A program made the position numbers and the translations under genes. Source: Subtercola sp. Z020 (GTDB lineage Bacteria > Actinomycetota > Actinomycetes > Actinomycetales > Microbacteriaceae). From it: DNA of 64,000 bases. The notes beneath the pieces were generated by a model. It was not told the DNA's origin. It saw only the letters and a list, made by a program, of their open reading frames with translations, and ran no database searches. Of this stretch, positions 1-64,000 are shown in pieces. Location: NCBI RefSeq assembly GCF_002931235.1, contig NZ_PSTT01000121.1:1-64000 (forward strand), written 5' to 3'. The stretch's first letter is position 1. The number at the start of each line of letters is the position of its first letter.

Positions 1-1
1 G

Positions 2-781
2 TGTGGGGGTGAGTGTGGGGGTGGGGGTGAGTCCCGCGGCCTCCGGCGAGCCCCACGCCTCCGTGCGCTGGGTGTCGTCGACTGCGGGAAGGGAGCCGAC
101 CGCGGCGTCGAAGGAGTGTGCGCCCTGGGTCACGACGGTGCGCAGCCGGCCGGAGGAGTGAGTTCCAGCATCCACCTGTACCTCGACAGTGTCGCCCGGC
201 ACGACCACCGACGATCCTGCGGGGGTGCCCGTGAGGATGACGTCGCCGGTCTCGAGCGTGAAATGCTGCGACAGGTCGGCGACGATCTGCGCGAGCGAGA
301 AGATGAGACCTGCCGTCGTGTCGTCTTGAACGACCTCGCCGTTCACCCAGGTGCGAAGACGCAGACCGGCGGGGTCGACCTCGTGGGCATCGATCAGCGA
401 GGGGCCGAGGGGGGTGTATCCGTCGCCGCCTTTGGAGCGGACGTTCGAGCCCTTGTCGTTGGCTCGAAGGTCGTAGAGGCCGAAGTCGTTTGCGGCGGTG
501 ACGAATGCTACGTGTGACCATGCGGCCTCCGCAGTCACCCACCGCGCTGGGGCGCCGATGACGAGTGCGATCTCACCCTCGAAAGCGAGCAGCTCGGTGC
601 CGGCAGGGCGGACGATCTCGTCACCCGAGGGGGCGAGGGAGCTCGACGGTTTGAAGAAGTAGGAGGGGGCGCCCGGGCGGCGGCCGCGCTGGTCAGCGCG
701 CGAGGCGTAGGCGAGGTGAACGGCCACGATCTTGCCGGGCCTCGCGCCGAGAACGGCAAACCGGGGGTCGGTGTCGGTCAT
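2..781 (-). CDS. Fumarylacetoacetate hydrolase (FAH) family protein, C-terminus cut by the window edge
   Basis: This cytosolic enzyme belongs to the FAH/HpcE superfamily, whose members are metal-dependent hydrolases, decarboxylases or isomerases of acylpyruvates and ring-cleavage products. The 260 visible codons start with MTDTDPRF at the ATG ending at 781. They carry the family core: FEGEIALVIG (metal-ligand Glu region), an FGLYDLRANDKG-type loop, then SLAQIVADLSQHFTLETGDVILTGTPAG, which is the diagnostic C-terminal block. The last visible residues are a Thr-Pro run from a G-rich repeat, and the stop lies outside the window. The gene is divergent from the MHS transporter at 898 and shares with it a promoter holding the palindrome at 808-819. 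The exact substrate (fumarylpyruvate, acylpyruvate or homoprotocatechuate product) cannot be told. Confidence 0.88.
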   Translation of the reverse strand, partial: MTDTDPRFAVLGARPGKIVAVHLAYASRADQRGRRPGAPSYFFKPSSSLAPSGDEIVRPAGTELLAFEGEIALVIGAPARWVTAEAAWSHVAFVTAANDFGLYDLRANDKGSNVRSKGGDGYTPLGPSLIDAHEVDPAGLRLRTWVNGEVVQDDTTAGLIFSLAQIVADLSQHFTLETGDVILTGTPAGSSVVVPGDTVEVQVDAGTHSSGRLRTVVTQGAHSFDAAVGSLPAVDDTQRTEAWGSPEAAGLTPTPTLTPT

Positions 782-807
782 CAAAGCTCCCTTGCGTCGT
801 GCTCGAA

Positions 808-819
808 ATCGTATACGAT
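808..819. promoter_or_regulatory. Palindromic operator ATCGTATACGAT between the FAH and MHS genes
   Basis: This is a perfect 12-base inverted repeat in the divergent promoter region of the FAH-family gene (start 781) and the MHS transporter (start 898). The same 12 bases form the centre of the 28-base palindrome at 5482-5509. A central GTATAC resembles sites of GntR-family regulators (the Bacillus GntR operator has a TTGTATACAA core). No GntR gene lies in the window, so the binding protein is unknown. Confidence 0.6.
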
Positions 820-897
820 AACGAACACCCCAGCAACCAGGCCTCGTCATCGACGACGAACTCAGGGGTACGACGACGACGTCCAGAAGGAGACTTC

Positions 898-2280
898 ATG
901 TCCAGCTCGCATCCTCAGGGCTTCACGCCCACCGGCACCATCTCCACCTCCACAGACCGCCGCCGCGTGGTCCTTGCCACGATTGTCGGGACCACCGTCG
1001 AGTGGTACGACTTCTTTCTGTACGCCTCGGCCGCCGGTCTCGTCTTCGGTCAGCTGTTCTTCGCTCCCGCGGGCCCCGGTGTCGCGCAGATCCTTTCGTT
1101 TCTCACCGTGGGTCTGAGCTTCCTGTTCCGCCCGCTCGGCGCCTTCATCGCCGGGCACCTCGGCGACAAATACGGCCGCCGTTTCGTGCTCATGATCACG
1201 CTCATCCTCATGGGCGCGTCGACCACTCTCATCGGCGTACTGCCCACGTATGACGCCATCGGCGTCGCAGCTCCCTCGCTGCTGATCCTGCTTCGTGTGT
1301 TGCAGGGTATCTCGGCCGGTGGGGAGTGGGGCGGTGCGGTGCTCATGGCCGTCGAGCATGCCCCCAAGGCCAAACGAAGCCTGTTCGGCGCCGCGCCGCA
1401 GCTCGGCGTGCCCCTTGGTCTGCTGCTCGCGAGCGGCATGCTGGCGCTCATGGCACTCATCGCCCCCGGCGACGCCTTCCTCGTTTGGGGCTGGCGTGTG
1501 CCGTTCCTGCTGTCGTTCGTGCTCGTTCTCGTGGGCTACTACGTGCGCCGGAAGGTCGAGGAGAGCCCGGTCTTCGTCGAACTGGCCGGGCGCAAGGAGC
1601 AGACCCGGATGCCGATCGTGCAACTCTTCCGCAAGCACGCGCTGCTCGTGATCATTGCCGCATTCGTCTTCGCCGGCAACAACGCTGTCGGCTACATGAC
1701 CACTGGTGGTTACATCCAGCGCTACGCGACCAATCCTGCCGGGCCCCTCGGCCTCGCTACTGCCGACGTGCTCGGTGCAGTATCGCTCTCGGCTGTGTCG
1801 TGGTTGGTGTTCACGTGGCTCGGCGGGTGGCTCGGCGACAAGATCGGGCGCCGCAACACCTATGTCATCGGGTGGATCGCGATGCTGGTCGCAATCGTGG
1901 CGCTCTTCCCGCTCGTGAATACCGGGAGTGTTGGAATGCTGGCCCTCGGCCTGGTGCTGTTGACGGTCGGCCTCGGGCTGACGTATGGCCCGCAGGCCGC
2001 GCTGTACGCTGAGCTGTTTCCGGCATCCATCCGCTTCTCGGGGGTTTCGATCTCGTACGCGATCGGCGCCATCTGCGGCGGCGCATTCGCGCCCACCATC
2101 GCGACGGCGCTTGTGGACGCTACGGGGACGACAGTGTCGGTCACGGTGTACCTGGCGATCATGGCCGTGCTCGGACTCGTGGCGACATTGCTGCTGCGCG
2201 ATCGCAGCGGTATTCCCCTCGGCCCTGACTACGAGGCTGAGCAGGCGGTCAGCCCGATCCGGGCGCTGTCGCGGGCATGA
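898..2280 (+). CDS. MFS transporter of the metabolite:H+ symporter (MHS) family
   Basis: This 460-residue inner-membrane protein probably imports a carboxylate or aromatic acid with protons. The N-terminal IVGTTVEWYDFFLYASAA signature, the loop GHLGDKYGRRFVL and about 12 hydrophobic helices are typical of MHS members (shikimate, ketoglutarate, proline/betaine and aromatic-acid carriers). The ATG at 898 is chosen because GAAGGAGA precedes it. A longer reading from 799 would translate through the operator at 808-819. The gene sits beside catabolic enzymes for an aromatic or 2-hydroxy acid, so it probably brings in that substrate. It converges on the GlcD-like gene with a hairpin at 2293-2327 between them. 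Confidence 0.9.
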   Translation: MSSSHPQGFTPTGTISTSTDRRRVVLATIVGTTVEWYDFFLYASAAGLVFGQLFFAPAGPGVAQILSFLTVGLSFLFRPLGAFIAGHLGDKYGRRFVLMITLILMGASTTLIGVLPTYDAIGVAAPSLLILLRVLQGISAGGEWGGAVLMAVEHAPKAKRSLFGAAPQLGVPLGLLLASGMLALMALIAPGDAFLVWGWRVPFLLSFVLVLVGYYVRRKVEESPVFVELAGRKEQTRMPIVQLFRKHALLVIIAAFVFAGNNAVGYMTTGGYIQRYATNPAGPLGLATADVLGAVSLSAVSWLVFTWLGGWLGDKIGRRNTYVIGWIAMLVAIVALFPLVNTGSVGMLALGLVLLTVGLGLTYGPQAALYAELFPASIRFSGVSISYAIGAICGGAFAPTIATALVDATGTTVSVTVYLAIMAVLGLVATLLLRDRSGIPLGPDYEAEQAVSPIRALSRA

Positions 2281-2292
2281 CGCGCCACGCTT

Positions 2293-2327
2293 GATGGCCC
2301 CGCGGCATTCGGTGCAGCGGGGCCATC
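2293..2327. terminator. Stem-loop between convergent genes
   Basis: An 11-base perfect stem, GATGGCCCCGC paired with GCGGGGCCATC, closes a 13-base loop. It lies just after the MHS stop (2280) and before the end of the convergent GlcD-like gene (2372). There is no long T tract on either side, so it would be a bidirectional, GC-rich actinobacterial-type terminator. Confidence 0.6.
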
Positions 2328-2371
2328 GGGGCGGCCTTGCTCAGAAGGACGCCTCGAGACGCTCCGAGGTC

Positions 2372-3724
2372 TCAGATCGCGCGGCCCGGCGTGAGGATGC
2401 CGCGGGGGTCGAGTGCGACCTTGATCGCGCGTTGCACGTCGAGGGCCGCGGCATCCTGCTGCCAGGGGAGTTCGTGACGCTTGACAGAGCCGATGCCGTG
2501 CTCGCCCGAGATCGTGCCGCCGAGTGAAAGCGCCAAGCGGGTGATGTCGTCGATGACGAGCTCGGCGGCGGCGTACTCCTCAGGGCTTTCGCCCGCCTCG
2601 ACGGTGGGGTGCAGGTTGCCGTCGCCGGCATGGGCGACGACCGCGATACGTCGGCTGTGGCGCTCGGCGATCTCTCCGATGCCGCGGAACACCGTTGCCA
2701 GCTCCGCCACGGGTACTCCGACGTCGCACGACACGCGCAGCCCCTGGGCGGTGAGCGCAGGGTTTGCGAGGCGCCGGGCCTCGAGCAGGCTGTCGGACGC
2801 GGAGATCTCGGTCTCGGTGGCGCCGTGCGCGCGGCAGATCTCGGTGATCGCGCCGGCGGTCTCGTGGGCGGTGAGTCCGACCGTCTGGCCCACCAGCATC
2901 GCGGCGCCGGGCGAGGGCAGCCCGCTGGGATGGAACGCCTCGATGATCTCCACGCTTCTCGCATCGATCAGTTCGAGCACCTCGGGGGTGGCGGGGCCCG
3001 ACACAATCGCCGTGACCGCACGGCCGGCGTCTTCGATGTCGTCGAAGCTCGCGCGGAACGTACGGGGCTCGCCGGGCGGTACAGGTTTGAGACGCACGGT
3101 CGCGGCAGTGATCACGCCGAGCGTGCCCTCGGAGCCGGTGAAGAGGCTGGTGAGGTCGTAGCCGGTGGTGTTCTTGCGGGTGCGGGCGCCCGTGCGCATG
3201 ACGCGCCCGTCGGCCAGTACCACCTCGAGGGCCGCCACGACATCGGTTGTGACGCCGTGCGCGACGCAGCGCAGACCACCCGCGTTCGTGGCGATGTTGC
3301 CGCCGATGGTCGACCATCTGGCGCTTGCCGGGTCGGGCGGGAAGAACAGGCCCTGGGCCAGGGCCGCGTCATCGAGGTCCGCCGTCACCACACCCGCCTC
3401 CACGTCGGCGAGACGGTTTTCGACATCGATCGAGACGATACGGTTCATCGCCTCGAGCGAGACAACCAGCCCGCCGGCGTATGCGACGGCCCCGCCGGAG
3501 AGGCCCGTGCCCGCTCCGCGCACCGAGACCGGGATGCCGCGGACGTTCGCCCAGGCGAGAGCGAAGGACACGTCTTCGGTCGAGGTGGCCCGGACGACGC
3601 CGATCGGCCGCCCTCCGGGTTTCGCGCGGGAGCTGTCGAGCGAGTAGGCGATGAGGCTCTCGGGGTCTTCGAGCAGGCGGCCGCCGAGGGCGGCGCGGAG
3701 CTCGTCGAAGCCGTCAGCGCTCAC
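2372..3724 (-). CDS. FAD-binding oxidoreductase, GlcD/D-lactate dehydrogenase family
   Basis: This 450-residue cytosolic flavoprotein oxidises 2-hydroxy acids to 2-oxo acids in characterised relatives (glycolate, D-lactate, D-2-hydroxyglutarate and D-mandelate dehydrogenases). The FAD_binding_4 half has PVSVRGAGTGLSGGAVAYAGG near residues 65-90 and TIGGNIATNAGG. The C-terminal FAD-oxidase half has VVAHAGDGNLHPT and GGTISGEHGIGSVKR, the metal- and substrate-binding motif of the family. The GTG at 3724 is chosen because it overlaps the TGA of the upstream ThDP enzyme by four bases (GTGA), implying translational coupling. Its product would feed the decarboxylase encoded just upstream. Substrate is inferred only. 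Confidence 0.88.
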   Translation of the reverse strand: MSADGFDELRAALGGRLLEDPESLIAYSLDSSRAKPGGRPIGVVRATSTEDVSFALAWANVRGIPVSVRGAGTGLSGGAVAYAGGLVVSLEAMNRIVSIDVENRLADVEAGVVTADLDDAALAQGLFFPPDPASARWSTIGGNIATNAGGLRCVAHGVTTDVVAALEVVLADGRVMRTGARTRKNTTGYDLTSLFTGSEGTLGVITAATVRLKPVPPGEPRTFRASFDDIEDAGRAVTAIVSGPATPEVLELIDARSVEIIEAFHPSGLPSPGAAMLVGQTVGLTAHETAGAITEICRAHGATETEISASDSLLEARRLANPALTAQGLRVSCDVGVPVAELATVFRGIGEIAERHSRRIAVVAHAGDGNLHPTVEAGESPEEYAAAELVIDDITRLALSLGGTISGEHGIGSVKRHELPWQQDAAALDVQRAIKVALDPRGILTPGRAI

Positions 3725-5373
3725 GAGTTGGCCTTGATGATCTCGCGCTGGTACGGCGCAATGACGTCGCCGCTGATGCGCAGGTCGAGCAGCAGGAACG
3801 GGCGCTCCGAGGGAGTGCGCCGCGTCCACTGCTCAAGGGCATCGAGATCGGCGATTTCACGCACGACGACACCTTCGGCGCCGAAGCCCCGCGCAACCGC
3901 CGCGAAGTCGACCTCAGGGATGAGCATCGGTTCGCGGGCGAGACCCTTGAGGCCGTAGAGGTTGACCTCGGCGCCGTAGGCGGCATCGTTCCAGACCACC
4001 GCGATGCCGTGGCCGCGCGCCGAGCGCACGGCGCTTTCGAGATCGGCGATCGCCATCAGTCCGCCGCCGTCGCCCGTGGTGAGCACAACGGTCGACTCCG
4101 GGCGGGCGGCGATGGCACCCGCCACCGAGGGGAAGCCCAGGCCGATCGACTGATAGGCGGTGCCGATCATCATGATGCGTTCGGGGGACTCGACGGGCCA
4201 GTACATGTTGGACCAGCCGATGAAGTGGCCACCGTCGGAGACGACGACGCGGTCCTCCGGCAGCAGTGTGGCGAGGCGCGCGGCGGCCGAGCGTGGATCG
4301 AGACGGCCGTCGGGGGCCTGACCCGCTCCCTCCTCCTGCGCGCGCAGAGGCGCTACGTCCACCTGATCCCGCCACCCGGAGGAAACCGCTCCGCGAGAGC
4401 GCAGGCGCTCGAGGAGCGCCTCGGCCGCCACCGCAGCATCCGCCCGAAGGAACCCGCCCACCTGCGCGTGTGTCGCGGTGGCGGCGACGTCGATTTGGAA
4501 GACTGTCGTGTTCGGGGCGAGAAGCTCGCCGAAGCGCATCGTGAACTGGTTGAGGCCAGCGCCGAAGACAACGGCCACATCGGCTTCGCGAACGAGCTCC
4601 ATGGCCCCCGCGGCGCCGAAGCCGCCTGTGACGCCGAGGTCGTAGGCGGGCTCGGGGAAGATCCCGCGCCCGAGGGCAGTGGATGCGGTGATCGCGCCGG
4701 TTGCCTCGGCCAGTCGCCCGAGTGCGGGGCCGGCCCCGCAGAGCCACGCGCCGCGGCCGGCGAGCAGGAACGGCCGTTCCGCTCCAGCGAGGGCCTCGGC
4801 GATGCGGTCGAGGGTCGCGTCGGCGGCGGCGCCGTGCGGCGCGAGCGGCGCGGGGAGGGTGACAGTGCCGGCATCCGTGATCGGCCCGGCCTCGCGCGCA
4901 ACGACGTCGTACGGGATCGCGAGCACGACCGGTGTGCGGTAGGTCAGCGCGTGCTCGAGTGCGATGAGTACGGTGGCTGTGGCATCCCGATCGCCGACGG
5001 TGTAGGTTCGCACACCTACCGCCGAAGCGAGGGCGACCTGGTCTACGCCCCACGGGCGAGGGCCCGAGGTGGGCTCGTCGCCGACGACGAGGAGCAGCGG
5101 AATGCGGGCCTGCGCCGCCTCGGCCAGGGCTGTGAGGGTGTTGGTGAATCCGGCACCATAGGTCGCAGTGGCTGCAGCGATGCGGCCCGAAGCGCGATAG
5201 TGCGCGTCGGCGGCGACCACGCCGCCCGCCTCGTGCCGCATCGCGGTGAAGCTGACATCGGTTTCGCGGTGCAGCACGTCGAGAAAATGCGCGTTGCCGT
5301 TGCCCATCACGCCGAAGACGTGGTTGAGGTGGCGGCCGAGAGCGTGGGCGACATGCGCGGAGACGATGGGCAT
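3721..5373 (-). CDS. Thiamine-diphosphate-dependent 2-oxoacid decarboxylase/synthase family enzyme
   Basis: This 550-residue enzyme belongs to the acetolactate synthase, benzoylformate decarboxylase and pyruvate oxidase superfamily. The N-terminal Pyr domain carries the catalytic Glu in MRHEAGGVVAADAHYRASG. The central domain runs from about residue 190. The C-terminal PP domain has the ThDP/Mg motif GDGGGLMAIADLES followed by VVWNDAAYG near residues 430-470. The ATG at 5373 follows GAAAGG and replaces a longer reading from 5487 that would run into the palindrome at 5482-5509. Coupling to a 2-hydroxyacid dehydrogenase and closeness to an aldehyde dehydrogenase favour a decarboxylase making an aldehyde. 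An acetolactate synthase-like carboligase is the alternative. Confidence 0.85.
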   Translation of the reverse strand: MPIVSAHVAHALGRHLNHVFGVMGNGNAHFLDVLHRETDVSFTAMRHEAGGVVAADAHYRASGRIAAATATYGAGFTNTLTALAEAAQARIPLLLVVGDEPTSGPRPWGVDQVALASAVGVRTYTVGDRDATATVLIALEHALTYRTPVVLAIPYDVVAREAGPITDAGTVTLPAPLAPHGAAADATLDRIAEALAGAERPFLLAGRGAWLCGAGPALGRLAEATGAITASTALGRGIFPEPAYDLGVTGGFGAAGAMELVREADVAVVFGAGLNQFTMRFGELLAPNTTVFQIDVAATATHAQVGGFLRADAAVAAEALLERLRSRGAVSSGWRDQVDVAPLRAQEEGAGQAPDGRLDPRSAAARLATLLPEDRVVVSDGGHFIGWSNMYWPVESPERIMMIGTAYQSIGLGFPSVAGAIAARPESTVVLTTGDGGGLMAIADLESAVRSARGHGIAVVWNDAAYGAEVNLYGLKGLAREPMLIPEVDFAAVARGFGAEGVVVREIADLDALEQWTRRTPSERPFLLLDLRISGDVIAPYQREIIKANS

Positions 5374-5481
5374 TGCGAAGCCTTTCGCGAAACAGGAACG
5401 GGAACGGGCCGTATGTGTCTCGCGCGGCGTGGCGCTACATGCTCCTTTTTCGAGCCGCGACGCTCGACCTCGAGCGTCTGA

Positions 5482-5509
5482 CAGCACTGATCGTATACGA
5501 TCAGTGCTG
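5482..5509. promoter_or_regulatory. Perfect 28-base palindromic operator upstream of the ThDP enzyme operon
   Basis: CAGCACTGATCGTA is followed directly by its exact reverse complement. The central ATCGTATACGAT is identical to the site at 808-819. It lies between the end of iclR (5543) and the start of the ThDP enzyme (5373), where the promoter of the ThDP-GlcD operon is expected. A transcribed form would also make a strong hairpin, so a terminator role for iclR cannot be excluded. The copy in another promoter favours an operator. Confidence 0.7.
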
Positions 5510-5542
5510 CTCCGCGCAATGTACGGGGCGGAGCAACGCGGC

Positions 5543-6247
5543 CTAGAGGGCCCTGCGGATAGCGGCTGCTGTGGCCTTGAGTCGCTCCGCGACTGTCGCG
5601 TCGTCGGCGTCGGTGCTCACGTGCACAGCGGCCACTGCCGCGGGCGTCCGGCCCTGCACGGCGAGGGGGACCGCCACGGCGTGCAGAGACGGAACGACCT
5701 CGTCGTGGCTCGTCGCCCAGCCGCGCTCGGCGGCGTCGGCGATCTCGGCGGCGAGTCGGGCATCGATGCCCTCCGGCCAGCGTCTCGGCGGCAGTTGCGC
5801 GAGGATCGCCCGTCCGGGCGCTCCTCGCGTCACTGAGTGCCGGGCGCCAGGCCGTTGAGCCACGGCCGTGGTGGCATGCCGGGGCTCGACGCTGGTGAGA
5901 GTGACGCAATCGTCGTGATCGAGCACAACGAGGAAGCACGTCATTCCGAGGTCGTTGGCCGCGGCGGTCAGCTCGGGCAGAGCCTCGGCTTGCAGGTCGG
6001 CAGCGACGCCGGCGGCCAGCGCGGCGAGGCCTGTTCCCAGGCGCACCGCGCCCGCAGCATCCCGTGAAACCAGTCCGTGTACCTCGAGGGTGCGCAGCAG
6101 GCGATAGGCCACGGAGCGATGAAGCTCGACGCGAGCGGCGAGGTCGTCGATCGAAAGGGGAGTGCGGGCGTCGGCAAGTTCTTCGAGGAGGCGGATGCCG
6201 CGGCTCAGGGTCTGCGACGCGGGTGTCGCGTCTTGCCGTGGAGTCAT
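5543..6247 (-). CDS. IclR-family transcriptional regulator
   Basis: This 234-residue DNA-binding protein has an N-terminal winged helix (SRGIRLLEELADARTPLSID, then LHRSVAYRLLRTLEVHGLV) in residues 10-65. The C-terminal IclR effector domain follows, with the segments VTLTSVEP and GAPGRAILA. The ATG at 6247 is preferred over a start at 6301 because the longer form would cover both inverted repeats at 6264-6301. The gene is divergent from mobA, so it probably regulates itself and the monooxygenase-aldehyde dehydrogenase pair. The effector is probably an aromatic acid, by analogy with PcaR/PobR and MobR-type systems. Confidence 0.9.
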   Translation of the reverse strand: MTPRQDATPASQTLSRGIRLLEELADARTPLSIDDLAARVELHRSVAYRLLRTLEVHGLVSRDAAGAVRLGTGLAALAAGVAADLQAEALPELTAAANDLGMTCFLVVLDHDDCVTLTSVEPRHATTAVAQRPGARHSVTRGAPGRAILAQLPPRRWPEGIDARLAAEIADAAERGWATSHDEVVPSLHAVAVPLAVQGRTPAAVAAVHVSTDADDATVAERLKATAAAIRRAL

Positions 6248-6263
6248 GGTTCGACTACTCTCT

Positions 6264-6280
6264 CGTTCGATAGCGGAACG
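6264..6280. promoter_or_regulatory. Putative IclR operator 1 (CGTTC-N7-GAACG)
   Basis: This inverted repeat lies 16 bases upstream of the iclR start, in the iclR-mobA divergent promoter. The half-site GTTCG matches the second repeat at 6283-6301. IclR-family proteins often bind two adjacent palindromes upstream of their own gene. Confidence 0.5.
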
Positions 6281-6282
6281 CT

Positions 6283-6301
6283 GTGTTCGAATATAGAACA
6301 C
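6283..6301. promoter_or_regulatory. Putative IclR operator 2 (GTGTTC-N7-GAACAC)
   Basis: This is a second inverted repeat with AT-rich centre GAATATA, two bases downstream of the first and 43 bases upstream of the mobA start. The same TTCGA/GAAC arms in both repeats suggest cooperative binding by the IclR protein encoded next door. Confidence 0.55.
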
Positions 6302-6344
6302 GGCGCGACGTGACGCAACGGTGACAGTGACGTCAGGAGAAACA

Positions 6345-8219
6345 ATGCAGTTCCACCACCACGGCTACGTCTCGGGCGACCCGCGCATACAAGTTGCCGC
6401 GGGTGGCGGTATCGATCGCCCCGCCGACCTGCCCGACGAGGTAGACGTTCTGATCGTCGGCTCGGGACCGGCGGGCATGTTGCTCGCGGCTCAGCTGTCA
6501 CAATTCTCGCAGTTCACCACTCGCCTCGTAGAGAAGCGCGGCGGGCGCCTTGCTCTCGGCCAGGCTGACGGCATCCAGCCCCGCAGTCTCGAGACCTTCC
6601 AGGCGTTCGGGTTTGCCGACCGCCTCACCGCCGAGGCGTACAACATCGGCTGGATGAACTTCTGGTCGCCTGACCCAGAGGACCCCACACGGATTGTCCG
6701 GAGCAGCCGCACCGAGGACTACGGCTACAAGATCAGTGAGTTCCCGCATCTGATCGTCAACCAGGCTCGCGTGCTCGACTACTTCGCGGAGGCCGCCGCC
6801 CACGGCCCTGCCCGCATCGTGCCCGACTACGGTGTGGAGTTTCTCGACCTCACGGTCGGTGAGGGTCTGGTCGAGGTGCGCGTGCGGACCGAGACGGGCG
6901 AGCGCACTGTTCGCGCGAAGTACGTCGTCGGCTGCGACGGTGCGCGTAGCGGGGTGCGCCAGGCGATCGGTCGCACGCTCGTCGGAGGGGACGCCCGCCA
7001 CGCGTGGGGCGTCATGGACGTGCTTGTCGAAACAGACTTCCCCGATTGGCGTATCAAATGCGCAATCAACGCTGCCGCGGGCAACATCCTGCACATCCCG
7101 CGCGAGGGCGGGTATCTCAGTCGCATGTACATCGACCTCGGTGAGGTCGCCGAAGACGACGATCACCGCGTTCGTCAGACGTCGATCGACGAGGTGATTC
7201 GCAGGGCGAACGCGATCCTTCACCCGTACTCCGTCGACGTGAAAGAAGTGGCGTGGCACAGCGTGTACGAGGTGGGGCATCGGGTCACTGACCGGTTCGT
7301 CGATGACCTCGACGAACCGCGCGTCTTCCTCACAGGTGACGCCTGCCACACGCACAGCGCGAAGGCTGGTCAGGGTATGAACGTCTCGATGCAAGACGGC
7401 TTCAACCTCGGTTGGAAGCTCGCACACGTGCTCACCGGCCGTGCGCCCGCGGAGCTGTTGCGCACCTACGACGCGGAGCGTCGCCCTGTCGCCCAGCAGC
7501 TCATCGACTTCGACCGCGAGTGGTCGTCGCTCATGGCGCGCAAGCCCGGCGAGACCACCGACCCCGACGAGCTCGCGACCTACTACCTCGCCACCGCCGA
7601 GTTCCCCTCCGGCTTCGGTACGCACTACGCCCCGTCCAGCATCGTTGCACCTGAGGCAGCCCAGGAACTGGCATCCGGATTCCCCGTCGGAAAGCGCTTC
7701 CGAAGCGTCGAGGTCGTGCGGGTGTGCGACGGCAATGCTGTGCACCTCGGGCATCACGCCAAGGCCGACGGACGGTGGCGCATGTATGTCTTCGCTGATG
7801 CCGACGGCTCGGCGCTTCGTGAATGGGCGTCGAAGGCCCAGGGCATGGTCGAGCGGTTCACGCCCGAGGGCTCCGACCTCGATGCCGTCTTCGACGTGAA
7901 AGCCATCTTCCCCGGCCGCTGGGAGGACGTCGTCGATGTGCCGTCGCTGTTTCGCCCGCGCTCCGGGCCGCTCGGCTTGACCGACCTCGAGAAGGTGTTC
8001 GCCGCCGCGCCTTCGGCCTGGACGAGCGCCGACATTTTTGCGGAGCGCGGGATCGGTGCCGACGGCGCCCTGGTCCTCGTGCGCCCGGACCAGTACGTCG
8101 CGCACGTACTCCCGTTGACGGCCTCGGACGAGCTTGAGCAGTTCCTGGCCGGGGCACTCACCGTGCCCGCAGTTGCCGAAAAGAGGCGGAAGCCCGCCCT
8201 GATCCAGGAGGACCGATGA
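6345..8219 (+). CDS. mobA: 3-hydroxybenzoate 4-monooxygenase-like flavoprotein
   Basis: This 624-residue FAD monooxygenase of the phenol hydroxylase group uses NADPH and O2. The closest family I recall is Comamonas MobA, which converts 3-hydroxybenzoate to protocatechuate. Shared hallmarks are the MQFH start, the VDVLIVGSGPAGM dinucleotide fold, LGQADGIQPRS, VVGCDGARSGVR, HPYSVDVKEVAWHSVYEVG and GDACHTHSAKAGQGMN near residue 330. A thioredoxin-like C-terminal domain follows from about residue 450. The ATG at 6345 has AGGAGAAACA before it. It overlaps the aldehyde dehydrogenase by ATGA and is probably controlled by the divergent IclR. Substrate assignment rests on remembered family resemblance, not an alignment. 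Confidence 0.82.
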   Translation: MQFHHHGYVSGDPRIQVAAGGGIDRPADLPDEVDVLIVGSGPAGMLLAAQLSQFSQFTTRLVEKRGGRLALGQADGIQPRSLETFQAFGFADRLTAEAYNIGWMNFWSPDPEDPTRIVRSSRTEDYGYKISEFPHLIVNQARVLDYFAEAAAHGPARIVPDYGVEFLDLTVGEGLVEVRVRTETGERTVRAKYVVGCDGARSGVRQAIGRTLVGGDARHAWGVMDVLVETDFPDWRIKCAINAAAGNILHIPREGGYLSRMYIDLGEVAEDDDHRVRQTSIDEVIRRANAILHPYSVDVKEVAWHSVYEVGHRVTDRFVDDLDEPRVFLTGDACHTHSAKAGQGMNVSMQDGFNLGWKLAHVLTGRAPAELLRTYDAERRPVAQQLIDFDREWSSLMARKPGETTDPDELATYYLATAEFPSGFGTHYAPSSIVAPEAAQELASGFPVGKRFRSVEVVRVCDGNAVHLGHHAKADGRWRMYVFADADGSALREWASKAQGMVERFTPEGSDLDAVFDVKAIFPGRWEDVVDVPSLFRPRSGPLGLTDLEKVFAAAPSAWTSADIFAERGIGADGALVLVRPDQYVAHVLPLTASDELEQFLAGALTVPAVAEKRRKPALIQEDR

Positions 8220-9691
8220 CCGATCCGCGCGAGAGCGAGCTGCTCGCATCCGTGCCCACCGGGCTGCTCATCAACGGCGCGTGGCGTGAGGCAGTGGGAG
8301 GCAGGACCGTCGCAGTGAACGACCCAGCCACTGGCGACGTCATCCGCGAGATTGCCGACGCGAGCGTCGATGACGGCATCGCGGCGATGAATGCCGCGGC
8401 CGATGCGTTCCCATCGTGGGCGGCGACGCCGGCACGTGAGCGTGCCGAGATCCTCCGCCGGGCGTTCGACCTCCTACAGGAGCGCACAGAAGACGTTGCG
8501 CTGCTCATGACGCTCGAGATGGGCAAGCCCCTCGCCGAGGCGCGGGGCGAGGTCGCGTACGGCGGCGAGTTCCTCCGCTGGTTCAGCGAGATCACCGCTC
8601 ACACCCAGGGCCGTTACGGCGCGAATCCCGAGGGCACCGGCCACATGATCGTCACCCATCACCCGGTCGGCCCTTGCTACCTCATCACTCCATGGAACTT
8701 TCCGCTGGCGATGGCGACCCGCAAGATCGCGCCTGCGCTTGCTGCGGGCTGCACGGTCGTGATCAAGCCCGCGACGCTCACCCCGCTCACGACGATGTTC
8801 TTCGCGCAGATACTGCAGGACGCCGGTCTCCCCGCCGGTGTCGTCAACGTCATCACGACAACAGACACCGGCCCGGTCTCGGAGCGCATCATCTCCGATC
8901 CGCGCCTACGAAAGCTTTCCTTCACGGGCTCCAACCCGGTCGGTGTGAAGCTGCTGCAGCAGGCCGCGCCCAGCGTGCTCCGCACCTCGATGGAGCTCGG
9001 CGGCAACGCTCCCTTCGTCGTTTTCGACGACGCCGATCTCGACAAGGCGGTCGAAGGGGCGATGCTCGCAAAATTCCGCAACATGGGCCAGGCGTGCACC
9101 GCGGCGAACCGATTCATTGTGCACCGCTCGATCGTCGGGGAATTCACGCGCCGGGTCACCGAGCGCGTGCGCAGTATGAAGGTGGGCCGTGGCACGGAGG
9201 AGGGCGTGCAGATCGGACCCCTCATCGACGACCGCGCGGTCGTCAAGGCCAGGACCTTGGTGGAGGATGCCGTAGAGCGCGGCGCTGTCGTCACCGCCGG
9301 CGGGGCCGGGATGGACGGCCCTGGCACCTTTTTTCAGCCGACCGTCATCGCCGACGTTCAGCCGGGGAGTGACATCCTGCGCGAAGAGATCTTCGGACCC
9401 GTGCTCGCGATCATCCCTTTCGACGACGAGGACGACGCCGTGCGGCTCGCCAATGACACCGAATACGGGCTCGTCTCCTACGTCTTCACCGAGTCGATCG
9501 TGCGCGGGCAACGCATGATCGACCGACTCGAGACTGGAATGATGGGCCTCAACGTCGGTGTCGTCTCCAATGCCGCGGCCCCGTTTGGTGGCTGGAAGCA
9601 GTCCGGTCTCGGCCGCGAGGGCGGCGACGAGGGCATCCACGAATATCTGCAGACGAAGTACACCTTGACGGCTAGCCCCCTTCCGGCCTGA
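8216..9691 (+). CDS. NAD(P)-dependent aldehyde dehydrogenase, succinate-semialdehyde dehydrogenase type
   Basis: This 491-residue cytosolic enzyme oxidises an aldehyde to its acid. Visible signatures are ITPWNFPLAMATRK (nucleotide site), SFTGSNPVGVKLL, the general-base Glu in MELGGNAPF near residue 260, and the catalytic Cys in GQACTAANRF near residue 297. The GabD-like consensus is strong. Relatives of this branch also act on aromatic aldehydes. Its start overlaps the mobA stop (ATGA), so the two proteins should be made together. An aromatic aldehyde oxidised here could supply the hydroxybenzoate for MobA. Genuine succinate-semialdehyde dehydrogenase activity is the alternative. Confidence 0.88.
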   Translation: MTDPRESELLASVPTGLLINGAWREAVGGRTVAVNDPATGDVIREIADASVDDGIAAMNAAADAFPSWAATPARERAEILRRAFDLLQERTEDVALLMTLEMGKPLAEARGEVAYGGEFLRWFSEITAHTQGRYGANPEGTGHMIVTHHPVGPCYLITPWNFPLAMATRKIAPALAAGCTVVIKPATLTPLTTMFFAQILQDAGLPAGVVNVITTTDTGPVSERIISDPRLRKLSFTGSNPVGVKLLQQAAPSVLRTSMELGGNAPFVVFDDADLDKAVEGAMLAKFRNMGQACTAANRFIVHRSIVGEFTRRVTERVRSMKVGRGTEEGVQIGPLIDDRAVVKARTLVEDAVERGAVVTAGGAGMDGPGTFFQPTVIADVQPGSDILREEIFGPVLAIIPFDDEDDAVRLANDTEYGLVSYVFTESIVRGQRMIDRLETGMMGLNVGVVSNAAAPFGGWKQSGLGREGGDEGIHEYLQTKYTLTASPLPA

Positions 9692-9722
9692 TCATTCCGC
9701 ATCGACGGGCGCGGAGGCGGAG

Positions 9723-11174
9723 TCAGGCATCGACGCGGCCGCCCACACGGATGGCGGGGTCGTTCAGGGCGTCTTCGGGCACGTTCAGGTCTCTGCCGCC
9801 GGGCTCAGCGATGGTGAAGGTCGTGAGCACGGTGATGAGGCAGAGCAGGGAGAGATAGCCGGCGATCGGTATCCACGCACCGATACCGGCACCCGGCACG
9901 CCCGGGCCGCCCTCTGCGGTGATGGAGAGGGAGAGGATCAGTGCTCCGAGAAGCGGGGCGATTCCGCCGGCGAGTACAGCCGAGACTTCGCGAGCGGTGG
10001 CTACCCCGAGATAGCGCTGGCGCGAACCGAACAGCTCGCACATGAAGGCGCTCTGCGAACCGAACATGCCCCACGAACCGATCCCCAGCGCAAGGGTCAC
10101 CGCCACGATGATCAACACGGTGTTGCCGGTGCTGAGCAGATACCAGAGCGGGAAGGCTGTCACGAGCTGGTAGATGGCGAACGCGCGATACACCTTGACC
10201 CGTCCGTATCGGTCGGTGAGGCGCCCGGCGATCGGCACGACGACAGCGCCGAGCGAGGCGGCGAAGACGAGGGAGAGGGCACCGATCGGTCCGGTGACAC
10301 CGACGGCTGCGCTGGTGACGTACGCCACGGCGAGTGCCTGGAAGATGGACGACGATCCGTTCTCTGCCATACGGATGCCGATGCCACGCAGCACCGTGCC
10401 CCGAGAGACCGTGAGCAGGCTGCGGATGGGGGTCCGGTCGATCTCGTCGTGAGCCTGGAGCTTCTTGAACGTGGGCGATTCTTTGAGGCGGAGCCGGATG
10501 AAGATCGCTGCGACAAGGAGGAGCGCGCTGGCGAGAAAGGGGATGCGCCAGAGCCAGGTGTCGGTGATGGGAATGGTCTGGCTGACGTTGAAGAGGAGGA
10601 AGTAGACGAGCGCGGCTGCGACGGTACCGATCTGGATGCTCATGAACGGGAGGGACGCCCAGAATCCGCGTTCTGTGGCGGGCGCTGATTCGGTCATGAT
10701 GATCGATGCGCCGGCCATCTCGGCACCCGCACCGAGGCCCTGCAGCATCCGTAGCGCCACCAGGAGTATCGGGGCGAGGATTCCCACTCCGCCCCACCAG
10801 TCGCCGGGATGGGAGTTGTAGGTCGGCAGGAGGCCGATGAGCGTGCTCGAACCGCCCATCAACAGGATCGTGACGACGAGGACGAACTTGCGTCCGACCT
10901 TGTCGCCGATGCGGCCGAAGACGATGCCGCCGAGCGGCCGCACCGCGAATCCCAGGAAGTAGGTTGCAAAGCTCAGGATGAGGCCGGTCGCCGGGTTCGC
11001 AGAAGGAAAGAACAGTGGGCCGAAGATGAGTGCCGAGGCCAGGCTGTAGAGGGCGAAGTCGTAGTACTCGAGCGCGCTGCCGATGCTGCTGCCGAGTGCG
11101 GCTCGACGGAGGTCTGCGCGCGTGATCCCGGGGATGGGGGTATCGAGGGTCGTAACGTCGTTGTCAGTGGACAT
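9723..11174 (-). CDS. MFS transporter of the MHS family
   Basis: This 483-residue membrane protein has about 12 helices. It carries the MHS signature GSSIGSALEYYDFALYSLAS and the inter-helix loop FGRIGDKVGRKFVLV. It is the last gene of an operon with CoA-transferase and enoyl-CoA hydratase, 51 bases after the hydratase stop. That placement suggests it imports the carboxylic acid which the CoA-transferase activates. The start ATG at 11174 follows AGGTAGAAC. It converges on the aldehyde dehydrogenase with only 31 bases between their stops. Confidence 0.9.
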   Translation of the reverse strand: MSTDNDVTTLDTPIPGITRADLRRAALGSSIGSALEYYDFALYSLASALIFGPLFFPSANPATGLILSFATYFLGFAVRPLGGIVFGRIGDKVGRKFVLVVTILLMGGSSTLIGLLPTYNSHPGDWWGGVGILAPILLVALRMLQGLGAGAEMAGASIIMTESAPATERGFWASLPFMSIQIGTVAAALVYFLLFNVSQTIPITDTWLWRIPFLASALLLVAAIFIRLRLKESPTFKKLQAHDEIDRTPIRSLLTVSRGTVLRGIGIRMAENGSSSIFQALAVAYVTSAAVGVTGPIGALSLVFAASLGAVVVPIAGRLTDRYGRVKVYRAFAIYQLVTAFPLWYLLSTGNTVLIIVAVTLALGIGSWGMFGSQSAFMCELFGSRQRYLGVATAREVSAVLAGGIAPLLGALILSLSITAEGGPGVPGAGIGAWIPIAGYLSLLCLITVLTTFTIAEPGGRDLNVPEDALNDPAIRVGGRVDA

Positions 11175-11225
11175 GTTCTACCTATTCTCTGCTCAGGGTG
11201 TAATGGCGGGATGGACCGAGTGCGG

Positions 11226-12020
11226 TCATTCCCCGGTGAAGCGCGGCGCCGTCTTGTTCAGGAACGAGGTGACGCCCTCGGCGAAGTCGGCGGTCGCGGC
11301 TGTGTAACCGCTGGCGAGTGCTTCGAGAGTTGAGGAGGGTGCGCTTAGCGAGGCGGCGCGGACCAGCTGTTTAGAGACCTGCACGGCGAGGGGAGCGCCG
11401 CCCAGGAGGTCTGCCGTCAGCTGTTCGACGGCCTCATCGAGCGTGTTGCTGGGGTGGTGCTCTGAGATGAGCCCCCAGCTCAGCGCTGTGGGCGCATCGA
11501 TCTGGCGGCGGGCGAGGATGAGCTGTTTCGCTCGGGACTCGCCGACGATGCGGGTGAGTCTCTCTGTGCCTCCCCAGCCGGGGATGGTGCCGAGTCCGGT
11601 CTCGGGCAGGCCGAAGCGCGCCGAATCCGCTGCCACACGGAAGTCGCAGCACAGGGCGAGTTCGAGGCCTCCGCCGATGGCGACTCCGTCGACGACGGCG
11701 ATGGTGGGTTGACGGAGCTCTGCGAGCAGGGTGAAGACACGATGGCCCTCGGCGATCCACGTCTGCCACATCTGCTGCGGCGTGAACTCGGAGAACTGAC
11801 GGATGTCCGCTCCGACCGAGAAGGCGCGGTCGCCGGCGGAACGGAGCACGACGGCTCGGGCATCTGACGTGCGGATCTCCGTCAGGGCCGATTCGAGCTG
11901 CTGCACCATCTCCATGGTCAGGGCGTTGAGCTTCGCGGGGCGGTCGATGAGAACCTCTGCGACCCCTCGTTCATCGATGGACACGGCGATGCGGCCGTTC
12001 GTCACGGTCTGTTCGGTCAT
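11226..12020 (-). CDS. Enoyl-CoA hydratase/isomerase family protein
   Basis: This 264-residue crotonase-fold enzyme hydrates or isomerises an enoyl-CoA. The oxyanion-hole segment FSVGADIRQFSE and both catalytic-Glu blocks, GGGLELALCCDF and PETGLGTIPGWGGTERL, are intact, so true hydratase chemistry is plausible. The start overlaps the stop of the CoA-transferase by ATGA (12017-12020), showing coupling. With the transporter downstream the likely route is uptake, CoA transfer, then hydration of a short unsaturated acid. Which acid is unknown. Confidence 0.9.
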   Translation of the reverse strand: MTEQTVTNGRIAVSIDERGVAEVLIDRPAKLNALTMEMVQQLESALTEIRTSDARAVVLRSAGDRAFSVGADIRQFSEFTPQQMWQTWIAEGHRVFTLLAELRQPTIAVVDGVAIGGGLELALCCDFRVAADSARFGLPETGLGTIPGWGGTERLTRIVGESRAKQLILARRQIDAPTALSWGLISEHHPSNTLDEAVEQLTADLLGGAPLAVQVSKQLVRAASLSAPSSTLEALASGYTAATADFAEGVTSFLNKTAPRFTGE

Positions 12021-13678
12021 GAGAGGGCTGATCCTTCCCGGGCGAAGCCCGACTCCTGTTGGAGGAGTTTCGTCATGACGCGAGAGTTCCGCTGATGCTC
12101 GGGCAGCTCGAGGCCGAGCGGGCCCGGGCGGAACAGCCGTGCATCCATCTGGCGCAGGTCGGGGGCAACCGCGAGGGGGAATTCACTGCGGTCGAGTACG
12201 TCGCGTTCGAGGTTGGCACCCGGGGCGACCTCGACGACGGTCAGACCGCTCGGGCGCAACTCGAGCACGGCACGTTCCGTGATGTAGGTGACCCGCTGCC
12301 CCGTTTCGAGAGCGCGGCGGCCGGAGAAAGTCACCTGCTGGACCTTGTTCACGAGCTTGGTGTGGGGTCCGTCGCGTCGGATGTCGAGACGGCCGTCGGT
12401 GATCGCTATGTCACGGCGACCGGCCGTCAACGAGCCGACGAAGACGATGTTCCGAGCGGCCGAGGTGATGTCGGCGAACCCGCCGACGCCGGCTGTGACG
12501 TGGCGCCGGCCGGGCAGGTAGTGCACGTTGACGCTGCCCTCCTGGTCGATCTCGAGGAACGAGAGGAGGGTGCGATCGAAGCCTGCGCCCTGCAGCAGGG
12601 TGAACTGGTCGCTGCTCGGCATGATGGCGTCTGGATTCTGGGCCACACCGAAGACGAAGTCCAGCAGCGGTATGCCGCCGACGGCACCCTGTTCGATGAC
12701 CCAGCTCACCGCATCGGCATGCCCTTCCTCGAGGAGGATGTGCGGTACGAGTGCTGAGACACCGAAGCCCAGGTTCACGATCTCACCGTCACGGAGTTCC
12801 AGTGCTGCCCGCCGGGCCATGATCTTCTCCAGCGAGAAGGCCGGAGCTTCGAGCGCCGAGAGTGGTCGCCGCAACTGGCCCGAGATGGCGGGGTCGTAGA
12901 AGGTGTTCGTCGTCTGCATCTGATCGGGAACGACGACGATCGCGTCGACGAGTATGCCCGGAACCCGTACGCTCTGCGGCGGGATCGAGCCGGCGCTGGC
13001 GAGACGCTTGACCTGCGCGATCACCAGGCCGCCGTTGTTGTGCGCTGCGTAGGCGAGATCGAGGGCGCCCAGTGGCGAGGCCTCTTCTTCGAAGGAGAGA
13101 TTGCCACCCTCGTCGGCGGTGGTGGCCCTGATGATCGCGACGTCTGGTCGGAGAGCTTCGAAGAACAGCCATTCCTCACCGCGACGTTCGGTCACCTCGA
13201 TGAGATCGTGCGGAGTCGTGTCATTCATCCGCGCGCCCTGGCGCCGCGGGTCGACGAAGGTGTCGAGGCCCACTGTGGTCAGGACACCCGGCTGTCGGGC
13301 CGCACCTGCGCGATGCATCTGGTAGATGACGCCCGAGGGGAGGTTGAAGGCCTCGACGCGGTTCTCTTCGACCATCGCCCAGATCTTCGGGGGTGTGATG
13401 GAGGAGGGTCCTGAGGGGAGCGAGCCGGCGATGATGCGTCTGAGTAACCCGGGCTCCGCCAAGTGATCCACGCCGGTGATGCCCGAGGTGTCGCCGGCTG
13501 CGATGGGATGAACGGAGGTGATGTTCCTGGGGGAGCCCGTTTCGGCGAACCGCAGGCCGATGCCGGCCAGGGTCGCATCGGGACAGCCGAGCCCCGAGGA
13601 GGAACTCACGGAGACCGTGTCTTCGTCGCTCACGAGGTCAGCTGCCTCGCGAGGGGTGAGTATGGGCTTCTTCGTCAT
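12017..13678 (-). CDS. Fused acyl-CoA:acetate/propionate CoA-transferase (class I)
   Basis: This 553-residue protein carries both CoA-transferase halves in one chain, as in propionate CoA-transferase and YdiF. The N-terminal half includes LTPREAADLVSDEDTVSVSS. The C-terminal half holds the catalytic Glu in VIEQGAVGGIP near residue 345, followed by FTLLQGAGFDRTLLSFLEID. The start MTKKPILTPREA at 13678 is the ATG matching the family N-terminus. Readings from 13780 would pass through the operator at 13757-13768. It heads an operon with enoyl-CoA hydratase and an MHS transporter. Two LacI-type operators lie upstream, and a LacI gene precedes it on the same strand. Confidence 0.88.
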   Translation of the reverse strand: MTKKPILTPREAADLVSDEDTVSVSSSSGLGCPDATLAGIGLRFAETGSPRNITSVHPIAAGDTSGITGVDHLAEPGLLRRIIAGSLPSGPSSITPPKIWAMVEENRVEAFNLPSGVIYQMHRAGAARQPGVLTTVGLDTFVDPRRQGARMNDTTPHDLIEVTERRGEEWLFFEALRPDVAIIRATTADEGGNLSFEEEASPLGALDLAYAAHNNGGLVIAQVKRLASAGSIPPQSVRVPGILVDAIVVVPDQMQTTNTFYDPAISGQLRRPLSALEAPAFSLEKIMARRAALELRDGEIVNLGFGVSALVPHILLEEGHADAVSWVIEQGAVGGIPLLDFVFGVAQNPDAIMPSSDQFTLLQGAGFDRTLLSFLEIDQEGSVNVHYLPGRRHVTAGVGGFADITSAARNIVFVGSLTAGRRDIAITDGRLDIRRDGPHTKLVNKVQQVTFSGRRALETGQRVTYITERAVLELRPSGLTVVEVAPGANLERDVLDRSEFPLAVAPDLRQMDARLFRPGPLGLELPEHQRNSRVMTKLLQQESGFAREGSALS

Positions 13679-13756
13679 TGAGGTGCTCTCGATCCGGCTG
13701 ATCCATTGCGGAACCGATCTTTCGTCGATCCGATGATGGATGAATCTACGCTTTAC

Positions 13757-13768
13757 TGGATCGATCCA
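13757..13768. promoter_or_regulatory. LacI-type operator TGGATCGATCCA
   Basis: This perfect 12-base palindrome with a central CG, as usual for LacI-family operators, lies 79 bases upstream of the CoA-transferase start. On the minus strand it falls just downstream of TTGCAC (13775-13780), a possible -35 element, so binding would block the promoter. Confidence 0.6.
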
Positions 13769-13822
13769 CAAGCCGTGCAAGAGATATTTGGGCGCTTTCG
13801 ATAATTATTGCCCGTGATGTGG

Positions 13823-13834
13823 TAGATCGATCCA
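13823..13834. promoter_or_regulatory. Second LacI-type operator TAGATCGATCCA
   Basis: This site differs from 13757-13768 at one position and lies 66 bases from it centre to centre, between the CoA-transferase start and the end of the upstream LacI gene. Paired sites suggest repression by looping through a LacI tetramer or two dimers. Confidence 0.55.
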
Positions 13835-13859
13835 GTGAGGTCGGTCGGCACAGCAGGTG

Positions 13860-14885
13860 CTATCCGTGGCGCGGTCGCCAGGAGACTGTCGAGGCCCGAA
13901 TCCTCAGCTGTGGCTCGATCAGCGTGTGCGAGTACGACTCGGGAACACCTTCGGCGATGCGTCGGAGGAGAAGTTCGCCGCACGCCAGACCGATGGCGCT
14001 CGGGAAGGTCGCGACAGTTGTCAGTGGCGGAACCTGGTGCTCCGAACCCGGGATGTCGTCGAACGCGGCGACGGCGATGTCCGTACCGGGCCGGAGGCCT
14101 CGCGCGTGGAGTTCGGCGTATACTCCGACGGCGATCACGTCGCTGTAGGCGACGATCACGTCGGGAAGGGTGCCGCCGTCGAGGAGCCTGGCCGTGGCGC
14201 GGGCCCCGTCGGAAGCGTTCGTGTGACTGGTGATCCGCTGCTCGGGCACGACTTCGATTCCTGCGCCGGATACCGAACGCGTGAATCCGTCGATCCGTTC
14301 CAGGCCGGCCGAGGTGGAAGCCGGCCCGCCGAGGATCGAGACAGAGCGCGCCCCCAGAGACGAGATGTGGGCGCCGAGCAGTTCCCCGGCGCGGATGTTG
14401 TCGGCTCCGACGTAGTCGTGCTCGAGGCCGAAGTGCCTGGCCAGGAGCACGAAGGGTACCTGCGATCCCCGAAGCAGCAGGTCCATCTTCGCGGGCTCCG
14501 TCTCGGCCGCGGGGAGAAGGACCAACCCGTCGACACCTCGCTCGAAAAGCCTCTCGATCTGGGTCTCCTGCCGGCGGAGGTCGTCTCGGCTGTAGCAGAG
14601 CAGCAGGGTGTACCCGGCCTCGTAGGCTGCGCCCTCGAGCGACATGGCCAACTCGGCGAAGTACTCGTTCCTGATCTCTGTCACGACGAGCCCGAGAGCC
14701 ATCGACTTCTGGCTGCGAAGGGTGGCTGCCTGTCGGTTGTAGACATAGCCCAACTCGAGCATCGAGGCCCTGACCCGCTTCTTGGTGACCTCGGGGATGC
14801 TCGGATCGTCGTTGAGCACGAGCGACGCAGTGGAGCGGCTCACGCCCGCGTGCTCGCTGACGTCTTTGAGAGTGATGCGACCCAT
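13860..14885 (-). CDS. LacI-family transcriptional regulator
   Basis: This 341-residue repressor has an N-terminal LacI helix-turn-helix and hinge (ITLKDVSEHAGVSRSTASLVLN, then YNRQAATLRSQKS) in residues 3-60. A periplasmic-binding-protein-like effector domain follows (GLVVTEIRNEYFAELA, DGLVLLPA, AFDDIPGSEHQVPPLTTV). It follows the other LacI gene with a 4-base gap. The CoA-transferase operon lies 181 bases further on, so I infer it controls the sites at 13757 and 13823. LacI proteins usually sense sugars, but here the ligand could be a carboxylic acid or its CoA ester. Confidence 0.9.
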   Translation of the reverse strand: MGRITLKDVSEHAGVSRSTASLVLNDDPSIPEVTKKRVRASMLELGYVYNRQAATLRSQKSMALGLVVTEIRNEYFAELAMSLEGAAYEAGYTLLLCYSRDDLRRQETQIERLFERGVDGLVLLPAAETEPAKMDLLLRGSQVPFVLLARHFGLEHDYVGADNIRAGELLGAHISSLGARSVSILGGPASTSAGLERIDGFTRSVSGAGIEVVPEQRITSHTNASDGARATARLLDGGTLPDVIVAYSDVIAVGVYAELHARGLRPGTDIAVAAFDDIPGSEHQVPPLTTVATFPSAIGLACGELLLRRIAEGVPESYSHTLIEPQLRIRASTVSWRPRHG

Positions 14886-14889
14886 GGTG

Positions 14890-15909
14890 CTACCTTCCCG
14901 GTGTGGAGGTGGAGTCCCGGATCACGAGATCTGCCGTCACGATGACCGGCTCGGGCGTCTCGGGCGAATGAAGGCGTGCCTGCAGGAGCTTCCATGCTCC
15001 CGACCCGACCACCGAGGTGGGACTTCGAACGGTCGTGAGTGCGGGCCGGACGTGTCGCGTCAGCGGGATGTCGTCGAAGCCCGTGACAGAGATGTCGTCA
15101 GGGACTCGAACGCCCAGGTCGCCCAGCCTGGTCATGACGCTGACGGCCGAGAGGTCGTTGAAGCAGACGATGGCTGATGCCCCCGTCGCGAGCAGATCCT
15201 CCACCGCGTCGGCCGCCGTCTCCAGCGATCCGTCACCTTCGATGCGCGTTGCTGCGAGACCGAGTCGACGGGCTGTCTCGACGGCCCGCCAGCGCTCCCT
15301 GTCCTGCCAGGAGAGGGACGGTCCACTGAGATACGCGACCTCGGTGTGCCCGAGCTCGAGAAGGTGGCCGCAGAGATCGAGAGTCGGCGTGAAGTTGTCC
15401 ACGGCGATGGCCGGCAAGCCGACCCCGGATTCGAGCCGGTTCACCAGAACGATGGGCTCACCTTTGTCGCCCAGCCTGCGGAGGCCGGCGTTGGAGATGC
15501 GGGATGACAGCAGGATGAGCCCGTCGACCTGGGGGCGCAGGTCGGCGACGGCTTGTTCTTCGCGATGGGGGTCGCCCCCGGTGTCGGCCAGAAGAAGCCG
15601 GAAGCCGGCAGCGCTGGCACCGATTCCGACCTGCTCGACGACGTCGTAGAAGTACGGGTTCGTCATCGACGGCATGAGGATTCCGACATTTCCCAGATGA
15701 CCGAGGGAAAGGCTCCTCGCCGCCACGTTGGGCGTGTATCCCAGCTCGGCGACCACCGCAGTGACCCTGGCGGAGAGGGATGCGCTCACGGTACCGCTTC
15801 TGGTCAGGACTCGAGACACGGTCGCTGTGGACACACCGGCCGCGTGCGCCACCTCGTTTATCGTCACGGGCGACGCTGGTTTTCGGCGGGGGCTACGGGC
15901 CTCTGCCAC
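14890..15909 (-). CDS. LacI-family transcriptional regulator
   Basis: This 339-residue repressor has the helix-turn-helix VTINEVAHAAGVSTATVSRVLTRS near residues 15-36. The sugar-binding domain includes GILMPSMTNPYFYDVVEQ, VDGLILLSSR and SVTGFDDIPLTRHVRPALTTV. It starts with GTG at 15909 after GAGAGGA. It lies 15 bases after the isomerase-like gene on the same strand, so it is probably the dedicated regulator of the DUF993-isomerase operon and the divergent SDR-glycerate kinase genes. The likely sites are at 17895-17906 and 17959-17972. Confidence 0.9.
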   Translation of the reverse strand: MAEARSPRRKPASPVTINEVAHAAGVSTATVSRVLTRSGTVSASLSARVTAVVAELGYTPNVAARSLSLGHLGNVGILMPSMTNPYFYDVVEQVGIGASAAGFRLLLADTGGDPHREEQAVADLRPQVDGLILLSSRISNAGLRRLGDKGEPIVLVNRLESGVGLPAIAVDNFTPTLDLCGHLLELGHTEVAYLSGPSLSWQDRERWRAVETARRLGLAATRIEGDGSLETAADAVEDLLATGASAIVCFNDLSAVSVMTRLGDLGVRVPDDISVTGFDDIPLTRHVRPALTTVRSPTSVVGSGAWKLLQARLHSPETPEPVIVTADLVIRDSTSTPGR

Positions 15910-15924
15910 CGGTGCGTCCTCTCG

Positions 15925-16731
15925 TCAAATGTTCCCGAAGCCATCCAGGGCTGCCTGCAGTGCCTCTTCGGGTTGCCGCGCCCACCAGAGATCGCTGAGC
16001 ACTTCGACTTCGATCAGTCCCGAGTATCCCGCGGCCTCGGCGTGGTCGACGAACGCTCTCAGGTCGATCACGCCTTCTCCGGGCATCCCTCGGCTGGACA
16101 GTTGGCCGTGGATCGGGGTGACCCAGTCGCAGACCTGCACTGAGTATATTCGGGCTCCGGCCCTGGCCACCTCTGCCGGATACGTGACATCCCAGAACAC
16201 GTGATAGGCGTCGAGTGCTATGCCGACGACGTCGACTCCGAGCTCTTCCACGAGGTCGTTCGCTTCACTGAGACTGCTGATGGCGGAGCGGTCCGCAATC
16301 ATCATGGGGTGCATGGGTTCCACGGCGAGTCTCACACCGGCGGCGGTGGCGTAGGGCGCGAGTTCGGCGAGACCGTCCCGGATCTGTCGTCTGGCGCGTT
16401 CCAGGCTCCCGCCGCGCGGGGCGCCGCACACCATCACGAGGCAGTCCGCGTCGAGCGCGTGGGCCTCGTCGATGGCGCGGCGGTTGTCGTCTCTGAGTGC
16501 TCCCACTTCGGTCGGATCGGCGTGCGTGAACATGCCGCCGCGGCAGATGCTCGACACCCGCAGTCCTGACTCCCTCATGGTGCGGGCGGCTCTGGCTGCT
16601 CCACGGTCGGCGTAGACGTTCCGCCAGAGGGCGACACCGGGTATCCCTGCAGCTGTTGCACGTCGTATGAGTTCGTCGAAACCCGTGGATCGAAGAGTGA
16701 TCGAATTGAGGCTGAAGCGGTTCACCTCCAC
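15925..16731 (-). CDS. Sugar phosphate isomerase/epimerase-like TIM barrel (AP endonuclease 2 family)
   Basis: This 268-residue protein has the xylose isomerase-like barrel fold. Metal-ligand segments typical of the family are visible: LAVEPMHPMMIADRSAIS (Glu), GIALDAYHVFWD (Asp, His), YSVQVCDW, and the final Glu in SGLIEVEVLSD. Such proteins are isomerases, epimerases or dehydratases such as IolE and IolI. The GTG at 16731 immediately follows the TAG of the DUF993 gene, with no spacer, so the two are co-translated. The substrate is unknown but presumably a keto-sugar or sugar acid. Confidence 0.87.
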   Translation of the reverse strand: MEVNRFSLNSITLRSTGFDELIRRATAAGIPGVALWRNVYADRGAARAARTMRESGLRVSSICRGGMFTHADPTEVGALRDDNRRAIDEAHALDADCLVMVCGAPRGGSLERARRQIRDGLAELAPYATAAGVRLAVEPMHPMMIADRSAISSLSEANDLVEELGVDVVGIALDAYHVFWDVTYPAEVARAGARIYSVQVCDWVTPIHGQLSSRGMPGEGVIDLRAFVDHAEAAGYSGLIEVEVLSDLWWARQPEEALQAALDGFGNI

Positions 16732-17892
16732 CTAGACCACCCCGTGCATCTCGAAGAAGCGCGTGGCGCGGAACGCCGTCACCTCGGGGTCGGGGAACAG
16801 GCCGATCCTGTCGGCCTCGCGCACGATATCGGCGAGGTGCAGGAGCGTTCGGCCGCTCTCCAATCCGCCCAGCATGCGGAAATGATTCTGGAAGCCCGAG
16901 AGGTAGGCGATCCAGGCGATCCCGACCTTGTAGAAGGGCGTCGGGTTCGCGAAGACGAGCCGGCTGAGCGCCTGCGTCGGCTCCAGGATGCTCCGGAATC
17001 CGTCGACATCGCCCACGTCGAGGCGGGCGAGAGCGGCAGAGGCGAACGGAGCGAGGGCGGCGAACGCTCCGAGAAGTGCGTGACTGTGTCGGGCCCCGTC
17101 GCCGGCGATCATATCGACGTAGTTGTAGTCGTCTCCGGTGAACAGCAGCACTCCCTCGGGGAGTCGACGCCGCAGCTCGAGCTCGTATGCGGGGTCCAGT
17201 AGCGAGATCTTTATTCCGGCGACCTTGGAGGTGTTCGCCTCGATGAGGTCGACCACGGTCTGCAGGGCGGCGGCTGGTGTGGGCTGGCCCCAGTACCCGG
17301 CGAGAGTGGGGTCGAACACCTCTCCCAGCCAGTGCAGGATGATCGTGCCGCCACTCGCATCGAGCACCCTCTGATAGACCGAGAGATAGTCCTCGGTGGT
17401 CCGCGCAGCCTGAACGAGCTGTCGGCTGGCCATCACGACGGCGGTCCCGCCCCGGGACTCGACGAATTCCAGTTGCGACAGATAGGCGTCGCCGATCTGC
17501 ATCAGCGAAGCCGTCTGCGTCTGAATCGCATCCGTTGCGATGCCGACGACGACTCCGGCGCCGCCACGAGGGTCGGCTTCCATGGTGCGACGGGCCAGTT
17601 CGAGCGCGTCGTCTGCGGCCAGGCCCATTCCCCGCTGGGCCGTGTCCATCGACTCGGCGACGCCGAGGCCCGTGTCCCAGATGCGGTGTCGCAGTTCCAG
17701 TGTGGTGTCCCAGTCGATGTGATCGTGTCGAACGGATTGCGCGGCCCTGAGCGGATCGGCGACCACGTGACTGGCAGCGAAAGCAGCACGGCTGCGAACG
17801 GGTCTGCCGGGAACGTCGAGGTGCTCAGGCGCCCGGAGCACCAGGGATTCCCCGCGGCCTTCAGTGGTGGGCAGGGTGATCTTGCAAGTCAT
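16732..17892 (-). CDS. DUF993 family protein (aldolase/DHDPS-like barrel)
   Basis: This 386-residue protein is recognised as DUF993, a family usually labelled dihydrodipicolinate synthase-like. Segments seen are HIDWDTTLELRHRIWDTGLGVAESMDTAQRGMG, IILHWLGEVFDP, KVAGIKISLLD (possible Schiff-base Lys region, about residue 228) and LLFTGDDYNYVDMI. DHDPS-like barrels cleave or dehydrate keto acids through a lysine imine. Whether that holds for DUF993 is inference. It heads the minus-strand operon, and its start ATG overlaps the flank of the palindrome at 17895-17906. No oxidoreductase of the Gfo/Idh type is seen nearby. Confidence 0.8.
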   Translation of the reverse strand: MTCKITLPTTEGRGESLVLRAPEHLDVPGRPVRSRAAFAASHVVADPLRAAQSVRHDHIDWDTTLELRHRIWDTGLGVAESMDTAQRGMGLAADDALELARRTMEADPRGGAGVVVGIATDAIQTQTASLMQIGDAYLSQLEFVESRGGTAVVMASRQLVQAARTTEDYLSVYQRVLDASGGTIILHWLGEVFDPTLAGYWGQPTPAAALQTVVDLIEANTSKVAGIKISLLDPAYELELRRRLPEGVLLFTGDDYNYVDMIAGDGARHSHALLGAFAALAPFASAALARLDVGDVDGFRSILEPTQALSRLVFANPTPFYKVGIAWIAYLSGFQNHFRMLGGLESGRTLLHLADIVREADRIGLFPDPEVTAFRATRFFEMHGVV

Positions 17893-17894
17893 AA

Positions 17895-17906
17895 GTAAGG
17901 CCTTAC
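17895..17906. promoter_or_regulatory. Palindromic operator GTAAGGCCTTAC
   Basis: This perfect 12-base palindrome lies three bases upstream of the DUF993 start codon, overlapping its ribosome-binding region. A near-copy lies at 17959-17972 on the SDR side of the divergent promoter. It is the probable operator of the LacI protein at 14890-15909. Confidence 0.55.
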
Positions 17907-17958
17907 ATTTGTCGGTTGTGCTTCCTCTAAAGGCAGGCTAATGTCACTGACAGCCGAT

Positions 17959-17972
17959 TGTAAAGGCTTACA
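17959..17972. promoter_or_regulatory. Near-palindromic operator TGTAAAGGCTTACA
   Basis: This is a 14-base imperfect inverted repeat with arms TGTAA and TTACA, similar to GTAAGGCCTTAC at 17895. The centres are 65 bases apart. It lies 37 bases upstream of the SDR start, so the pair could control both transcription directions. Confidence 0.5.
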
Positions 17973-18009
17973 TAAAGCACTCCTCACGGGGACTGCAGAG
18001 GAGGCATCT

Positions 18010-18753
18010 ATGGGTGAAACCCCTTCGGAAGACGAGTTCGCCGGCCGCACCGTCGTCGTCACCGGCGCGGCCGGAGGCATCGGCAGAGAGATAGCCGCGG
18101 CGTTCGATCGTCTCGGAGCAGATCTGGTCCTCGTCGATGTGCAGGTCGTTCCGAGTGCACTTCGGCACGTTGTCGCGACCGTCGAAGGAGACCTGCGACA
18201 ACCGGAGACGGTCGCTGAGGTGGTTCAGGCGGCACTGTCTGAGACGGGCCACCTCGATGTGCTGGTGAACGCTGCCGGTGTGCAGCTCCGCAAGCCCGCC
18301 GTCGACCTTGTCGACGACGAATGGCGGCGACTGGTCGACATCAACCTTTCCTCCCTCTTCGCGCTCTGCCGCGCCGCGGCCCCCCATCTCGTCGCCAGCG
18401 GTGGATCGATCGTGAACATCTCATCGAGTGCTGCCACCCATGTGCAACCCGACATCGCTCCGTACGGGGCGACGAAGGCGGCCGTCTCGCAGTTGACGAA
18501 AGGGCTGGCCGCCGAGCTCGGGCCACTGGGCGTCAGGGCGAACGGTGTTGCGCCGGGATACATCACCACGCCCATGACGGCGTCCAATCTGGCGCGCGCA
18601 GACGTGCAGGAGCGGATCTTCGGGCGGCTGCCGCTGCAGCGCCTCGGGACTGCCGCCGAGGTCGCAGACACGGTCACCTTCCTGGCATCTGATCGGGCCC
18701 GATACATCACGGGCGCGATCATCCCTGTCGATGGCGGCTACAGCGTCACCTGA
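18010..18753 (+). CDS. SDR-family NAD(P)-dependent oxidoreductase
   Basis: This 247-residue short-chain dehydrogenase has the cofactor motif VVVTGAAGGIGREIA, NAAGVQL, the catalytic Ser in NISSSAATHVQPD and the YGATK active site. It ends with the typical ITGAIIPVDGGYSV. The ATG at 18010 is selected for the strong GAGGAGG upstream. A longer frame from 17941 would include the operator. It sits 33 bases before glycerate kinase. It probably oxidises or reduces a sugar, sugar acid or hydroxy acid in the same pathway. Confidence 0.9.
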   Translation: MGETPSEDEFAGRTVVVTGAAGGIGREIAAAFDRLGADLVLVDVQVVPSALRHVVATVEGDLRQPETVAEVVQAALSETGHLDVLVNAAGVQLRKPAVDLVDDEWRRLVDINLSSLFALCRAAAPHLVASGGSIVNISSSAATHVQPDIAPYGATKAAVSQLTKGLAAELGPLGVRANGVAPGYITTPMTASNLARADVQERIFGRLPLQRLGTAAEVADTVTFLASDRARYITGAIIPVDGGYSVT

Positions 18754-18786
18754 TCAACCGGCCCCACTGAAACGAGTTGCCGAACC

Positions 18787-19914
18787 ATGAAAGTCGTCAT
18801 CGCACCGGACTCCTTCAAGGGGTCCCTCGCCGCTCCGAGAATCGCTCACATCATCGCCGAGGAATGGCGGAGGACTCGCCCTGCTGATCAGACCGTCATC
18901 GTCCCCATGGCCGACGGGGGTGAAGGCACCCTCGAGGCGTGCGCGACGGCGATGCCGGAGGCTGTTCGCCACCACCTCACCGTGATCGGCCCGGACGACC
19001 GACCGGTCGAGAGTTCGTGGTTGCAGCTCGCCGATCCGGGCGATGGCAGCGGTGCGACCGGGATCATCGAGTTTGCGGAGTCGAGCGGGATCACGCTGCT
19101 CGAGCAGCCTCTCCCCTTCTCAGCCCACAGCTACGGCTTCGGCCAGGTCATTCGGGCAGCAGTGACCGCGGGCTGCCGTCATCTCGTGCTCGGTCTCGGG
19201 GGGAGCGGTTCCTCCGACGGCGGGCACGGTGCACTGACCGCCCTCGGCGCCCGATTCGAGGATCGTCGGGGTCTGCCGGTCGGTCTGGGCAATTCGGCTC
19301 TTCGATCCATTGAGCGCGTCGACGTGAGCGCCATGCACCGCCCTCCTCGAGGTGGCCGGGTGACCGTTCTCTCGGACGTGACCAATCCGCTGCTGGGAGC
19401 CGCCGGTGCCGTGCGAACCTTCGGCGAGCAGAAGGGGATCACCGCCGCCACGGCCGCCGCTGCAGAGTCCAACCTGAAGCACTATGCGCGGCAGGTGCAA
19501 GCCGCGTTGACGGCCGACCCGGATCGACCGGGTGCTGGGGCGGCCGGCGGAGTGGGCTTCGGATTGGTCGCCTGGGGCGCCACCATCACCTCGGGTGCGC
19601 GCGCGGTCGGTGAACTCCTCGACCTACCGGCCCAGATCGAGCGAGCCGACATCGTCATCACCGGCGAAGGCCGCTACGACAGCCAGTCGGAGCGCGGAAA
19701 GGTGGCTGACCACGTTCGGCGGTTGGCCGACCGGTTCGACAAGCCTGCGCTTCTCATCGCGGGCCAGATCACGGTCGAGTCCACACCGTTCGCCCTTCGT
19801 CGGTCGCTCGCCGACCTGGCCGGGAGCCCCGAGGCGGCACTCCGCTCGCCAGAGCGATGGTTGCGTCAGGCCGTCTCCGAACTCGCTCAGGCCAGCGCCT
19901 CGCTGCCCGGCTGA
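18787..19914 (+). CDS. glxK: Glycerate kinase
   Basis: This 375-residue kinase phosphorylates glycerate with ATP to a phosphoglycerate that enters glycolysis. Family motifs are complete: IAPDSFKGSL at the N-terminus, MADGGEGT, GLGGSGSSDGGHGAL near residues 138-152, VLSDVTNPLLG, AGAAGGVGFGL, and ITGEGRYDSQSERGK. It lies downstream of the SDR and divergent from the DUF993 operon. It implies that the region-3 pathway yields glycerate or a precursor such as tartronate semialdehyde. Its 3' end overlaps the convergent GNAT gene by 28 bases. Confidence 0.93.
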   Translation: MKVVIAPDSFKGSLAAPRIAHIIAEEWRRTRPADQTVIVPMADGGEGTLEACATAMPEAVRHHLTVIGPDDRPVESSWLQLADPGDGSGATGIIEFAESSGITLLEQPLPFSAHSYGFGQVIRAAVTAGCRHLVLGLGGSGSSDGGHGALTALGARFEDRRGLPVGLGNSALRSIERVDVSAMHRPPRGGRVTVLSDVTNPLLGAAGAVRTFGEQKGITAATAAAAESNLKHYARQVQAALTADPDRPGAGAAGGVGFGLVAWGATITSGARAVGELLDLPAQIERADIVITGEGRYDSQSERGKVADHVRRLADRFDKPALLIAGQITVESTPFALRRSLADLAGSPEAALRSPERWLRQAVSELAQASASLPG

Positions 19915-20750
19915 GCCCCGGATGCCCCGGGCGCCCCTGCTTGCCACTGCCAGTTCGTGCGGTCGTAGAGGTGCCCGAACCCCGCCCGCACGAGGTTGCG
20001 GTACGAGGTGTCGTCGGGCGCCGCGCCCGTCTCCGCAGAGACGAGCCGGCAGCCGGCCTCAGCGGCCGCCCTGACGCGTGCCACCAGCAGCGCGTACTGC
20101 ACACCGCGGCGCCGGTGGGAGGGGAGCGTGCCGCCGGTGTTGAGGGAGGCGGCGTCGCCGACCAGGTGGAGGGCCCCGGCGCCGACGAGCAGGTCGCCGT
20201 CGAAGGCGCCGAAGACACGCGCGTCGGGGTCGGCGATCGTCCCGCGCAACATCGGGGTCAGGTCGGGCTCCAGCATGCCGAACGCTTCGCGTACCACCCG
20301 CTGCCACGCGGGGGCATCCTCATCGGTCAGCGCCCGCACCGCGAGCCCGGTCGGCCGGTCGTCGATGGGGCCGGTCAGGCGCGCAAATTTGGCCCACTTC
20401 GAGGCGGGAACCAACCCGAACCGGCGACGGATGGCCGCCCAGTCCGGCGGCTCGGCCGCGGGTGCCAGTGCGATGATCCCGGCATCCTTTCCTGACGAGC
20501 GGAAGAAGTCTACGATCTCGCGAACGGTCGCGGCGTCGACGGTGTCGCCCGGCCCGAATCCCAGAGCCTTCGTCCAGTACCCGGAGGGGTCTTTCCGCAT
20601 GGCGGTGACGACGCCGCCGCCGATGCGGGCCGTGCGGATGCCCAGCTCTTCGCGAACGCTCTCGGGAGCTCCGAGGAGGAAACGGCGGAAGTACTCGGCC
20701 TCGGCCTTCTCGGCGAGGGTGGCCTGGTGTGCGTCGTGCGAGGGAGTCAT
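19887..20750 (-). CDS. GNAT-family N-acetyltransferase
   Basis: This 287-residue protein has a C-terminal GNAT domain: GLAVRALTDEDAPAWQ, VFGAFDGDLLVGAGALHLV and the acetyl-CoA loop LPSHRRRGVQYALLVARVRAA near residues 215-235. The N-terminal half (residues 1-140) looks like a second, degenerate GNAT-like lobe, as in two-domain acetyltransferases. The ATG at 20750 has AGGA a few bases upstream. A GTG at 20795 would add 15 residues. The acceptor is unknown. It converges on glycerate kinase with a 28-base overlap. Confidence 0.8.
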   Translation of the reverse strand: MTPSHDAHQATLAEKAEAEYFRRFLLGAPESVREELGIRTARIGGGVVTAMRKDPSGYWTKALGFGPGDTVDAATVREIVDFFRSSGKDAGIIALAPAAEPPDWAAIRRRFGLVPASKWAKFARLTGPIDDRPTGLAVRALTDEDAPAWQRVVREAFGMLEPDLTPMLRGTIADPDARVFGAFDGDLLVGAGALHLVGDAASLNTGGTLPSHRRRGVQYALLVARVRAAAEAGCRLVSAETGAAPDDTSYRNLVRAGFGHLYDRTNWQWQAGAPGASGAQPGSEALA

Positions 20751-20898
20751 GGAGTCCTGGGGTGTGTGGGCGGATCGATCTGCCGAATCTGTCACCGAAC
20801 AGCACCGGCGACGTCAGGGTTTTCCCTCAAATCCCGATCATCGCTCTCGATTTCGCCGCGTATCCCGAGCTTCGGGATCTCTTCACCGGTCATGATGA

Positions 20899-21987
20899 GT
20901 GTGCTTTCGCCACACACTCGAGTTGGGAAGGGTCGGAACGAGGATGCCCTCTGTGCTTCTCTGCAGCATGCCGGCCGACGGCATCCGCGACGCGCTGGCC
21001 CGCGAGACCGTCGACGCGGTGCTCCACGAGCCCACCTTCGTCGGGATCGCGGGGTTGCAGTCCCTGGCGCCCGCGCTGAGACCCCTGACGGTGATGTGCG
21101 GCATCCTGCCCCTCGGCATCTCCAGCCGGGACACGGCCCCGTTCGGGCTCGGCCTGCCCCCACGGTCGGGGATCACGGGTCGGATGCGCAACGGCCTGTT
21201 GCGGTGGGTCGCGAGAGCGATCATCCTGAGGCCGGTGCACCGGCAGGCCGACGAGGTGCTGCGGCAACTCGGCGCCCCACCGCTCGGCGGTCGCTTCTTC
21301 CTGGACCTGTTGGCTTCCGACGACCTGCTGGCACAGTTCACCGTGCCCGATTTCGAGTACCACCGAAGCGACGCGCCGGCGAACCTGGAGTTCTTCGGTC
21401 CTCTGCTCCCTCGCTCGTCGGCTGCGACGACACTTCCCCCGTGGTGGCCCCAGCTCGGCGACTCGAGGCCTGTCATCCACGTGAGCCAGGGCACCGTCGC
21501 CAACCAGGACTTCGGCGAACTCATCCGGCCCACTCTTCGTGCCCTGGCGGCGGAGGACGTGACCATCGTCGTGACAACCGGAGGCAGGCCGCTCGGCGAT
21601 CTCCCTGAACTGCCCGCCAATGCGTTTGCAGCGGAATTCATCCCGTACGACACTCTGATGCCGAAGACCGACGTCTTCGTCACGAACGGCGGTTACGGCG
21701 GCCTGCACTCTGCGATGAGGTACGGGGTGCCCGTCGTCGTGGCCGGCGACACCGAAGACAAAGTCGAAACGTCTGCGCGGGTGGCGTGGGCGGGGGTCGG
21801 TGTCAACCTGAAGACACGCGGACCCAGCCCGCGCTCGGTGAATCACGCGGTGCACAGGGTTTTGAACGATCCCGGCTTCGCGAGGCGAAGCGCGCTCATC
21901 GGCGAGTCCATCCAGGCCGCACCCGGCGTGGCGGGGTTCGCCGCTTCGCTCGAACGCCTGATCGAGGCGCGAGGCGCGCGGCCCTGA
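20899..21987 (+). CDS. Glycosyltransferase (MGT/GT1-like), N-terminally truncated
   Basis: This 362-residue GT-B-fold sequence has a recognisable C-terminal nucleotide-sugar domain: VIHVSQGTVANQDFGELIRP, VVTTGGRPLG, EFIPYDTLMPKTDVFVTNGGYGGLHSAMRYGVPVVV and GDTEDKVETSARVAWAGVGV. Full-length relatives begin with an acceptor-domain strand such as the MRVAFSSTGFVGHL start of the gene at 44187. Here about 100 residues of that N-terminal Rossmann half are missing. A TGA lies directly before the GTG at 20899, and no good ribosome site is present. A second possible start is the ATG at 20944. It may be a decayed gene or a remnant of a 5' deletion. Confidence 0.65.
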   Translation: MCFRHTLELGRVGTRMPSVLLCSMPADGIRDALARETVDAVLHEPTFVGIAGLQSLAPALRPLTVMCGILPLGISSRDTAPFGLGLPPRSGITGRMRNGLLRWVARAIILRPVHRQADEVLRQLGAPPLGGRFFLDLLASDDLLAQFTVPDFEYHRSDAPANLEFFGPLLPRSSAATTLPPWWPQLGDSRPVIHVSQGTVANQDFGELIRPTLRALAAEDVTIVVTTGGRPLGDLPELPANAFAAEFIPYDTLMPKTDVFVTNGGYGGLHSAMRYGVPVVVAGDTEDKVETSARVAWAGVGVNLKTRGPSPRSVNHAVHRVLNDPGFARRSALIGESIQAAPGVAGFAASLERLIEARGARP

Positions 21988-22012
21988 GATGCCCTGCGAC
22001 CCACGGCCGCAC

Positions 22013-22042
22013 GATCAGGCGATCAGAGATCAGGCGATCAGA
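22013..22042. repeat. Two direct copies of a 15-base repeat
   Basis: GATCAGGCGATCAGA occurs twice in tandem (22013-22027 and 22028-22042), followed by a partial CGATCAGGC. It spans the junction between the glycosyltransferase end and the last codons of the convergent SDR. The element is probably a local slippage product. Confidence 0.8.
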
Positions 22043-22751
22043 CGATCAGGCCGCCTGACACCGGCACCGTCGCCCCCGTCATGTAGGTCGACTGCGAGAC
22101 CCAGTAGACGACGTCGGCGATCTCCACCGGCTCACCGACGCGGCGCATGGGCGTGCCCTGCTCCATCGCCGCCCGCGCCTCGGCTCCCGCCGCGAGGAAC
22201 ATGTCTGTGCGGGTCGGACCGGGTGCGACGATGTTGATGCGGAACTTCGACGCGAACTCCTGCGCGACCGTTCGCACGAAGCCTTCGAGGCCCGCCTTCG
22301 AGGCCGTGTAGTTCGCCTGGCCCACGTGGCCCAGCCGGGCTCCGACAGACGACACCAGAACGATGGACCCGCCCCTGACGATCTTCGATGCTGCCGCACG
22401 AACGACGCGCATCGGCCCGACCAGATTGGTCGCGATCACCTCGTCGATGTCGCTGTCGGACATGCGCACGAGCGGGGAATCCCGCGTGATTCCCGAGGCG
22501 ACGACAACGACGTCTGCTCTGCCGAATCCACCGACGAACGAGAACAGCCCGGCCACCGCTCCCGGGTCGGTGATGTCGAACTCGAACCCGATGACCCCGT
22601 CGGGCGTTCCCGACCCGCGGTGGGTGCCGATCACTCGGTGGCCGTGTGAGGCGAAGGTGGATGCCACGACCGCGCCGATTCCGCGGGAAGCGCCGATCAC
22701 CACCACGTTCTTCGCTGAGTCGGGCACGACGGGCGGGTTTGTACTGGGCAT
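22038..22751 (-). CDS. SDR-family oxidoreductase (FabG-like)
   Basis: This 237-residue short-chain dehydrogenase has VVVIGASRGIGAVVA at residues 14-28, the VASGITRDSPLVRM loop, catalytic Ser in VLVSSVGARLG, YTASK and the C-terminal TYMTGATVPVSGGLIV. The resemblance is to 3-oxoacyl-ACP reductases of specialised metabolism. The ATG at 22751 follows GGGAGAA. The gene is divergent from the TetX-like monooxygenase 116 bases away, suggesting a joint promoter region. Substrate unknown. Confidence 0.88.
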   Translation of the reverse strand: MPSTNPPVVPDSAKNVVVIGASRGIGAVVASTFASHGHRVIGTHRGSGTPDGVIGFEFDITDPGAVAGLFSFVGGFGRADVVVVASGITRDSPLVRMSDSDIDEVIATNLVGPMRVVRAAASKIVRGGSIVLVSSVGARLGHVGQANYTASKAGLEGFVRTVAQEFASKFRINIVAPGPTRTDMFLAAGAEARAAMEQGTPMRRVGEPVEIADVVYWVSQSTYMTGATVPVSGGLIV

Positions 22752-22867
22752 GGGTTCTCCCGAACGGTTGAGACGGATGAGCGTGACGACCCTGTCAGAT
22801 CACGCCACCTCCAGACACCAGTGGTTTCCCTGAAGCTCCGGATGATCCGTGCCCTCACACTCGGAGG

Positions 22868-24019
22868 GTGACTGCGACTTCTGACCGACGCCTGCGCGTC
22901 GCCATCATCGGTGCCGGCATCGGCGGCCTCGCCGCCGCCGTGCTCCTGGAACGCGCTGGGTTCGAGGTGAAGGTGTACGAGCGCGACGCGTCGGTCGACA
23001 CACGGAACCAGGGCGGGAGCGTGGCGATTGACGGCGACCTCGGAGGTGCTGTCATCCGTTCCATGGGCCTGGCCCGGGAGTTCGCGCTCATCGCGCACCC
23101 CGAGGCAGCCACGTCCCAGCACCGCGATTCGACAGGATGCGTGCTCGCGGAACAGCCGGCGGATGCTCGGAGCGGCGATGCCGAAGTCGAGCGACCGGAA
23201 CTGCGCCGGATGCTCCTGAATGCTCTCCCCGACGGCCTGGTGCGCTGGGGGCATGCCCTGACAGGGCTCCGCCCGGTCGAGGGCGGATGTGAACTGGGCT
23301 TCTCCTCGGGACGCACCGCGACAGCAGACATCGTGGTCGGGGCGGATGGCGCGTGGTCGCGCGTGCGTCCCTCCCTCTCCGAGGCCGTGCCCATCCACTC
23401 GGGAATCACGTTCCTCGACCGTCGGTTCGACAACGTAGCCGTCAGTCATCCCGCTCTCGCCGAACTGATCGGGCCCGGCACGCTGTTCGCTCTCGACGGG
23501 CAGCAGGGCTTCATCGCGCAGCGCCTCGGGGACCACGCCCGGGTGTACGTCGCGTTCCGCGCGCCGCTGTCAGAGACGAACAATCGAGATGTCGGCGCCG
23601 TGCGCCAGGATCTCATCGGGCTGTTCCGCAGCTGGTCGGCCGAGTTCGAGCCGTTCCTGGCAGACAGGGCATCGTCGGAAGACCTGCGGCCCGTGTTCGA
23701 GCTTCCCGTCGCGCACCGGTGGCGCAGTCCCGGGCCCATCACCCTTCTCGGCGACGCCGCCCACCTCCAGTCGCCGTTCTGCGCGCTCGGCTCGAACGGG
23801 GCCCTTCTCGACGCCGCTGACCTCGCTGCCGCACTGACCGCCGAACCCCTGGCATCGCGCGCGCTGGCGAACTACGAGAACCGGATGTGGCCGCGGGCTG
23901 AGGCCTTCGCCTCTGCCGCCCGCACGACCCTCCGAAACGCCTTCGACGCCAGAGGGCCGAGGTGGTACCTCGCTCAACGCCGCGTCGTGTCGTGCCGGCC
24001 GCCGTGGTCGGAGCGGTGA
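22868..24019 (+). CDS. TetX-like FAD-dependent monooxygenase
   Basis: This 383-residue group A flavin monooxygenase has VAIIGAGIGGLAAAVLLERAG at the N-terminus and the RNQGGSVAIDGD loop. The conserved Arg lies in VERPELRRMLLNALPDG, IVVGADGAWSRVR follows, and the second FAD motif is ITLLGDAAHLQSPF near residue 300. The layout is close to TetX and other tetracycline destructases, but many members act on other aromatic or polyketide substrates. The GTG at 22868 overlaps its only purine-rich tract, so translation may be leaderless. An MFS transporter follows on the opposite strand. Confidence 0.85.
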   Translation: MTATSDRRLRVAIIGAGIGGLAAAVLLERAGFEVKVYERDASVDTRNQGGSVAIDGDLGGAVIRSMGLAREFALIAHPEAATSQHRDSTGCVLAEQPADARSGDAEVERPELRRMLLNALPDGLVRWGHALTGLRPVEGGCELGFSSGRTATADIVVGADGAWSRVRPSLSEAVPIHSGITFLDRRFDNVAVSHPALAELIGPGTLFALDGQQGFIAQRLGDHARVYVAFRAPLSETNNRDVGAVRQDLIGLFRSWSAEFEPFLADRASSEDLRPVFELPVAHRWRSPGPITLLGDAAHLQSPFCALGSNGALLDAADLAAALTAEPLASRALANYENRMWPRAEAFASAARTTLRNAFDARGPRWYLAQRRVVSCRPPWSER

Positions 24020-24097
24020 TCGCGGGATGGCTGCTGACGCGGGGGCGCTGCTGACGCGAAGCGCCGCTGAGAGGGGGGCGCTGCTGCTCGGGGAGCG

Positions 24098-25324
24098 CTA
24101 CTGCTGGGGGAGCGGCTGCGACATCCGGGGCTCCGCATCGACGATGGTGCGACGCAGACCGCGGGCAGCGACCACGGTGCACAGTGCGCACGCGAGCGCA
24201 GTCACCCCGAGGAGCAGCCACATCGGAGCGAAGGAGGTCAGCGCAGCGAGGGCCGCCGGGAGGAGGAATCCGACATAGGTCAGCGAGTAGTAGACCGCCG
24301 TGATGCCCGCGAGATCCTGCGGTTTCGCGAGGGCCTGCGCTGCGGCGAGCCCGGAGACCATCGCGAGCCCGTAGCCGGCACCGAAGACGGGCGCGGCGAC
24401 GAGCACGATCCACACCTGGGGCGAGGAGGCGGCCGGAATCAGCAGGAGGGCGCCGACGGCGATGAGGGATCCCCCGACCAACCCCATGCGGCCGCGCAGC
24501 ACCTTCGCGAGGTGACCCGAGAAGAACTGCGTCACCCAGCCGGTGCCGAGAGTGATGACCGTCACGAGGGTGGCGAAGCCGACGGTGAAACCGGGGATGC
24601 GATCGGTCACCAGGCTCGGACCGACGGCGAACGACAGGGCCGGCGCCGCGAACACCCACGGTGCGAGCGGGAGGATGACCCGCCGGAAGGTGGGCCGGGC
24701 CGATCGCGGAACTTGGAGGTTGCCGAGGAGCTTCTTCGCGCCCGGGTCGAACCGCCTTGTCTCGGATGCGCCCAGCAGCACGAGCAGAGCCACCACGCTC
24801 GCGGCGATCTGCACGAGGTACGGCAGCACGGCCGGCCACGGACCCCACTGCGCGAGCGCCCCGCCGATGCCGGCTCCGCCCCCGAAGCCGATCGTCAGCA
24901 TGCCCGCCGCGCGCCGGGCGCCGGCCGCAGACCGGCCCTCGGCGATCGAGAGCTCCTTGATCCACGACGTGCCGACGACCATCCCGGCCGCCACACTCAG
25001 ACCGCAGATGAACCTCCCGGCGCAGAGCCCGGCGAAACTCGCGCTGGAACCGGCGAGCACGACGCTGCCGAGGATGCCGAGCACGAGCCCGGCGATCAGC
25101 ACCGGTCGCCGCCCGTACCGATCCGACCACGCCCCCGACAGAGCGAACCCGGGAACGATTCCGATCACATAGGTTCCGAGCAGGATGAACACCTGCACCT
25201 GCGAGAACCCCTCCACCTGCCGGTAGTACTGCAGCAACGGCAGAAACTGGTTGCCACCCCACCCCAGCACGATGAGCGAGGGGGCGACGAGCAGCCAGGA
25301 ACGGGGGCGCGGGATGCCGCTCAC
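24098..25324 (-). CDS. MFS transporter (drug/metabolite type)
   Basis: This 408-residue protein has about 12 hydrophobic segments. The motif-A loop is GAWSDRYGRRPVLIAG between helices 2 and 3, and VILPLAPWVFAAPALSFAVG lies in the second half. It looks like a proton-driven exporter rather than a sugar porter. The GTG at 25324 overlaps the TGA of the SnoaL-like gene (GTGA), so both are translated from one transcript. It ends 78 bases from the convergent TetX-like gene. Substrate unknown. Confidence 0.85.
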   Translation of the reverse strand: MSGIPRPRSWLLVAPSLIVLGWGGNQFLPLLQYYRQVEGFSQVQVFILLGTYVIGIVPGFALSGAWSDRYGRRPVLIAGLVLGILGSVVLAGSSASFAGLCAGRFICGLSVAAGMVVGTSWIKELSIAEGRSAAGARRAAGMLTIGFGGGAGIGGALAQWGPWPAVLPYLVQIAASVVALLVLLGASETRRFDPGAKKLLGNLQVPRSARPTFRRVILPLAPWVFAAPALSFAVGPSLVTDRIPGFTVGFATLVTVITLGTGWVTQFFSGHLAKVLRGRMGLVGGSLIAVGALLLIPAASSPQVWIVLVAAPVFGAGYGLAMVSGLAAAQALAKPQDLAGITAVYYSLTYVGFLLPAALAALTSFAPMWLLLGVTALACALCTVVAARGLRRTIVDAEPRMSQPLPQQ

Positions 25325-25737
25325 TCAGGCGTTTCGGGTTGGTAGACCTTTCGGAACGCGTCTTTGCGGGCGATTTTGCCGCCGCGGAACTCGTAGATGT
25401 CGCAGCCGCGCGTCTCCCTGACCACCCCGTCGGGACCGGGCCCGGTGAAGGACCAGGTGCCCGCACCGCGGGACCCCGCGATGATGGGGCCCTCATCCTC
25501 GTGCCTCTCCTGCCCGGTGTCGTGGGCGAGCATGAGCGCGAAGCCCTCCCGCACCTGCTCCCTGCCCGACCAGGTGCGGCCGGGCTCGGGGCCGACAGAG
25601 GCGCTGTAGACGCAGTCGTCGGTGACGTGGCTCATCAGCGCCTCGAGGTCGTGGCGGGCCCACGCGTCACTGAACGCGGCCAGCACCTCGGGCGTCATCT
25701 CGCTCGTGCCGTCATCGGGCGGGAGGGAATCGTTCAT
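25321..25737 (-). CDS. SnoaL-like/NTF2-fold protein
   Basis: This 138-residue alpha+beta-barrel protein of the nuclear transport factor 2 superfamily shows the typical layout: EVLAAFSDAWARHDLEALMSHVTDDCVY (helix then strand), GREQVREGFALML, and CDIYEFRGGKIARKDAFRKVY at the end. Such proteins are small isomerases, cyclases or unknown ligand binders. The ATG at 25737 is taken because a longer reading frame upstream has no family content. It is coupled by a 4-base overlap to the MFS gene that follows. Confidence 0.85.
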   Translation of the reverse strand: MNDSLPPDDGTSEMTPEVLAAFSDAWARHDLEALMSHVTDDCVYSASVGPEPGRTWSGREQVREGFALMLAHDTGQERHEDEGPIIAGSRGAGTWSFTGPGPDGVVRETRGCDIYEFRGGKIARKDAFRKVYQPETPE

Positions 25738-25832
25738 ACCTGAACTATGGCACCGGCCCCGGGGCATCTCCAGCCCGCTTGCGGACATGGCCGCTAGAGG
25801 GCGGTGCGGCCGCGCCGTTGCGCGCGGCGGGC

Positions 25833-26828
25833 TCAGTAGGCGAGGGTGTCTTTCGGGTACTCGCTGAAGCGGGCGGTGTAGGAGGAGGAGAAGCGGCCGA
25901 GGTGGCCGAAACCCCAGCGGCGGGCGACATCGGCGACCCGGGTGGTGGCGGGATCGGCCGAGAGCAGGTCTTGCCGCACCCGGTCGAGACGCACCTCGCG
26001 GAGGTACGTTGACGGAGTGCAGCCGAGGTGCCGGCTCATCAGTTCCTGCAGACTGCGGATGTGCATGCCCGCCGCGACCGCGATGTCTGCGGTGTTCAGG
26101 GGCTGATCGGCGTTGGCGTGAACGTATTCGAGGGCGAGGCGGAGGCGCCGGGTGCTCTCGGTGCGCAACTCGTCGGGCACGTCGACCGCTCGCCACGGGA
26201 ACAGGTCGAGCAACTCCCGCACGAGTGCCGTCTGCGCCGAGAGTCTCGCCAGGGGAGGGGTGGTGTCGCCGACGATGAGCGGCGTGACGTCGCCGAGCGT
26301 GTTGCGCCATCGGGTGAACGCCTCTGCGCTGGGCGTGGCCGCGTAGTCGAACACGATGCGCTGCGACGGGCCGGCGTGGCGCTCCGCCGCGATGTCTTCG
26401 AGGAACCGGGCGTCGATGTCGACGATGCCGTGCCGGTGCGGGGTCATGGAGAACGCGAACGACGTCTCGGTGGGGGTGAGGAACGGCTGCGAGCCGACGC
26501 TGGTCAGCTGGCCCTGCGGATAGTCGATCGTCACCGAGCCGGAACGGAACCACGACATGACGTAGTTGCGGGACCACGGAATGACCCCCTGCAGATGCCC
26601 GGTGAACAGGCCCGACTGCAGCTTCAGGCGGTCGTCACCAGCCGACGCGAAGCGAAAGCTGAACGCTCCCGGTCCCGGCCAGGCCCTGAACTGCCGGCCG
26701 GTGTATCCGGCCTCCAGGCGGCTGCGCGCCTCCTCGATGTCCGTGGTCGTCCACTCGATGCGCTCGACGGGTGGGAACGGAGCGGAGGTGGGTTCTTCGT
26801 ACGGGCTTGCCGTGTAGATGGTGGTCAC
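25833..26828 (-). CDS. AraC-family transcriptional regulator
   Basis: This 331-residue regulator has an N-terminal AraC-type ligand-binding region (residues about 20-190, with the segment QFRAWPGPGAFSFRF). The C-terminal double helix-turn-helix includes ALEYVHANADQPLNTADIAVAAGMHIRSLQELMSRHLG and RWGFGHLGRFSSSYTARFSEYPKDTL. I set the start at the GTG ending at 26828 because AAGGAGA lies right before it. A TTG at 26843 would put that ribosome site inside the gene. It probably controls the SnoaL-MFS pair downstream or the neighbouring genes. Confidence 0.88.
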   Translation of the reverse strand: MTTIYTASPYEEPTSAPFPPVERIEWTTTDIEEARSRLEAGYTGRQFRAWPGPGAFSFRFASAGDDRLKLQSGLFTGHLQGVIPWSRNYVMSWFRSGSVTIDYPQGQLTSVGSQPFLTPTETSFAFSMTPHRHGIVDIDARFLEDIAAERHAGPSQRIVFDYAATPSAEAFTRWRNTLGDVTPLIVGDTTPPLARLSAQTALVRELLDLFPWRAVDVPDELRTESTRRLRLALEYVHANADQPLNTADIAVAAGMHIRSLQELMSRHLGCTPSTYLREVRLDRVRQDLLSADPATTRVADVARRWGFGHLGRFSSSYTARFSEYPKDTLAY

Positions 26829-26945
26829 AGATCTCCTTGCCAATCTCCACGAGCATCCTCAATTACGAAGTCCATCGAACACGATCTCACCCGTTTTGCG
26901 CCACCCGGAGGGTGACGGCATTCGGGCGCCGTGGTCTGCGCCCGG

Positions 26946-27404
26946 TCACTCGATCGACGCGGAGTGCGCCCACCGGCCTGCATCCGAGGTGTAGACGACC
27001 CGGGTGTGGCGCCGGTCGGGTGACCCCTGCCAGAACTCGACGCGGGTCGGGATGATGCGCCAGAGCGCCCAGTCGGCGGGGTCGACGCCGGCGCGGGCGG
27101 CGGGTGAGCGGGCTGCGAAGTCGGCGTCGCTCTCCGCCCGCGTCGCCGGCTGCACCGCACCGCGCATCCGCACGGCCCGCATCACCGGCTGCCACCAGAA
27201 GTCGAGCGCCGCGACAGGCTGGCCGGAGAGCTGAGCGCCTTTGCGTGAGGAGCGCTGGCTCGCGAACGCCCAGCCCCGCCCGTCGACGCCCTTGACGATG
27301 AGGGTGCGCGCATCCGGAACCCCGTCGTCGTCCACCGTGGCGAGCGTCGCCGCGTGGGGCTCTGCGCCGCCGGCGCGTGCCGGGGCGGCGGGAGTGCGGC
27401 ACAA
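26946..27404 (-). pseudogene. Degenerate pyridoxamine 5'-phosphate oxidase-like gene
   Basis: About 152 codons resemble PNPOx (PdxH): ATLATVDDDGVPDARTLIVKG, FASQRSSRKGAQLSGQPVAALDFWW, VRMRGAVQPATRAESDADFAARSP and the C-terminal WALWRIIPTRVEFWQGSPDRRHTRVVY. Known PNPOx proteins are about 210 residues. Here the N-terminal helix region and about 25 residues between SPAARAG and ALWRIIP are missing. No ATG or GTG fits. The TTG at 27404 is the only reasonable start, lacks a ribosome site and is 18 bases from the divergent membrane-protein start. It could be a functional short variant, but decay is more likely. Confidence 0.55.
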
Positions 27405-27422
27405 TTGGGCCGGGGGTGCGTG

Positions 27423-28595
27423 ATGGCTGCTGATGAGCGCGATGTGGAGCAATGGTTGCGGGCGGTGGGCCTGCCGTCGTTCGTGCGCGACGGGGCGCGG
27501 GGCGATCGGCTGGTGAGCCGCGTGGTGCCGTTCGTCGTGTTCGCGCTCTGCCTCGGGGTGCTCGTGCAGCTCGCCGTCGGCGCCGATGTCGACGTGGACC
27601 TCGATTCGGGGCTGCTCGTGGTGCTGCTCGTCAGCTCGCTGCTGCTCGCGGCGGCAGCGCTCGTGGCCCTGCCGATCATCGTCGGGATTCTGTCGGCGCG
27701 GGTGTTCCGGGCGCGCCCTGGAGCCGCTCTGCCGACGGGGATCGTCGCGCTCGTCTGCTACCTGGTCGTACTCCCCGGAGCGACGGCCCTGACCGCCTCG
27801 CCCGGCGAAGCCGCCTGGCACGCGGCGGTGCACCTCGCGATCGTGGCGCTCGCCGTGCTGCTCACCTGGCTCGGTGTCGGGTCGTTGCTCGCCTGGGCGG
27901 CGCACGCGGCGCTGCAACAGCTGGCGGCGATCGGGGCGCTGGTCACGCGGGCCCTTCCCCTTCTCATGCTCGTTGTCGTGTTCGCGTTCTTCTCCAAGCC
28001 GCTCTGGGATGTCACGAGCACGATGTCGGCCCGTCGCCTCGTCGCCGTGGCGCTGTTCTTCCTCGTGCTCGGCATCGTGTTCGTGATTCCGGTGAGCCGC
28101 GTCGAGATGAAGGAGCTCGACGAGAGCATCGAGCCGGCGGAACGAATCCGCCTCGTGCAGTCGTCGGGCCTCCTGCAGCTCGACGACTACGCCTCGATGC
28201 CCGGCCCCCCGCTCGCCCGCCGGGAGCGCGTCAACCTGCAGGCGGTGCTCGTGCTCGCCCTCGTTCTGCAGACGCTGGTCTTCGCAGCAATCGTCTGCGT
28301 GTTCCTCATCGTTCTCGGCTCCTTCGCGTTCTCGCCGGAGGTGCTGCGCGAGTGGGTGGGCGATCGTCTCAGCATGGTCGAGCTGTTCGGCGCGGAGGTG
28401 CCGTTCACCTGGGCGCTCGTCAACACGGCGATCTTTCTGAGCTTCGTCTCGTCGCTCAACTTTCTTGTGTCGGTCACGACCAACGGCGCCTACCGCACGG
28501 CGTTCTTCCAGCCCCTCATCCACGACGCCCGGGCGGGGCTCGCCGTGCGCGCGGCCTACCTCCGGCGGGTCGAGGCGGCCCACCAGGGGCGCTGA
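27423..28595 (+). CDS. Polytopic membrane protein of unknown function
   Basis: This 390-residue protein has no family I recognise. It has roughly eight to nine hydrophobic helices, for example FVVFALCLGVLVQLAV, LVVLLVSSLLLAAAALVALP, LPLLMLVVVFAFFS, VALFFLVLGIVFVIP and LVLALVLQTLVFAAIVCVFLIV. A soluble loop of about 60 residues (SRVEMKELDESIEPAERIRLVQ) follows helix 6. The ATG at 27423 is preceded by GGGGGTGCGTG. It is divergent from the PNPOx-like remnant. A permease or sensor part is possible but nothing shows which. Confidence 0.75.
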   Translation: MAADERDVEQWLRAVGLPSFVRDGARGDRLVSRVVPFVVFALCLGVLVQLAVGADVDVDLDSGLLVVLLVSSLLLAAAALVALPIIVGILSARVFRARPGAALPTGIVALVCYLVVLPGATALTASPGEAAWHAAVHLAIVALAVLLTWLGVGSLLAWAAHAALQQLAAIGALVTRALPLLMLVVVFAFFSKPLWDVTSTMSARRLVAVALFFLVLGIVFVIPVSRVEMKELDESIEPAERIRLVQSSGLLQLDDYASMPGPPLARRERVNLQAVLVLALVLQTLVFAAIVCVFLIVLGSFAFSPEVLREWVGDRLSMVELFGAEVPFTWALVNTAIFLSFVSSLNFLVSVTTNGAYRTAFFQPLIHDARAGLAVRAAYLRRVEAAHQGR

Positions 28596-28656
28596 GCTCT
28601 CGAGGCGTGCTCCTGCGCGTGAGCTTGCGCGTCAGCTCGCGCGGCGATCGGCGCGG

Positions 28657-29373
28657 TCAGCCCAGGTGCCCGCCGCCGTCGACGTGCAAGGTGGTGCCGG
28701 TGATGAAGGTGTTGTCGACGGCGAGGAGCACTGCCCCCACGATGTCGGCAGGGGTGCCGACCCGTCGCGCGGGGTTCGCGGCCGCCGTCGCCTCGAAGAA
28801 GTCGCGCTTGCCGTCGTCGCCCATGAAGTCCCAGAGGCCCGAGTCGATGATGCCGGGGGAGATCGCCACGGCGCGCACGGGGGCGAGCTCCACGGCGAGG
28901 GCCTCGGCCATGAAGGCCACGGCACCGTTCACGGTGGCCATCACACTGAGGCCGGGGGCCGGCTTCCAGGCGGCGACGCCGGAGAAGAACACGAACACGC
29001 CTCCGGGCCGCATCGAACCGTGCAGGTGCTTGGCGAGCAGCAGGGGCCCGGCGACCTTGGCGTCGAAGGCGTTGTGGATCGCTGTGCGGTCGAGGGCGTC
29101 GATCGGGCCGTTCGCCGATGCTGCTGCGAGGGAGACGACGGCGTCGAACGGCCCGCGCTGCTGGAGGTCGACGAGGGTGTACTCGTCGGCGAGGTCGGCG
29201 TGCACGATCGGCACGTCACGGAGGGCCTCCGGCAGTGTGGATGCCGTGTGTTGCGGGTCGCGGGCCCCGATGACCGGCTGGTCGCCGCGCTCGAGGGCGG
29301 CCGCGGCGATGGCGTGGCCGATGCCGGAGCCTCCGCCGATGAGAAGGATGCGCTTGGGGGTGGTGTTCGACAC
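28657..29373 (-). CDS. SDR-family oxidoreductase
   Basis: This 238-residue short-chain dehydrogenase has ILLIGGGSGIGHAIA near the N-terminus, ADLADEYTLVDL, FFSGVAAWKPAPG, ISPGIIDSG and the C-terminal TFITGTTLHVDGGGHLG. The usual YxxxK is replaced by SVMATVNGAVAF, so the canonical Tyr-Lys pair is absent and the protein may bind rather than turn over substrate. The GTG at 29373 follows AAGGAGAACCACC. It is the last gene of the TetR-linked SDR-MFS-SDR operon. Confidence 0.83.
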   Translation of the reverse strand: MSNTTPKRILLIGGGSGIGHAIAAAALERGDQPVIGARDPQHTASTLPEALRDVPIVHADLADEYTLVDLQQRGPFDAVVSLAAASANGPIDALDRTAIHNAFDAKVAGPLLLAKHLHGSMRPGGVFVFFSGVAAWKPAPGLSVMATVNGAVAFMAEALAVELAPVRAVAISPGIIDSGLWDFMGDDGKRDFFEATAAANPARRVGTPADIVGAVLLAVDNTFITGTTLHVDGGGHLG

Positions 29374-29390
29374 GGTGGTTCTCCTTGACG

Positions 29391-29452
29391 GTGTGAGTGG
29401 TGAGTGGTGGGGGTGGTGAGTGGTGAAGTGGGCGAGTGGAGAGTGGTGGGCG
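29391..29452. repeat. G-rich GTGAGTGGT repeats
   Basis: Degenerate tandem copies of GTGAGTGGT fill the gap between the SDR (start 29373) and MFS (end 29456) genes of one operon. The same kind of sequence, GTGAGTGTGGGGGTG, opens the window at position 1. On the transcribed minus strand this would be an unstructured CACTCACC-rich spacer. Confidence 0.7.
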
Positions 29453-29455
29453 GTC

Positions 29456-30640
29456 TCAGCGGGTGCCCACGGCGACCCGGCCCCGGGCGGCGCGCAGGCC
29501 GAGAACGACCACGGCCGCCGTGCCGATGAGCGCCAGAACGGCGGCGAAGTCGAAGTCGACGGTGAGACCGGAGACGCTGACCGCGATGCCGCCGAGGGTG
29601 GAGCCGACGGCGAGGGCGACCTGGATCGTGGTGACGAACATCGCGAGGCCGGCTTCGGCGCCCTCGGGCATCGCGCTGACCATCCAGGTCTGCAGGGCGA
29701 GCGGAAGGCCACCCCACGCCAGGCCCCAGACGATGAGGAGCGCGAAGACGGCCGCCGGCAGATGGGCGGCGAGCGGGAGCAGGGCCACGGACGCCGCCAG
29801 GGCCAGTCCGCCGCCGACGAGAGTTCCCCGCAGGGACCGGTTGAGCGCGGCGCTGGTGGCGAAGTTGCCGACGATCCCGGCGACACCGAACACGAGCAGC
29901 GCGACAGAGACCAGATCGGGGCTGATTCGCGCCGCACCCCCAAGGAACGGGCTGATGTAGGTGTAGGCCGCGAACTGCGCCGCGAACAGCAGCGCCGCGA
30001 CGACCAGGCCGACCCGCGCACGGGGAACCGTGAACAGCTCCAGCAGCGCCGCCGGGCGCACGCGCTGCTGCGAGGGCAGCGCCGGGAGCGCGCTCAGCTG
30101 CAGCACGATCGCCATCACGCCGATGGCCGCGCCGATGACGAAGGCCAGGCGCCAGCTCGACGTCGCGGCGATGAACGCGCCGAGGGGCAGGCTGACCACC
30201 GTCGCGAGCGAGATCCCCACAGTGATGAGGGAGGCCGCCCGCACGGTGTGCTCCGGGGCGACGAGCCGGGGTGCGATTCCGAGCCCGATGGCCCAGAACC
30301 CGCCGAGGGCGACCCCGAGCAGGATGCGCGCCAGCAGCAGAACGGGGAAGGCCACGGCGGTCGCGGCGACCACGTCGGCCAGAACCAGAACGACACTCAG
30401 GCCGAGCAGCACGACCCGTCGGTCGAGCCGCGAGGTCGCAACCGTGACCACGGGCGCGGCCACCGCGGCGGCGAGGCCGGTCACGACCACCATGAGTCCG
30501 GCGACCCCGATCGAGACGCCGAGGTCACCGGAGATGGAGGGGAGGAGCCCGATGGGCAGGAACTCAGAGAGGACCGTTCCGAATGAACCCACGGCTACTG
30601 CCGTGACCCCGAACCAGCCGTTGCGTTGTGTGCGTGTCAT
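29456..30640 (-). CDS. MFS transporter, DHA1-like efflux family
   Basis: This 394-residue protein has about 12 helices. Its N-terminus FGTVLSEFLPIGLLPSISGDLGVSIGVAGLMV and the segment LARILLGVALGGFWAIGLGIAPRLV are typical of the AraJ/YdhP type of DHA1 efflux pumps (sugar efflux, purine and drug exporters). The ATG at 30640 follows AAGGAGC. It lies 31 bases after an SDR and 82 bases before another, in an operon divergent from a TetR gene. That arrangement suggests an inducible export or detoxification unit. Confidence 0.87.
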   Translation of the reverse strand: MTRTQRNGWFGVTAVAVGSFGTVLSEFLPIGLLPSISGDLGVSIGVAGLMVVVTGLAAAVAAPVVTVATSRLDRRVVLLGLSVVLVLADVVAATAVAFPVLLLARILLGVALGGFWAIGLGIAPRLVAPEHTVRAASLITVGISLATVVSLPLGAFIAATSSWRLAFVIGAAIGVMAIVLQLSALPALPSQQRVRPAALLELFTVPRARVGLVVAALLFAAQFAAYTYISPFLGGAARISPDLVSVALLVFGVAGIVGNFATSAALNRSLRGTLVGGGLALAASVALLPLAAHLPAAVFALLIVWGLAWGGLPLALQTWMVSAMPEGAEAGLAMFVTTIQVALAVGSTLGGIAVSVSGLTVDFDFAAVLALIGTAAVVVLGLRAARGRVAVGTR

Positions 30641-30671
30641 GATCGTGCTCCTTCTCTCTGGTGGGTTCGGG

Positions 30672-31418
30672 TCAGGCGATGGTGCTGCCGCCGTCGACGG
30701 CGAGCTCGCTGCCGGTCATCCCCGAGCTCTGGTCGGAGACGAGGAAGAGCACCGCCGACGCGACCTCTTCGGGCCGCAGCACCCGGCCGAACGGCAGGCC
30801 GCTCGCGATCTTGGCCAGCAGCTCGTCGGGGTTGCCCGGTGCGAGCCCCTTGAGGCCGGGTGTCTCCGTCGGGCCGGGAACGACCGTGTTGATGCGGATG
30901 CCGCGGGGGGCGAGTTCAGCAGCCCAGGTGCGGGTGAGGGTCGCCACGGCGGCCTTCGACGCACCGTAGAGACCGAACGCCGGCTCCGTGCCCGAGGCCG
31001 ATGAGGACCCCGTCACCACAATCGCCGACCCGTCGTGAAGGAAGGGCAGCGCACCCTGCACCGTGAGGGTGGTCGCGCGAACGTTGGTACCGAACGTGGT
31101 GTCGATGTCTTCTGCGGTGACGAACTCGAGCGGCTTGAACTCGCCGATGCCGGCGTTGACGTGCACGGCATCGAGTCCTGTGCCGCGCGCGGCCACCGCC
31201 TTGTAGACCGTTGCGATTCCGTCGGGCTCCGTGGCGTCGGCCCGTACCGGCGTGACGGCGTCGCCGAGTTCGGAAGCAAGCGCGTCGAGCGCCTCCTGGC
31301 GTCGCCCGGTGACGAAGACGTGGGCGCCCTCTTCGACGAAGCGGCGAACGACCGCCAGCCCGATTCCCGATGTTCCGCCCGAGACGAGCGCCGTCTTTCC
31401 CTGCAATGCTCCGACCAT
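30672..31418 (-). CDS. SDR-family oxidoreductase
   Basis: This 248-residue short-chain dehydrogenase has ALVSGGTSGIGLAVV, the VNAGIGEFKPL loop, catalytic Ser in VVTGSSSASG, YGASK and the C-terminal GMTGSELAVDGGSTIA, all intact. The ATG at 31418 is chosen for the strong GGAGGA upstream. A frame start at 31523 would pass through the promoter region and into the divergent TetR gene. It is the first gene of an SDR-MFS-SDR operon and its promoter region is shared with TetR. Confidence 0.92.
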   Translation of the reverse strand: MVGALQGKTALVSGGTSGIGLAVVRRFVEEGAHVFVTGRRQEALDALASELGDAVTPVRADATEPDGIATVYKAVAARGTGLDAVHVNAGIGEFKPLEFVTAEDIDTTFGTNVRATTLTVQGALPFLHDGSAIVVTGSSSASGTEPAFGLYGASKAAVATLTRTWAAELAPRGIRINTVVPGPTETPGLKGLAPGNPDELLAKIASGLPFGRVLRPEEVASAVLFLVSDQSSGMTGSELAVDGGSTIA

Positions 31419-31510
31419 GATGTCCTCCGATGTGAGTTGTTGACTGCTTGATCTAAAACGATAGGTCATACTGGATGAAATAGTCAATAACTCTTTCCTG
31501 GAGGTTTCGG

Positions 31511-32140
31511 ATGCCACGCCCACGCATGTTCGACGAGGCTGAGGTCATCGACCGCGCCCGGCGCGCCTTCGCCGAGACAGGGTTCGCGGGAACGTCGCTC
31601 GACGATCTCCTCGAAGCGACGGGTCTCGCCCGACAGAGTCTCTACAACAGCTTCGGTGGCAAGAAGGAGCTCTTCATGCGCGCCTTCCTCAGCGACACCG
31701 CCGGCGCCGTCGACGCCGTCAAGACCGTTCTGCAGAGCGCGGAGGACCCGATCGCGCGCATCCGCACCCAGCTGGTGAGTGCCGCCATCGAACACGGCTC
31801 CGCCCAGTCCGCGCCGTCGCTGTTCCTGCGGGCCGCCGTCGAGCTCTCCAGCCGGGAGCCGGATGTCGCGGCCACCGTCGCCGCCGCGTTCGACTCGATC
31901 CGGGCCGACTACACGGCGTGCATTGTCGACGCCCAGAACGCCGGCGAGATCGACAGCGGCGCCGACGCCGATGCGCTCGGCACGTACTTCTGCGCCGTCA
32001 TCGAGGGCATGTCGACGCTCGGCCGGGTCGGCGTGCCCCGCGCGACCCTCCTGCAGATCGGGTTCACCAGCCTCGCCACCGTTCCGATCACGCCGCTCGG
32101 TCTCGAGCACCTCGGCACAGAAGACGGCGACTGGACGTAA
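31511..32140 (+). CDS. TetR-family transcriptional regulator
   Basis: This 209-residue repressor has the N-terminal helix-turn-helix EVIDRARRAFAETGFAGTSLDDLLEATGLARQSLYNSFGGKKELF (residues 11-55). An all-helical ligand-binding domain similar to TetR_C_16/AcrR-type proteins follows. It is divergent from the SDR-MFS-SDR operon, the usual layout for a local repressor. The 92-base spacer holds TTGACT and TATCGT elements on the minus strand that could be the operon promoter. Confidence 0.9.
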   Translation: MPRPRMFDEAEVIDRARRAFAETGFAGTSLDDLLEATGLARQSLYNSFGGKKELFMRAFLSDTAGAVDAVKTVLQSAEDPIARIRTQLVSAAIEHGSAQSAPSLFLRAAVELSSREPDVAATVAAAFDSIRADYTACIVDAQNAGEIDSGADADALGTYFCAVIEGMSTLGRVGVPRATLLQIGFTSLATVPITPLGLEHLGTEDGDWT

Positions 32141-32238
32141 CAGCTCGCGTCTTGCGTGTTTGTACGCATGCCGTGGAGTAGGCCGCAGTGCGACCATGGC
32201 CGCACACTGTGCATCCGTTCCGATCGACGAGGAGAATC

Positions 32239-33075
32239 ATGACCGCGCATCCCGCCCCCGTGCAGAACCTCGACCTCGGCGGCATCACCCTCACCTTCGT
32301 GCCCGACGGCGAGTTCCGTGCCGAACCGCAGGTGGCGTATCCGCACGGGCACGAGCACATCGTCGGGGAGGGTCTCGACCTGGTCGACGAGAACGGGATG
32401 CTCGTGCTCAGCGTCGGGGCGGTGCTCCTTCGTTCGGGCGATCGGCGGGTTCTCATCGACGCAGGCATCGGTGCACGGAACATCCCGCTCGTCAGGCCCG
32501 GCACCACCCACGACGCCTACATGCGCGGGGGCGCGCTGCTGCAGAACCTCCGGGCACTCGGCGTGGAACCCGGGCAGATCGATGCCGTTCTGCTGACCCA
32601 CCTGCACGCCGACCACGTGGGATGGCTCGGCGATGAGAGAGGTTCGAGTGTGCCGACCTTCGCCAATGCCGAGTACTGGGTGACCGAGGAGGAGTGGAGC
32701 TTCTGGGCGAAGCCGGAGAACGGCGGCGACCCGGTCGGCCCCAGGCGGCACGAACTCGACATCATCGACTCGCGCCGGCGCCCGCTGACGGCCGGGTCGC
32801 AGCCGCTCGACGGAGTGTTCGCCGTGCCGACGACCGGGCACACGCCGGGCCACGTCGCCTTCTCGATCGAGGGGACGGAGGGGCGCGCACTCGTCGTCGG
32901 TGACGCGGTGCACTGCCCCGCCGAGATCGTTCACCCGGAACTCGTCTGGGTCGGCGATCACGATGCCCCGCACGCCGTGCGCACGCGCGTGGAGATCGCC
33001 CGGAGGCTTGCGGAGGAGGGGGTGACGCTCGTGGCCCCGCACTTCCCCGATTCGGTGTTCCGGCGCGGGTCGTGA
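32239..33075 (+). CDS. Metallo-beta-lactamase-fold hydrolase
   Basis: This 278-residue MBL-fold protein has metal ligands in LLTHLHADHVG near residue 125, the GHTPGHVAF His and the VVGDAVH Asp. The signatures are those of lactonase or hydrolase-type members rather than true beta-lactamases. The ATG at 32239 follows GAGGAGAATC. It precedes an MFS transporter by 19 bases, so the two may form a hydrolysis-and-export pair. Substrate unknown. Confidence 0.87.
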   Translation: MTAHPAPVQNLDLGGITLTFVPDGEFRAEPQVAYPHGHEHIVGEGLDLVDENGMLVLSVGAVLLRSGDRRVLIDAGIGARNIPLVRPGTTHDAYMRGGALLQNLRALGVEPGQIDAVLLTHLHADHVGWLGDERGSSVPTFANAEYWVTEEEWSFWAKPENGGDPVGPRRHELDIIDSRRRPLTAGSQPLDGVFAVPTTGHTPGHVAFSIEGTEGRALVVGDAVHCPAEIVHPELVWVGDHDAPHAVRTRVEIARRLAEEGVTLVAPHFPDSVFRRGS

Positions 33076-33094
33076 CTCCGGCGATGCGCGCATC

Positions 33095-34513
33095 ATGAGT
33101 GAGCAGAGGGCCGTCTTCGGCTGGCGCTTCACCGCGCCGCTGATGCTGGCGTCGACACTCAACCCGATCAACAGCTCGATGTTGGCGACGGGCCTGGTTC
33201 CGATCGCCGACGAGTTCTCTGTCGGGCCGGGTACGGCCGCCATTCTGGTGTCGGTGTTGTACCTCTGCAGCGCGATCATGCAGCCGACCATCGGAAAGCT
33301 CGGCACCGTTGTGGGCCAGCGCCGGGTCTTCGTGATCGGACTCGTTCTCGTGTCTGTCAGCGGGGTCGTCGGCACGGTGGCTCCGACCTTCTCCTGGTTG
33401 CTCGTCTCGCGCGCTCTGCTCGGCATCGGCACCTCGGCCGCCTTTCCGACAGCCATGGCGATGATCCGCCAGCGCGCCGACCAGGCCGGCGCGGGTGCTC
33501 CGACTCGTGTCATCGGGTCGCTGTCGATCGCCTCGCAGGTCTGCACTGTGATCGGTCTGCCGCTGGGCGGTCTGATGGTCGGCCTGTTCGGCTGGCGCTC
33601 GCTGTTCGCTCTCAACATTCCGCTGGCGATCGCTGCCGCCGTCGCCGTGCTCGTCTGGGTCGACCGGGACGAGCCGCGGCAACGCCGGCCTCTCGGGAAC
33701 GTCGTGCGTTCGCTCGACCTCCCGGGCGTCGTGCTCTTCTCGGGTGCGACGATCGCCCTGCTCGTGTTCCTCGGCGATCTCTCTTCGCCGGTGTGGTGGA
33801 TGCTCGCCGCCGCCGTGCTTCTCACCGCCGGGCTCATCGCGTGGGAACGCCGGGCGCTCGACCCGCTCATCGACGTGCGGGCGCTCGCCGGCAATCCGGC
33901 GCTGGCCCGAACGTACCTGCGCCAGTTGGTCACCGAACTCGCGGTGTACACGGCGTTGTACGGCCTGAGCCAGTGGATGGGTGAGGCGGTCGGGCTGGAT
34001 CCGGAAACCATCGGACTGGTGATGATCCCTCTCTCCGCCACCTCGATCGTGATCGCCCGGATCGCATCGACGCGGGGCTGGGTGCGGGGGCCGCTGATCA
34101 TCGGCGGCGTCGCGGTGGTCGCGGCAGGCGGTCTGCTCCTCGTGGTCGGCAGTTCGACGACCGGGGTGATCGTCGTCGTGATCGGTGTTCTCGTGCTCTT
34201 CGGCATCGCGAACGGCTTCGGCACGATCGCGATCCAGACCTCGCTCTACCTGCAGGCGCCCGCGCACCAGATCGGCGCCGCCTCGGGTCTGCTCAGGACT
34301 TTCGGATATGTCGGTGCCATCTTTTCGTCCAGCCTCATCACCCTGACGTTCGGCGCCCGGGCTGAGGATGCCGGACTCCACACGCAGGGGCTGATCGTCG
34401 GTGGTCTCGGCATACTCCTTGTTCTCCTTGCCTTCGATCGTCACGTGCCGTGGTCGACCGAGCGCACCACGGCCCCGTCTCGAAGAAAGGTCGCCTCGAG
34501 TGAACTCCCCTGA
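33095..34513 (+). CDS. MFS transporter, DHA2-like (14-helix) family
   Basis: This 472-residue membrane protein begins APLMLASTLNPINSSMLATGLVPIADEF and contains motif C-like RALLGIGTSAAFPTAMAMI and LPLGGLMVGLFGWRSLFALNIPLAI. These features point to a proton antiporter of the multidrug DHA2 type. The predicted helices number about 13-14. The end overlaps the GTG start of the LCP gene by 14 bases. Substrate is not evident. Confidence 0.87.
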   Translation: MSEQRAVFGWRFTAPLMLASTLNPINSSMLATGLVPIADEFSVGPGTAAILVSVLYLCSAIMQPTIGKLGTVVGQRRVFVIGLVLVSVSGVVGTVAPTFSWLLVSRALLGIGTSAAFPTAMAMIRQRADQAGAGAPTRVIGSLSIASQVCTVIGLPLGGLMVGLFGWRSLFALNIPLAIAAAVAVLVWVDRDEPRQRRPLGNVVRSLDLPGVVLFSGATIALLVFLGDLSSPVWWMLAAAVLLTAGLIAWERRALDPLIDVRALAGNPALARTYLRQLVTELAVYTALYGLSQWMGEAVGLDPETIGLVMIPLSATSIVIARIASTRGWVRGPLIIGGVAVVAAGGLLLVVGSSTTGVIVVVIGVLVLFGIANGFGTIAIQTSLYLQAPAHQIGAASGLLRTFGYVGAIFSSSLITLTFGARAEDAGLHTQGLIVGGLGILLVLLAFDRHVPWSTERTTAPSRRKVASSELP

Positions 34514-35825
34514 CAAGCGCCACCGCCCGAACGCGCGGGTCTCCCATCCGGTCGCCATGCGTCATGCCCGCAGACCCTCGCGGCGCCCGCTCGGCTTCAT
34601 CGTGCGGTTCGCGACTGTCGGCCTGGCCGTCGTTCTCGTGAGCACGGTCTCGGTGGCCGCGATCGCGGTGTGGGAGACGACGGGGCGGCTGCAGCCGGGC
34701 ATCCATCTCACCGCACCGACCGGATCGGCAGCTCCCGTGCCCGGGATCGGGGCGGCCGAGGGGGAGGTGAACATCCTGCTGACGGGAACGGACACGCGAA
34801 CCGGGCAGGGCGGCGAGTTCACCAGCAAGGACCAGCTGGCGGGCAGCTCGGGGGTGGGGAACAACGACGTCACGATGGTGCTGCACATCTCGGCCGACCA
34901 CGACAACGCGTCGGTCATCAGCATTCCCCGCGACCTCGTCGGCCCGGTGCCCGCCTGCCCCGACCCGACGAACGGGGACCACCCGGCTCGGGAAGCCGCA
35001 CAGTTCAACACGACCCTCTCGGAGGGTGGGCTGAACTGTGTGGTGCTGACGGCCGAGAAGCTGACGGGCCTGACCATTCCGTTCGCCGCGATCATCAGCT
35101 TCGACGGCGTGATCGCGCTGTCGAACGCCGTGGGCGGGGTCACGGTCTGCCTGGCCTCCGATGTCGACGACTCCGACACGGGCCTCCACCTGCAGGCCGG
35201 CGAGCGCACCATCCAGGGCGACACGGCGCTGCAGTTCGTTCGAACGCGGTACGGCGTCGGCGACGGCAGCGACCTCGGCAGGATCAGCAACCAGCAGGTC
35301 TTTCTCTCAGCGTTGATGAGAAAGATCACATCTGCCGGCGTGCTCGGCAATCCCGTGACCCTGTACAGCCTCGCCAACGCGGCGGTGGCGAACATCACGC
35401 CCTCCGACACCCTGACGAACCCCGCCAGCCTCGTGTCGATCGCGCTGGCGATCAAAGACATCAGCCTCAGCCGTTTCGTCTTCGTGCAGTACCCCACAGA
35501 CCCGGATCCGGATGATCGGGCCCGCGTCATCGCAGACAAGCCGGCCGCACAGGCTCTGGTCGCCGCTCTCGCCGCAGGGCAGCCGTTGCAGCTCGCCGGC
35601 GGGCTCGGTGTCGCCGCCGTGGCGCAGAGCGACCCGACCCCCGACGCGGGCGCGCCGAGCGCCACCGCCTCCGCCGCCGATCCAACGGATGCCCCCTCCG
35701 ATGCGCCGACCGATCCGACCGCTGCGCCCTCCAGCCCGACTCCCGGGTCGACCGCGGTCACGCTGCCCGACAACGTGAGCGGGCAGACGGCGGAGGAGCA
35801 GACCTGCACGAAGGGCAACAACTGA
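34500..35825 (+). CDS. LytR-CpsA-Psr (LCP) family cell-wall ligase-like protein
   Basis: This 441-residue membrane-anchored protein has a basic N-terminus, one transmembrane helix (residues about 26-48, LGFIVRFATVGLAVVLVSTV) and an extracellular LCP domain. LCP motifs are seen: VNILLTGTDTR, VISIPRDLVGPVP and LQFVRTRYGVGDGSDLGRISNQQ. Family members attach glycopolymers to peptidoglycan. A low-complexity Pro/Thr/Ala/Asp-rich tail (about 45 residues) precedes the C-terminus. The GTG at 34500 has AAAGG nine bases upstream. An internal ATG at 34557 is the alternative. Confidence 0.87.
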   Translation: MNSPDKRHRPNARVSHPVAMRHARRPSRRPLGFIVRFATVGLAVVLVSTVSVAAIAVWETTGRLQPGIHLTAPTGSAAPVPGIGAAEGEVNILLTGTDTRTGQGGEFTSKDQLAGSSGVGNNDVTMVLHISADHDNASVISIPRDLVGPVPACPDPTNGDHPAREAAQFNTTLSEGGLNCVVLTAEKLTGLTIPFAAIISFDGVIALSNAVGGVTVCLASDVDDSDTGLHLQAGERTIQGDTALQFVRTRYGVGDGSDLGRISNQQVFLSALMRKITSAGVLGNPVTLYSLANAAVANITPSDTLTNPASLVSIALAIKDISLSRFVFVQYPTDPDPDDRARVIADKPAAQALVAALAAGQPLQLAGGLGVAAVAQSDPTPDAGAPSATASAADPTDAPSDAPTDPTAAPSSPTPGSTAVTLPDNVSGQTAEEQTCTKGNN

Positions 35826-35843
35826 TTCCGCCGTTCACAGGCC

Positions 35844-35859
35844 GCCCTCAGAGGAGGGC
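35844..35859 (+). terminator. Short hairpin after the LCP gene
   Basis: GCCCTC and GAGGGC pair around a 4-base AGAG loop, 18 bases after the LCP stop, followed by the AT-rich ACCTATTATT. The stem is short, so this is a weak terminator candidate. Confidence 0.35.
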
Positions 35860-35867
35860 ACCTATTA

Positions 35868-35883
35868 TTGACCTATCAGTCAA
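35868..35883. promoter_or_regulatory. Inverted repeat TTGAC-N6-GTCAA upstream of the SARP gene
   Basis: A 16-base inverted repeat with centre CTATCA lies 58 bases upstream of the SARP regulator start. The nonamer TGACCTATC within it also occurs, on the other strand, in the TetR/SDR divergent promoter at 31460-31468. It could be an operator or include the -35 box TTGACC. Confidence 0.4.
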
Positions 35884-35941
35884 ATACAACCACCACGGTT
35901 CATCGACGCACCGGGCATCCACCCTCCCAGGAATCGATGAC

Positions 35942-37783
35942 ATGACAAACCCTGTGGCACAGCTCTTCGCCCTTCCCTCTGCACCCTCTGCACGCTCCGT
36001 CCCCGCCGTCGCCCGTTCGCTGTCGTTCCAGCTCCTCGGCCCGGTGCGCGCCTGGATCGGCCGGGACGAGGTCGATCTCGGAACACGACAGCAGCGCGCG
36101 GTGCTCGCGGTGCTGCTTCTGGCCGACGGACAGCCGGTGACGGTCGACGACGTGGTCGACCGGGTCTGGGGAGAGAACCCGCCTCGCAGCGCGCGAGGAA
36201 CCCTGCGCACCTACATCTACCGCCTGCGCCGCGTTCTGGAATCGGCAGCCCCGGGCAGTGACCTGATCCAGTTCACCGCCAGCTCCTACCGGATCGCGAC
36301 CCAGGATGTCGACATCGACTCGGCTGAGTTCTTCGAGCTGCTGCGCCTGGCCGAGGAGGTCAGACGGTTCGACGATCGTGCCGCGCGCGACTCCCTGCGG
36401 TCGGCTCTGGCGCTGTGGAAGGGCGACGCGTTGCAGGGCTGTGACGGGGAGTGGCTGGTGGCGCGGCGGGCCTGGCTGGAGAGCCGCCGGGTGGATGCCC
36501 TGATCGCGCTCTTTCCGCTGGAGCAGTCTGGCGGGGAACCCGGCGGGGTGCTCGAGATCATCGGTGAACTGTGGCGGCAGCAGCCGACGCAGGAGAAGCT
36601 CGCCGAGCTGTACATGACGGGTCTGTGGCAGAAGAACCAGCGTTCTGACGCGCTGGGTGTCTATGAGCACGTGCGGCAGGTGCTGGGCTCAGAACTCGGC
36701 ATCGATCCTGGTGCCGAGCTGCAGGCGCTGCACCTGCGCATCCTGCGTGCCGAGAACACGGTTGCAGGCGCGAGTGAGACCGAAGCGACGCGTGGTCTCC
36801 CGCATCCCGCTCGTGTTCCTGCAGAACTACCGAGCGATGCAGCACCATTCGTCGGGCGCGAGCGGGAGGTCGCACTGCTGACGGGCGCGCTGACAGGGCA
36901 GACGGTGCGGCACGTCGGCATAGCGGGACTCGACGGGATAGGTAAGACCCGCCTGGCGATCAGGGTCGCCCATTCCGTGCGGGGCAATTTCCCCGACGGC
37001 CAGATCTTCCTGACAGTCGGCGACATGCCGGTCGCCGATGCCCTCGGCGATCTTCTCGCCACCCTCGGCATTCCGCACCGGGACATCCCCGCGGGAGCGC
37101 TGCACCGTGCTGCGCTCTGGCGCACGGTGACGTCGGAACTCCGCCTGCTGCTCGTGGCCGACGACGTCGTCGATCCCTCAGACCTCGCGCTGCTGCTGCC
37201 ATCGAGCAGCCGGTCGGCGATCATCGTCACCGCCCAGCGCCGCGTGGTGCATTCGCCCGCGGTGACGTGGGTGCGTCTGACGCCCTTCACGACCCGGGAG
37301 TCCACCGACCTGATGGGCATTCTGGCGGGCCCGGCCCGGGTGGCAGCGGAGGAGCGCACGGCCTGCCGGCTGGCGGAGGAGTGCTCGAACATCCCCCTCG
37401 CCGTCGAAGTCGCTGCTGCGCGCCTGAACGATCGCCCGCACTGGTCGCTGGCGGAGATCGAGCAACAGCTGCTCGACGACCTGCAGAGCCCGGTCGTCAT
37501 GCAGGAGGACTGCCGGATCGTCGATGCGCCCCTGGCCCGGGCGGAGTCGATCGTGAGCGCTGCGGCGCTGGCACTCTGCCACCGGCTCGCGGTGGTCGCG
37601 GTGGGAGCGTTCGACGCAGCCTGGGCAGCAGCGCAGGCGGGTGTCGAACCGGCGCTCGTGACGCGGCTGCTGGAAGAACTCGTCGACGCCAACCTGCTGG
37701 TCTCCGAGCCGGCACATCGCTACGCGTTCCTCTCCCTCGTGCAGGCGTACACGCGCCGGCAGGCCGGCCAGAGGCTCGCCTGA
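35942..37783 (+). CDS. AfsR/SARP-family transcriptional regulator with NTPase domain
   Basis: This 613-residue regulator starts with an OmpR-like winged helix (residues about 28-115; FQLLGPVRAWIGRDEVDLGTRQQRAVL, RGTLRTYIYRLRRVL). The bacterial transcriptional activation domain follows (about 120-265; EFFELLRLAEEVRR, ending YEHVRQVLGSELGIDPGAELQALH). An NB-ARC-like NTPase has Walker A in AGLDGIGKTRLAIRVAH near residue 325. There is no clear TPR tail, so it is shorter than full AfsR. SARPs usually activate specialised-metabolite genes through direct repeats near -35. It faces a BBE-like oxidase and three further enzymes on the same strand, which are its likely targets. Confidence 0.88.
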   Translation: MTNPVAQLFALPSAPSARSVPAVARSLSFQLLGPVRAWIGRDEVDLGTRQQRAVLAVLLLADGQPVTVDDVVDRVWGENPPRSARGTLRTYIYRLRRVLESAAPGSDLIQFTASSYRIATQDVDIDSAEFFELLRLAEEVRRFDDRAARDSLRSALALWKGDALQGCDGEWLVARRAWLESRRVDALIALFPLEQSGGEPGGVLEIIGELWRQQPTQEKLAELYMTGLWQKNQRSDALGVYEHVRQVLGSELGIDPGAELQALHLRILRAENTVAGASETEATRGLPHPARVPAELPSDAAPFVGREREVALLTGALTGQTVRHVGIAGLDGIGKTRLAIRVAHSVRGNFPDGQIFLTVGDMPVADALGDLLATLGIPHRDIPAGALHRAALWRTVTSELRLLLVADDVVDPSDLALLLPSSSRSAIIVTAQRRVVHSPAVTWVRLTPFTTRESTDLMGILAGPARVAAEERTACRLAEECSNIPLAVEVAAARLNDRPHWSLAEIEQQLLDDLQSPVVMQEDCRIVDAPLARAESIVSAAALALCHRLAVVAVGAFDAAWAAAQAGVEPALVTRLLEELVDANLLVSEPAHRYAFLSLVQAYTRRQAGQRLA

Positions 37784-37890
37784 GACCATTCCACGGCCCG
37801 TCGACAGCGCGTCGACCGGGCATCCACAGCACGGGTGTGGAATCTGACTCACCCGCTTCGATCCACGAGGCGGCCTGAGAGAGGAACCGG

Positions 37891-39288
37891 ATGACCCTGT
37901 CCATCGACAGCACGACGTCGCCCTTCAGCGACCATGACTTCAGCGAGCTGGCCGCGCGCACAGCCGGCCGGGTGCTCGGCCGCAACTCGGCCGGCTACGA
38001 CGCGGCGACCGCCGGCTACAACCTCGCTGCCCTGCGTCGCCCCGACCTCGTCGTGCTGGCCGCCGACGCGGCCGACGTCGTCGCGGCAGTGCAGTTCGCG
38101 GCGGAGCGCAGCATGCCCGTCGCGGTGATGTCGACCGGCCACCACGCGGCCCGGCCGATCGAGGGCGGGATGCTCATCGTCACCCGGGCACTCGACCACG
38201 TGAACGTCGACACCGAGGCGCGACGCGCCCAGATCGGTGCGGGCGCCGTCTGGGCAGACGTTCTCGCGAAGACGCTGCCGGTGGGCCTGGCGCCGCTGCA
38301 CGGGTCGTCGCCGCAGGTGGGCGTCGTCGGTTTCAGCCTCGGGGGTGGCATCAGCCCGACCTTCGGGCGGGCGCGCGGCTGGGCGGTCGACCACGTGACC
38401 GCGCTGCGGGTCGTGGTCGCAGACGGATCGCTGCTCGAGGTCTCGGCCCACGAGCACGCGGATCTCTTCTGGGCGCTTCGCGGCGGGCGCAGCAACATCG
38501 GCATCGTCACCGCCATCGAGGTGGAACTCTTTCCCGTCGGCACGTTCACGGGTGGCGGCCTCTTCTTCGACGGAGCCGACGCCGAGCGTGTGCTGGAGGC
38601 CTACCGGGTGCTCACCGAGAACGCGCCCGACGAGCTCACCACGTCGGTGGCACTGCTGCGGATGCCCCCTCTGCCGGGCATTCCGGAGCTTCTCGCGGGC
38701 CGCTTCGTCGTGCATCTGCGGGTCGCCTTCCTCGGCTCCGTCGAGGCCGCCGACGACCTGCTGGCGGGCATCCGCCGCGCCGCACCCGTTCGGCTCGACA
38801 CGGTGGGGGAGTTGCCCTACGAGCAGTTCGCCAGCATCCACTCCGATCCCGTCGACCCGGCACCCTTCACCGAGCGCACCACCTTCCTCCGCGCTCTCGA
38901 CGCAGACGCGGTGCAGGCGGTGCTGGCCGTGGCCGGCCCCGGGGCAGACCCGGGAGTCGAGATCGTCGAACTGCGCCACCTCGGAGGCGCCCTGAGTCGC
39001 GAGGTGCCCTCACCCGGCGCCCTGACCGGCGACGACGCGGCCTTCGTGCTCTGGACGGTGGCCGTGGGGATGCCGTCGGAGCGGAGCGACGCCATCCAGA
39101 ACGCCGAGCACATCGTCGAGGCGATGCGGCCCTGGAGTACGGGGCGGCAGTACCTCAACTTCACGCCCGACGTCGACGGCTCACCGGCGGAGAACCTCTT
39201 CGCGCCGGATGCGCTGGCTCGTCTCCGGGAGATCAAGCACTCCGTCGACCCGCAGAACCTCTTCCGGCTCCAGCAGCCCCTCATCTGA
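37891..39288 (+). CDS. Berberine-bridge-enzyme-like FAD-linked oxidase
   Basis: This 465-residue flavoprotein has FAD_binding_4 in residues about 40-210 and a C-terminal BBE motif, YLNFTPDVDG, followed by LREIKHSVDPQNLFRLQQPL. The likely FAD-linking His lies in STGHHAARPI near residue 85. The second, Cys attachment site of bicovalent members is replaced by GSSPQVGVVGFSLGGG, so attachment is probably single. Such oxidases act on sugars, alkaloids and polyketides. The ATG at 37891 follows GAGAGGAACCGG. It follows the SARP gene and precedes a SnoaL-like gene. Confidence 0.87.
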   Translation: MTLSIDSTTSPFSDHDFSELAARTAGRVLGRNSAGYDAATAGYNLAALRRPDLVVLAADAADVVAAVQFAAERSMPVAVMSTGHHAARPIEGGMLIVTRALDHVNVDTEARRAQIGAGAVWADVLAKTLPVGLAPLHGSSPQVGVVGFSLGGGISPTFGRARGWAVDHVTALRVVVADGSLLEVSAHEHADLFWALRGGRSNIGIVTAIEVELFPVGTFTGGGLFFDGADAERVLEAYRVLTENAPDELTTSVALLRMPPLPGIPELLAGRFVVHLRVAFLGSVEAADDLLAGIRRAAPVRLDTVGELPYEQFASIHSDPVDPAPFTERTTFLRALDADAVQAVLAVAGPGADPGVEIVELRHLGGALSREVPSPGALTGDDAAFVLWTVAVGMPSERSDAIQNAEHIVEAMRPWSTGRQYLNFTPDVDGSPAENLFAPDALARLREIKHSVDPQNLFRLQQPLI

Positions 39289-39310
39289 ACACCCACCAAG
39301 GAAAACGAAC

Positions 39311-39814
39311 ATGACGATCAACACTTTCACCCTGCCCGCCGAGCTGACCGACGAGGAGCGGAATCTGCACTCCGTGCCGCTGTTGTGGGCACGCGCCCTC
39401 GACACTGCCGATGCGTCGATCCTCGTCGACCTCCTCACCGACGACGTGGTCGTCGACCTCACCCCCGCGACGATCAAGATCGGCCTGGAGTTCCCGGTGC
39501 TCTCGGGCAGTGAGACGGTCATCCCCACGATGATCGGCGCTGTCGGGCCGCTCGACACGATGCACGCCGTCAGCAACGTCTTCGTCGAGCGGCAGAGCGA
39601 CGGCTACCGGATCGAGGCCTACGCCCTGGCCCAGCACTTCCTTCCCGGCGAGGGGCCCGATCCCCGTTCCACCCGGCATGCCCTGATGGGCAACCGCTGG
39701 ACCTTCTTCATCAGGCGCGGCGACGCCGGCCCGCGCGTGGCACGGTTCGTCATGGACTGCGTCTGGTTCGAAGGCGACCCGTCTGTACTGCTCGCCGCGG
39801 TCTCGGGGGAGTGA
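39311..39814 (+). CDS. SnoaL-like/ring-hydroxylating dioxygenase beta-type NTF2-fold protein
   Basis: This 167-residue cone-fold protein (SnoaL_4 type) opens LHSVPLLWARALDTADASILVDLLTDDVVVDLTP and closes RWTFFIRRGDAGPRVARFVMDCVWFEGDP. Members are small cyclases, isomerases or scaffold subunits. The ATG at 39311 is selected for AAGGAAAA upstream, 22 bases after the oxidase stop. Its TGA shares a base with the ATG of the next gene (TGATG), so the two are coupled. Substrate unknown. Confidence 0.82.
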   Translation: MTINTFTLPAELTDEERNLHSVPLLWARALDTADASILVDLLTDDVVVDLTPATIKIGLEFPVLSGSETVIPTMIGAVGPLDTMHAVSNVFVERQSDGYRIEAYALAQHFLPGEGPDPRSTRHALMGNRWTFFIRRGDAGPRVARFVMDCVWFEGDPSVLLAAVSGE

Positions 39815-40851
39815 TGGGCGAGGGTGCGAGCGTGTTGACGACGGCCGACGTCGATGTGCTGAGAGACACAGGGGTGTTCCGGGCGTTCGTGCCCGAGCAG
39901 TACGGCGGCGGCGCGGAGACCGTGGAGGAGATCGCGCGACGCATCGCGCAGGTGTCGGCCTGGAACGCCGACGCCGGCTGGCTTGCCGCCATCGCGGCGG
40001 TCACGAACCTCGCGGTCGCGCAGTTCCCCGAGGCGACCCTCGACGAGATCTGGGGCGCGGACGCCGACGCACTGATCGGCGGAACGCTCGCACCCTCCGG
40101 CACCCTCAGCACCACCGCGGGCGAGACCGTCGTGACGGCGGTCTCGGCGCCCGTGAGCGGGCTCCGGTTCGCGAGCTGGGTGATGGCGACGGTGGCAGAC
40201 ACCGATTCGCACCGTCTCAGCCGGGTGCTCGTGCCGATCGGCCAGGTGCGCGCCGAATGCACCTGGAACGCGCTCGGGCTCACCGGGGCCGGGGGAGACA
40301 CGGCGCACCTCGACGGGGTGGCCGTACCGGCCAGGCGCGTGCTCTCCCTGGCCGACCCGAGGGCAGAGGCGCCCCTGACGTTCTTCGCCACCCTGTTTTT
40401 CGCCTCGTCCGTCGTCGGCATGGCTCGGTCGGCGGCATCCCTCCTCGACAGGGAGATCACCGCGGCCCGCGGTGCCGAGACACCGTCGAAGCGCTGGTCG
40501 AGGCCGGACGTGAGGCTGTCGGCTTCGGATGCACTGCGGCAGATGGAGAGGGCCGAAGCCCTGCTCGCGGCGGCGACCTCCGGGCTGACCACGCGTGCCA
40601 GAATCGACGGTATGACCGCCCGGGCCCTGAGCCGCGCCGCCGATCTCGCGGTGAGTGCCGTGGGTGAGGCGGAGTCGGTCGTTCCCCGCCTCCTCGGCAG
40701 TCTCGGGCCGGATGCGCTCGCCCCCGGTCACCCCTTGGCCCGCGCCCACGGGAATGTCACCACCGCGGCCCGCCACACGTCGCTCTCTGCGGCCAAAGCA
40801 GCGCTCGCCCACCAGGCGGCTCTCTTCCCGGAGGCCACATGTACCGCGTAG
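39814..40851 (+). CDS. Acyl-CoA dehydrogenase-like flavin monooxygenase
   Basis: This 345-residue protein has the acyl-CoA dehydrogenase fold of HsaA/HpaB-type two-component monooxygenases. The N-terminal helical part includes GVFRAFVPEQYGGGAETVEEIARRIAQVSAWNADAGWL. The middle beta domain has WNALGLTGAGGDTAHLDGVAVPARRVL. It lacks the catalytic Glu context of true acyl-CoA dehydrogenases as far as I can see. A flavin reductase would be needed but none is adjacent. The ATG at 39814 overlaps the previous stop, and the gene overlaps the next by 13 bases. It belongs to the SARP-linked operon. Confidence 0.82.
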   Translation: MGEGASVLTTADVDVLRDTGVFRAFVPEQYGGGAETVEEIARRIAQVSAWNADAGWLAAIAAVTNLAVAQFPEATLDEIWGADADALIGGTLAPSGTLSTTAGETVVTAVSAPVSGLRFASWVMATVADTDSHRLSRVLVPIGQVRAECTWNALGLTGAGGDTAHLDGVAVPARRVLSLADPRAEAPLTFFATLFFASSVVGMARSAASLLDREITAARGAETPSKRWSRPDVRLSASDALRQMERAEALLAAATSGLTTRARIDGMTARALSRAADLAVSAVGEAESVVPRLLGSLGPDALAPGHPLARAHGNVTTAARHTSLSAAKAALAHQAALFPEATCTA

Positions 40852-41591
40852 CGCGCAATGTCTTTCTCGGCCGAGGCACGGCGGTGAACTTCGTCGTTCT
40901 GCGCGAGGGGCGCGATCTCACCCTCATCGACGCCGGGTATCCGGCCGACGCGAGCGCGGTCGTGGCCGGAATCGAACAGATCGGGCACCGGTGGGAAGAC
41001 GTTCGCGCGGTGCTCGTCACGCATGCGCACGTCGACCACGTCGGCGGGCTCCCCGCCCTGCTCGGCCGCGGGGAGGTTCCGGTGTTCGCGCACTCCCGGG
41101 AACTGCCGAACGTGCACGGGTCGGCGCACGAACAGGCGAGCGTCGGCGATGTGGTGCGTCACTCCTGGAAGCCCCGCGGTGCGCGCTGGCTGGCCGCGAT
41201 CGCGATGGCGGGCGGCGCGCAGCACGTCTCCCTCCCGTCAGCCGAACCCTTCCCGCAGGAGGGTCGGCTCGACCTGCCGGGAGGGCCGATCCCGGTTCTC
41301 AGCGGCGGCCACACCAGCGGGCACACGGGATTCCTCCTCCCCGATGTGGGCATGCTCGCCTCCGGTGATGCTCTCGTCACCGGGCATCCCCTCACCCGGC
41401 AGACCGGGCCGCAGCTTCTCCCCTCGTTCTTCGCCCACGACCCGGCGGCTGCGGTGGAGGGGCTCAGCTACCTGCAGCATCTCTCTGCGGACACTCTGCT
41501 GCCCGGTCACGGCGAACTCTGGACGGGTGATCTGGCGCAGGCTGTCGAACGCGTTCGGGCGGGCGCTTCCCTGCCCCCTCGCCGAACCTGA
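40839..41591 (+). CDS. Metallo-beta-lactamase-fold hydrolase
   Basis: This 250-residue MBL-fold hydrolase has the metal motif VTHAHVDHVGG near residue 65, GGHTSGHTGFLL, the Asp of LASGDALV and the final LLPGHGELW. The form resembles polyketide thioesterase/cyclase-like and glyoxalase II-like members. It is coupled by a 13-base overlap to the flavin monooxygenase-like gene, the last of the SARP-linked operon. Its last 128 bases are also covered, antisense, by the PAP2 gene. Confidence 0.86.
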   Translation: MYRVARNVFLGRGTAVNFVVLREGRDLTLIDAGYPADASAVVAGIEQIGHRWEDVRAVLVTHAHVDHVGGLPALLGRGEVPVFAHSRELPNVHGSAHEQASVGDVVRHSWKPRGARWLAAIAMAGGAQHVSLPSAEPFPQEGRLDLPGGPIPVLSGGHTSGHTGFLLPDVGMLASGDALVTGHPLTRQTGPQLLPSFFAHDPAAAVEGLSYLQHLSADTLLPGHGELWTGDLAQAVERVRAGASLPPRRT

Positions 41592-42165
41592 CAGCTGCCG
41601 CGAGCAGAACCGGAACCGCCGCACCGAGAAGAGCTCCGGCGAGGGTGTCGGTGAGCCAGTGCACGTTCAGGAACGTTCTGCTGAGAGCCATCACGACGAC
41701 GGCGAGGGCGCCGAGCAGGGCGACGCGCCGGAGCGGTACAACCAGGAGCACGACCACCGCGAGCGTGGCGATGTTCGCGACATGACCCGACGGGAACGAG
41801 CCCAGGTCGCTCGGTACGAGCATGGGAGCCGGGCGGGCCCTCTCGGCGACGTGCTTGAGAAGCTGGGCGGCAGCGAGCGAAACCAGCGACGACAGGATCA
41901 CCAGGCCGACGGCGCCGCGCCCGCGCCGCCACAGGAGGGCGGCCACGACCAGTGGCAGAACGACGAAGCCGATCACGCCCTGCCCCAGTACGTCGAGCAC
42001 CCGGGCGACGTCGAGCACAGGTGGGAGCGGGTTCGCGAGCATCAGCCGCTGCCACTCCGCGTCGATCGTCGGCACGTACGTCGGGTGCGTACTCAGCCAG
42101 ATGGCGGCGAGGCAGACCAGCACGACGACGCCCCCGGCGGCCACCAGCAGCCCCGTGCGCTTCAC
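41464..42165 (-). CDS. PAP2-superfamily membrane phosphatase
   Basis: This 233-residue protein has about six helices. The full phosphatase signature is present: KHVAERARP, PSGHVANIATL, and SRTFLNVHWLTD with the catalytic His. Members dephosphorylate lipid phosphates such as undecaprenyl pyrophosphate or phosphatidate at the membrane. It follows menA, whose stop overlaps its ATG by four bases. The C-terminus reads RFGEGAGKRPPERVRQPAP and lies antisense to the convergent hydrolase for 128 bases. That is unusually long, so the true end may have been extended by loss of an earlier stop. Confidence 0.85.
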   Translation of the reverse strand: MKRTGLLVAAGGVVVLVCLAAIWLSTHPTYVPTIDAEWQRLMLANPLPPVLDVARVLDVLGQGVIGFVVLPLVVAALLWRRGRGAVGLVILSSLVSLAAAQLLKHVAERARPAPMLVPSDLGSFPSGHVANIATLAVVVLLVVPLRRVALLGALAVVVMALSRTFLNVHWLTDTLAGALLGAAVPVLLAAAVRFGEGAGKRPPERVRQPAPDHPSRVRRDRAAECPQRDAAGS

Positions 42166-43055
42166 GTCAGAACCAGGCCTGCACCCAGCGCGAGTGCGAA
42201 GAGCAGCGCGCCGAACGACGTCGACTTCAGCGCGGTGATGAGCTCGAGGGCCTTCGCGCTTCTCGTGCCGAGCGCGAACGCCCGGATGGTGAGCGGGAGC
42301 GACACCACGACGAGCAGAGCGGCGGGGTGTTCGACCACGAGAAGTGCGGCGAGCACGTAGGGCGCCACGAGGAGCGCGCCGTAGAAGACCCGGGCCCGGC
42401 GAAGACCCACGATCACCGCCAGCGTTCGTTTGCCCGCTCTCTCATCCGGAACGATGTCGCGGATGTTGTTGACCATCAGCACGGCGCAGGCGAAGAAGCC
42501 GGCCGCCGCCGCACAGGCCAGACCGAGCAGGCTGAACGTTCTGGTCTGCACATACTCGCTGCCGATCGTGGCCACCAGCCCGAAGAAGACGAAGACGGCC
42601 ACCTCGCCCAGCCCGGCATAGCCGTACGGACGTGTGCCACCGGTGTACGACCAAGCCGCGAGAATGGCTGCGGCGCCGACAGCGACCAGCCACCATTCCT
42701 GGGTCACCACGATCAGGGCGAGCCCTGACACCGCGGCGAGCACGAAGAAGGTGAGTGCGACGGCCAGCACCCTCCGCGGGTGGGCCGCGCCGGACCCGGT
42801 GAGCCGCGGCGGACCCACCCGGAACTGATCGGTGCCCCGCACTCCGTCGGAGTAGTCGTTGCTGTAGTTGACACCCACCTGCAGGAAGAGCGCCGTCGCC
42901 AGGGCGAGAACGGCCAGCCCGAGGTCGGCGCGGCCCGCATGCAGGGCCGCGGCGGTGCCGAGCACGACGGGCACGGCGCAGAGGGTCAGAGTTCGGGGGC
43001 GAGCCCCGCTCAGCCACGTGGAGAATGCTCCCCGTGCGGGTGCATCACTGCTCAT
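42162..43055 (-). CDS. menA: 1,4-dihydroxy-2-naphthoate polyprenyltransferase (UbiA family)
   Basis: This 297-residue integral membrane prenyltransferase attaches an isoprenoid chain to 1,4-dihydroxy-2-naphthoate in menaquinone synthesis. The two Asp-rich Mg-diphosphate motifs are intact: NYSNDYSDGVRGTD near residue 66 and NNIRDIVPDERAGKRTLAV near residue 190, the latter being MenA-like. The ATG at 43055 follows GGAGGAACG and overlaps the end of the glycosyltransferase by 11 bases. Other men genes are not present. Its place between a phosphatase and a glycosyltransferase is unusual, so a tailoring prenyltransferase is possible. Confidence 0.86.
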   Translation of the reverse strand: MSSDAPARGAFSTWLSGARPRTLTLCAVPVVLGTAAALHAGRADLGLAVLALATALFLQVGVNYSNDYSDGVRGTDQFRVGPPRLTGSGAAHPRRVLAVALTFFVLAAVSGLALIVVTQEWWLVAVGAAAILAAWSYTGGTRPYGYAGLGEVAVFVFFGLVATIGSEYVQTRTFSLLGLACAAAAGFFACAVLMVNNIRDIVPDERAGKRTLAVIVGLRRARVFYGALLVAPYVLAALLVVEHPAALLVVVSLPLTIRAFALGTRSAKALELITALKSTSFGALLFALALGAGLVLT

Positions 43056-44187
43056 GACGTTCCTCCAGCTCTGTGGTGAGCCGGGCTGCGACGACGTCGG
43101 CGTTCGGCAGTGCGGCGATCTGTTCCGCGATGATGCGGGAGCGTTCGTGGTGGCGCGGGTCGGACAGCACGCGGGTCGCGGCCCTCCCGATCTCGCCGGG
43201 ATCGTGCACGACCACGGCGACACCCGCCGCTTCGGCTCGGGCGGCGTTGATGTCGTGGTCTGCCCCGAGCGGCAGGATCACCATCGGAATGCCGGCGATC
43301 AGCGCAGAGAGCACGGTTCCCGCCCCGCCTGCCGTGATCACGAGGTCGGTGCCGGGCAGGAGGTCGCCGAGGGGGGTGAACGGTACGTACCGGCGTTCCG
43401 GATGCGACGACCCGGTGGCGCCGTCGTCGTCGGTCCCCGTCGTGATGACCAGGTCCCAGTGCTTCGGGTCCATCGAGTCCACCGCAGCGTCTCTCACCAG
43501 CGGATCGGTGAAGACCGTGCCGAAGGTCACCAGGGCCCGCAGCCGAGAAGGATCCCCGGCCGGTGGGATCTGGGCCGGGATCTGCCCTGCCCGGTGGTGG
43601 ATCTCGGGCCTGAGCGGGATCTGCCTCAGCGGACTGGCGACGCCCTCGGCCTGGAGACCCGCGGGGAAGATGTCGATGAGGGCCTCGGTCGCTGTCAGCG
43701 GCACGCCGAGCGCAGCTGCCCGCCCTGCCGCCACCCGATCGAGTGACTCGGTCAGTATGCGGGGGCGCGTGGGCCCGAAGGAATGGCGGTAGAAGGGCAC
43801 TCCGAGCGTTCCGGCGACCAGCAGGCCGATGTAGTCCATCGCCTCGCCGATGATCACGTCGGGTGCCCACACCGTGGCTTCGTGGCGGGCGCGTTCGAAC
43901 CCCGCATCCACCTGCTGGCCGGCGAAGAACTCCGCGATGACCGGGGGCACCGGCTCGATCGCCGGGCTGACCCCCGATCTCTCGCCCATCCTCTTCATGG
44001 TGACGCCGGCGGGCGGCCCGGCCGGCAGCACGACCAGGTGCTCAGACGCTTCACGGTGGATGAAGGGTTCCAACTCGGGGCTGGTGATGACCGCCACCTC
44101 GTGGCCGGCTACCACGAAGGCTCTCATCAGGGGAAACATCGGAACGAGATGCCCGACGAACCCGGTGCTGCTGAATGCCACTCGCAT
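43045..44187 (-). CDS. Glycosyltransferase, MGT/GT1-like
   Basis: This 380-residue GT-B glycosyltransferase starts MRVAFSSTGFVGHLVPMFPLMRAFVVAGHEV, the standard acceptor-domain strand. In the C-terminal half it has RYVPFTPLGDLLPGTDLVITAGGAGTVLSALIAGIPMVILP, the nucleotide-sugar signature of macrolide and antibiotic GTs. The ATG at 44187 follows GGGAGC. It overlaps menA by 11 bases. Divergent from another GT at 44468. The acceptor is unknown. The context of oxygenases and a SARP gene suggests a small-molecule aglycone. Confidence 0.87.
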   Translation of the reverse strand: MRVAFSSTGFVGHLVPMFPLMRAFVVAGHEVAVITSPELEPFIHREASEHLVVLPAGPPAGVTMKRMGERSGVSPAIEPVPPVIAEFFAGQQVDAGFERARHEATVWAPDVIIGEAMDYIGLLVAGTLGVPFYRHSFGPTRPRILTESLDRVAAGRAAALGVPLTATEALIDIFPAGLQAEGVASPLRQIPLRPEIHHRAGQIPAQIPPAGDPSRLRALVTFGTVFTDPLVRDAAVDSMDPKHWDLVITTGTDDDGATGSSHPERRYVPFTPLGDLLPGTDLVITAGGAGTVLSALIAGIPMVILPLGADHDINAARAEAAGVAVVVHDPGEIGRAATRVLSDPRHHERSRIIAEQIAALPNADVVAARLTTELEERHEQ

Positions 44188-44365
44188 GACTGCTCCCATT
44201 CTGTACGGGGTGAAGCAGACAGTCTGGCCGGGGGGTGTCGGGGTGCACATCGGTGGAAGCACGCAGACGCCCGGGCTGACGGGGTGCGAGACGGCCGGTT
44301 CCACTCCGCGTCGACCGCCCGTTGACAGCTGTGGGCTGCGCTGGATGCATGACATCTGCTGCTCG

Positions 44366-44413
44366 CACACAGACGCTCGAGGCGTTCCGCACACAGACGA
44401 CCGAGGCGTTCCG
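44366..44413. repeat. Two tandem 24-base copies between divergent glycosyltransferases
   Basis: CACACAGACG, two variable bases, then CGAGGCGTTCCG occurs at 44366-44389 and again at 44390-44413. They lie in the 280-base gap between the two divergent glycosyltransferase starts. Two tandem copies could be direct-repeat binding sites, as SARP regulators use, or a chance duplication. Confidence 0.7.
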
Positions 44414-44467
44414 CCCGCCGACACGGAGGGCGCCGCGAACCGTCGCGCCGCTCGCGCGGGTCTGACC

Positions 44468-45736
44468 GTGCGGGTGAGCATCCTCTCTGCGGGAAGCCGC
44501 GGCGACGTGCAACCGTCGGCGGTGCTCGCAGATGAGCTGAAACAGCGCGGGCACGACGTGGTGCTCGTCGCCTCCGACGATCTGACGCGGTTCGGCTCCG
44601 AGCTCGGGGTGCCGACGGAGCCGCTGGGGTTCAGCACCCGGGAACTGCTCGATTCGCCGGAAGGCGCCGCGTGGCTGGAGGCGGGCGACATGCGGGCGTT
44701 CCTGCAGGGAGTCGTGCGCCTCAAGACGGAACGTCGCGCCGGTCTCCGCCAGGCCATCAGCCGGGCGAGCGACGGCAGCGACGTGATCGTGTCGGGCGTC
44801 AACACGATGGAGGAGGGCAGCGCGATGGCCGAGGCCCGGGGCATCCCGCTCGTCGGCCTCTTCTATGCGCCGCGGCGGAGCAACCCGTACTTTCCGGCGT
44901 ATGCCCTCACCACCCGGCGTCTCGGCGGGCCGGCCAACAGGCTCACCCACCGCCTCGTCGCCCGCGCCGAGTGGAAGGCGACAGCCGAGTATGCGAACGC
45001 CTTCCGCGCCGACCTCGGGCTCCCGCCCACCCGCGAGAACCTCGCCGTGCGGCTCCGCCGGCAGCGCACTCTCGAACTGCAGGCCTACAGCGGCGTGCTC
45101 GTTCCCCAGCTCGTCGACTGGTCACCGCAGCGGCCGCTGACCGGATTCATCGCTCCGAGCTCGCTGCACCGGCGCCTGTGGGGCGAGGATGCGGCAGACG
45201 ACGGCCTCGCGGACTGGCTCAGGGCCGGCTCCCCGCCGGTCTACTTCGGCTTCGGCAGCATGCCGGTTCGCGAGCCGCGGCTGATGATCGATCTCATCAG
45301 CCGGGTCGCGACGCGCCTCGGGGTGCGAGCGCTCATCGGGGCGGGCTGGTCCAGCTACTCCGAGGGCGGCCGGGGCCGGTTCGGGGATCGCGTGCGGGTC
45401 ACCGGCGAGATCGACCACCGCGCGGTGTTCCCGCTCTGCCGCGCTGCCGTGCACCACGGGGGCGCAGGCACGACGGCGGCCAGCCTCACCGCCGGTCTTC
45501 CGACGCTGGTCTGTTCGGTGAACTTCGACCAGCCCTTCTGGGGGCGGCGCCTCGAAGACCTGCGGGTCGGCAGGTGGCTGCCGTTCGACCGACTGTCGGA
45601 GGCGACCCTCGTCACGGCCCTCCGCGACCTCCTGCGCCCGGAATTCACGGCGCGGGCCCGCGCGCTCGGGTCGGCCCTCGGTGCGGAGTCAGGCGCCAGC
45701 GCGGCGGCCGACGCGATCGAACGCCTCCGGGCCTGA
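44468..45736 (+). CDS. Glycosyltransferase, GT28/sterol-glucosyltransferase-like
   Basis: This 422-residue GT-B protein starts VRVSILSAGSRGDVQPSAVLADELKQRGHDV, typical of UDP-glucose:sterol glucosyltransferases and rhamnosyltransferases of antibiotic clusters. Later it has VYFGFGSMPVREPRLMIDLI and PLCRAAVHHGGAGTTAASLTAGLPTLVCSVNFDQPFWGRRL, a complete nucleotide-sugar site. The GTG at 44468 is chosen to match the family N-terminus. A longer frame is open upstream but includes the 24-base repeats. Its end overlaps the convergent monooxygenase by 48 bases. Confidence 0.86.
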   Translation: MRVSILSAGSRGDVQPSAVLADELKQRGHDVVLVASDDLTRFGSELGVPTEPLGFSTRELLDSPEGAAWLEAGDMRAFLQGVVRLKTERRAGLRQAISRASDGSDVIVSGVNTMEEGSAMAEARGIPLVGLFYAPRRSNPYFPAYALTTRRLGGPANRLTHRLVARAEWKATAEYANAFRADLGLPPTRENLAVRLRRQRTLELQAYSGVLVPQLVDWSPQRPLTGFIAPSSLHRRLWGEDAADDGLADWLRAGSPPVYFGFGSMPVREPRLMIDLISRVATRLGVRALIGAGWSSYSEGGRGRFGDRVRVTGEIDHRAVFPLCRAAVHHGGAGTTAASLTAGLPTLVCSVNFDQPFWGRRLEDLRVGRWLPFDRLSEATLVTALRDLLRPEFTARARALGSALGAESGASAAADAIERLRA

Positions 45737-47230
45737 CGGTTCGCCGAGCGGAATGCCGACGCGGCTGAGCGCGTCGTTCAGCCCGGCCGCGAGCGGGCCG
45801 TCGTTCGGGCTCGCCCACGAGAGGTGACCGTCGGGGCGCACGAGCATCGCGCGCGGGAGCGGATGCTCCCGACGCGGTTCGGCGAAGAGCATCACGATGT
45901 CGTCTGAGGCGATCTCCAGCGCTTCCCGCACGGTGGCGTAGAGGGTCGCATCGGAGATCACCAGCACGGGTCGACCGCCGGTGAATGCCTCGGGAAGGCC
46001 CTCGACGCCGACAGGGAGAGTGCTCTCGCGACTCAGGCCGGCGAGCCAGGTGCCGATGGACTCGTTGCCCTCGGCCGTGGCGAGCAGGCGGTTCATGGTC
46101 GCGCGGAGGGCGAGGCCGGCCGGGTCTGCCGCCGTGATCAGCGCGCCCTGCGCCAGGGTGGAGGTGCGGAGCGCCTCACCGGAGGCTCGCCGTTCCGACG
46201 CGTAGTCGTCGAGCAGCGCTGCTGTGCCCCGCCCGCGCACGAATGCCGCAGCACGCCAGCCCAGGCTCATCGCGTCGTGGATGCCGGCGTTCAGGCCGAG
46301 CCCGCCGGTGGGCCAGTGGATGTGCGCTGCGTCGCCGGCGAGCAGCACCCGGCCCTGTCGGAACGTGGCCGCGAGACGGTTGGCGTCGCCGAACCGGGAC
46401 AACCACGAGGGGTCGCGGAGTCCGAAGTCCGTGTCGGCCATCCGACGGGTGAAGGCCCGCAGTGTCTCGAGGTCGAGCTCCTCACCCTCGGACTGGTGTT
46501 CAGGGTCCCAACCGGTGAGCCGGTGGCGCCCGTCGGGCAGCGGGGCGACGATGAGCGCACCATCCGGTCGCACGATGCGTGTACCGGGTGCGGGGGGCGT
46601 GTCGAGCATCACATCGCCGACGAAGCCCCACGTCGAGCTGGCCTCTCCGACGAACGGGATGTCGGCGAGGCGGCGAACCGCGCTGTGGGCACCGTCGCAG
46701 CCCACCACGAGGGCGGCTTCGATCCGCCGCTCTGCGCCGTTCTCGGTGTACGTCGCGGTGACGATCGCGCCGGGTCGGTCGAGGCCGGGCTGGTCGAGGC
46801 CGGGTTCATCGAGGCCAGGCTGGTCGAGGCCGGTCAGTTCGGCGCCGGTCACGATCACCACGCCGAGGCCCCGCGCCCGTTCTTCGAGCAACGACTCCGT
46901 CGTGGTCTGGGGAAGCAGCAGCATGAACGGAAAGGGCGTGTCGAGCGTGTCGAAACGCACACTCTGCTCGAGCAGGCCGAAATGCCAGGCGGGCACGGGG
47001 CGCCCGGCGGCCAGGAAGGGCGAGGCAGCGCCGCGCAGCGCCAGCACTTCGAGGGTGCGGGGCATTATGCCGAGCGCCCGCGCGTGCGGCGAGCGTTCGA
47101 GGCGTTTCTCGAGAACGACGACGTGCACGCCGGCCAGGGCGAGTTCGCTGGCGAGCCAGAGGCCTGTCGGCCCGGCGCCGACCACCACGACGGTGTTGTC
47201 GGCGGAGAGATCGTGTGTGGAGGTTGTCAC
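45689..47230 (-). CDS. Aromatic-ring hydroxylase-like FAD monooxygenase with an internal GLDQP repeat
   Basis: This 513-residue class A flavin monooxygenase of the PgaE/RdmE/MhpA type has VVVVGAGPTGLWLASELALAG, the ARALGIMPRTLEVL loop, VVGCDGAHSAVRRLADI and GDAAHIHWPTGGLGLNAGIHDA near residue 285. A thioredoxin-like C-terminal part follows. At residues about 133-152 a surface loop holds four 5-residue repeats GLDQP/GLDEP/GLDQP/GLDRP, encoded by near-identical 15-base units. The start is GTG at 47230 without a clear ribosome site. It is divergent from a TetR gene. Confidence 0.85.
   Translation of the reverse strand: MTTSTHDLSADNTVVVVGAGPTGLWLASELALAGVHVVVLEKRLERSPHARALGIMPRTLEVLALRGAASPFLAAGRPVPAWHFGLLEQSVRFDTLDTPFPFMLLLPQTTTESLLEERARGLGVVIVTGAELTGLDQPGLDEPGLDQPGLDRPGAIVTATYTENGAERRIEAALVVGCDGAHSAVRRLADIPFVGEASSTWGFVGDVMLDTPPAPGTRIVRPDGALIVAPLPDGRHRLTGWDPEHQSEGEELDLETLRAFTRRMADTDFGLRDPSWLSRFGDANRLAATFRQGRVLLAGDAAHIHWPTGGLGLNAGIHDAMSLGWRAAAFVRGRGTAALLDDYASERRASGEALRTSTLAQGALITAADPAGLALRATMNRLLATAEGNESIGTWLAGLSRESTLPVGVEGLPEAFTGGRPVLVISDATLYATVREALEIASDDIVMLFAEPRREHPLPRAMLVRPDGHLSWASPNDGPLAAGLNDALSRVGIPLGEPSGPEAFDRVGRRAGA
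46775..46833. repeat. Intragenic 15-base tandem repeat
   Basis: About four units near GGTCGAGGCCGGGCT run through the monooxygenase gene, adding GLDQP-type pentapeptides in frame. The third unit differs (TTCATCGAGG). Length keeps the frame, so the gene stays intact. Confidence 0.75.
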
Positions 47231-47307
47231 AGTGAGGGGTGTTCCCGTCTGGAGAATGCGGTGGGTTGAGCTGACTCCAATTGATCATAGATACCTCTTT
47301 TGAATAC

Positions 47308-47317
47308 ACACCGGTGT
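47308..47317. promoter_or_regulatory. Palindrome ACACCGGTGT in the TetR/monooxygenase promoter
   Basis: A perfect 10-base palindrome in an AT-rich context (TACACACCGGTGTAAT) lies 19 bases before the TetR start. It is 78 bases before the divergent monooxygenase start. This is a likely operator for the adjacent TetR protein. Confidence 0.5.
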
Positions 47318-47336
47318 AATCACTTAAGATGGCACG

Positions 47337-47951
47337 ATGACGCCCCGAACCTATTCCTCCGAGAGACGGGCCGAGGGAGCGGCACTGACGCGATCCGAGG
47401 TGCTGCAGAGCGCGCTGTCGCTCTTCGTCGAGCAGGGCTATTCGGCCGTCACGATGCCGCAGATCGCAGACCGGGCGCGGGTCTCCGTCGCCACGGTGTA
47501 CTCCTCGGTCGGCGGAAAGTCGCAGCTCTTCATCGCGCTGTTCGACGAGGCTGCCCGAGATGTCGTGATCGACCGGGCACTGCAGCGTGTGGCCGAGGCG
47601 GAGACTCCCTCGGAGGTCGTTCGAGCGATCGGCCACGGCACGCGATCGGTCTCCGAGCGCCACCAGTGGCTGATGACGACCCTGTACGACAATGCCGGCG
47701 CCGAGCCCGCCATCGCCGCCCGCGTGCAGGCGGCCCAGCATGATCTGCGCGAGAACTGCGCACGAGCCGCGGAACGCATCCGGGAACTGAACGGCGTGGT
47801 CGACCAACCGCTCAGCGAAACGGCGACCGTGCTCCTCTTCTTCTTCGGTGTCGCAGCCTGGCGCGCCCTGCGCGACTCCGGGTGGTCGTGGGATCGGGCC
47901 GAGCAGTGGCTGGTGTCACAGGCGCTGCACGCCCTGGGCCTGCGGGTCTAG
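47337..47951 (+). CDS. TetR-family transcriptional regulator
   Basis: This 204-residue repressor has the helix-turn-helix SEVLQSALSLFVEQGYSAVTMPQIADRARVSVATVYSSVGGKSQLF in residues 20-66. A helical effector domain follows, with FFFGVAAWRALRDSGWSWDRAEQWL near the end. It is divergent from the aromatic-ring hydroxylase, which it probably represses through the palindrome at 47308-47317. A flavin-hydroxylated aromatic or its precursor is the natural ligand candidate, but nothing in the sequence fixes it. Confidence 0.9.
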   Translation: MTPRTYSSERRAEGAALTRSEVLQSALSLFVEQGYSAVTMPQIADRARVSVATVYSSVGGKSQLFIALFDEAARDVVIDRALQRVAEAETPSEVVRAIGHGTRSVSERHQWLMTTLYDNAGAEPAIAARVQAAQHDLRENCARAAERIRELNGVVDQPLSETATVLLFFFGVAAWRALRDSGWSWDRAEQWLVSQALHALGLRV

Positions 47952-47991
47952 CCCTTCACGGGCGCGGGAGGCGGCCCTGCCGGTGGCCCGA

Positions 47992-48390
47992 TCAGCCGAC
48001 GGCAGCGACGAGTTCGATCTCGACCCGCGCACCGAGCGGCAGGGCCGCGACCTCGTACGCCGCTCGCGCGGGCAGCACGTTTCCGGTGAAGACGGCGGCG
48101 TAGGCCGCGTTGATCTCCGCGAAGTCGGCGAGGCTGGTGGTGAGCACGGTGGTCTTCACGACGCGTTCGATGGAGCTGCCCGCCGCGACGAGAATGGCCT
48201 CGGCATTCCGCAGCGACTGGGTGGTCTCTGCGCCGATGCCGCCGGCGGCGAAGGCGCCGGTCGCGGGGTCGATCGGCAGCTGCCCCGAGACGAACACGAG
48301 GTCGCCGAGCCGAACGGCCTGCGAGTACGGCCCCACGGCGGCGGGGGCATCGGGGGTCGCGATGGCGACGGGGGTGGCTGGCTGGGTCAT
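47992..48390 (-). CDS. ridA: RidA family reactive-intermediate deaminase
   Basis: This 132-residue trimer-forming protein hydrolyses reactive enamine/imine products of PLP enzymes. The motifs GPYSQAVRLGDLVFVSGQLPIDP, QSLRNAEAILVAAGSSIERVVKTTVL and the substrate-binding Arg in LPARAAYEVAALPLGARVEIELVA are all present. Its ATG overlaps the aminotransferase stop by four bases. In the same operon as an amino-acid importer, it probably protects against 2-aminoacrylate-type intermediates or finishes deamination. Confidence 0.93.
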   Translation of the reverse strand: MTQPATPVAIATPDAPAAVGPYSQAVRLGDLVFVSGQLPIDPATGAFAAGGIGAETTQSLRNAEAILVAAGSSIERVVKTTVLTTSLADFAEINAAYAAVFTGNVLPARAAYEVAALPLGARVEIELVAAVG

Positions 48391-49547
48391 GAGTGGTCCT
48401 TCAGAATCGTGGCGACCGCGTCGAAGACGGCGGGCGAGGTGGTGGCGTGCACGGCGAGGCGGATGCGGTCGTTCCCGTGCAGGGTGGCGGTGTAGCCCGC
48501 CGCGGCGAGAGCGGCGTGCGCCTCGTGGGCGCGGCCGGGCGAATCCGCGGGCGCGTGGCCGGGGGAGCCGATGCCCACCGCCACGATGCCGGCGCGCTCA
48601 GCGGGCCCCCGGGCCGAGAGCACGTCGACGCCGGCGGCATCGAGTGCGGCGAGCAGGGCATCCACGCGGCTGGAGATGGCGGTCTCGATCGCTTCGACCC
48701 CCGCGCTCTCGACGAGTTCGAGTGCCGTCGCGAAGGCGCCGGTGGCGAAGGGCGACAGGTTCGAGATGCCGAAGCGCAGGGCGTCGGCCCGCACCGGATG
48801 CTCTTCGCCGTCGTAGTGGGAGGGGTCGACGACCCCGGTCCAGCCGCCGAGGATCGGTCGGATGCGCTCGAGGCCCGCGGGGGAGAATGCCAGCGCCCCG
48901 GCTCCCCAGCCCGCACGGAGCCACTTCTGCCCGCCGACCACGAGGGCGTCGGCGACCGTCCACGGCAGGTCGACGACACCGAATCCCTGAATCCCGTCGA
49001 CGATGAGCAACCGGTCGGGCCCGATCGCCGCCCGCAGGGCCGGAAGGTCGGCGCGGAACCCGGTGCGGAAGTCCACGGCGCTCACCGCGAGGGCGGTCAC
49101 CTGCACCCCGGCTGCGCGGGCATCGTCGAGCGCGGCCGCGACGGCGTCGGGGGTCACCCGTTCGCCGACGGCGCCGAAGAGCCGGGCATCCGTCAGCCCC
49201 GCCTCGCGCGAACGCAACCACGGGTAGAGGTTCGCCGGGAACTCGCCCCGGCTGACGAGCACGGTTCCGCCCACACCGAAGGCCACCTGGAAGAGGCCCA
49301 GCGAGGTGTGCGGCACCAGGGCGACGGAATCGACGCCGAATCCGCTCAGCCGGGCGAAGGCGGCCCGGGCCCGCGCGTCTTCGGCGTGCACGACGTCGCT
49401 CGCGCCCACGGCGCCCCCGACGGCGATCGCCATCAGGTCGGCGGCCCGCTGCGCGACGGCCGTCGAGGGCGGGCCGTAGCTGGCGAAGTTGAGGTACCCC
49501 GGCTCCTCGCCGAAGAAGGCGAGGTAGGCGTCGAACCCGTCGGTCAC
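48387..49547 (-). CDS. Class V aminotransferase-fold PLP enzyme
   Basis: This 386-residue enzyme has the cysteine desulfurase/isopenicillin-N-epimerase type of fold. It opens [22 protein letters not shown]. The Asp contacting the PLP ring is in [11 protein letters not shown] and the Schiff-base Lys in [15 protein letters not shown], near residue 205. The Arg of the C-terminal lobe is in [12 protein letters not shown]. Members are racemases, epimerases, lyases or transaminases. It lies between an ABC ATPase (stop-start overlap ATGA) and RidA, so the imported amino acid is the likely substrate. Confidence 0.87.
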
Positions 49548-50353
49548 TTCAGCACCCGTTCGAGAAAGCGCTGGGTGCGGGCCTCGCGGGGGTGCACGAG
49601 CACCTCGTCGACCGTTCCCTGCTCGACGATGCCGCCGTCGGCCATGAAGACCACGCGGTCGGCGACCTCACGGGCGAACCCCATCTCGTGGGTGACCACC
49701 AGCATGGTCATGCCGTCGGCGGCGAGGTCGGCCATCACGGTCAGCACCTCGCCGACCAGCTCGGGGTCGAGCGCGCTCGTCGGCTCATCGAAGAGCATGA
49801 AGAGGGGTTTCATCGCCACGGCACGGGCGATGGCCACCCGCTGGCGCTGGCCGCCCGAGAGCTGGCTGGGGTAGCTGTCGATCTTGTCGCCGAGCCCCAC
49901 CCGCTCGAGGATCTGCAGGGCCTCGGCCTCTACCAGCTTGGGCTTGCGCTTCTGCACGTGCACGGGCCCCTCGGTGACGTTCGCCAGAACGGTGAGGTGC
50001 GGAAAGAGGTTGAAGTGCTGGAAGACCATTCCCGTCGAGGCGCGCTGCTTCGACAGTCGGGCTTCGTTCAGTTCGTGCAGCCTTCCGCCGCGCTCCTCGA
50101 ACCCCATCGGCTGGCCGTCGACCCAGACCTCGCCCGCGTCGGGTACCTCGAGCCGGTTGATGCAGCGCAGGAAGGTCGACTTGCCCGCGCCGGAGGGCCC
50201 GATGATGCAGACCACCTCGCCCGAGGCGACCTGCAGCGAGACATCCGTCAGCACCTGGTGCGCGCCGTAGTGCTTGCTCACGCGCACGGCATCGAGCAGG
50301 GGAGCGGTGGCGCCGTTCGGGGTCTGCCGGGCATCCGGAACCGTGTTCGTCAT
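49544..50353 (-). CDS. Polar amino-acid ABC transporter ATP-binding protein
   Basis: This 269-residue ATPase has Walker A in [18 protein letters not shown], the Q-loop [18 protein letters not shown], the signature [14 protein letters not shown], Walker [16 protein letters not shown] and the H-loop [11 protein letters not shown]. The family is that of GlnQ/HisP-like importers. The ATG at 50353 follows GAGGAGCGAAGT. It overlaps the permease stop and the aminotransferase start by four bases each. Residues 1-25 before YGAHQVL are longer than in GlnQ. Confidence 0.95.
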
Positions 50354-51273
50354 ACTTCGCTCCTCATCAGGGGTGGCGTGACCAGGTCGCGCGCCAGGCG
50401 GCGCCGTGCCCGGCGGGTGGGGCCACCGCGGGCGCGGTCGCTGCGGTCGAAGGACTTCTCGAGGTACGACTGGCCGATGCTCGCGACACTCACGATCACC
50501 ATGTACCAGAACGCGGCCGCGATCAGCGTCTCCATCACCTGCAGGTTGAACGAGGCGATGTTGTTCGCGGCCCTGATGAGTTCGACATAGCCGATGACCG
50601 AGGCCATGGCCGTACCCTTCAGCATGTTGATGAAATCGTTGCCGGTGGGCGGGATGATCACCCGCATCGCCTGCGGAAGAACGATGCGCCACATCCGCTG
50701 CAGAGGCGTCTCGCCGATCGACTGGGCGGCCTCGATCTGCCCGCGGTCGACGCTGTTCAGCCCGGCCCGCACGATCTCGGCCATGTAGGCGCTCTCGTTC
50801 AGCATGAGGCCGAGGAAGGCTGCGACGAAGGTGGTCATCACGGCGTTCGTCGACAGGTCGACGAAGACCACGTCGGTGAACGGGATGCCCAGCTGCAGCC
50901 GGGGAAAGATGAGTGCGAGGTTGTACCAGAGCAAAATCTGCAGCAGAACGGGCAGGCCGCGGAAGAGCCAGGTGTACGCCCCGGCGAACCAGCGGGCGAC
51001 GGGGTTGGCCGAGATGCGCATCAGCGCGATGATCACGCCGATGATGACGGCTGTGACCTGGGCCGCCACCGCCAGGATGATGGTGTTGACCAGCCCCTGC
51101 AGGATGATCGGCGAGATGACGTAGTACGGAATGTCGCGCCACGAGATGTCACCCTGCGACGCACCGTATGCCAGCGCTGCCAGCAGCACGAGGATGACCG
51201 CTGCGACCACCCACCTGCCCCAGTGGCGCAGGCGCACCTGGGGCAGGAGTTCCCGAAGGGCGGGAGTCGTCAT
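50350..51273 (-). CDS. Polar amino-acid ABC transporter permease
   Basis: This 307-residue membrane protein has an ABC importer permease domain. The hydrophobic start is [40 protein letters not shown] and the EAA loop [41 protein letters not shown] follow near residues 210-250. The tail is basic ([14 protein letters not shown]). Its ATG shares a base with the TAA of the binding-protein gene. One permease gene serves both halves of the channel. Confidence 0.93.
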
Positions 51274-52238
51274 TACTTTCCGCCGTTGACCGCTGCGGCC
51301 GTGACGGCGCCCGAGGAGATGCCCCACGCGTCGAGGATCTTGCCGTAGGTGCCGTCGGCGATCAGGTCGTCGAGCGCCTTGGCCATCGCGTCGCGGAGCC
51401 CGGGGTTGTCTTTGTTCACGCCGATACCGTAGGGGGCGCCGTCGATCACATCGCCGGGCACGACCTCGAAGGCGTTCCCGTCCTGCGTGGTCTTGGAGAT
51501 GTAGACCGCGCTCGGCAGGTCGTTGACGATCGCGTCGATACGCCCGGTGCGCAGCTGGGTCTGGTTCTGGCTGTCGCTGTCGGTGACCGAGATGTTCAGC
51601 GCGGCCTTGCCGTCTGTGGTGCACTTCGTGCTCGTGTCTTCGGCGAAGGTCTGCTGGCTGGTGCCCGTCACGACGGCGATGTTCTTGCCGCAGAGGGTGT
51701 CGGGGCCGGTGATGCCGGCGGGGTTGCCCTTCTGCACCATGAGCGTGATGCCGCTGGTGAGGTAGTCGACGAAGTCGATCGACTGCTGGCGGGTGGCGGT
51801 GTCGTTCATCGCGGCGATGGTGGTGTCGACGCGACCCGACTGCAGGCTCGTGATGAGTGCGCCGAAGTCGAGGTTCGAGTAGGTCACGGTGAGGCCGAGC
51901 TTGGTGCCGATGGCGGTGATGAGGTCGTGGTCGGAGCCGACCACCGTGGCTCCGTCTGCGGCGTAGAAGTTGTTCGGGGCCGACTGCACGTTCGAGCCCA
52001 CCTTCAGCTCCTTGGTGCTGGCGATGGCGCTCGGCACCATCGCCGAGAGAGCCGAGTCCTCTTTCACGGCGGAGAGCAGGGCCGAGGTGTCGGGGATGCT
52101 GCTGGCCGAGCTGCCGCCCGAGGCGGAATCGGACGAGCCGGGCTGCGGCGCTGAGGGCCCCCCGCAACCGGTCAGCACGACGGCCAGCGAAACGGCCGCG
52201 ACGGTGGCGGCAAGAGCGGACTTGCGAGTGACGTGCAT
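51273..52238 (-). CDS. Amino-acid ABC transporter substrate-binding lipoprotein
   Basis: This 321-residue secreted lipoprotein has a signal peptide MHVTRKSALAATVAAVSLAVVL and the lipobox LTGC at residues about 23-26. The SBP family 3 domain follows after a Ser/Gly-rich linker. Motifs include LKVGSNVQSAPNNFYA, IDFVDYLTSGITLMVQKG and YGIGVNKDNPGLRDAMAKALDDLIADGTYGKIL. The ATG at 52238 follows AAAGGGGATTC. It heads the five-gene operon that ends with RidA. Ligand unknown, probably a polar amino acid. Confidence 0.94.
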   Translation of the reverse strand: MHVTRKSALAATVAAVSLAVVLTGCGGPSAPQPGSSDSASGGSSASSIPDTSALLSAVKEDSALSAMVPSAIASTKELKVGSNVQSAPNNFYAADGATVVGSDHDLITAIGTKLGLTVTYSNLDFGALITSLQSGRVDTTIAAMNDTATRQQSIDFVDYLTSGITLMVQKGNPAGITGPDTLCGKNIAVVTGTSQQTFAEDTSTKCTTDGKAALNISVTDSDSQNQTQLRTGRIDAIVNDLPSAVYISKTTQDGNAFEVVPGDVIDGAPYGIGVNKDNPGLRDAMAKALDDLIADGTYGKILDAWGISSGAVTAAAVNGGK

Positions 52239-52269
52239 GTGAATCCCCTTTGATCTTTCCTGACGAGCG

Positions 52270-52284
52270 TTATCAGCATGATAA
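52270..52284. promoter_or_regulatory. Inverted repeat TTATCA-GCA-TGATAA in the binding-protein/YheO promoter
   Basis: A 15-base inverted repeat lies 31 bases upstream of the binding-protein start in an AT-rich divergent promoter. A further smaller inverted repeat, ATCAC-G-GTGAT, lies at 52294-52304. These are candidate sites for the divergent YheO-like regulator. Confidence 0.5.
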
Positions 52285-52293
52285 TAGTTATTT

Positions 52294-52304
52294 ATCACGG
52301 TGAT
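52294..52304. promoter_or_regulatory. Inverted repeat ATCAC-G-GTGAT
   Basis: This 11-base inverted repeat lies ten bases beyond TTATCAGCATGATAA and shares the ATCA half-site. It sits 61 bases upstream of the YheO-like start. Two spaced sites of one motif favour autoregulation. Confidence 0.4.
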
Positions 52305-52365
52305 GCATTTCTGTTACATGAAGGACACATTGTCAAGAGACGCGACGGTGCGACAGGATGTCGCC

Positions 52366-53112
52366 ATGCCCGACCAACGCACGAACCCTCCGCAGCGTGA
52401 GATCCGGCCCGAGTTCGCTCCCTACCTGGGGCTGCTCGACTTTCTCGGCGCTCTGCTGGGCCCGCGCACCGAGATCGTGCTGCACGACGTGAGCGACCTC
52501 TCGCGCTCGATCATCGCCGTGGTGAACGGCGAGATGAGCGGGCGGAGCGTCGGCGGGCCGGCGACCGACCTGGTGCTGAAGATTCTGCAGAACCGCGAGT
52601 ACCTCGAACGCGACTACCTCACGAACTACCTGGCGCAGGGGCAGTCGGGCGGGTACTTCCGCTCGTCGACCTACTTCATCAGGGACGAGCGGGGCGAGGT
52701 GATCGGGATGCTCTGCCTCAACGTCGACGACGGGCCCCTGCACGAGGCCCGAAAGCTGCTCGAGGCACTGACGCAGACGACCGGTCTGCTGAAGTCGACA
52801 GGGCTGGCTCCGGATGCCCGATCCGAACCCTCGGCAGACGAGGGGCCGCACGAGGTGGCCGAGCGCCTCACGCTGAGCGTCGACGAGCTCACCCACGACA
52901 GCGTGGCGCGCACCGTCGCGCGCCTGCGCGTGGAGGGCAGCCGCATGACGCAGGAGGAGAAGCTCGAAGCCGTGAGCGAACTCGATGCGGCGGGCATCTT
53001 CCTGATGAAGGGCTCGGTCGCTCACGCTGCGCACGCGCTGCACGTGTCGGAGCCCACCATCTATCGTTACCTGAAGCAGCTGCGAACGAGGGGCGTCCCC
53101 GCCCGCAGCTGA
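52366..53112 (+). CDS. YheO/DauR-type transcriptional regulator (PAS_6 + HTH)
   Basis: This 248-residue regulator has an N-terminal YheO-like PAS domain (PYLGLLDFLGALLGPRTEIVLHDVSDLSRSIIAVVNGEMSGRSVGGPATDLVL, then STYFIRDERGEVIGMLCLN). The C-terminal YheO-type helix-turn-helix follows (EEKLEAVSELDAAGIFLMKGSVAHAAHALHVSEPTIYRYLKQLR). Relatives DauR and DguR control D-amino-acid catabolism in Pseudomonas. The ATG at 52366 has AGGA eight bases upstream. Earlier in-frame starts at 52300 and 52318 would cover the inverted repeat. It is divergent from the importer-aminotransferase-RidA operon. Confidence 0.88.
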   Translation: MPDQRTNPPQREIRPEFAPYLGLLDFLGALLGPRTEIVLHDVSDLSRSIIAVVNGEMSGRSVGGPATDLVLKILQNREYLERDYLTNYLAQGQSGGYFRSSTYFIRDERGEVIGMLCLNVDDGPLHEARKLLEALTQTTGLLKSTGLAPDARSEPSADEGPHEVAERLTLSVDELTHDSVARTVARLRVEGSRMTQEEKLEAVSELDAAGIFLMKGSVAHAAHALHVSEPTIYRYLKQLRTRGVPARS

Positions 53113-53181
53113 CGCCACCCGCCCGCCCGCTGCTGCGCCTGGCTGGTCGGCCGCGCGACAGGTGGGACAAGCCCCGGGGGA

Positions 53182-53283
53182 TCAGCCCGAGGGGTTCTCC
53201 ACGGGCGTCCCGTTCTGCTCGGTGCCCTCTTCGGGGTCGATCTCGTCGGGCTTCGGGGTGTTGTCGGGGCGCGGGTCACTCAT
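53182..53283 (-). CDS. Small 33-residue protein, unknown
   Basis: The 33-residue product MSDPRPDNTPKPDEIDPEEG... is acidic and Pro-rich with no hydrophobic segment. Its ATG lies inside the last codons of the upstream small ORF (ATGAGTGA, an 8-base overlap), and GGAGG precedes it at a suitable distance. Overlap and the ribosome site support translation, but the function is unknown. Confidence 0.55.
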   Translation of the reverse strand: MSDPRPDNTPKPDEIDPEEGTEQNGTPVENPSG

Positions 53284-53467
53284 CGTCGGCGCCTCCGCCC
53301 GAGACCGTGTCTTCGCCGTCTTCGGAGTCGCTCCCGTCGGAGCCGGAGCCGTCGGGCAGCTGCTCAGCGTCGCCGCTTCGCGTGTCGCGCGCCTGCGCAT
53401 CGTCGTCGGGGGTCGTCTCGTCGGCGCCGGCCATGATGGGGGCGTCCTGTGTCTCGTCTGTCGTCAT
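53276..53467 (-). CDS. Small 63-residue highly acidic protein, unknown
   Basis: The 63-residue product is rich in Asp, Glu, Gly and Ser (QARDTRSGDAEQLPDGSGSDGSDSEDGEDTV). It has almost no hydrophobic residues, so it should be disordered. Its TGA overlaps the start of the 33-residue gene. It sits 107 bases from the convergent-side patatin gene on the same strand. Small acidic proteins of this kind are common in Microbacteriaceae. No function is proposed. Confidence 0.5.
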   Translation of the reverse strand: MTTDETQDAPIMAGADETTPDDDAQARDTRSGDAEQLPDGSGSDGSDSEDGEDTVSGGGADDE

Positions 53468-53574
53468 GACCCGAACTGTACGGCCGGGCGCTCGCGGCCG
53501 CTACCCATTGCGCCGCGGCCGAACGGTTGTGTCGTACCTGGAGTCTGCCGCGCAGCTGGGACTGGCCGGGCGGC

Positions 53575-54549
53575 TCAGCCCCAGAACGCCCGCACGTCGT
53601 CTGCCACGAGGTCGGCCTGGCGGCGACCGGCTTCGGCGGAGGCTCGGCGGGTGTGCATGAGCAGCGGGTTCGCGCCGAACGCTTCGGTGCTCTCATCGTC
53701 GGCCTCCACCACGAGCACCTCGCTGGTGCCCCTCAGGGTGTCGACGACGCCCGGCAGCGTCGGGCCCATCCCGCTCACGGGCGGCTCGGGGGAGCAGGCG
53801 ATCACCAGGATGCGGGTGCAGTCGGCGGCCACGTCGGCGTTCGTCGCGGAGCGCATCCCCCCGTCCATGTACACGTGCCCATCGATGGTGATCGGTTTGA
53901 AGACGCCCGGAACGGCGCAACTCGCGGCGACCGCGCTGGTGAGGTCGGCATCCGAGTCGCGATCGAAGACGGTGAAGTGCCCGCTCTCGGCGTCGACCGC
54001 GGTGATGCGCAACTCGCCGGCCGGCCAGCCCTCCTCGGGCAGCAGCGGCGCGATGCGGGCGCGGCTCGCCGCGTCGTCGGAGCGCTGGTAGTCCTCGCGG
54101 GCGAACTCGCCGATCGTGCGGCGGGCGGCCGCCTCGCCCTCTGTGCTGGCGACACCGGCCATGATGACCTTCATCGTGCGGGAGAGGTCGCGGTCCTCCG
54201 CGCCGTCGGGCGCAGGGTCGACGACGGGTCGCCCGTCGGCGTCAGCGGCGGCGGCGTCAGCGGCAGCGGCCGCATCAGCGACGGCCGCGTCATCGGTGGC
54301 GCCGGCAGCCGCGTCATCGGCGACCAGGGCGGCATAGGTCGCGTCGAGGGAGCCGGCGCGGAGGCCGACACCCACGACCGACCCGGCCGACGTTCCGACC
54401 ACGACGTCGGCGCCCTGCAGGTCGATGCCGTGCTGCAGGAGGCCGGTCAGCAGGCCGGTCTCCCACGCGATGCCGGCGACGCCCCCTCCGCCCAGCACGA
54501 TGGCGCGGCGTTCGGTGCCCTGGTCGAGTCGGTCGTCTGTATCACTCAT
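53575..54549 (-). CDS. Patatin-like phospholipase family protein
   Basis: This 324-residue serine hydrolase of the patatin/RssA type has the oxyanion loop IVLGGGGVAGIAWETG at residues 17-32. The nucleophile elbow is GTSAG near residue 53 and the catalytic Asp is in VYMDGGMRSATNADV. Between about residues 75 and 105 an Ala/Asp-rich low-complexity run (DDAAVADAAAAADAAAADADG) interrupts the fold. It probably forms a surface loop. The enzyme would cleave a lipid acyl ester. It is divergent from the UvrA-like gene 55 bases away. Confidence 0.9.
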   Translation of the reverse strand: MSDTDDRLDQGTERRAIVLGGGGVAGIAWETGLLTGLLQHGIDLQGADVVVGTSAGSVVGVGLRAGSLDATYAALVADDAAAGATDDAAVADAAAAADAAAADADGRPVVDPAPDGAEDRDLSRTMKVIMAGVASTEGEAAARRTIGEFAREDYQRSDDAASRARIAPLLPEEGWPAGELRITAVDAESGHFTVFDRDSDADLTSAVAASCAVPGVFKPITIDGHVYMDGGMRSATNADVAADCTRILVIACSPEPPVSGMGPTLPGVVDTLRGTSEVLVVEADDESTEAFGANPLLMHTRRASAEAGRRQADLVADDVRAFWG

Positions 54550-54604
54550 GCTGCAACGCTACCCGCGCCCGGCGACATCGGCGCTCTCGCTTAGGATCGG
54601 TTGG

Positions 54605-57037
54605 ATGCCCTCCCCCCGCGTCCGCCCTGCCAGCCCTCCCGCGAACCCCGAGAACGAGGGCTTCATCCGTGTGCGCGGCGCGCGGGAGAACAACCTGCGC
54701 GATGTGGATGTCGACGTGCCGCGCGACTGCATCGTCGCCTTCACCGGCGTCTCCGGTTCGGGTAAGTCGTCGCTCGCGTTCGGAACGATCTTCGCCGAGG
54801 CGCAGCGCCGGTTCCTCGAATCGGTGGCGCCCTACGCCCGGCGCCTGATCGCGCAGGGCACCACCCCGCACGTCGACTCCATCACGGGCCTGCCGCCGGC
54901 CGTCGCGTTGCAGCAGCGGAGGGGCGCGCCCAGCTCTCGGTCGACCGTCGGCACGCTGACGACACTGTCGAACTCGGTGCGCATGCTGTATTCGCGGGCC
55001 GGAAGCTACCCGCAGGGGGCGGCGCGGCTCGAATCGGACTCCTTCTCGCCGAACACGGTCGCGGGTGCCTGCCCGCGCTGCCACGGCATGGGCGTCGCCC
55101 ACGAGGTCACGGAGGCCTCCGCCGTTCGCGACGACTCCCTCACCATCCGCGAGGGCGCGATCTCGGCGTGGCCCGGAGCGTGGCAGGGCAAGAACCTCCG
55201 CGATGTGACGGCGGGCCTCGGCTACGACATCGACCGCCCGTGGCGGGAACTCGGCCGGGAGGAGCGGGACTGGCTGCTGTTCACCGAAGAACAGCCCGTG
55301 GTCGAGGTGCACCCGCAGCGCGACCGCGTCGCCAAACCCTACAAGGGCCGGTTCTGGAGCGCCCGGCAGTTCGTGATGCACACCCTCGCCGACTCGCAGA
55401 GCGAGTCGCAGCGCACCAAGGTGCTGCAGTTCGTCGAATCGGGGCCGTGCTCCCTCTGCGGCGGAAGCGGGCTGACGCGAGCGGCGCTGGCGGTCACCGT
55501 CGCCGGGCTGACGATCGCCGAGGTGAACGGGCTCACCCTCGCCGACCTCGCGGCGATGCTGAACCCCATCGCCTCGCTCGAGCACGCCGCCCCGGCCACG
55601 TCGCGCGCGTCGTCGGGCGAGGGAACGGAGGTCTCCGTGGCGATCGCCCGCGACCTGCTGGGCCGGGTCGAGGTGCTGACCGGGCTGGGCCTCGGGTACC
55701 TCAGCCTCGACAGGGCGACCCCCACCCTCTCTCCCGGGGAGATGCAGCGGCTGCGCATCGCCACCCAGCTGCGGTCGGGCCTGTTCGGTGTGGTCTACGT
55801 TCTCGACGAACCGAGCGCCGGCCTGCATCCGGCCGACGCCGAACCTCTCATCGAGGTTCTGGAGAGCCTCCGCGCCAGCGGCAACAGCGTCTTCGTCGTC
55901 GAGCACGACATGGACATCGTGCGGCGGGCGGACTGGATCGTCGACGTCGGGCCCGGCGCAGGCGCCGGCGGCGGCGAGGTGCTCTACAGCGGGCCTGTCG
56001 AGGGTCTCGCCGAGATCGAAGCGTCTGTGACGCGGCGTTTCCTGCAGCCGACGCCGCATCGGCCTGCCGGGCATGCCCTGCGGGCCCCGGTCGACTGGCT
56101 CCGCCTGCGGGATGTCACGCTGCACAACCTCGATCATCTCGACGCCGATGTGCCGCTCGGCGTGCTGACCGCGGTCACCGGAGTGTCGGGTTCGGGCAAA
56201 TCGACGCTCGTGGGGAGGGTGCTCGCCGAACGTGGCACCGAGCATCCACTCGTCGACAGGGTCGTGCAGGTCGACCAGAGGGCGATCGGGCGAACGCCCC
56301 GGTCGAACCTCGCGACCTACACGGGGCTGTTCGACGCGGTGCGCGCCGCATTCGCGGCGACACCCGATGCGGCGGCGAGGGGATGGTCGGCGGGGCGCTT
56401 CTCGTTCAATGTCGTCGGCGGCCGATGCGAGGTGTGCCAGGGCGAGGGATACGTGTCTGTCGAGCTGCTGTTCCTGCCCGGCAGCTGGGCGCCCTGCCCC
56501 GAATGCCACGGCACCAGGTACAACCGGGAGACGCTCGAAGTGCTGTGGCACGGCGCATCGATCGCCGACGTGCTCGGCATGACCGTCGAAGAGGCCGCGC
56601 CCTTCCTCGCCGAGGTGCCGGCCGCCTCCCGGGCGCTCGAGACCCTCCACCAGGTCGGGCTCGGCTACCTGCGGCTCGGCCAGCCCGCCCCCCAGCTCTC
56701 GGGAGGCGAAGCGCAGCGCATCAAGCTCGCGACAGAGCTGCAGCGCGCCCGCTCGGGCCACACCCTCTACCTGCTCGACGAGCCGACCACGGGCCTGCAC
56801 CCGGCCGATGTCGAACTGCTCGTCGTGCAACTCGAGCGCCTCGTCGACGCGGGCAACACGGTGGTTCTGGTCGAGCACTCCATGCCCGTGGTCGCCGCCG
56901 CCGACCACGTCATCGACATGGGTCCCGCCGGCGGTGTCGAGGGCGGGCGGATCGTGGCCTCGGGCACTCCGCACGCCGTCGCCGCCGAGGCTCGCAGCCG
57001 CACCGCCCCCTACCTCGGCCGCCACCTGTCGGCCTAG
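54605..57037 (+). CDS. Excinuclease UvrA-like ATPase lacking the UvrB-binding domain
   Basis: This 810-residue ABC ATPase of the UvrA family has two nucleotide sites: Walker A GVSGSGKSSLAFGT with signature LSPGEMQRLRIATQL, and Walker A GVSGSGKSTLVGRV with signature LSGGEAQRIKLATEL. Zinc modules CPRCHGMG, CSLCGGSG, CEVCQGEG and CPECHGTRYN are intact. Standard UvrA is about 950 residues. After the RMLYSRAG segment the next block is ACPRCHG, so the UvrB-binding domain and part of the insertion are absent. This is the UvrA2/DrrC type, often linked to resistance to DNA-binding drugs. The ATG at 54605 is preferred over the longer frame from 54425. Confidence 0.9.
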   Translation: MPSPRVRPASPPANPENEGFIRVRGARENNLRDVDVDVPRDCIVAFTGVSGSGKSSLAFGTIFAEAQRRFLESVAPYARRLIAQGTTPHVDSITGLPPAVALQQRRGAPSSRSTVGTLTTLSNSVRMLYSRAGSYPQGAARLESDSFSPNTVAGACPRCHGMGVAHEVTEASAVRDDSLTIREGAISAWPGAWQGKNLRDVTAGLGYDIDRPWRELGREERDWLLFTEEQPVVEVHPQRDRVAKPYKGRFWSARQFVMHTLADSQSESQRTKVLQFVESGPCSLCGGSGLTRAALAVTVAGLTIAEVNGLTLADLAAMLNPIASLEHAAPATSRASSGEGTEVSVAIARDLLGRVEVLTGLGLGYLSLDRATPTLSPGEMQRLRIATQLRSGLFGVVYVLDEPSAGLHPADAEPLIEVLESLRASGNSVFVVEHDMDIVRRADWIVDVGPGAGAGGGEVLYSGPVEGLAEIEASVTRRFLQPTPHRPAGHALRAPVDWLRLRDVTLHNLDHLDADVPLGVLTAVTGVSGSGKSTLVGRVLAERGTEHPLVDRVVQVDQRAIGRTPRSNLATYTGLFDAVRAAFAATPDAAARGWSAGRFSFNVVGGRCEVCQGEGYVSVELLFLPGSWAPCPECHGTRYNRETLEVLWHGASIADVLGMTVEEAAPFLAEVPAASRALETLHQVGLGYLRLGQPAPQLSGGEAQRIKLATELQRARSGHTLYLLDEPTTGLHPADVELLVVQLERLVDAGNTVVLVEHSMPVVAAADHVIDMGPAGGVEGGRIVASGTPHAVAAEARSRTAPYLGRHLSA

Positions 57038-57114
57038 AGGCAGACCGCGCCCGGGTCAAGGCCTGACCCGCCTGCGCCCCGGGCCTGTTGAATGGAGGCA
57101 CGGAAGGGACATCG

Positions 57115-57384
57115 ATGCGCAGAGACCTGATACTGATCGACAGCGAGATACACCAATTGGCACAGGGTGCCGACCTTGAGGCGATAAAGACCCAGGCCCT
57201 CCAGGCTGTGCACGACGGCGGAGGCCTCCTCGACCTCGTGGTCGTCGGCAACAAGTCGGTGACGGCCCTTGTGTCACCCGGTGTGTCAGTGCAGTTCGAG
57301 TCGATCCAGGTTCCGCGGGACGATCGTGACGACGGCGATCTCGACGCCCCGTACGACGTGGACTACTCCGAATCGATGTACTGA
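57115..57384 (+). CDS. Hypothetical 89-residue protein
   Basis: This soluble 89-residue protein has no motif I recognise. It begins MRRDLILIDSEIHQLAQGADLEAIKTQ, a probable helix, followed by beta-prone GGGLLDLVVVGNKSVTALVSPGVSVQFESIQVP and an acidic tail (DDRDDGDLDAPYDVDYSESMY). The ATG at 57115 follows GAAGGGA with normal spacing. It stands alone between the UvrA-like gene and a convergent oxidoreductase, so context gives no clue. Confidence 0.65.
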   Translation: MRRDLILIDSEIHQLAQGADLEAIKTQALQAVHDGGGLLDLVVVGNKSVTALVSPGVSVQFESIQVPRDDRDDGDLDAPYDVDYSESMY

Positions 57385-57390
57385 GCCCGC

Positions 57391-57783
57391 CTAGCCCTGG
57401 CCGCTGACGCTCGTCGCCTCGATCGTCAGCACGATGCGCTGCTGGTCGCGGCCGCCGTACCAGGGGTAGGGCCGGCCGGTGTACTTCTGCGAGAGGGCCT
57501 CGATGCTCTCGGTGCCGCCCTCCGTGGTCATGTTCGTCACCCTGCCCCGCACCTGGATGTAGCGGAACGGGTTCTCCGGGTCCTGGATGGCGAGCGCCAC
57601 CCGAGGGTCGCGCTCGACGTTCCGCACCTTCACGTAGCCGACCACGGTGTTGATGATGACGTTGACGCCGTCGGTGTCGACCCACGTCTCCGTCACCTGC
57701 GGCGAACCGTCGGGCATGATGGTCGACAGAAAGCACGGGCTCGGCTTCCGCAGCAGGTCGAGCAGGGTGTCGGGCAGGGTCAT
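57391..57783 (-). CDS. F420/FMN-dependent split-barrel (PPOX class) oxidoreductase
   Basis: This 130-residue split beta-barrel flavin- or F420-binding protein opens PSPCFLSTIMPDGSPQVTETWVDTDGVNVIINTVVGYVKVRNVERDPRVALAIQDPENPFRYIQVRGRV, the standard PPOX-type block. It ends with YPWYGGRDQQRIVLTIEATSV. Mycobacterial relatives use F420 for reductions such as those of biliverdin or tetrahydropyridazines. The ATG at 57783 follows GAGGAG. It converges on the 89-residue ORF with a 6-base gap between stops. Confidence 0.88.
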   Translation of the reverse strand: MTLPDTLLDLLRKPSPCFLSTIMPDGSPQVTETWVDTDGVNVIINTVVGYVKVRNVERDPRVALAIQDPENPFRYIQVRGRVTNMTTEGGTESIEALSQKYTGRPYPWYGGRDQQRIVLTIEATSVSGQG

Positions 57784-57915
57784 GGGGTCTCCTCGGTCGA
57801 GCGCGGAGTGCGCTCGCGTCTTCATCGATTCTCCTCCCGAGCGGGCCGCGCGCTGTGAGGGGTTGCGCAGGCTGCGCAGGCTGTGAGGGTTGCAGGCCGC
57901 GTGGGGCGTCTCGGT

Positions 57916-58971
57916 TCAGGGCTGCGGCCGAGGGGGCCGGGTGGAGTCCCGTGCGACGAGGCTGACCCCTCCGTGGTAGTCGCCGTCGGCTGCCCCGAAC
58001 AGTCGACGGAACGCCTCGCGGCCGAGCCGTCGTCGATCCACGGCGATGGTGGTGAGAGAGGGATTCAGCAGCTGCGAGGTGGGGAGGTCGTCGTGGCCGA
58101 CGATCGAGAGGTCGTCGCCGATGCGGAGCTCGAGCTCGTGTGCTGCCATGTACACGTAGTGGGCGGCGAAGTCGGAGTTCGTGATGATGGCCGTGGGTGC
58201 AGGCCGGGAGCGCAGCGCCGAGACGATCGCCGTGGTGATGGCGGCTCCCTGCAACTCGGCGCTGATGACCACCGGTTCCGCTCGGGCCTCCCGACAGAGT
58301 TCGACGAATCGGGTCAGCCGGTCCTCGTCGGAACGGAGTGCCTCGGGAGCAGTGAGAAAGCCGATGCGCTGGTGACCCAGGGCGCGGAGGTGTTCGAAGG
58401 CCATCGTGACGGCCCTGCCTCCATCGGGCGAGACGCGCGGGATGCCCGGTCCGAGGTGTGTCGACGAGTTGATCAGAACGGTGCGTGCACCGGGCCGCAG
58501 GGTGAGCCACTCCTGCACCACGTGCGCGCTCCCGACCGGGGCGATGGCGAGACTGTTGACCCGGCGGGCCGCCAGGTGCCGGATGTGTCGGCGCTCGCGG
58601 TCTTCGGAGTACTCCGAATCCATCGCCAGAACCGTGATGTCGTGCTCGAACGCGGCCTCCTGCATCCCGGCCAGCACGTCGTTGAAGTACGGGTTCGCAA
58701 TGTTGCGCACGATGAGGCCGTGCACAGCGGTCTTGCCTGTGCGCAGTTCCCGCGCCAGCGTGTCGGGTTGGTAGCCGAGTTCGCGCGCGGCCCGCAGAAT
58801 CTCCTCGCGCTTCTCCGGGGAGACACCCGGTTTGCCGTTCAGGGCGAAGCTGGCGAGCGCGGGGGAGACCCCCGCAGCGTGGGCGACGGTCTTGAGCGTC
58901 GCGCGGCGCCGAAGCGCGGGTACGGCCGTCTCGCCGGGCTGAGCGGCCGGAGCGGAGATGTCGTCGTCCAT
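57916..58971 (-). CDS. LacI-family transcriptional regulator
   Basis: This 351-residue regulator has the helix-turn-helix ATLKTVAHAAGVSPALASFALNGKPGVSPEKREEIL in residues about 24-60 (the usual VSRVL is ALASFAL). The sugar-type effector domain includes GLIVRNIANPYFNDVLAGMQE and LSIVGHDDLPTSQLLNPSLTTIAV. It is the last gene downstream of the MFS-phosphoesterase-MgtC genes, all on one strand with small gaps. Its likely operator is the palindrome at 62836-62851, upstream of the first gene. Confidence 0.9.
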   Translation of the reverse strand: MDDDISAPAAQPGETAVPALRRRATLKTVAHAAGVSPALASFALNGKPGVSPEKREEILRAARELGYQPDTLARELRTGKTAVHGLIVRNIANPYFNDVLAGMQEAAFEHDITVLAMDSEYSEDRERRHIRHLAARRVNSLAIAPVGSAHVVQEWLTLRPGARTVLINSSTHLGPGIPRVSPDGGRAVTMAFEHLRALGHQRIGFLTAPEALRSDEDRLTRFVELCREARAEPVVISAELQGAAITTAIVSALRSRPAPTAIITNSDFAAHYVYMAAHELELRIGDDLSIVGHDDLPTSQLLNPSLTTIAVDRRRLGREAFRRLFGAADGDYHGGVSLVARDSTRPPRPQP

Positions 58972-59003
58972 AGTCAGCCATTCTGCCCCTCGGAACGGCG
59001 TGC

Positions 59004-59738
59004 TCAGTCGTCGTCCTCCTCGTCCTCGTCGCCGGGCCGGGTGGCGATGCCGGTCACGGCGACCCGTTCCACACCGGGCAACTCGAGCAGGGGTGGAACG
59101 AGATCGCGAAGCGGTTGCCGGCCGATGAACCGCACATCCATCGAGATCACCGCCTGCCCGGCCCGGGTCACCCTGTCACTTCGCCGGATGGCGGTCGCGA
59201 AACCCATGGCGGTCGCGAGGGAGAGGATGTTCCGAAGTATCCCCTGCCCGTCGAGGTAGGTGATCCGGAGCACCCGTTTGCGGTCGGCGCTCGGTATCCG
59301 GCGAACCAAGGGGCCGATGACGAAGAGGGTGACCAAATGCAGAACCGTGATGAACAGGGCCAACGAGAGCATGCCCGCGCCGCAGGCCATGCCCACGGCC
59401 GCCGATTCCCAGATCGTCGCCGCGGTCGTCAGGCCGCGCACGACATCCCTGCCCTTGAAGATGACCCCGGCCCCGAGAAAGCCGATGCCGCTGACCACCT
59501 GTGCCGCGATGCGCGAGGGGTCGAGGTTCACCTCCTGGCCGAGCACCAGATCGAAGCCGTAGGCCGAGACGAGCGTGAATCCGCACGCCCCGATGCCGAC
59601 GAGCACATGGGTGCGGTATCCCGCGCTCTTCTGGCGCATCTGGCGTTCGATGCCGATCAGGGAGCACAGCGCGAAGGCGGCCAGAAGAAGCTCGAGCTCC
59701 ACCCCGCTCGTCTCGGAGAACACGCTGATCAGGGTCAT
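59004..59738 (-). CDS. MgtC/SapB family membrane protein
   Basis: This 244-residue membrane protein has the MgtC motifs CSLIGIERQMRQKSAGYRTHVLVGIGACGF and GIGFLGAGVIFKGRDVVRGLTTAATIW, with about four to five helices. A C-terminal ACT-like cytosolic domain of about 80 residues (RVLRITYLDGQGILRNILSL, then PLLELPGVERVAVTGIA) and an acidic end (DEDEEDDD) follow. In other bacteria MgtC relatives affect Mg homeostasis and F-type ATPase. It lies six bases after the phosphoesterase gene, part of the same operon. Confidence 0.9.
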   Translation of the reverse strand: MTLISVFSETSGVELELLLAAFALCSLIGIERQMRQKSAGYRTHVLVGIGACGFTLVSAYGFDLVLGQEVNLDPSRIAAQVVSGIGFLGAGVIFKGRDVVRGLTTAATIWESAAVGMACGAGMLSLALFITVLHLVTLFVIGPLVRRIPSADRKRVLRITYLDGQGILRNILSLATAMGFATAIRRSDRVTRAGQAVISMDVRFIGRQPLRDLVPPLLELPGVERVAVTGIATRPGDEDEEDDD

Positions 59739-59744
59739 CGCAGA

Positions 59745-61463
59745 TCAGGCTCCCGCGCGGGTGCTGCCGGTCGGCGAGCCCGCCAGCGACAGGCCGCCGG
59801 TCTGCAACAGGGAGTGCAGGGTCGACGCGGGCAGCGGCACGTACAGCTCGACGTTCCGGTCACTCGCGTGCCCTTCGGCGCTCAGGCCGCCCACCGAGTA
59901 CGGGTCGTTGGCGGCGGCCTCCCGGTGCAGTGCGGCGAGGTCTGCCAGCGTCGTGCCGCCGCTCGGAGCGGGATCGACCTGTGAGTCGATCATGGTGCTC
60001 CGGATGATCGCACCCCGCCCCGGGGCCACCTCGACGGTGATGCTCCGCAGTTGCACGGGCCATTCGGCCACCGAGCTCGTCGAGAGCTCCCAGAAGCCGC
60101 CCGACCCGCCGGGCCGCGGAGTGGCTGCGTTCTTGTGCGTGTGCCCAGACACCCAGAGGATCACGTTCGGGTAGCGGTGCAGAAGGGCCTCCACCTCGTC
60201 GGCCAGGTGCAGCGGCCCTGTTTCGGCCGAGGGCCGGTACCCATTGGTGAGCGTCGAGATTCCGTGGTGCGAGCAGAGAAGCACCAGGCGATCGGTCGCG
60301 TCGCCCGACTGCATGCTGCCGTCTGCGTCGACCCAGGTCGAGTGCACCTCGCGCAGTCGCTCCTCCAGCCAGCGCAGCTGGGCATCGTCGATGCAGCCGT
60401 CGACGTGGCCCGCCGGGTTGGTCGTGTCGAGGGTGATGACGCGAAGGCCCGGTACGTCGTCGTGGCAGTAGTAGGCGGTGCCGTTCCGCTCGTTGTCGAC
60501 TGTGAAACCGTGCCCGTCGGGGGTGCCGCCGGCGGCGCGGTGCTCGGCGACGTACTCCTGCTTGCTGACGATGCGCCGGTCGTTCCGCGCCTCGATGCCG
60601 ACCGACGGTCCTGTCGAGAAGACGCCTGCGTCGTCGACATAATCGGCCAGGGCGTCGCCGTCGACCGGTGCCGCTGACGGACGGTCGACGGGTTTACGAT
60701 CGCCGACGAGAAAGTCGTCGTAGCCCCGAGGGGCCGCTGCCCGACCCTGCACGAGGCAGTCGTGGTTGCCGAAGCAGGCGAGCCACGGCAGGCCGACCCC
60801 CGCCGCATCGAAGGGGAACGTCGCCGTCTCGATGGCGCCGGCGTAGCTGGGGAAGCCCCGGCGCGTCTTCCACTCGTCGGTCGTTCCGGGTTCGGGGTTC
60901 CAGTAGGACGGGTGATTCGACAGGGTGACGGTGTCCCGCAGGTTGCGGGTCGTCTCGCCGGGGCGGATGCGCCCTCCGTTCATCATCGAGAGGTACTGGC
61001 GCAGTTCGTTGATCTGCGCCGAGTCGGTGTTGTCTCCCGTCGTCACGACGAAGTCCGCCGTTCGGCCGTCGAGAGTGACACTGGCCCGCACCGTGCGGAT
61101 GATCGATTCGATCGCCTGCAGCAGGAGGAACTCCTGGGGTCGGTAGGCCGGCAGCATGCGCGACCATTCGGCATCCCCGGCGAGCCGCTGCAGGAACTCC
61201 ACCCTGCTGGGGGAGGCGAGGTCGGCCAACTGGAAGTCGGTGATGTGCAGGAACCGGCTGAGCGTCTCTCGCTGGGCATCCCAGCCGCTGATGCCGTCGG
61301 TCCCATCGGTTTCGTCGCCGAGAAGCTCGGTGCGTCGCAGGTGATTCTCCCCGGGTGCGTACTCGAGCCGGCGGTAGCCGCCCTCTCCCGGTGCGCTCTT
61401 CACGATGACGCGCTCGGTGGTGTCGACCGCCTCGGTCGGGGTTGTCGGGTGGATCTCAGACAC
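59745..61463 (-). CDS. TIGR03767-type metallophosphoesterase
   Basis: This 572-residue enzyme belongs to the metallophosphoesterase family of the PPA1498 type. The dimetal-site blocks are LHITDFQLADL, VVTTGDNTDSAQ, GNHDCLVQGR, VLLCSHHGISTLT and WVSGHTHKNAA. The first block has DFQ where DxH is usual. There is no signal peptide, so it acts in the cytosol or leaves by another path. The GTG at 61463 overlaps the MFS stop by eight bases. Substrate unknown, presumably a phosphodiester or phosphomonoester imported by the MFS protein. Confidence 0.87.
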   Translation of the reverse strand: MSEIHPTTPTEAVDTTERVIVKSAPGEGGYRRLEYAPGENHLRRTELLGDETDGTDGISGWDAQRETLSRFLHITDFQLADLASPSRVEFLQRLAGDAEWSRMLPAYRPQEFLLLQAIESIIRTVRASVTLDGRTADFVVTTGDNTDSAQINELRQYLSMMNGGRIRPGETTRNLRDTVTLSNHPSYWNPEPGTTDEWKTRRGFPSYAGAIETATFPFDAAGVGLPWLACFGNHDCLVQGRAAAPRGYDDFLVGDRKPVDRPSAAPVDGDALADYVDDAGVFSTGPSVGIEARNDRRIVSKQEYVAEHRAAGGTPDGHGFTVDNERNGTAYYCHDDVPGLRVITLDTTNPAGHVDGCIDDAQLRWLEERLREVHSTWVDADGSMQSGDATDRLVLLCSHHGISTLTNGYRPSAETGPLHLADEVEALLHRYPNVILWVSGHTHKNAATPRPGGSGGFWELSTSSVAEWPVQLRSITVEVAPGRGAIIRSTMIDSQVDPAPSGGTTLADLAALHREAAANDPYSVGGLSAEGHASDRNVELYVPLPASTLHSLLQTGGLSLAGSPTGSTRAGA

Positions 61464-62790
61464 GCACGGTCTCCTCTTCTTTGTTGATGTCCTCCAGGCT
61501 CCGGCCCTTCGTCTCGGGCGCGAGCACGACGCAGATCGCGAGCCCTGCGGCCCCGACCGCTGCGAAGAACCACAGAGCGACGTTGTTGCCCCAGATCGCC
61601 ACGAAGTTCGGGAAGACCAGAACGCCGAGAATGGATCCGATGCGGCTGACCGAGGTGGCGAATCCGGCACCGGTCGCCCGGATCGAGGTGGGGAACAGCT
61701 CGGTCGGATAGACGAAGTTCAGAATGCCGCCGCCCGAGTTCGCGAACAGCACCGCCGCACTGAAGAGAACGATCAGAAAGGTGAGGGTCGGGGTGAGGTT
61801 GACGGCCAGAACGATCAGCGACAGGGTGAGTCCCGCGAACGACGTGATGATGAGCGGGCGGCGACCCCATCGGTCGACCAGATTCATCCCGATCAGCGAG
61901 CCGATGAGACCCAGAAGCGCGACCAGCCCGGAGCCGATCAGAGTGACCGCCCTGTCGCCGTTGGTGAGCGGCGCGAGAATCGTCGGGGTGTACATCGAGA
62001 TTCCGTAGTACGCCGTGGCGTAGCAGAACCAGAAGCCGCAGACGAAGAAGGTGCGCTTTCTGAGCGTCTTCGAGAAGAGGAACCGCAGCTGCTGCTTGCC
62101 CGCCTTCGCGGGCTCGAATGCGGGGAGGGTCGCGTCTCCGGTGATCTGCATCATCACCTGGTGGGCCTCCTCCTCGCGGCCCTTCGAGATCAGCCAGCGA
62201 GGGGACTCGGGGAGCTTCAGGCGGAAGAAGAAGACGACTAATGCGAAGACCGCGCCGACGAGCAGCAGCCCACGCCAGGCGAAGTCACCGAGGGGGAGCA
62301 GCGCCAGGCCCACCAGGTACGCGACGACCGCGCCGATGAACCACATCGCGCCGAGGAACGTGCTGTGGCTGCCGCGCCGCTTGTTCGACGCGAACTCCGA
62401 CACGAGCGTGGCCGAGATCGGGTAGTCGGCGCCGATTCCCACGCCCAGCAGGAAGCGGAACACGATCAGCTGCCAGACATCCATCGAGAAAGCGCTCAGC
62501 CCGGCGAACACGACGAACGCCAGAAGATCGACCACGTACATCGCCTTCCGCCCGAACCGGTCGGTGAGATTGCCGAGCCAGCTCGCCCCGATGAACGAAC
62601 CGATGATGGCCGAGGAGACCAGCAGGCTCTTCTGCAGCGGGTCCACATCCCAGTCGCTGGCGATCAGCGGCAGTGCCACGGCGATGACGGTCAGGTCGAA
62701 CCCGTCGAGAAAAGTGCCGCCGGCCGAGAGGAACGTCACCCGCCGTTGGAACCGCTGCACCTTCGGACTCTCCAGTCCTTCAAGCGTCAT
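61456..62790 (-). CDS. MFS transporter, sugar/aromatic-acid or organophosphate type
   Basis: This 444-residue transporter has FLSAGGTFLDGFDLTVIAVALPLI in helix 1, GNLTDRFGRKAMYVVDL and the centre motif LPESPRWLISKGREEEAHQVMM. The C-terminal PTELFPTSIRATGAGFATSVSRIG and LAPETKGRSLEDIN complete the sugar-porter-like pattern. Of two near ATGs I take 62790, since AAGGAGG then has a 7-base spacing. From 62796 it would be one base. It heads the operon with a metallophosphoesterase, MgtC and LacI. Confidence 0.88.
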   Translation of the reverse strand: MTLEGLESPKVQRFQRRVTFLSAGGTFLDGFDLTVIAVALPLIASDWDVDPLQKSLLVSSAIIGSFIGASWLGNLTDRFGRKAMYVVDLLAFVVFAGLSAFSMDVWQLIVFRFLLGVGIGADYPISATLVSEFASNKRRGSHSTFLGAMWFIGAVVAYLVGLALLPLGDFAWRGLLLVGAVFALVVFFFRLKLPESPRWLISKGREEEAHQVMMQITGDATLPAFEPAKAGKQQLRFLFSKTLRKRTFFVCGFWFCYATAYYGISMYTPTILAPLTNGDRAVTLIGSGLVALLGLIGSLIGMNLVDRWGRRPLIITSFAGLTLSLIVLAVNLTPTLTFLIVLFSAAVLFANSGGGILNFVYPTELFPTSIRATGAGFATSVSRIGSILGVLVFPNFVAIWGNNVALWFFAAVGAAGLAICVVLAPETKGRSLEDINKEEETVRV

Positions 62791-62835
62791 TCCCATACCT
62801 CCTTGTACGGACCAGGCCCGGTCTCCCCAGCCTGC

Positions 62836-62851
62836 TCTAAATCGATTTAGA
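62836..62851. promoter_or_regulatory. Perfect LacI-type operator TCTAAATCGATTTAGA
   Basis: A 16-base perfect palindrome with a central CG lies 46 bases upstream of the MFS gene start. Its form matches LacI-family operators. The only LacI gene of this unit (57916-58971) is at the operon end. It also faces the divergent SGNH hydrolase at 62911. Confidence 0.65.
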
Positions 62852-62910
62852 AAGAGTAGGTCACCTCCCTCGCGCCGTCAATCCCCCTCTGCCCTCAGTA
62901 CGATGAAGCC

Positions 62911-63861
62911 GTGTTCATCGAGACGCCCCAGGTCACCCGCCGCGCCGTCGTCGGCGCTGCGTGGTCGGCCCCGCTCGTGGCCGCGCTGGTCGCCGTGCCG
63001 GCCACCGCGAGCAGTACCCCCGAGACCGGCTTCGCCTGCCTGGGTGACTCGCTCACGGCAGACGGCGGGTTCGGCGATGTGGTGGCGGATGCGTTCGGCT
63101 GGCAGCACGCGAACCTCGGCGTTTCGGGGCAGACCTCCACAGAGGTCGCGTTCCGGTTCGGTGCGCTCCCGCTCGCGGTGACCGTCGACGGAATGCGGAT
63201 GCCCGGCAGCGGCCCCGTCGTCGTCGACACGCTCGATCCGGCAACGAGCTACCGCGCGGGAGGTGCGACGTCGAAACCGTTCCGGTACGACGCCGAGCTG
63301 ATGGGCATCCCGGGCACCTTCACCGAAGACGCCTCACACGACCCGCCGCGGCTGAGCTTCACCCGCACCGACGCGGGCGATGCCGTGGCCGTTCCCGACG
63401 GGTCGACGTTGCGCGGAACCCAGGGCGACGCCTACCGTTCCGACCCGATCACGATCTGGGTGGGGCGGAACAACATCGCCGCCCAGGCCGACGTGCTGCG
63501 GGACATCGATGCGATCGTCGCCTCACTCGCTCCGAAGAACTCCCGGTTCCTGGTCTTCTCGGTGACGAACAGCCAGCACGAGCCCTCCGGGTCGGTCGGC
63601 TACGGCCAGATCGCCGCCACCAACGCCGCGATCGAGGCGAAGTACCCGGGCAACTACCTCGATGTGCGCCGCTACCTGATCGACCACGGGCTGGCCCAGG
63701 CCGGGCTCACGCCGACCGCGGCCGACCTGGCGGCGATCAGCGAAGACAGGGTGCCGCCGCAGCTGCACCGCGACGTCATCCACTTCACGGACGAGGCGCA
63801 GAAGGTGATCGGGCACTACGCGACCGTGGTGATGCTCGCCAAACGCTGGAAGCTGCGCTGA
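62911..63861 (+). CDS. Exported SGNH/GDSL hydrolase
   Basis: This 316-residue protein has an N-terminal Tat-like signal (QVTRRAVVGAAWSAPLVAALVAVPATAS, residues about 8-35). The nucleophile Ser is in CLGDSLTADGG, the oxyanion Asn in NLGVSGQTS, and the catalytic Asp-His pair in DVIHFTDEAQ near residue 290. Such enzymes are esterases or carbohydrate deacetylases. The GTG at 62911 gives the family-like start. It is divergent from the MFS-operon. An insert of about 100 residues between blocks I and III may make up the substrate site. Confidence 0.86.
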   Translation: MFIETPQVTRRAVVGAAWSAPLVAALVAVPATASSTPETGFACLGDSLTADGGFGDVVADAFGWQHANLGVSGQTSTEVAFRFGALPLAVTVDGMRMPGSGPVVVDTLDPATSYRAGGATSKPFRYDAELMGIPGTFTEDASHDPPRLSFTRTDAGDAVAVPDGSTLRGTQGDAYRSDPITIWVGRNNIAAQADVLRDIDAIVASLAPKNSRFLVFSVTNSQHEPSGSVGYGQIAATNAAIEAKYPGNYLDVRRYLIDHGLAQAGLTPTAADLAAISEDRVPPQLHRDVIHFTDEAQKVIGHYATVVMLAKRWKLR

Positions 63862-63880
63862 GACGGCCGACCCCCGCGGG

Positions 63881-64000
63881 TCAGGAGTAGGCGGCGACGG
63901 CGCGAGCGTAGTACTCGTCGCTCGACGTCAGGCCCGACCGCAGGCCGGAGTCACCGATCTTCAGCGCGAGGCCGACCCAGCTCGCCAAGCCCCCGGGGTC
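63881..64000 (-). CDS. C-terminal fragment of an unidentified protein
   Basis: Only 39 C-terminal residues and the TGA are in the window (DPGGLASWVGLALKIGDSG... to ...YYARAVAAYS). They are helix-like and show no motif I can assign. It converges on the SGNH hydrolase, with 19 bases between the stops. Confidence 0.5.
   Translation of the reverse strand, partial: DPGGLASWVGLALKIGDSGLRSGLTSSDEYYARAVAAYS

Follow-up and report, generated by a model that had tools for sequence, protein, structure and literature searches.

The hpa-meta operon of E. coli W and Yersinia is controlled by HpaR, a repressor of the MarR family (accessible text of PMC7180172), while the accessible part of PMC6498646 names a GntR regulator only for another cluster. 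Operators of the FadR subfamily follow the consensus TKGT/ACMA, with the boxes 2-3 nt apart and with published exceptions, and both single-site divergons and extra half-sites are on record for this subfamily (accessible text of PMC4494728). As to the pathway itself, the available portion of PMC2991359 reports two upper-step genes as not located in Arthrobacter arilaitensis. The literature that we searched, with most subscription papers lying outside it, yielded no GntR/FCD regulator of homoprotocatechuate genes, no occurrence of the 12-mer ATCGTATACGAT, and no published RNA matching the kind of leader described below.

Like HpaR, the regulator considered here, which is encoded on contig C122, is the proposed repressor of a homoprotocatechuate meta-cleavage operon; unlike HpaR, it is of the GntR/FCD type and its gene lies inside the operon (compared with the accessible text of PMC7180172). 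Set against what the accessible text of PMC4494728 describes, it shares the GntR winged helix and FCD domain of the FadR/FCD repressors, its putative operator is palindromic with GT and AC 2 nt apart like FadR-subfamily operators, the site at 808-819, alone between two divergent genes, is arranged as in the divergons, and a further box (ATAcga) downstream of the core in FAH sites recalls the additional half-sites. The departure is at the second position, where the window operator (TCGT/ACGA) has C and the published consensus TKGT/ACMA has K. An anonymous palindrome is in this way turned into a predicted regulator-operator pair, for the same catabolic pathway that is under a MarR-type repressor in E. 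coli W, and its regulon was traced across a bacterial family.

Putative operator sites in the window

The window is the whole stretch of 64,000 nucleotides that was analysed, and comes from Subtercola sp. Z020, a soil and plant bacterium. An exact word search located ATCGTATACGAT at 808-819 and at 5490-5501. The first copy lies between the FAH and MHS genes, as the initial annotation had stated, and there between the divergent starts of the FAH gene (first half of an FAH-RraA fusion, 2-784, minus strand) and of MHS1, which by profile match encodes a metabolite/H+ symporter-like MFS transporter (898-2280, plus strand). The second is indeed the core of a perfect 28-base palindrome (5482-5509) upstream of the gene for a ThDP-dependent enzyme (3721-5373, minus strand), which is followed by that for a GlcD-like FAD-linked dehydrogenase (2372-3724, minus strand). 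Symmetry is lost on adding one base per side of these 28, and the 8 contiguous extra pairs that flank the core compare with 0-2 extra pairs at 55 and 5 extra pairs at one of the remaining 56 exact cores from fetched loci, a set in which some loci overlap and some cores are counted twice; the 28-base extension is peculiar to the window strain. When the 3.53 Mb draft genome was scanned at up to one mismatch, the two window copies were the only places found, rather than the many random copies that would have spoken against a regulon, and a reversed control word had no place at up to two mismatches.

The core reads TCGT-AT-ACGA, so that TACGAT can be read on both strands as a -10-like hexamer, although a simple sigma-70 scan called no promoter at either site. 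Since TACGAT is usable as a -10 on both strands at 808-819, this one site would cover both divergent promoters, those of the FAH operon and of the MHS transporter. At the second site the candidate -10 hexamer of the ThDP promoter (TACGAT, 5490-5495, minus strand) lies inside the operator, which would cover the ThDP-GlcD promoter. Because the core holds the -10-like hexamer, we consider it most likely to be the operator of an autoregulated GntR repressor, predicted to be the FadR/FCD-type protein of the FAH-RraA / gntR / hpa operon; the bound GntR dimer would keep RNA polymerase off, and the binding of an aromatic acid intermediate to the FCD domain would lead to its release. This repressor acting on both sites, with the leader RNA as a second control of ThDP, is the explanation in which we have high confidence, and the earlier proposals that the core is a GntR-type site and that the two promoters belong to one regulon are borne out computationally, as predictions.

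The candidate regulator gene and the predicted hpa operon

A GntR/FCD gene had been expected just left of the window. It is missing from the window because the contig begins at base 1 within the FAH gene, which is cut there and continues on contig C122; the start of C122 carries the other half of the FAH gene, followed by gntR (positions 708-1412 of C122) and then by hpaE, hpaD, hpaH and hpaI. The two halves are complementary in the fusion family NF009399, the window half matching profile positions 13-262 and the half that opens C122 positions 265-494, and a CCCACACTC-type repeat is present at both contig ends. From these two features we infer that C122 joins the window's left edge, and the expected gene would then lie where it had been sought.

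The only Pfam domains of the C122 regulator are an N-terminal GntR winged helix (PF00392, 50.9 bits against a cut-off of 27) and a C-terminal FCD domain (PF07729, 67.4 bits against 24.3), which rules out an HpaR-type (MarR) identity. Eight of the ten residues of the recognition segment 51-60 (all but V52 and I59) are the same in every one of the 118 orthologues aligned, and His143, His188 and His211 are invariant in the same alignment.

The operon FAH-RraA / gntR / hpaE / hpaD / hpaH / hpaI, with gntR as its second gene, is predicted to serve homoprotocatechuate meta-cleavage. In the test for such an operon TIGR02299 scored 650.4 bits (cut-off 638.35), and the putative HpaD matched solved homoprotocatechuate 2,3-dioxygenases over residues 26-388 with 615 bits. 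HpaI matched PF03328 with 178.3 bits; HpaH, whose own frame is without a Pfam match, matched a relative's FAA-hydrolase-family protein at 61%; and the FAH half scored 150.6 bits, below the HpaG cut-offs (276.4).

Conservation of the site and its link to GntR

The exact word was found in 59 of 398 family genomes, distributed as 58 of the 153 with a GntR orthologue against 1 of the 245 without, which leaves 95 of the 153 GntR-matching genomes without it. Apart from the window's own copies, 58 of 68 lay at most 8.5 kb from the GntR orthologue and 10 lay away from it; among nine loci of the latter that were examined, the copy was inside a long reading frame in five and between the frames of other genes in four. 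At up to two mismatches, the site was present in all 77 distinct FAH upstream regions of an unbiased set, for which named genomes had been collected by way of the GntR protein alone. Over all FAH upstream regions the count was 111 of 116, with five lacking it, while the reversed word gave 0 and shuffled palindromes 0.6%.

On the ThDP side, all six genes of at least about 88% identity (the window's included) had the site upstream, but only 4 of the remaining 57 had it at up to two mismatches; this copy is not general and is found mainly in close relatives. The regulon proposed in the initial annotation is supported for the window and would gain gntR, hpaE, hpaD, hpaH and hpaI as members, although its ThDP branch does not hold as a general rule. 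The gene PHM, for a MobA-like flavoprotein hydroxylase (6345-8219, plus strand), co-occurs with the GntR orthologue, and its upstream regions contain the site at up to two mismatches in 10 of 58 cases; for the unbiased set the count is 6 of 36. Some relatives thus have the site in the interval from PHM to iclR, where iclR or PHM may be targets; the window has no such site, and there they would not be.

The position of that site, the place of iclR next to site 2 (5543-6247, minus strand like ThDP, and upstream of it), the departure of the core from TKGT/ACMA and the presence of 18 FCD matches in the genome would all suit a different binder, for instance the neighbouring IclR or a protein encoded at an unlinked locus, with the linked GntR using other sites. 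We regard this as improbable, given that the word tracks the GntR orthologue and that the site precedes FAH throughout the set found via GntR alone, and IclR in particular is disfavoured by loci of 20 kb, L101 and L102 among them, in which both the site and GntR are present and IclR has no match; the upstream regions available, in loci of limited length, numbered 30 for IclR and 117 for GntR. The initial annotation named IclR as the only local regulator; IclR is not a likely binder, and the candidate regulator is the gntR product of C122.

The ThDP leader RNA and a possible upper pathway

Under the GntR repressor reading the ThDP transcript would begin with a conserved structured leader of about 100 nt (5383-5482, minus strand; covariance-model match R1, 81.0 bits), whose 5' end coincides with the predicted transcript start and adjoins the site 2 palindrome. 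The Shine-Dalgarno sequence AAAGG (5381-5385, minus strand) comes right behind the last leader helix and 7 nt ahead of the ATG, an arrangement that would allow a second, probably translational, control. In genome searches the leader matches stood directly upstream of a ThDP homologue in 38 of 39 cases in the family and 18 of 21 in the order. Of 49 ThDP leaders, 47 had a -10-like hexamer that ended 4-7 nt before the RNA 5' end, and in 46 of these 47 the spacing was 6-7 nt; the control gave 0.3%.

In the model-fitted alignment A3, both partners had changed in 18 of the 25 pairs, as in none of 500 shuffles, counts that lean towards the structure, since this was set by hand from single folds and a helix parse and A3 was fitted to it. 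The unfitted alignment A2 gave 9 such pairs against 4.7 +/- 1.1 (0 of 500), and in it only 68.8% of the cells of the inner ACGG/CCGU helix are paired, with none of its pairs changing on both sides; from the initial MAFFT alignment (A1), in which the 5' helix is misaligned, RNAalifold recovered only 5 pairs.

Rfam 15 at gathering thresholds had no match in the whole window, nor in four loci. Relaxed searches returned one lncRNA match (E 2) for 5300-5600 at E up to 10 and one miRNA match (E 0.83) for six loci at E up to 1, both taken as chance, and a known Rfam class is ruled out by this lack of a match. Like riboswitches and other cis-regulatory leaders, the RNA has covarying helices and near-invariant loops, is 5' in position, places its last helix at the Shine-Dalgarno sequence and is tied to one gene family. 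Unlike those of Rfam 15, it has no match there and has so far been seen only before one ThDP family in one actinobacterial order. We take it to be an uncatalogued cis-regulatory RNA and possibly a riboswitch; tied to a single enzyme family, it is a ready target for ligand identification.

Owing to the high GC content there are long open frames ahead of ThDP, among them one of 588 aa from 5487, and the conserved leader might on that account be an N-terminal coding extension, or else an element acting as DNA, and not a regulatory RNA. We think this very unlikely in view of the covarying helices, and a coding sequence is rejected by the conserved GAGACAYAYAYGG, which falls in each of the three frames when these are counted from the predicted start (25, 19 and 13 of 57), together with in-frame stops in 15 of 57 leaders.

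The 28-base palindrome, which lies 34-61 nt past the stop codon of iclR along the strand of that gene, folds very stably as RNA in the window (z -5.8, 0 of 200 shuffles) and might be the iclR terminator and nothing else, its likeness to site 1 being coincidental. This appears still less probable: a terminator scan called nothing at 5482-5509, the core contains the ThDP -10 and recurs between divergent starts at 808, and five relatives keep the site (1-2 mismatches) although their RNA is not stably folded (z -1.66 to +1.27). The terminator-only role that the initial annotation had named as a possible refutation is accordingly not what was found, and in the window strain 5482-5509 may act as a terminator on the side. 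That both copies are chance or a dispersed repeat, for which one could cite 27 further places in the draft genome at exactly two mismatches, is scarcely credible and is refuted by the site's conservation before FAH. Markov models of the window composition expect 0.01-0.03 exact copies per genome against the two observed, each of which stands ahead of functionally linked genes; at one mismatch the draft genome has no others, and the reversed word is absent from all 398 family genomes.

With the GntR operator and the leader RNA as the preferred reading, the cluster offers candidates for the two upper steps without located genes in Arthrobacter arilaitensis (accessible text of PMC2991359), since the homoprotocatechuate genes are accompanied by ThDP, an aldehyde dehydrogenase (8216-9691, plus strand; profile match) and the flavoprotein hydroxylase. 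As a tentative extension, which we hold to be rather unlikely, the leader would be a new riboswitch class sensing an arylpyruvate or homoprotocatechuate catabolism intermediate, and ThDP, aldehyde dehydrogenase and MobA-like hydroxylase would supply unassigned upper steps of the route from tyrosine to homoprotocatechuate in Gram-positive bacteria. Control would then be exerted twice, by a GntR operator that overlies the -10 and by an RNA switch from +1. Among the best 25 of 52 NCBIfam matches of ThDP none was above its cut-off. Comparison by sequence and by fold, the latter from a model of mean pLDDT 75.3, gave a broad tie (Z 27.2-29.5) that favours no single substrate and includes 2-hydroxyacyl-CoA lyase, HKA synthase, glyoxylate carboligase, benzaldehyde lyase and others.

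The palindromic site and its probable regulator

The exact 12-base core is present at both positions proposed in the initial annotation, 808-819 between the divergent starts of FAH (the first half of a FAH-RraA fusion gene) and the MFS transporter gene MHS1, and 5490-5501 before the gene of a ThDP-dependent enzyme (ThDP), where it is indeed the centre of a perfect 28-base palindrome (5482-5509). A one-mismatch scan of the whole draft genome (3.53 Mb, 166 contigs) returned these two known copies and no third, the Markov expectation for exact copies being 0.01-0.03 per genome; exactly two mismatches were found at 27 places genome-wide.

The GntR/FCD gene anticipated just left of the window is present on C122, a contig that we infer to adjoin the window's left edge. 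This edge cuts the FAH gene, which would have been split by the assembly: on NF009399 (501 positions) FAH covers 13-262 (404.8 bits) and the first C122 frame 265-494 (386.5 bits), each half singly falling below the 444-bit cut-off. The same CCCACACTC-type repeat, located in the linker of the fusion gene, lies at both contig ends (window 1-30; C122 1-30, which is L122 1-30), and would explain the break. The regulator (C122 708-1412; GntR 50.9 bits, FCD 67.4 bits) is followed on C122 by HpaE (650.4 bits, cut-off 638.35), HpaD (615 bits against solved homoprotocatechuate 2,3-dioxygenases), HpaH (61% identity to a relative's protein, its own frame having no Pfam match) and HpaI (PF03328). The genome holds 18 FCD matches, and this one was chosen because its orthologue adjoins FAH and the site in relatives.

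The exact word occurred in 59 of 398 family genomes and its reversed control in none of the 398. Genomes with a GntR match (E 1e-30 or better) contained it in 58 of 153 cases, as against 1 of 245 without, and 58 of the 68 copies from other genomes lay within 8.5 kb of a GntR orthologue, spread over 51 genomes, the other 10 being farther off. Among 116 distinct FAH upstream regions, 34 had the exact site, 53 one mismatch, 24 two mismatches and 5 no site. Since that set includes loci picked for the word, the fair figure comes from loci selected by the GntR protein and nothing else, in which all 77 FAH upstream regions of named genomes carried the site with at most two mismatches (23 exactly); in a second GntR-chosen set 13 of 16 did. 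Two genomes of genus g84 have an exact core (L107 9198, L256 4777) that adjoins a short membrane-protein-like gene, with the GntR orthologue far away; these are perhaps another regulator's site.

In 118 aligned GntR sequences S51, V53-A58 and R60 are identical and V52 and I59 rarely vary. His143, His188 and His211 are invariant, a pattern expected for a putative metal-binding FCD domain. Among the records searched, which may omit the window's closest kin, Microbacterium supplies the nearest named orthologues (up to 93% identity; 92% in M. testaceum StLB037), whereas of the 11 same-genus genomes G002 alone had a match, at 60%; this lineage may have gained the cluster recently, or the genus label may be broad. 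The cluster GntR also appears in records titled Planococcus sp. APC 4015, a Firmicute (L208, 83%), and Streptomyces halstedii NRRL ISP-5068 (L245, 71%), through mislabelling, contamination or transfer.

Position of the proposed operator in the predicted promoters

The palindrome carries TACGAT on both strands, and 110 of the 111 FAH sites at up to two mismatches retain T-A-N-N-N-T, a figure partly built into the matching. ThDP provides an independent test of the -10 assignment, since the 5' end of a conserved RNA gives the predicted start of transcription there: 47 of 49 ThDP leaders have a TAnnnT hexamer whose end lies 4-7 nt ahead of the RNA 5' end (6-7 nt in 46), with 0.3% at control positions. 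The candidate ThDP -10, TACGAT at 5495-5490 on the minus strand, lies inside the operator; a simple sigma-70 scan listed neither the site 1 nor the site 2 promoter. A dimer on site 2 would cover this -10, a repressor's position, and by the same logic one on 808-819 would cover both divergent promoters.

The FadR-subfamily operator rule outlined in PMC4494728 is TKGT/ACMA with a GT-AC gap of 3 nt, in several groups 2. The core, TCGT-AT-ACGA, matches that rule as outlined in its spacing but not in its C, and the operator-regulator pair is, judged by sequence, of a well-known kind. FAH sites also have a conserved TTTCGRATAcga tail (positions 13-20 after the site, in the FAH direction), whose common ATAcga box recalls the extra half-sites described in PMC4494728; it is possibly such a half-site, or a transcript start.

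Predicted regulon and pathway

The predicted regulon here comprises FAH-RraA/gntR/hpaEDHI, MHS1 and ThDP-GlcD (GlcD being a FAD-linked dehydrogenase). Within the reach of computation, the initial reading of the two sites as defining a regulon of transporter, hydrolase, decarboxylase and dehydrogenase holds up. The site precedes ThDP in all 6 genes of at least about 88% identity, 110-114 nt before the aligned start, and 4 of 57 other ThDP genes; in L177 and L251, also close relatives, the upstream sequence is too short to judge. The ThDP copy is thus lineage-specific. GlcD follows ThDP in L177, L188 and L251. Elsewhere, upstream of hpaH, the site was found in 17 of 105 regions at up to one mismatch and, in the unbiased named set, 0 of 73 at two mismatches; for the MobA-like flavoprotein hydroxylase PHM the counts were 10 of 58 at up to two mismatches and 6 of 36 in the unbiased named set at two mismatches. 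A TTGAAC-R-GATCGTATACGA element, one mismatch from the core, between PHM and iclR in L202, L225, L232 and L237 suggests that PHM is part of the regulon in those relatives.

A putative homoprotocatechuate meta-cleavage route is indicated by HpaE, HpaD, HpaH, HpaI and FAH. Neither HpaB nor 4-HPPD had a match in the window's own genome. The closest solved structure to PHM is 3-hydroxybenzoate hydroxylase (588 bits), and PHM was present in 131 of the 153 GntR-positive genomes vs 8 of the 245 others, or 131 of 139 vs 8 of 259 once 14 weak GntR genomes are dropped; the latter division gives 34 of 139 vs 6 of 259 for HpaB. Of 60 family genomes, 23 had a GntR match and 17 a ThDP match (E 1e-100 or better); every one of the 17 belonged to the 23. 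We can only infer an upper route, in which GlcD would convert aryl-lactate to arylpyruvate, ThDP arylpyruvate to arylacetaldehyde and the aldehyde dehydrogenase ALDH arylacetaldehyde to arylacetate, which PHM would hydroxylate to homoprotocatechuate. The Arthrobacter arilaitensis genome paper reports homoprotocatechuate genes, but its authors did not succeed in locating genes for two upper steps (PMC2991359).

A conserved leader RNA upstream of ThDP

The more novel part is the ThDP leader. A comparison of ThDP promoters showed conservation 3' of the operator that reaches far beyond that of the operator. Running from 5482 down to 5383 on the minus strand, the leader opens with GUC; hairpin P1, which covaries, comes next, then hairpin P2, strongly conserved (consensus UGCUCGAAAAAGGGGCA), and P3, a variable hairpin, after which GCGAGAC-ACAUACGG pairs back to GUCUCG. 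Directly after GUCUCG comes the Shine-Dalgarno AAAGG (5385-5381, minus strand), separated from the ATG (5373) by 7 nt. Both sides changed in 18 of 25 pairs of the model-fitted alignment (121 such cells vs 39.1 in shuffled alignments, 0 of 500 reaching this), and in 9 pairs of the unfitted alignment vs 4.7 shuffled (0 of 500). The leader does not look coding.

A covariance model built from 24 leaders gave 61 matches in 85 sources, many picked for ThDP, and all 61 were followed by a ThDP homologue within 200 nt 3' on the same strand. In genomes not chosen for ThDP, it matched 39 of 150 in the family, once apiece, 38 of these upstream of a ThDP homologue (the exception, in G171, at E 8.1e-4). Across the order there were 21 matches in 19 of 149 genomes (8 from the window's family, 4 of these already in the family search), 18 upstream of ThDP and the other 3 weak (E 0.004-0.03). 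ThDP-linked matches extended to the actinobacterial families f6, f7, f9, f12 and f15 as well as f1. No Rfam 15 family matches the leader, which we call a candidate cis-regulatory RNA outside Rfam and a putative riboswitch.

A second perfect stem, P1 of the leader (5459-5478), follows the 28-base palindrome in the window. The iclR-ThDP spacer RNA has a fold z of -5.8 here but not so in five relatives, and the double hairpin (5482-5509 with 5459-5478) would be strain-specific and possibly also the iclR terminator.
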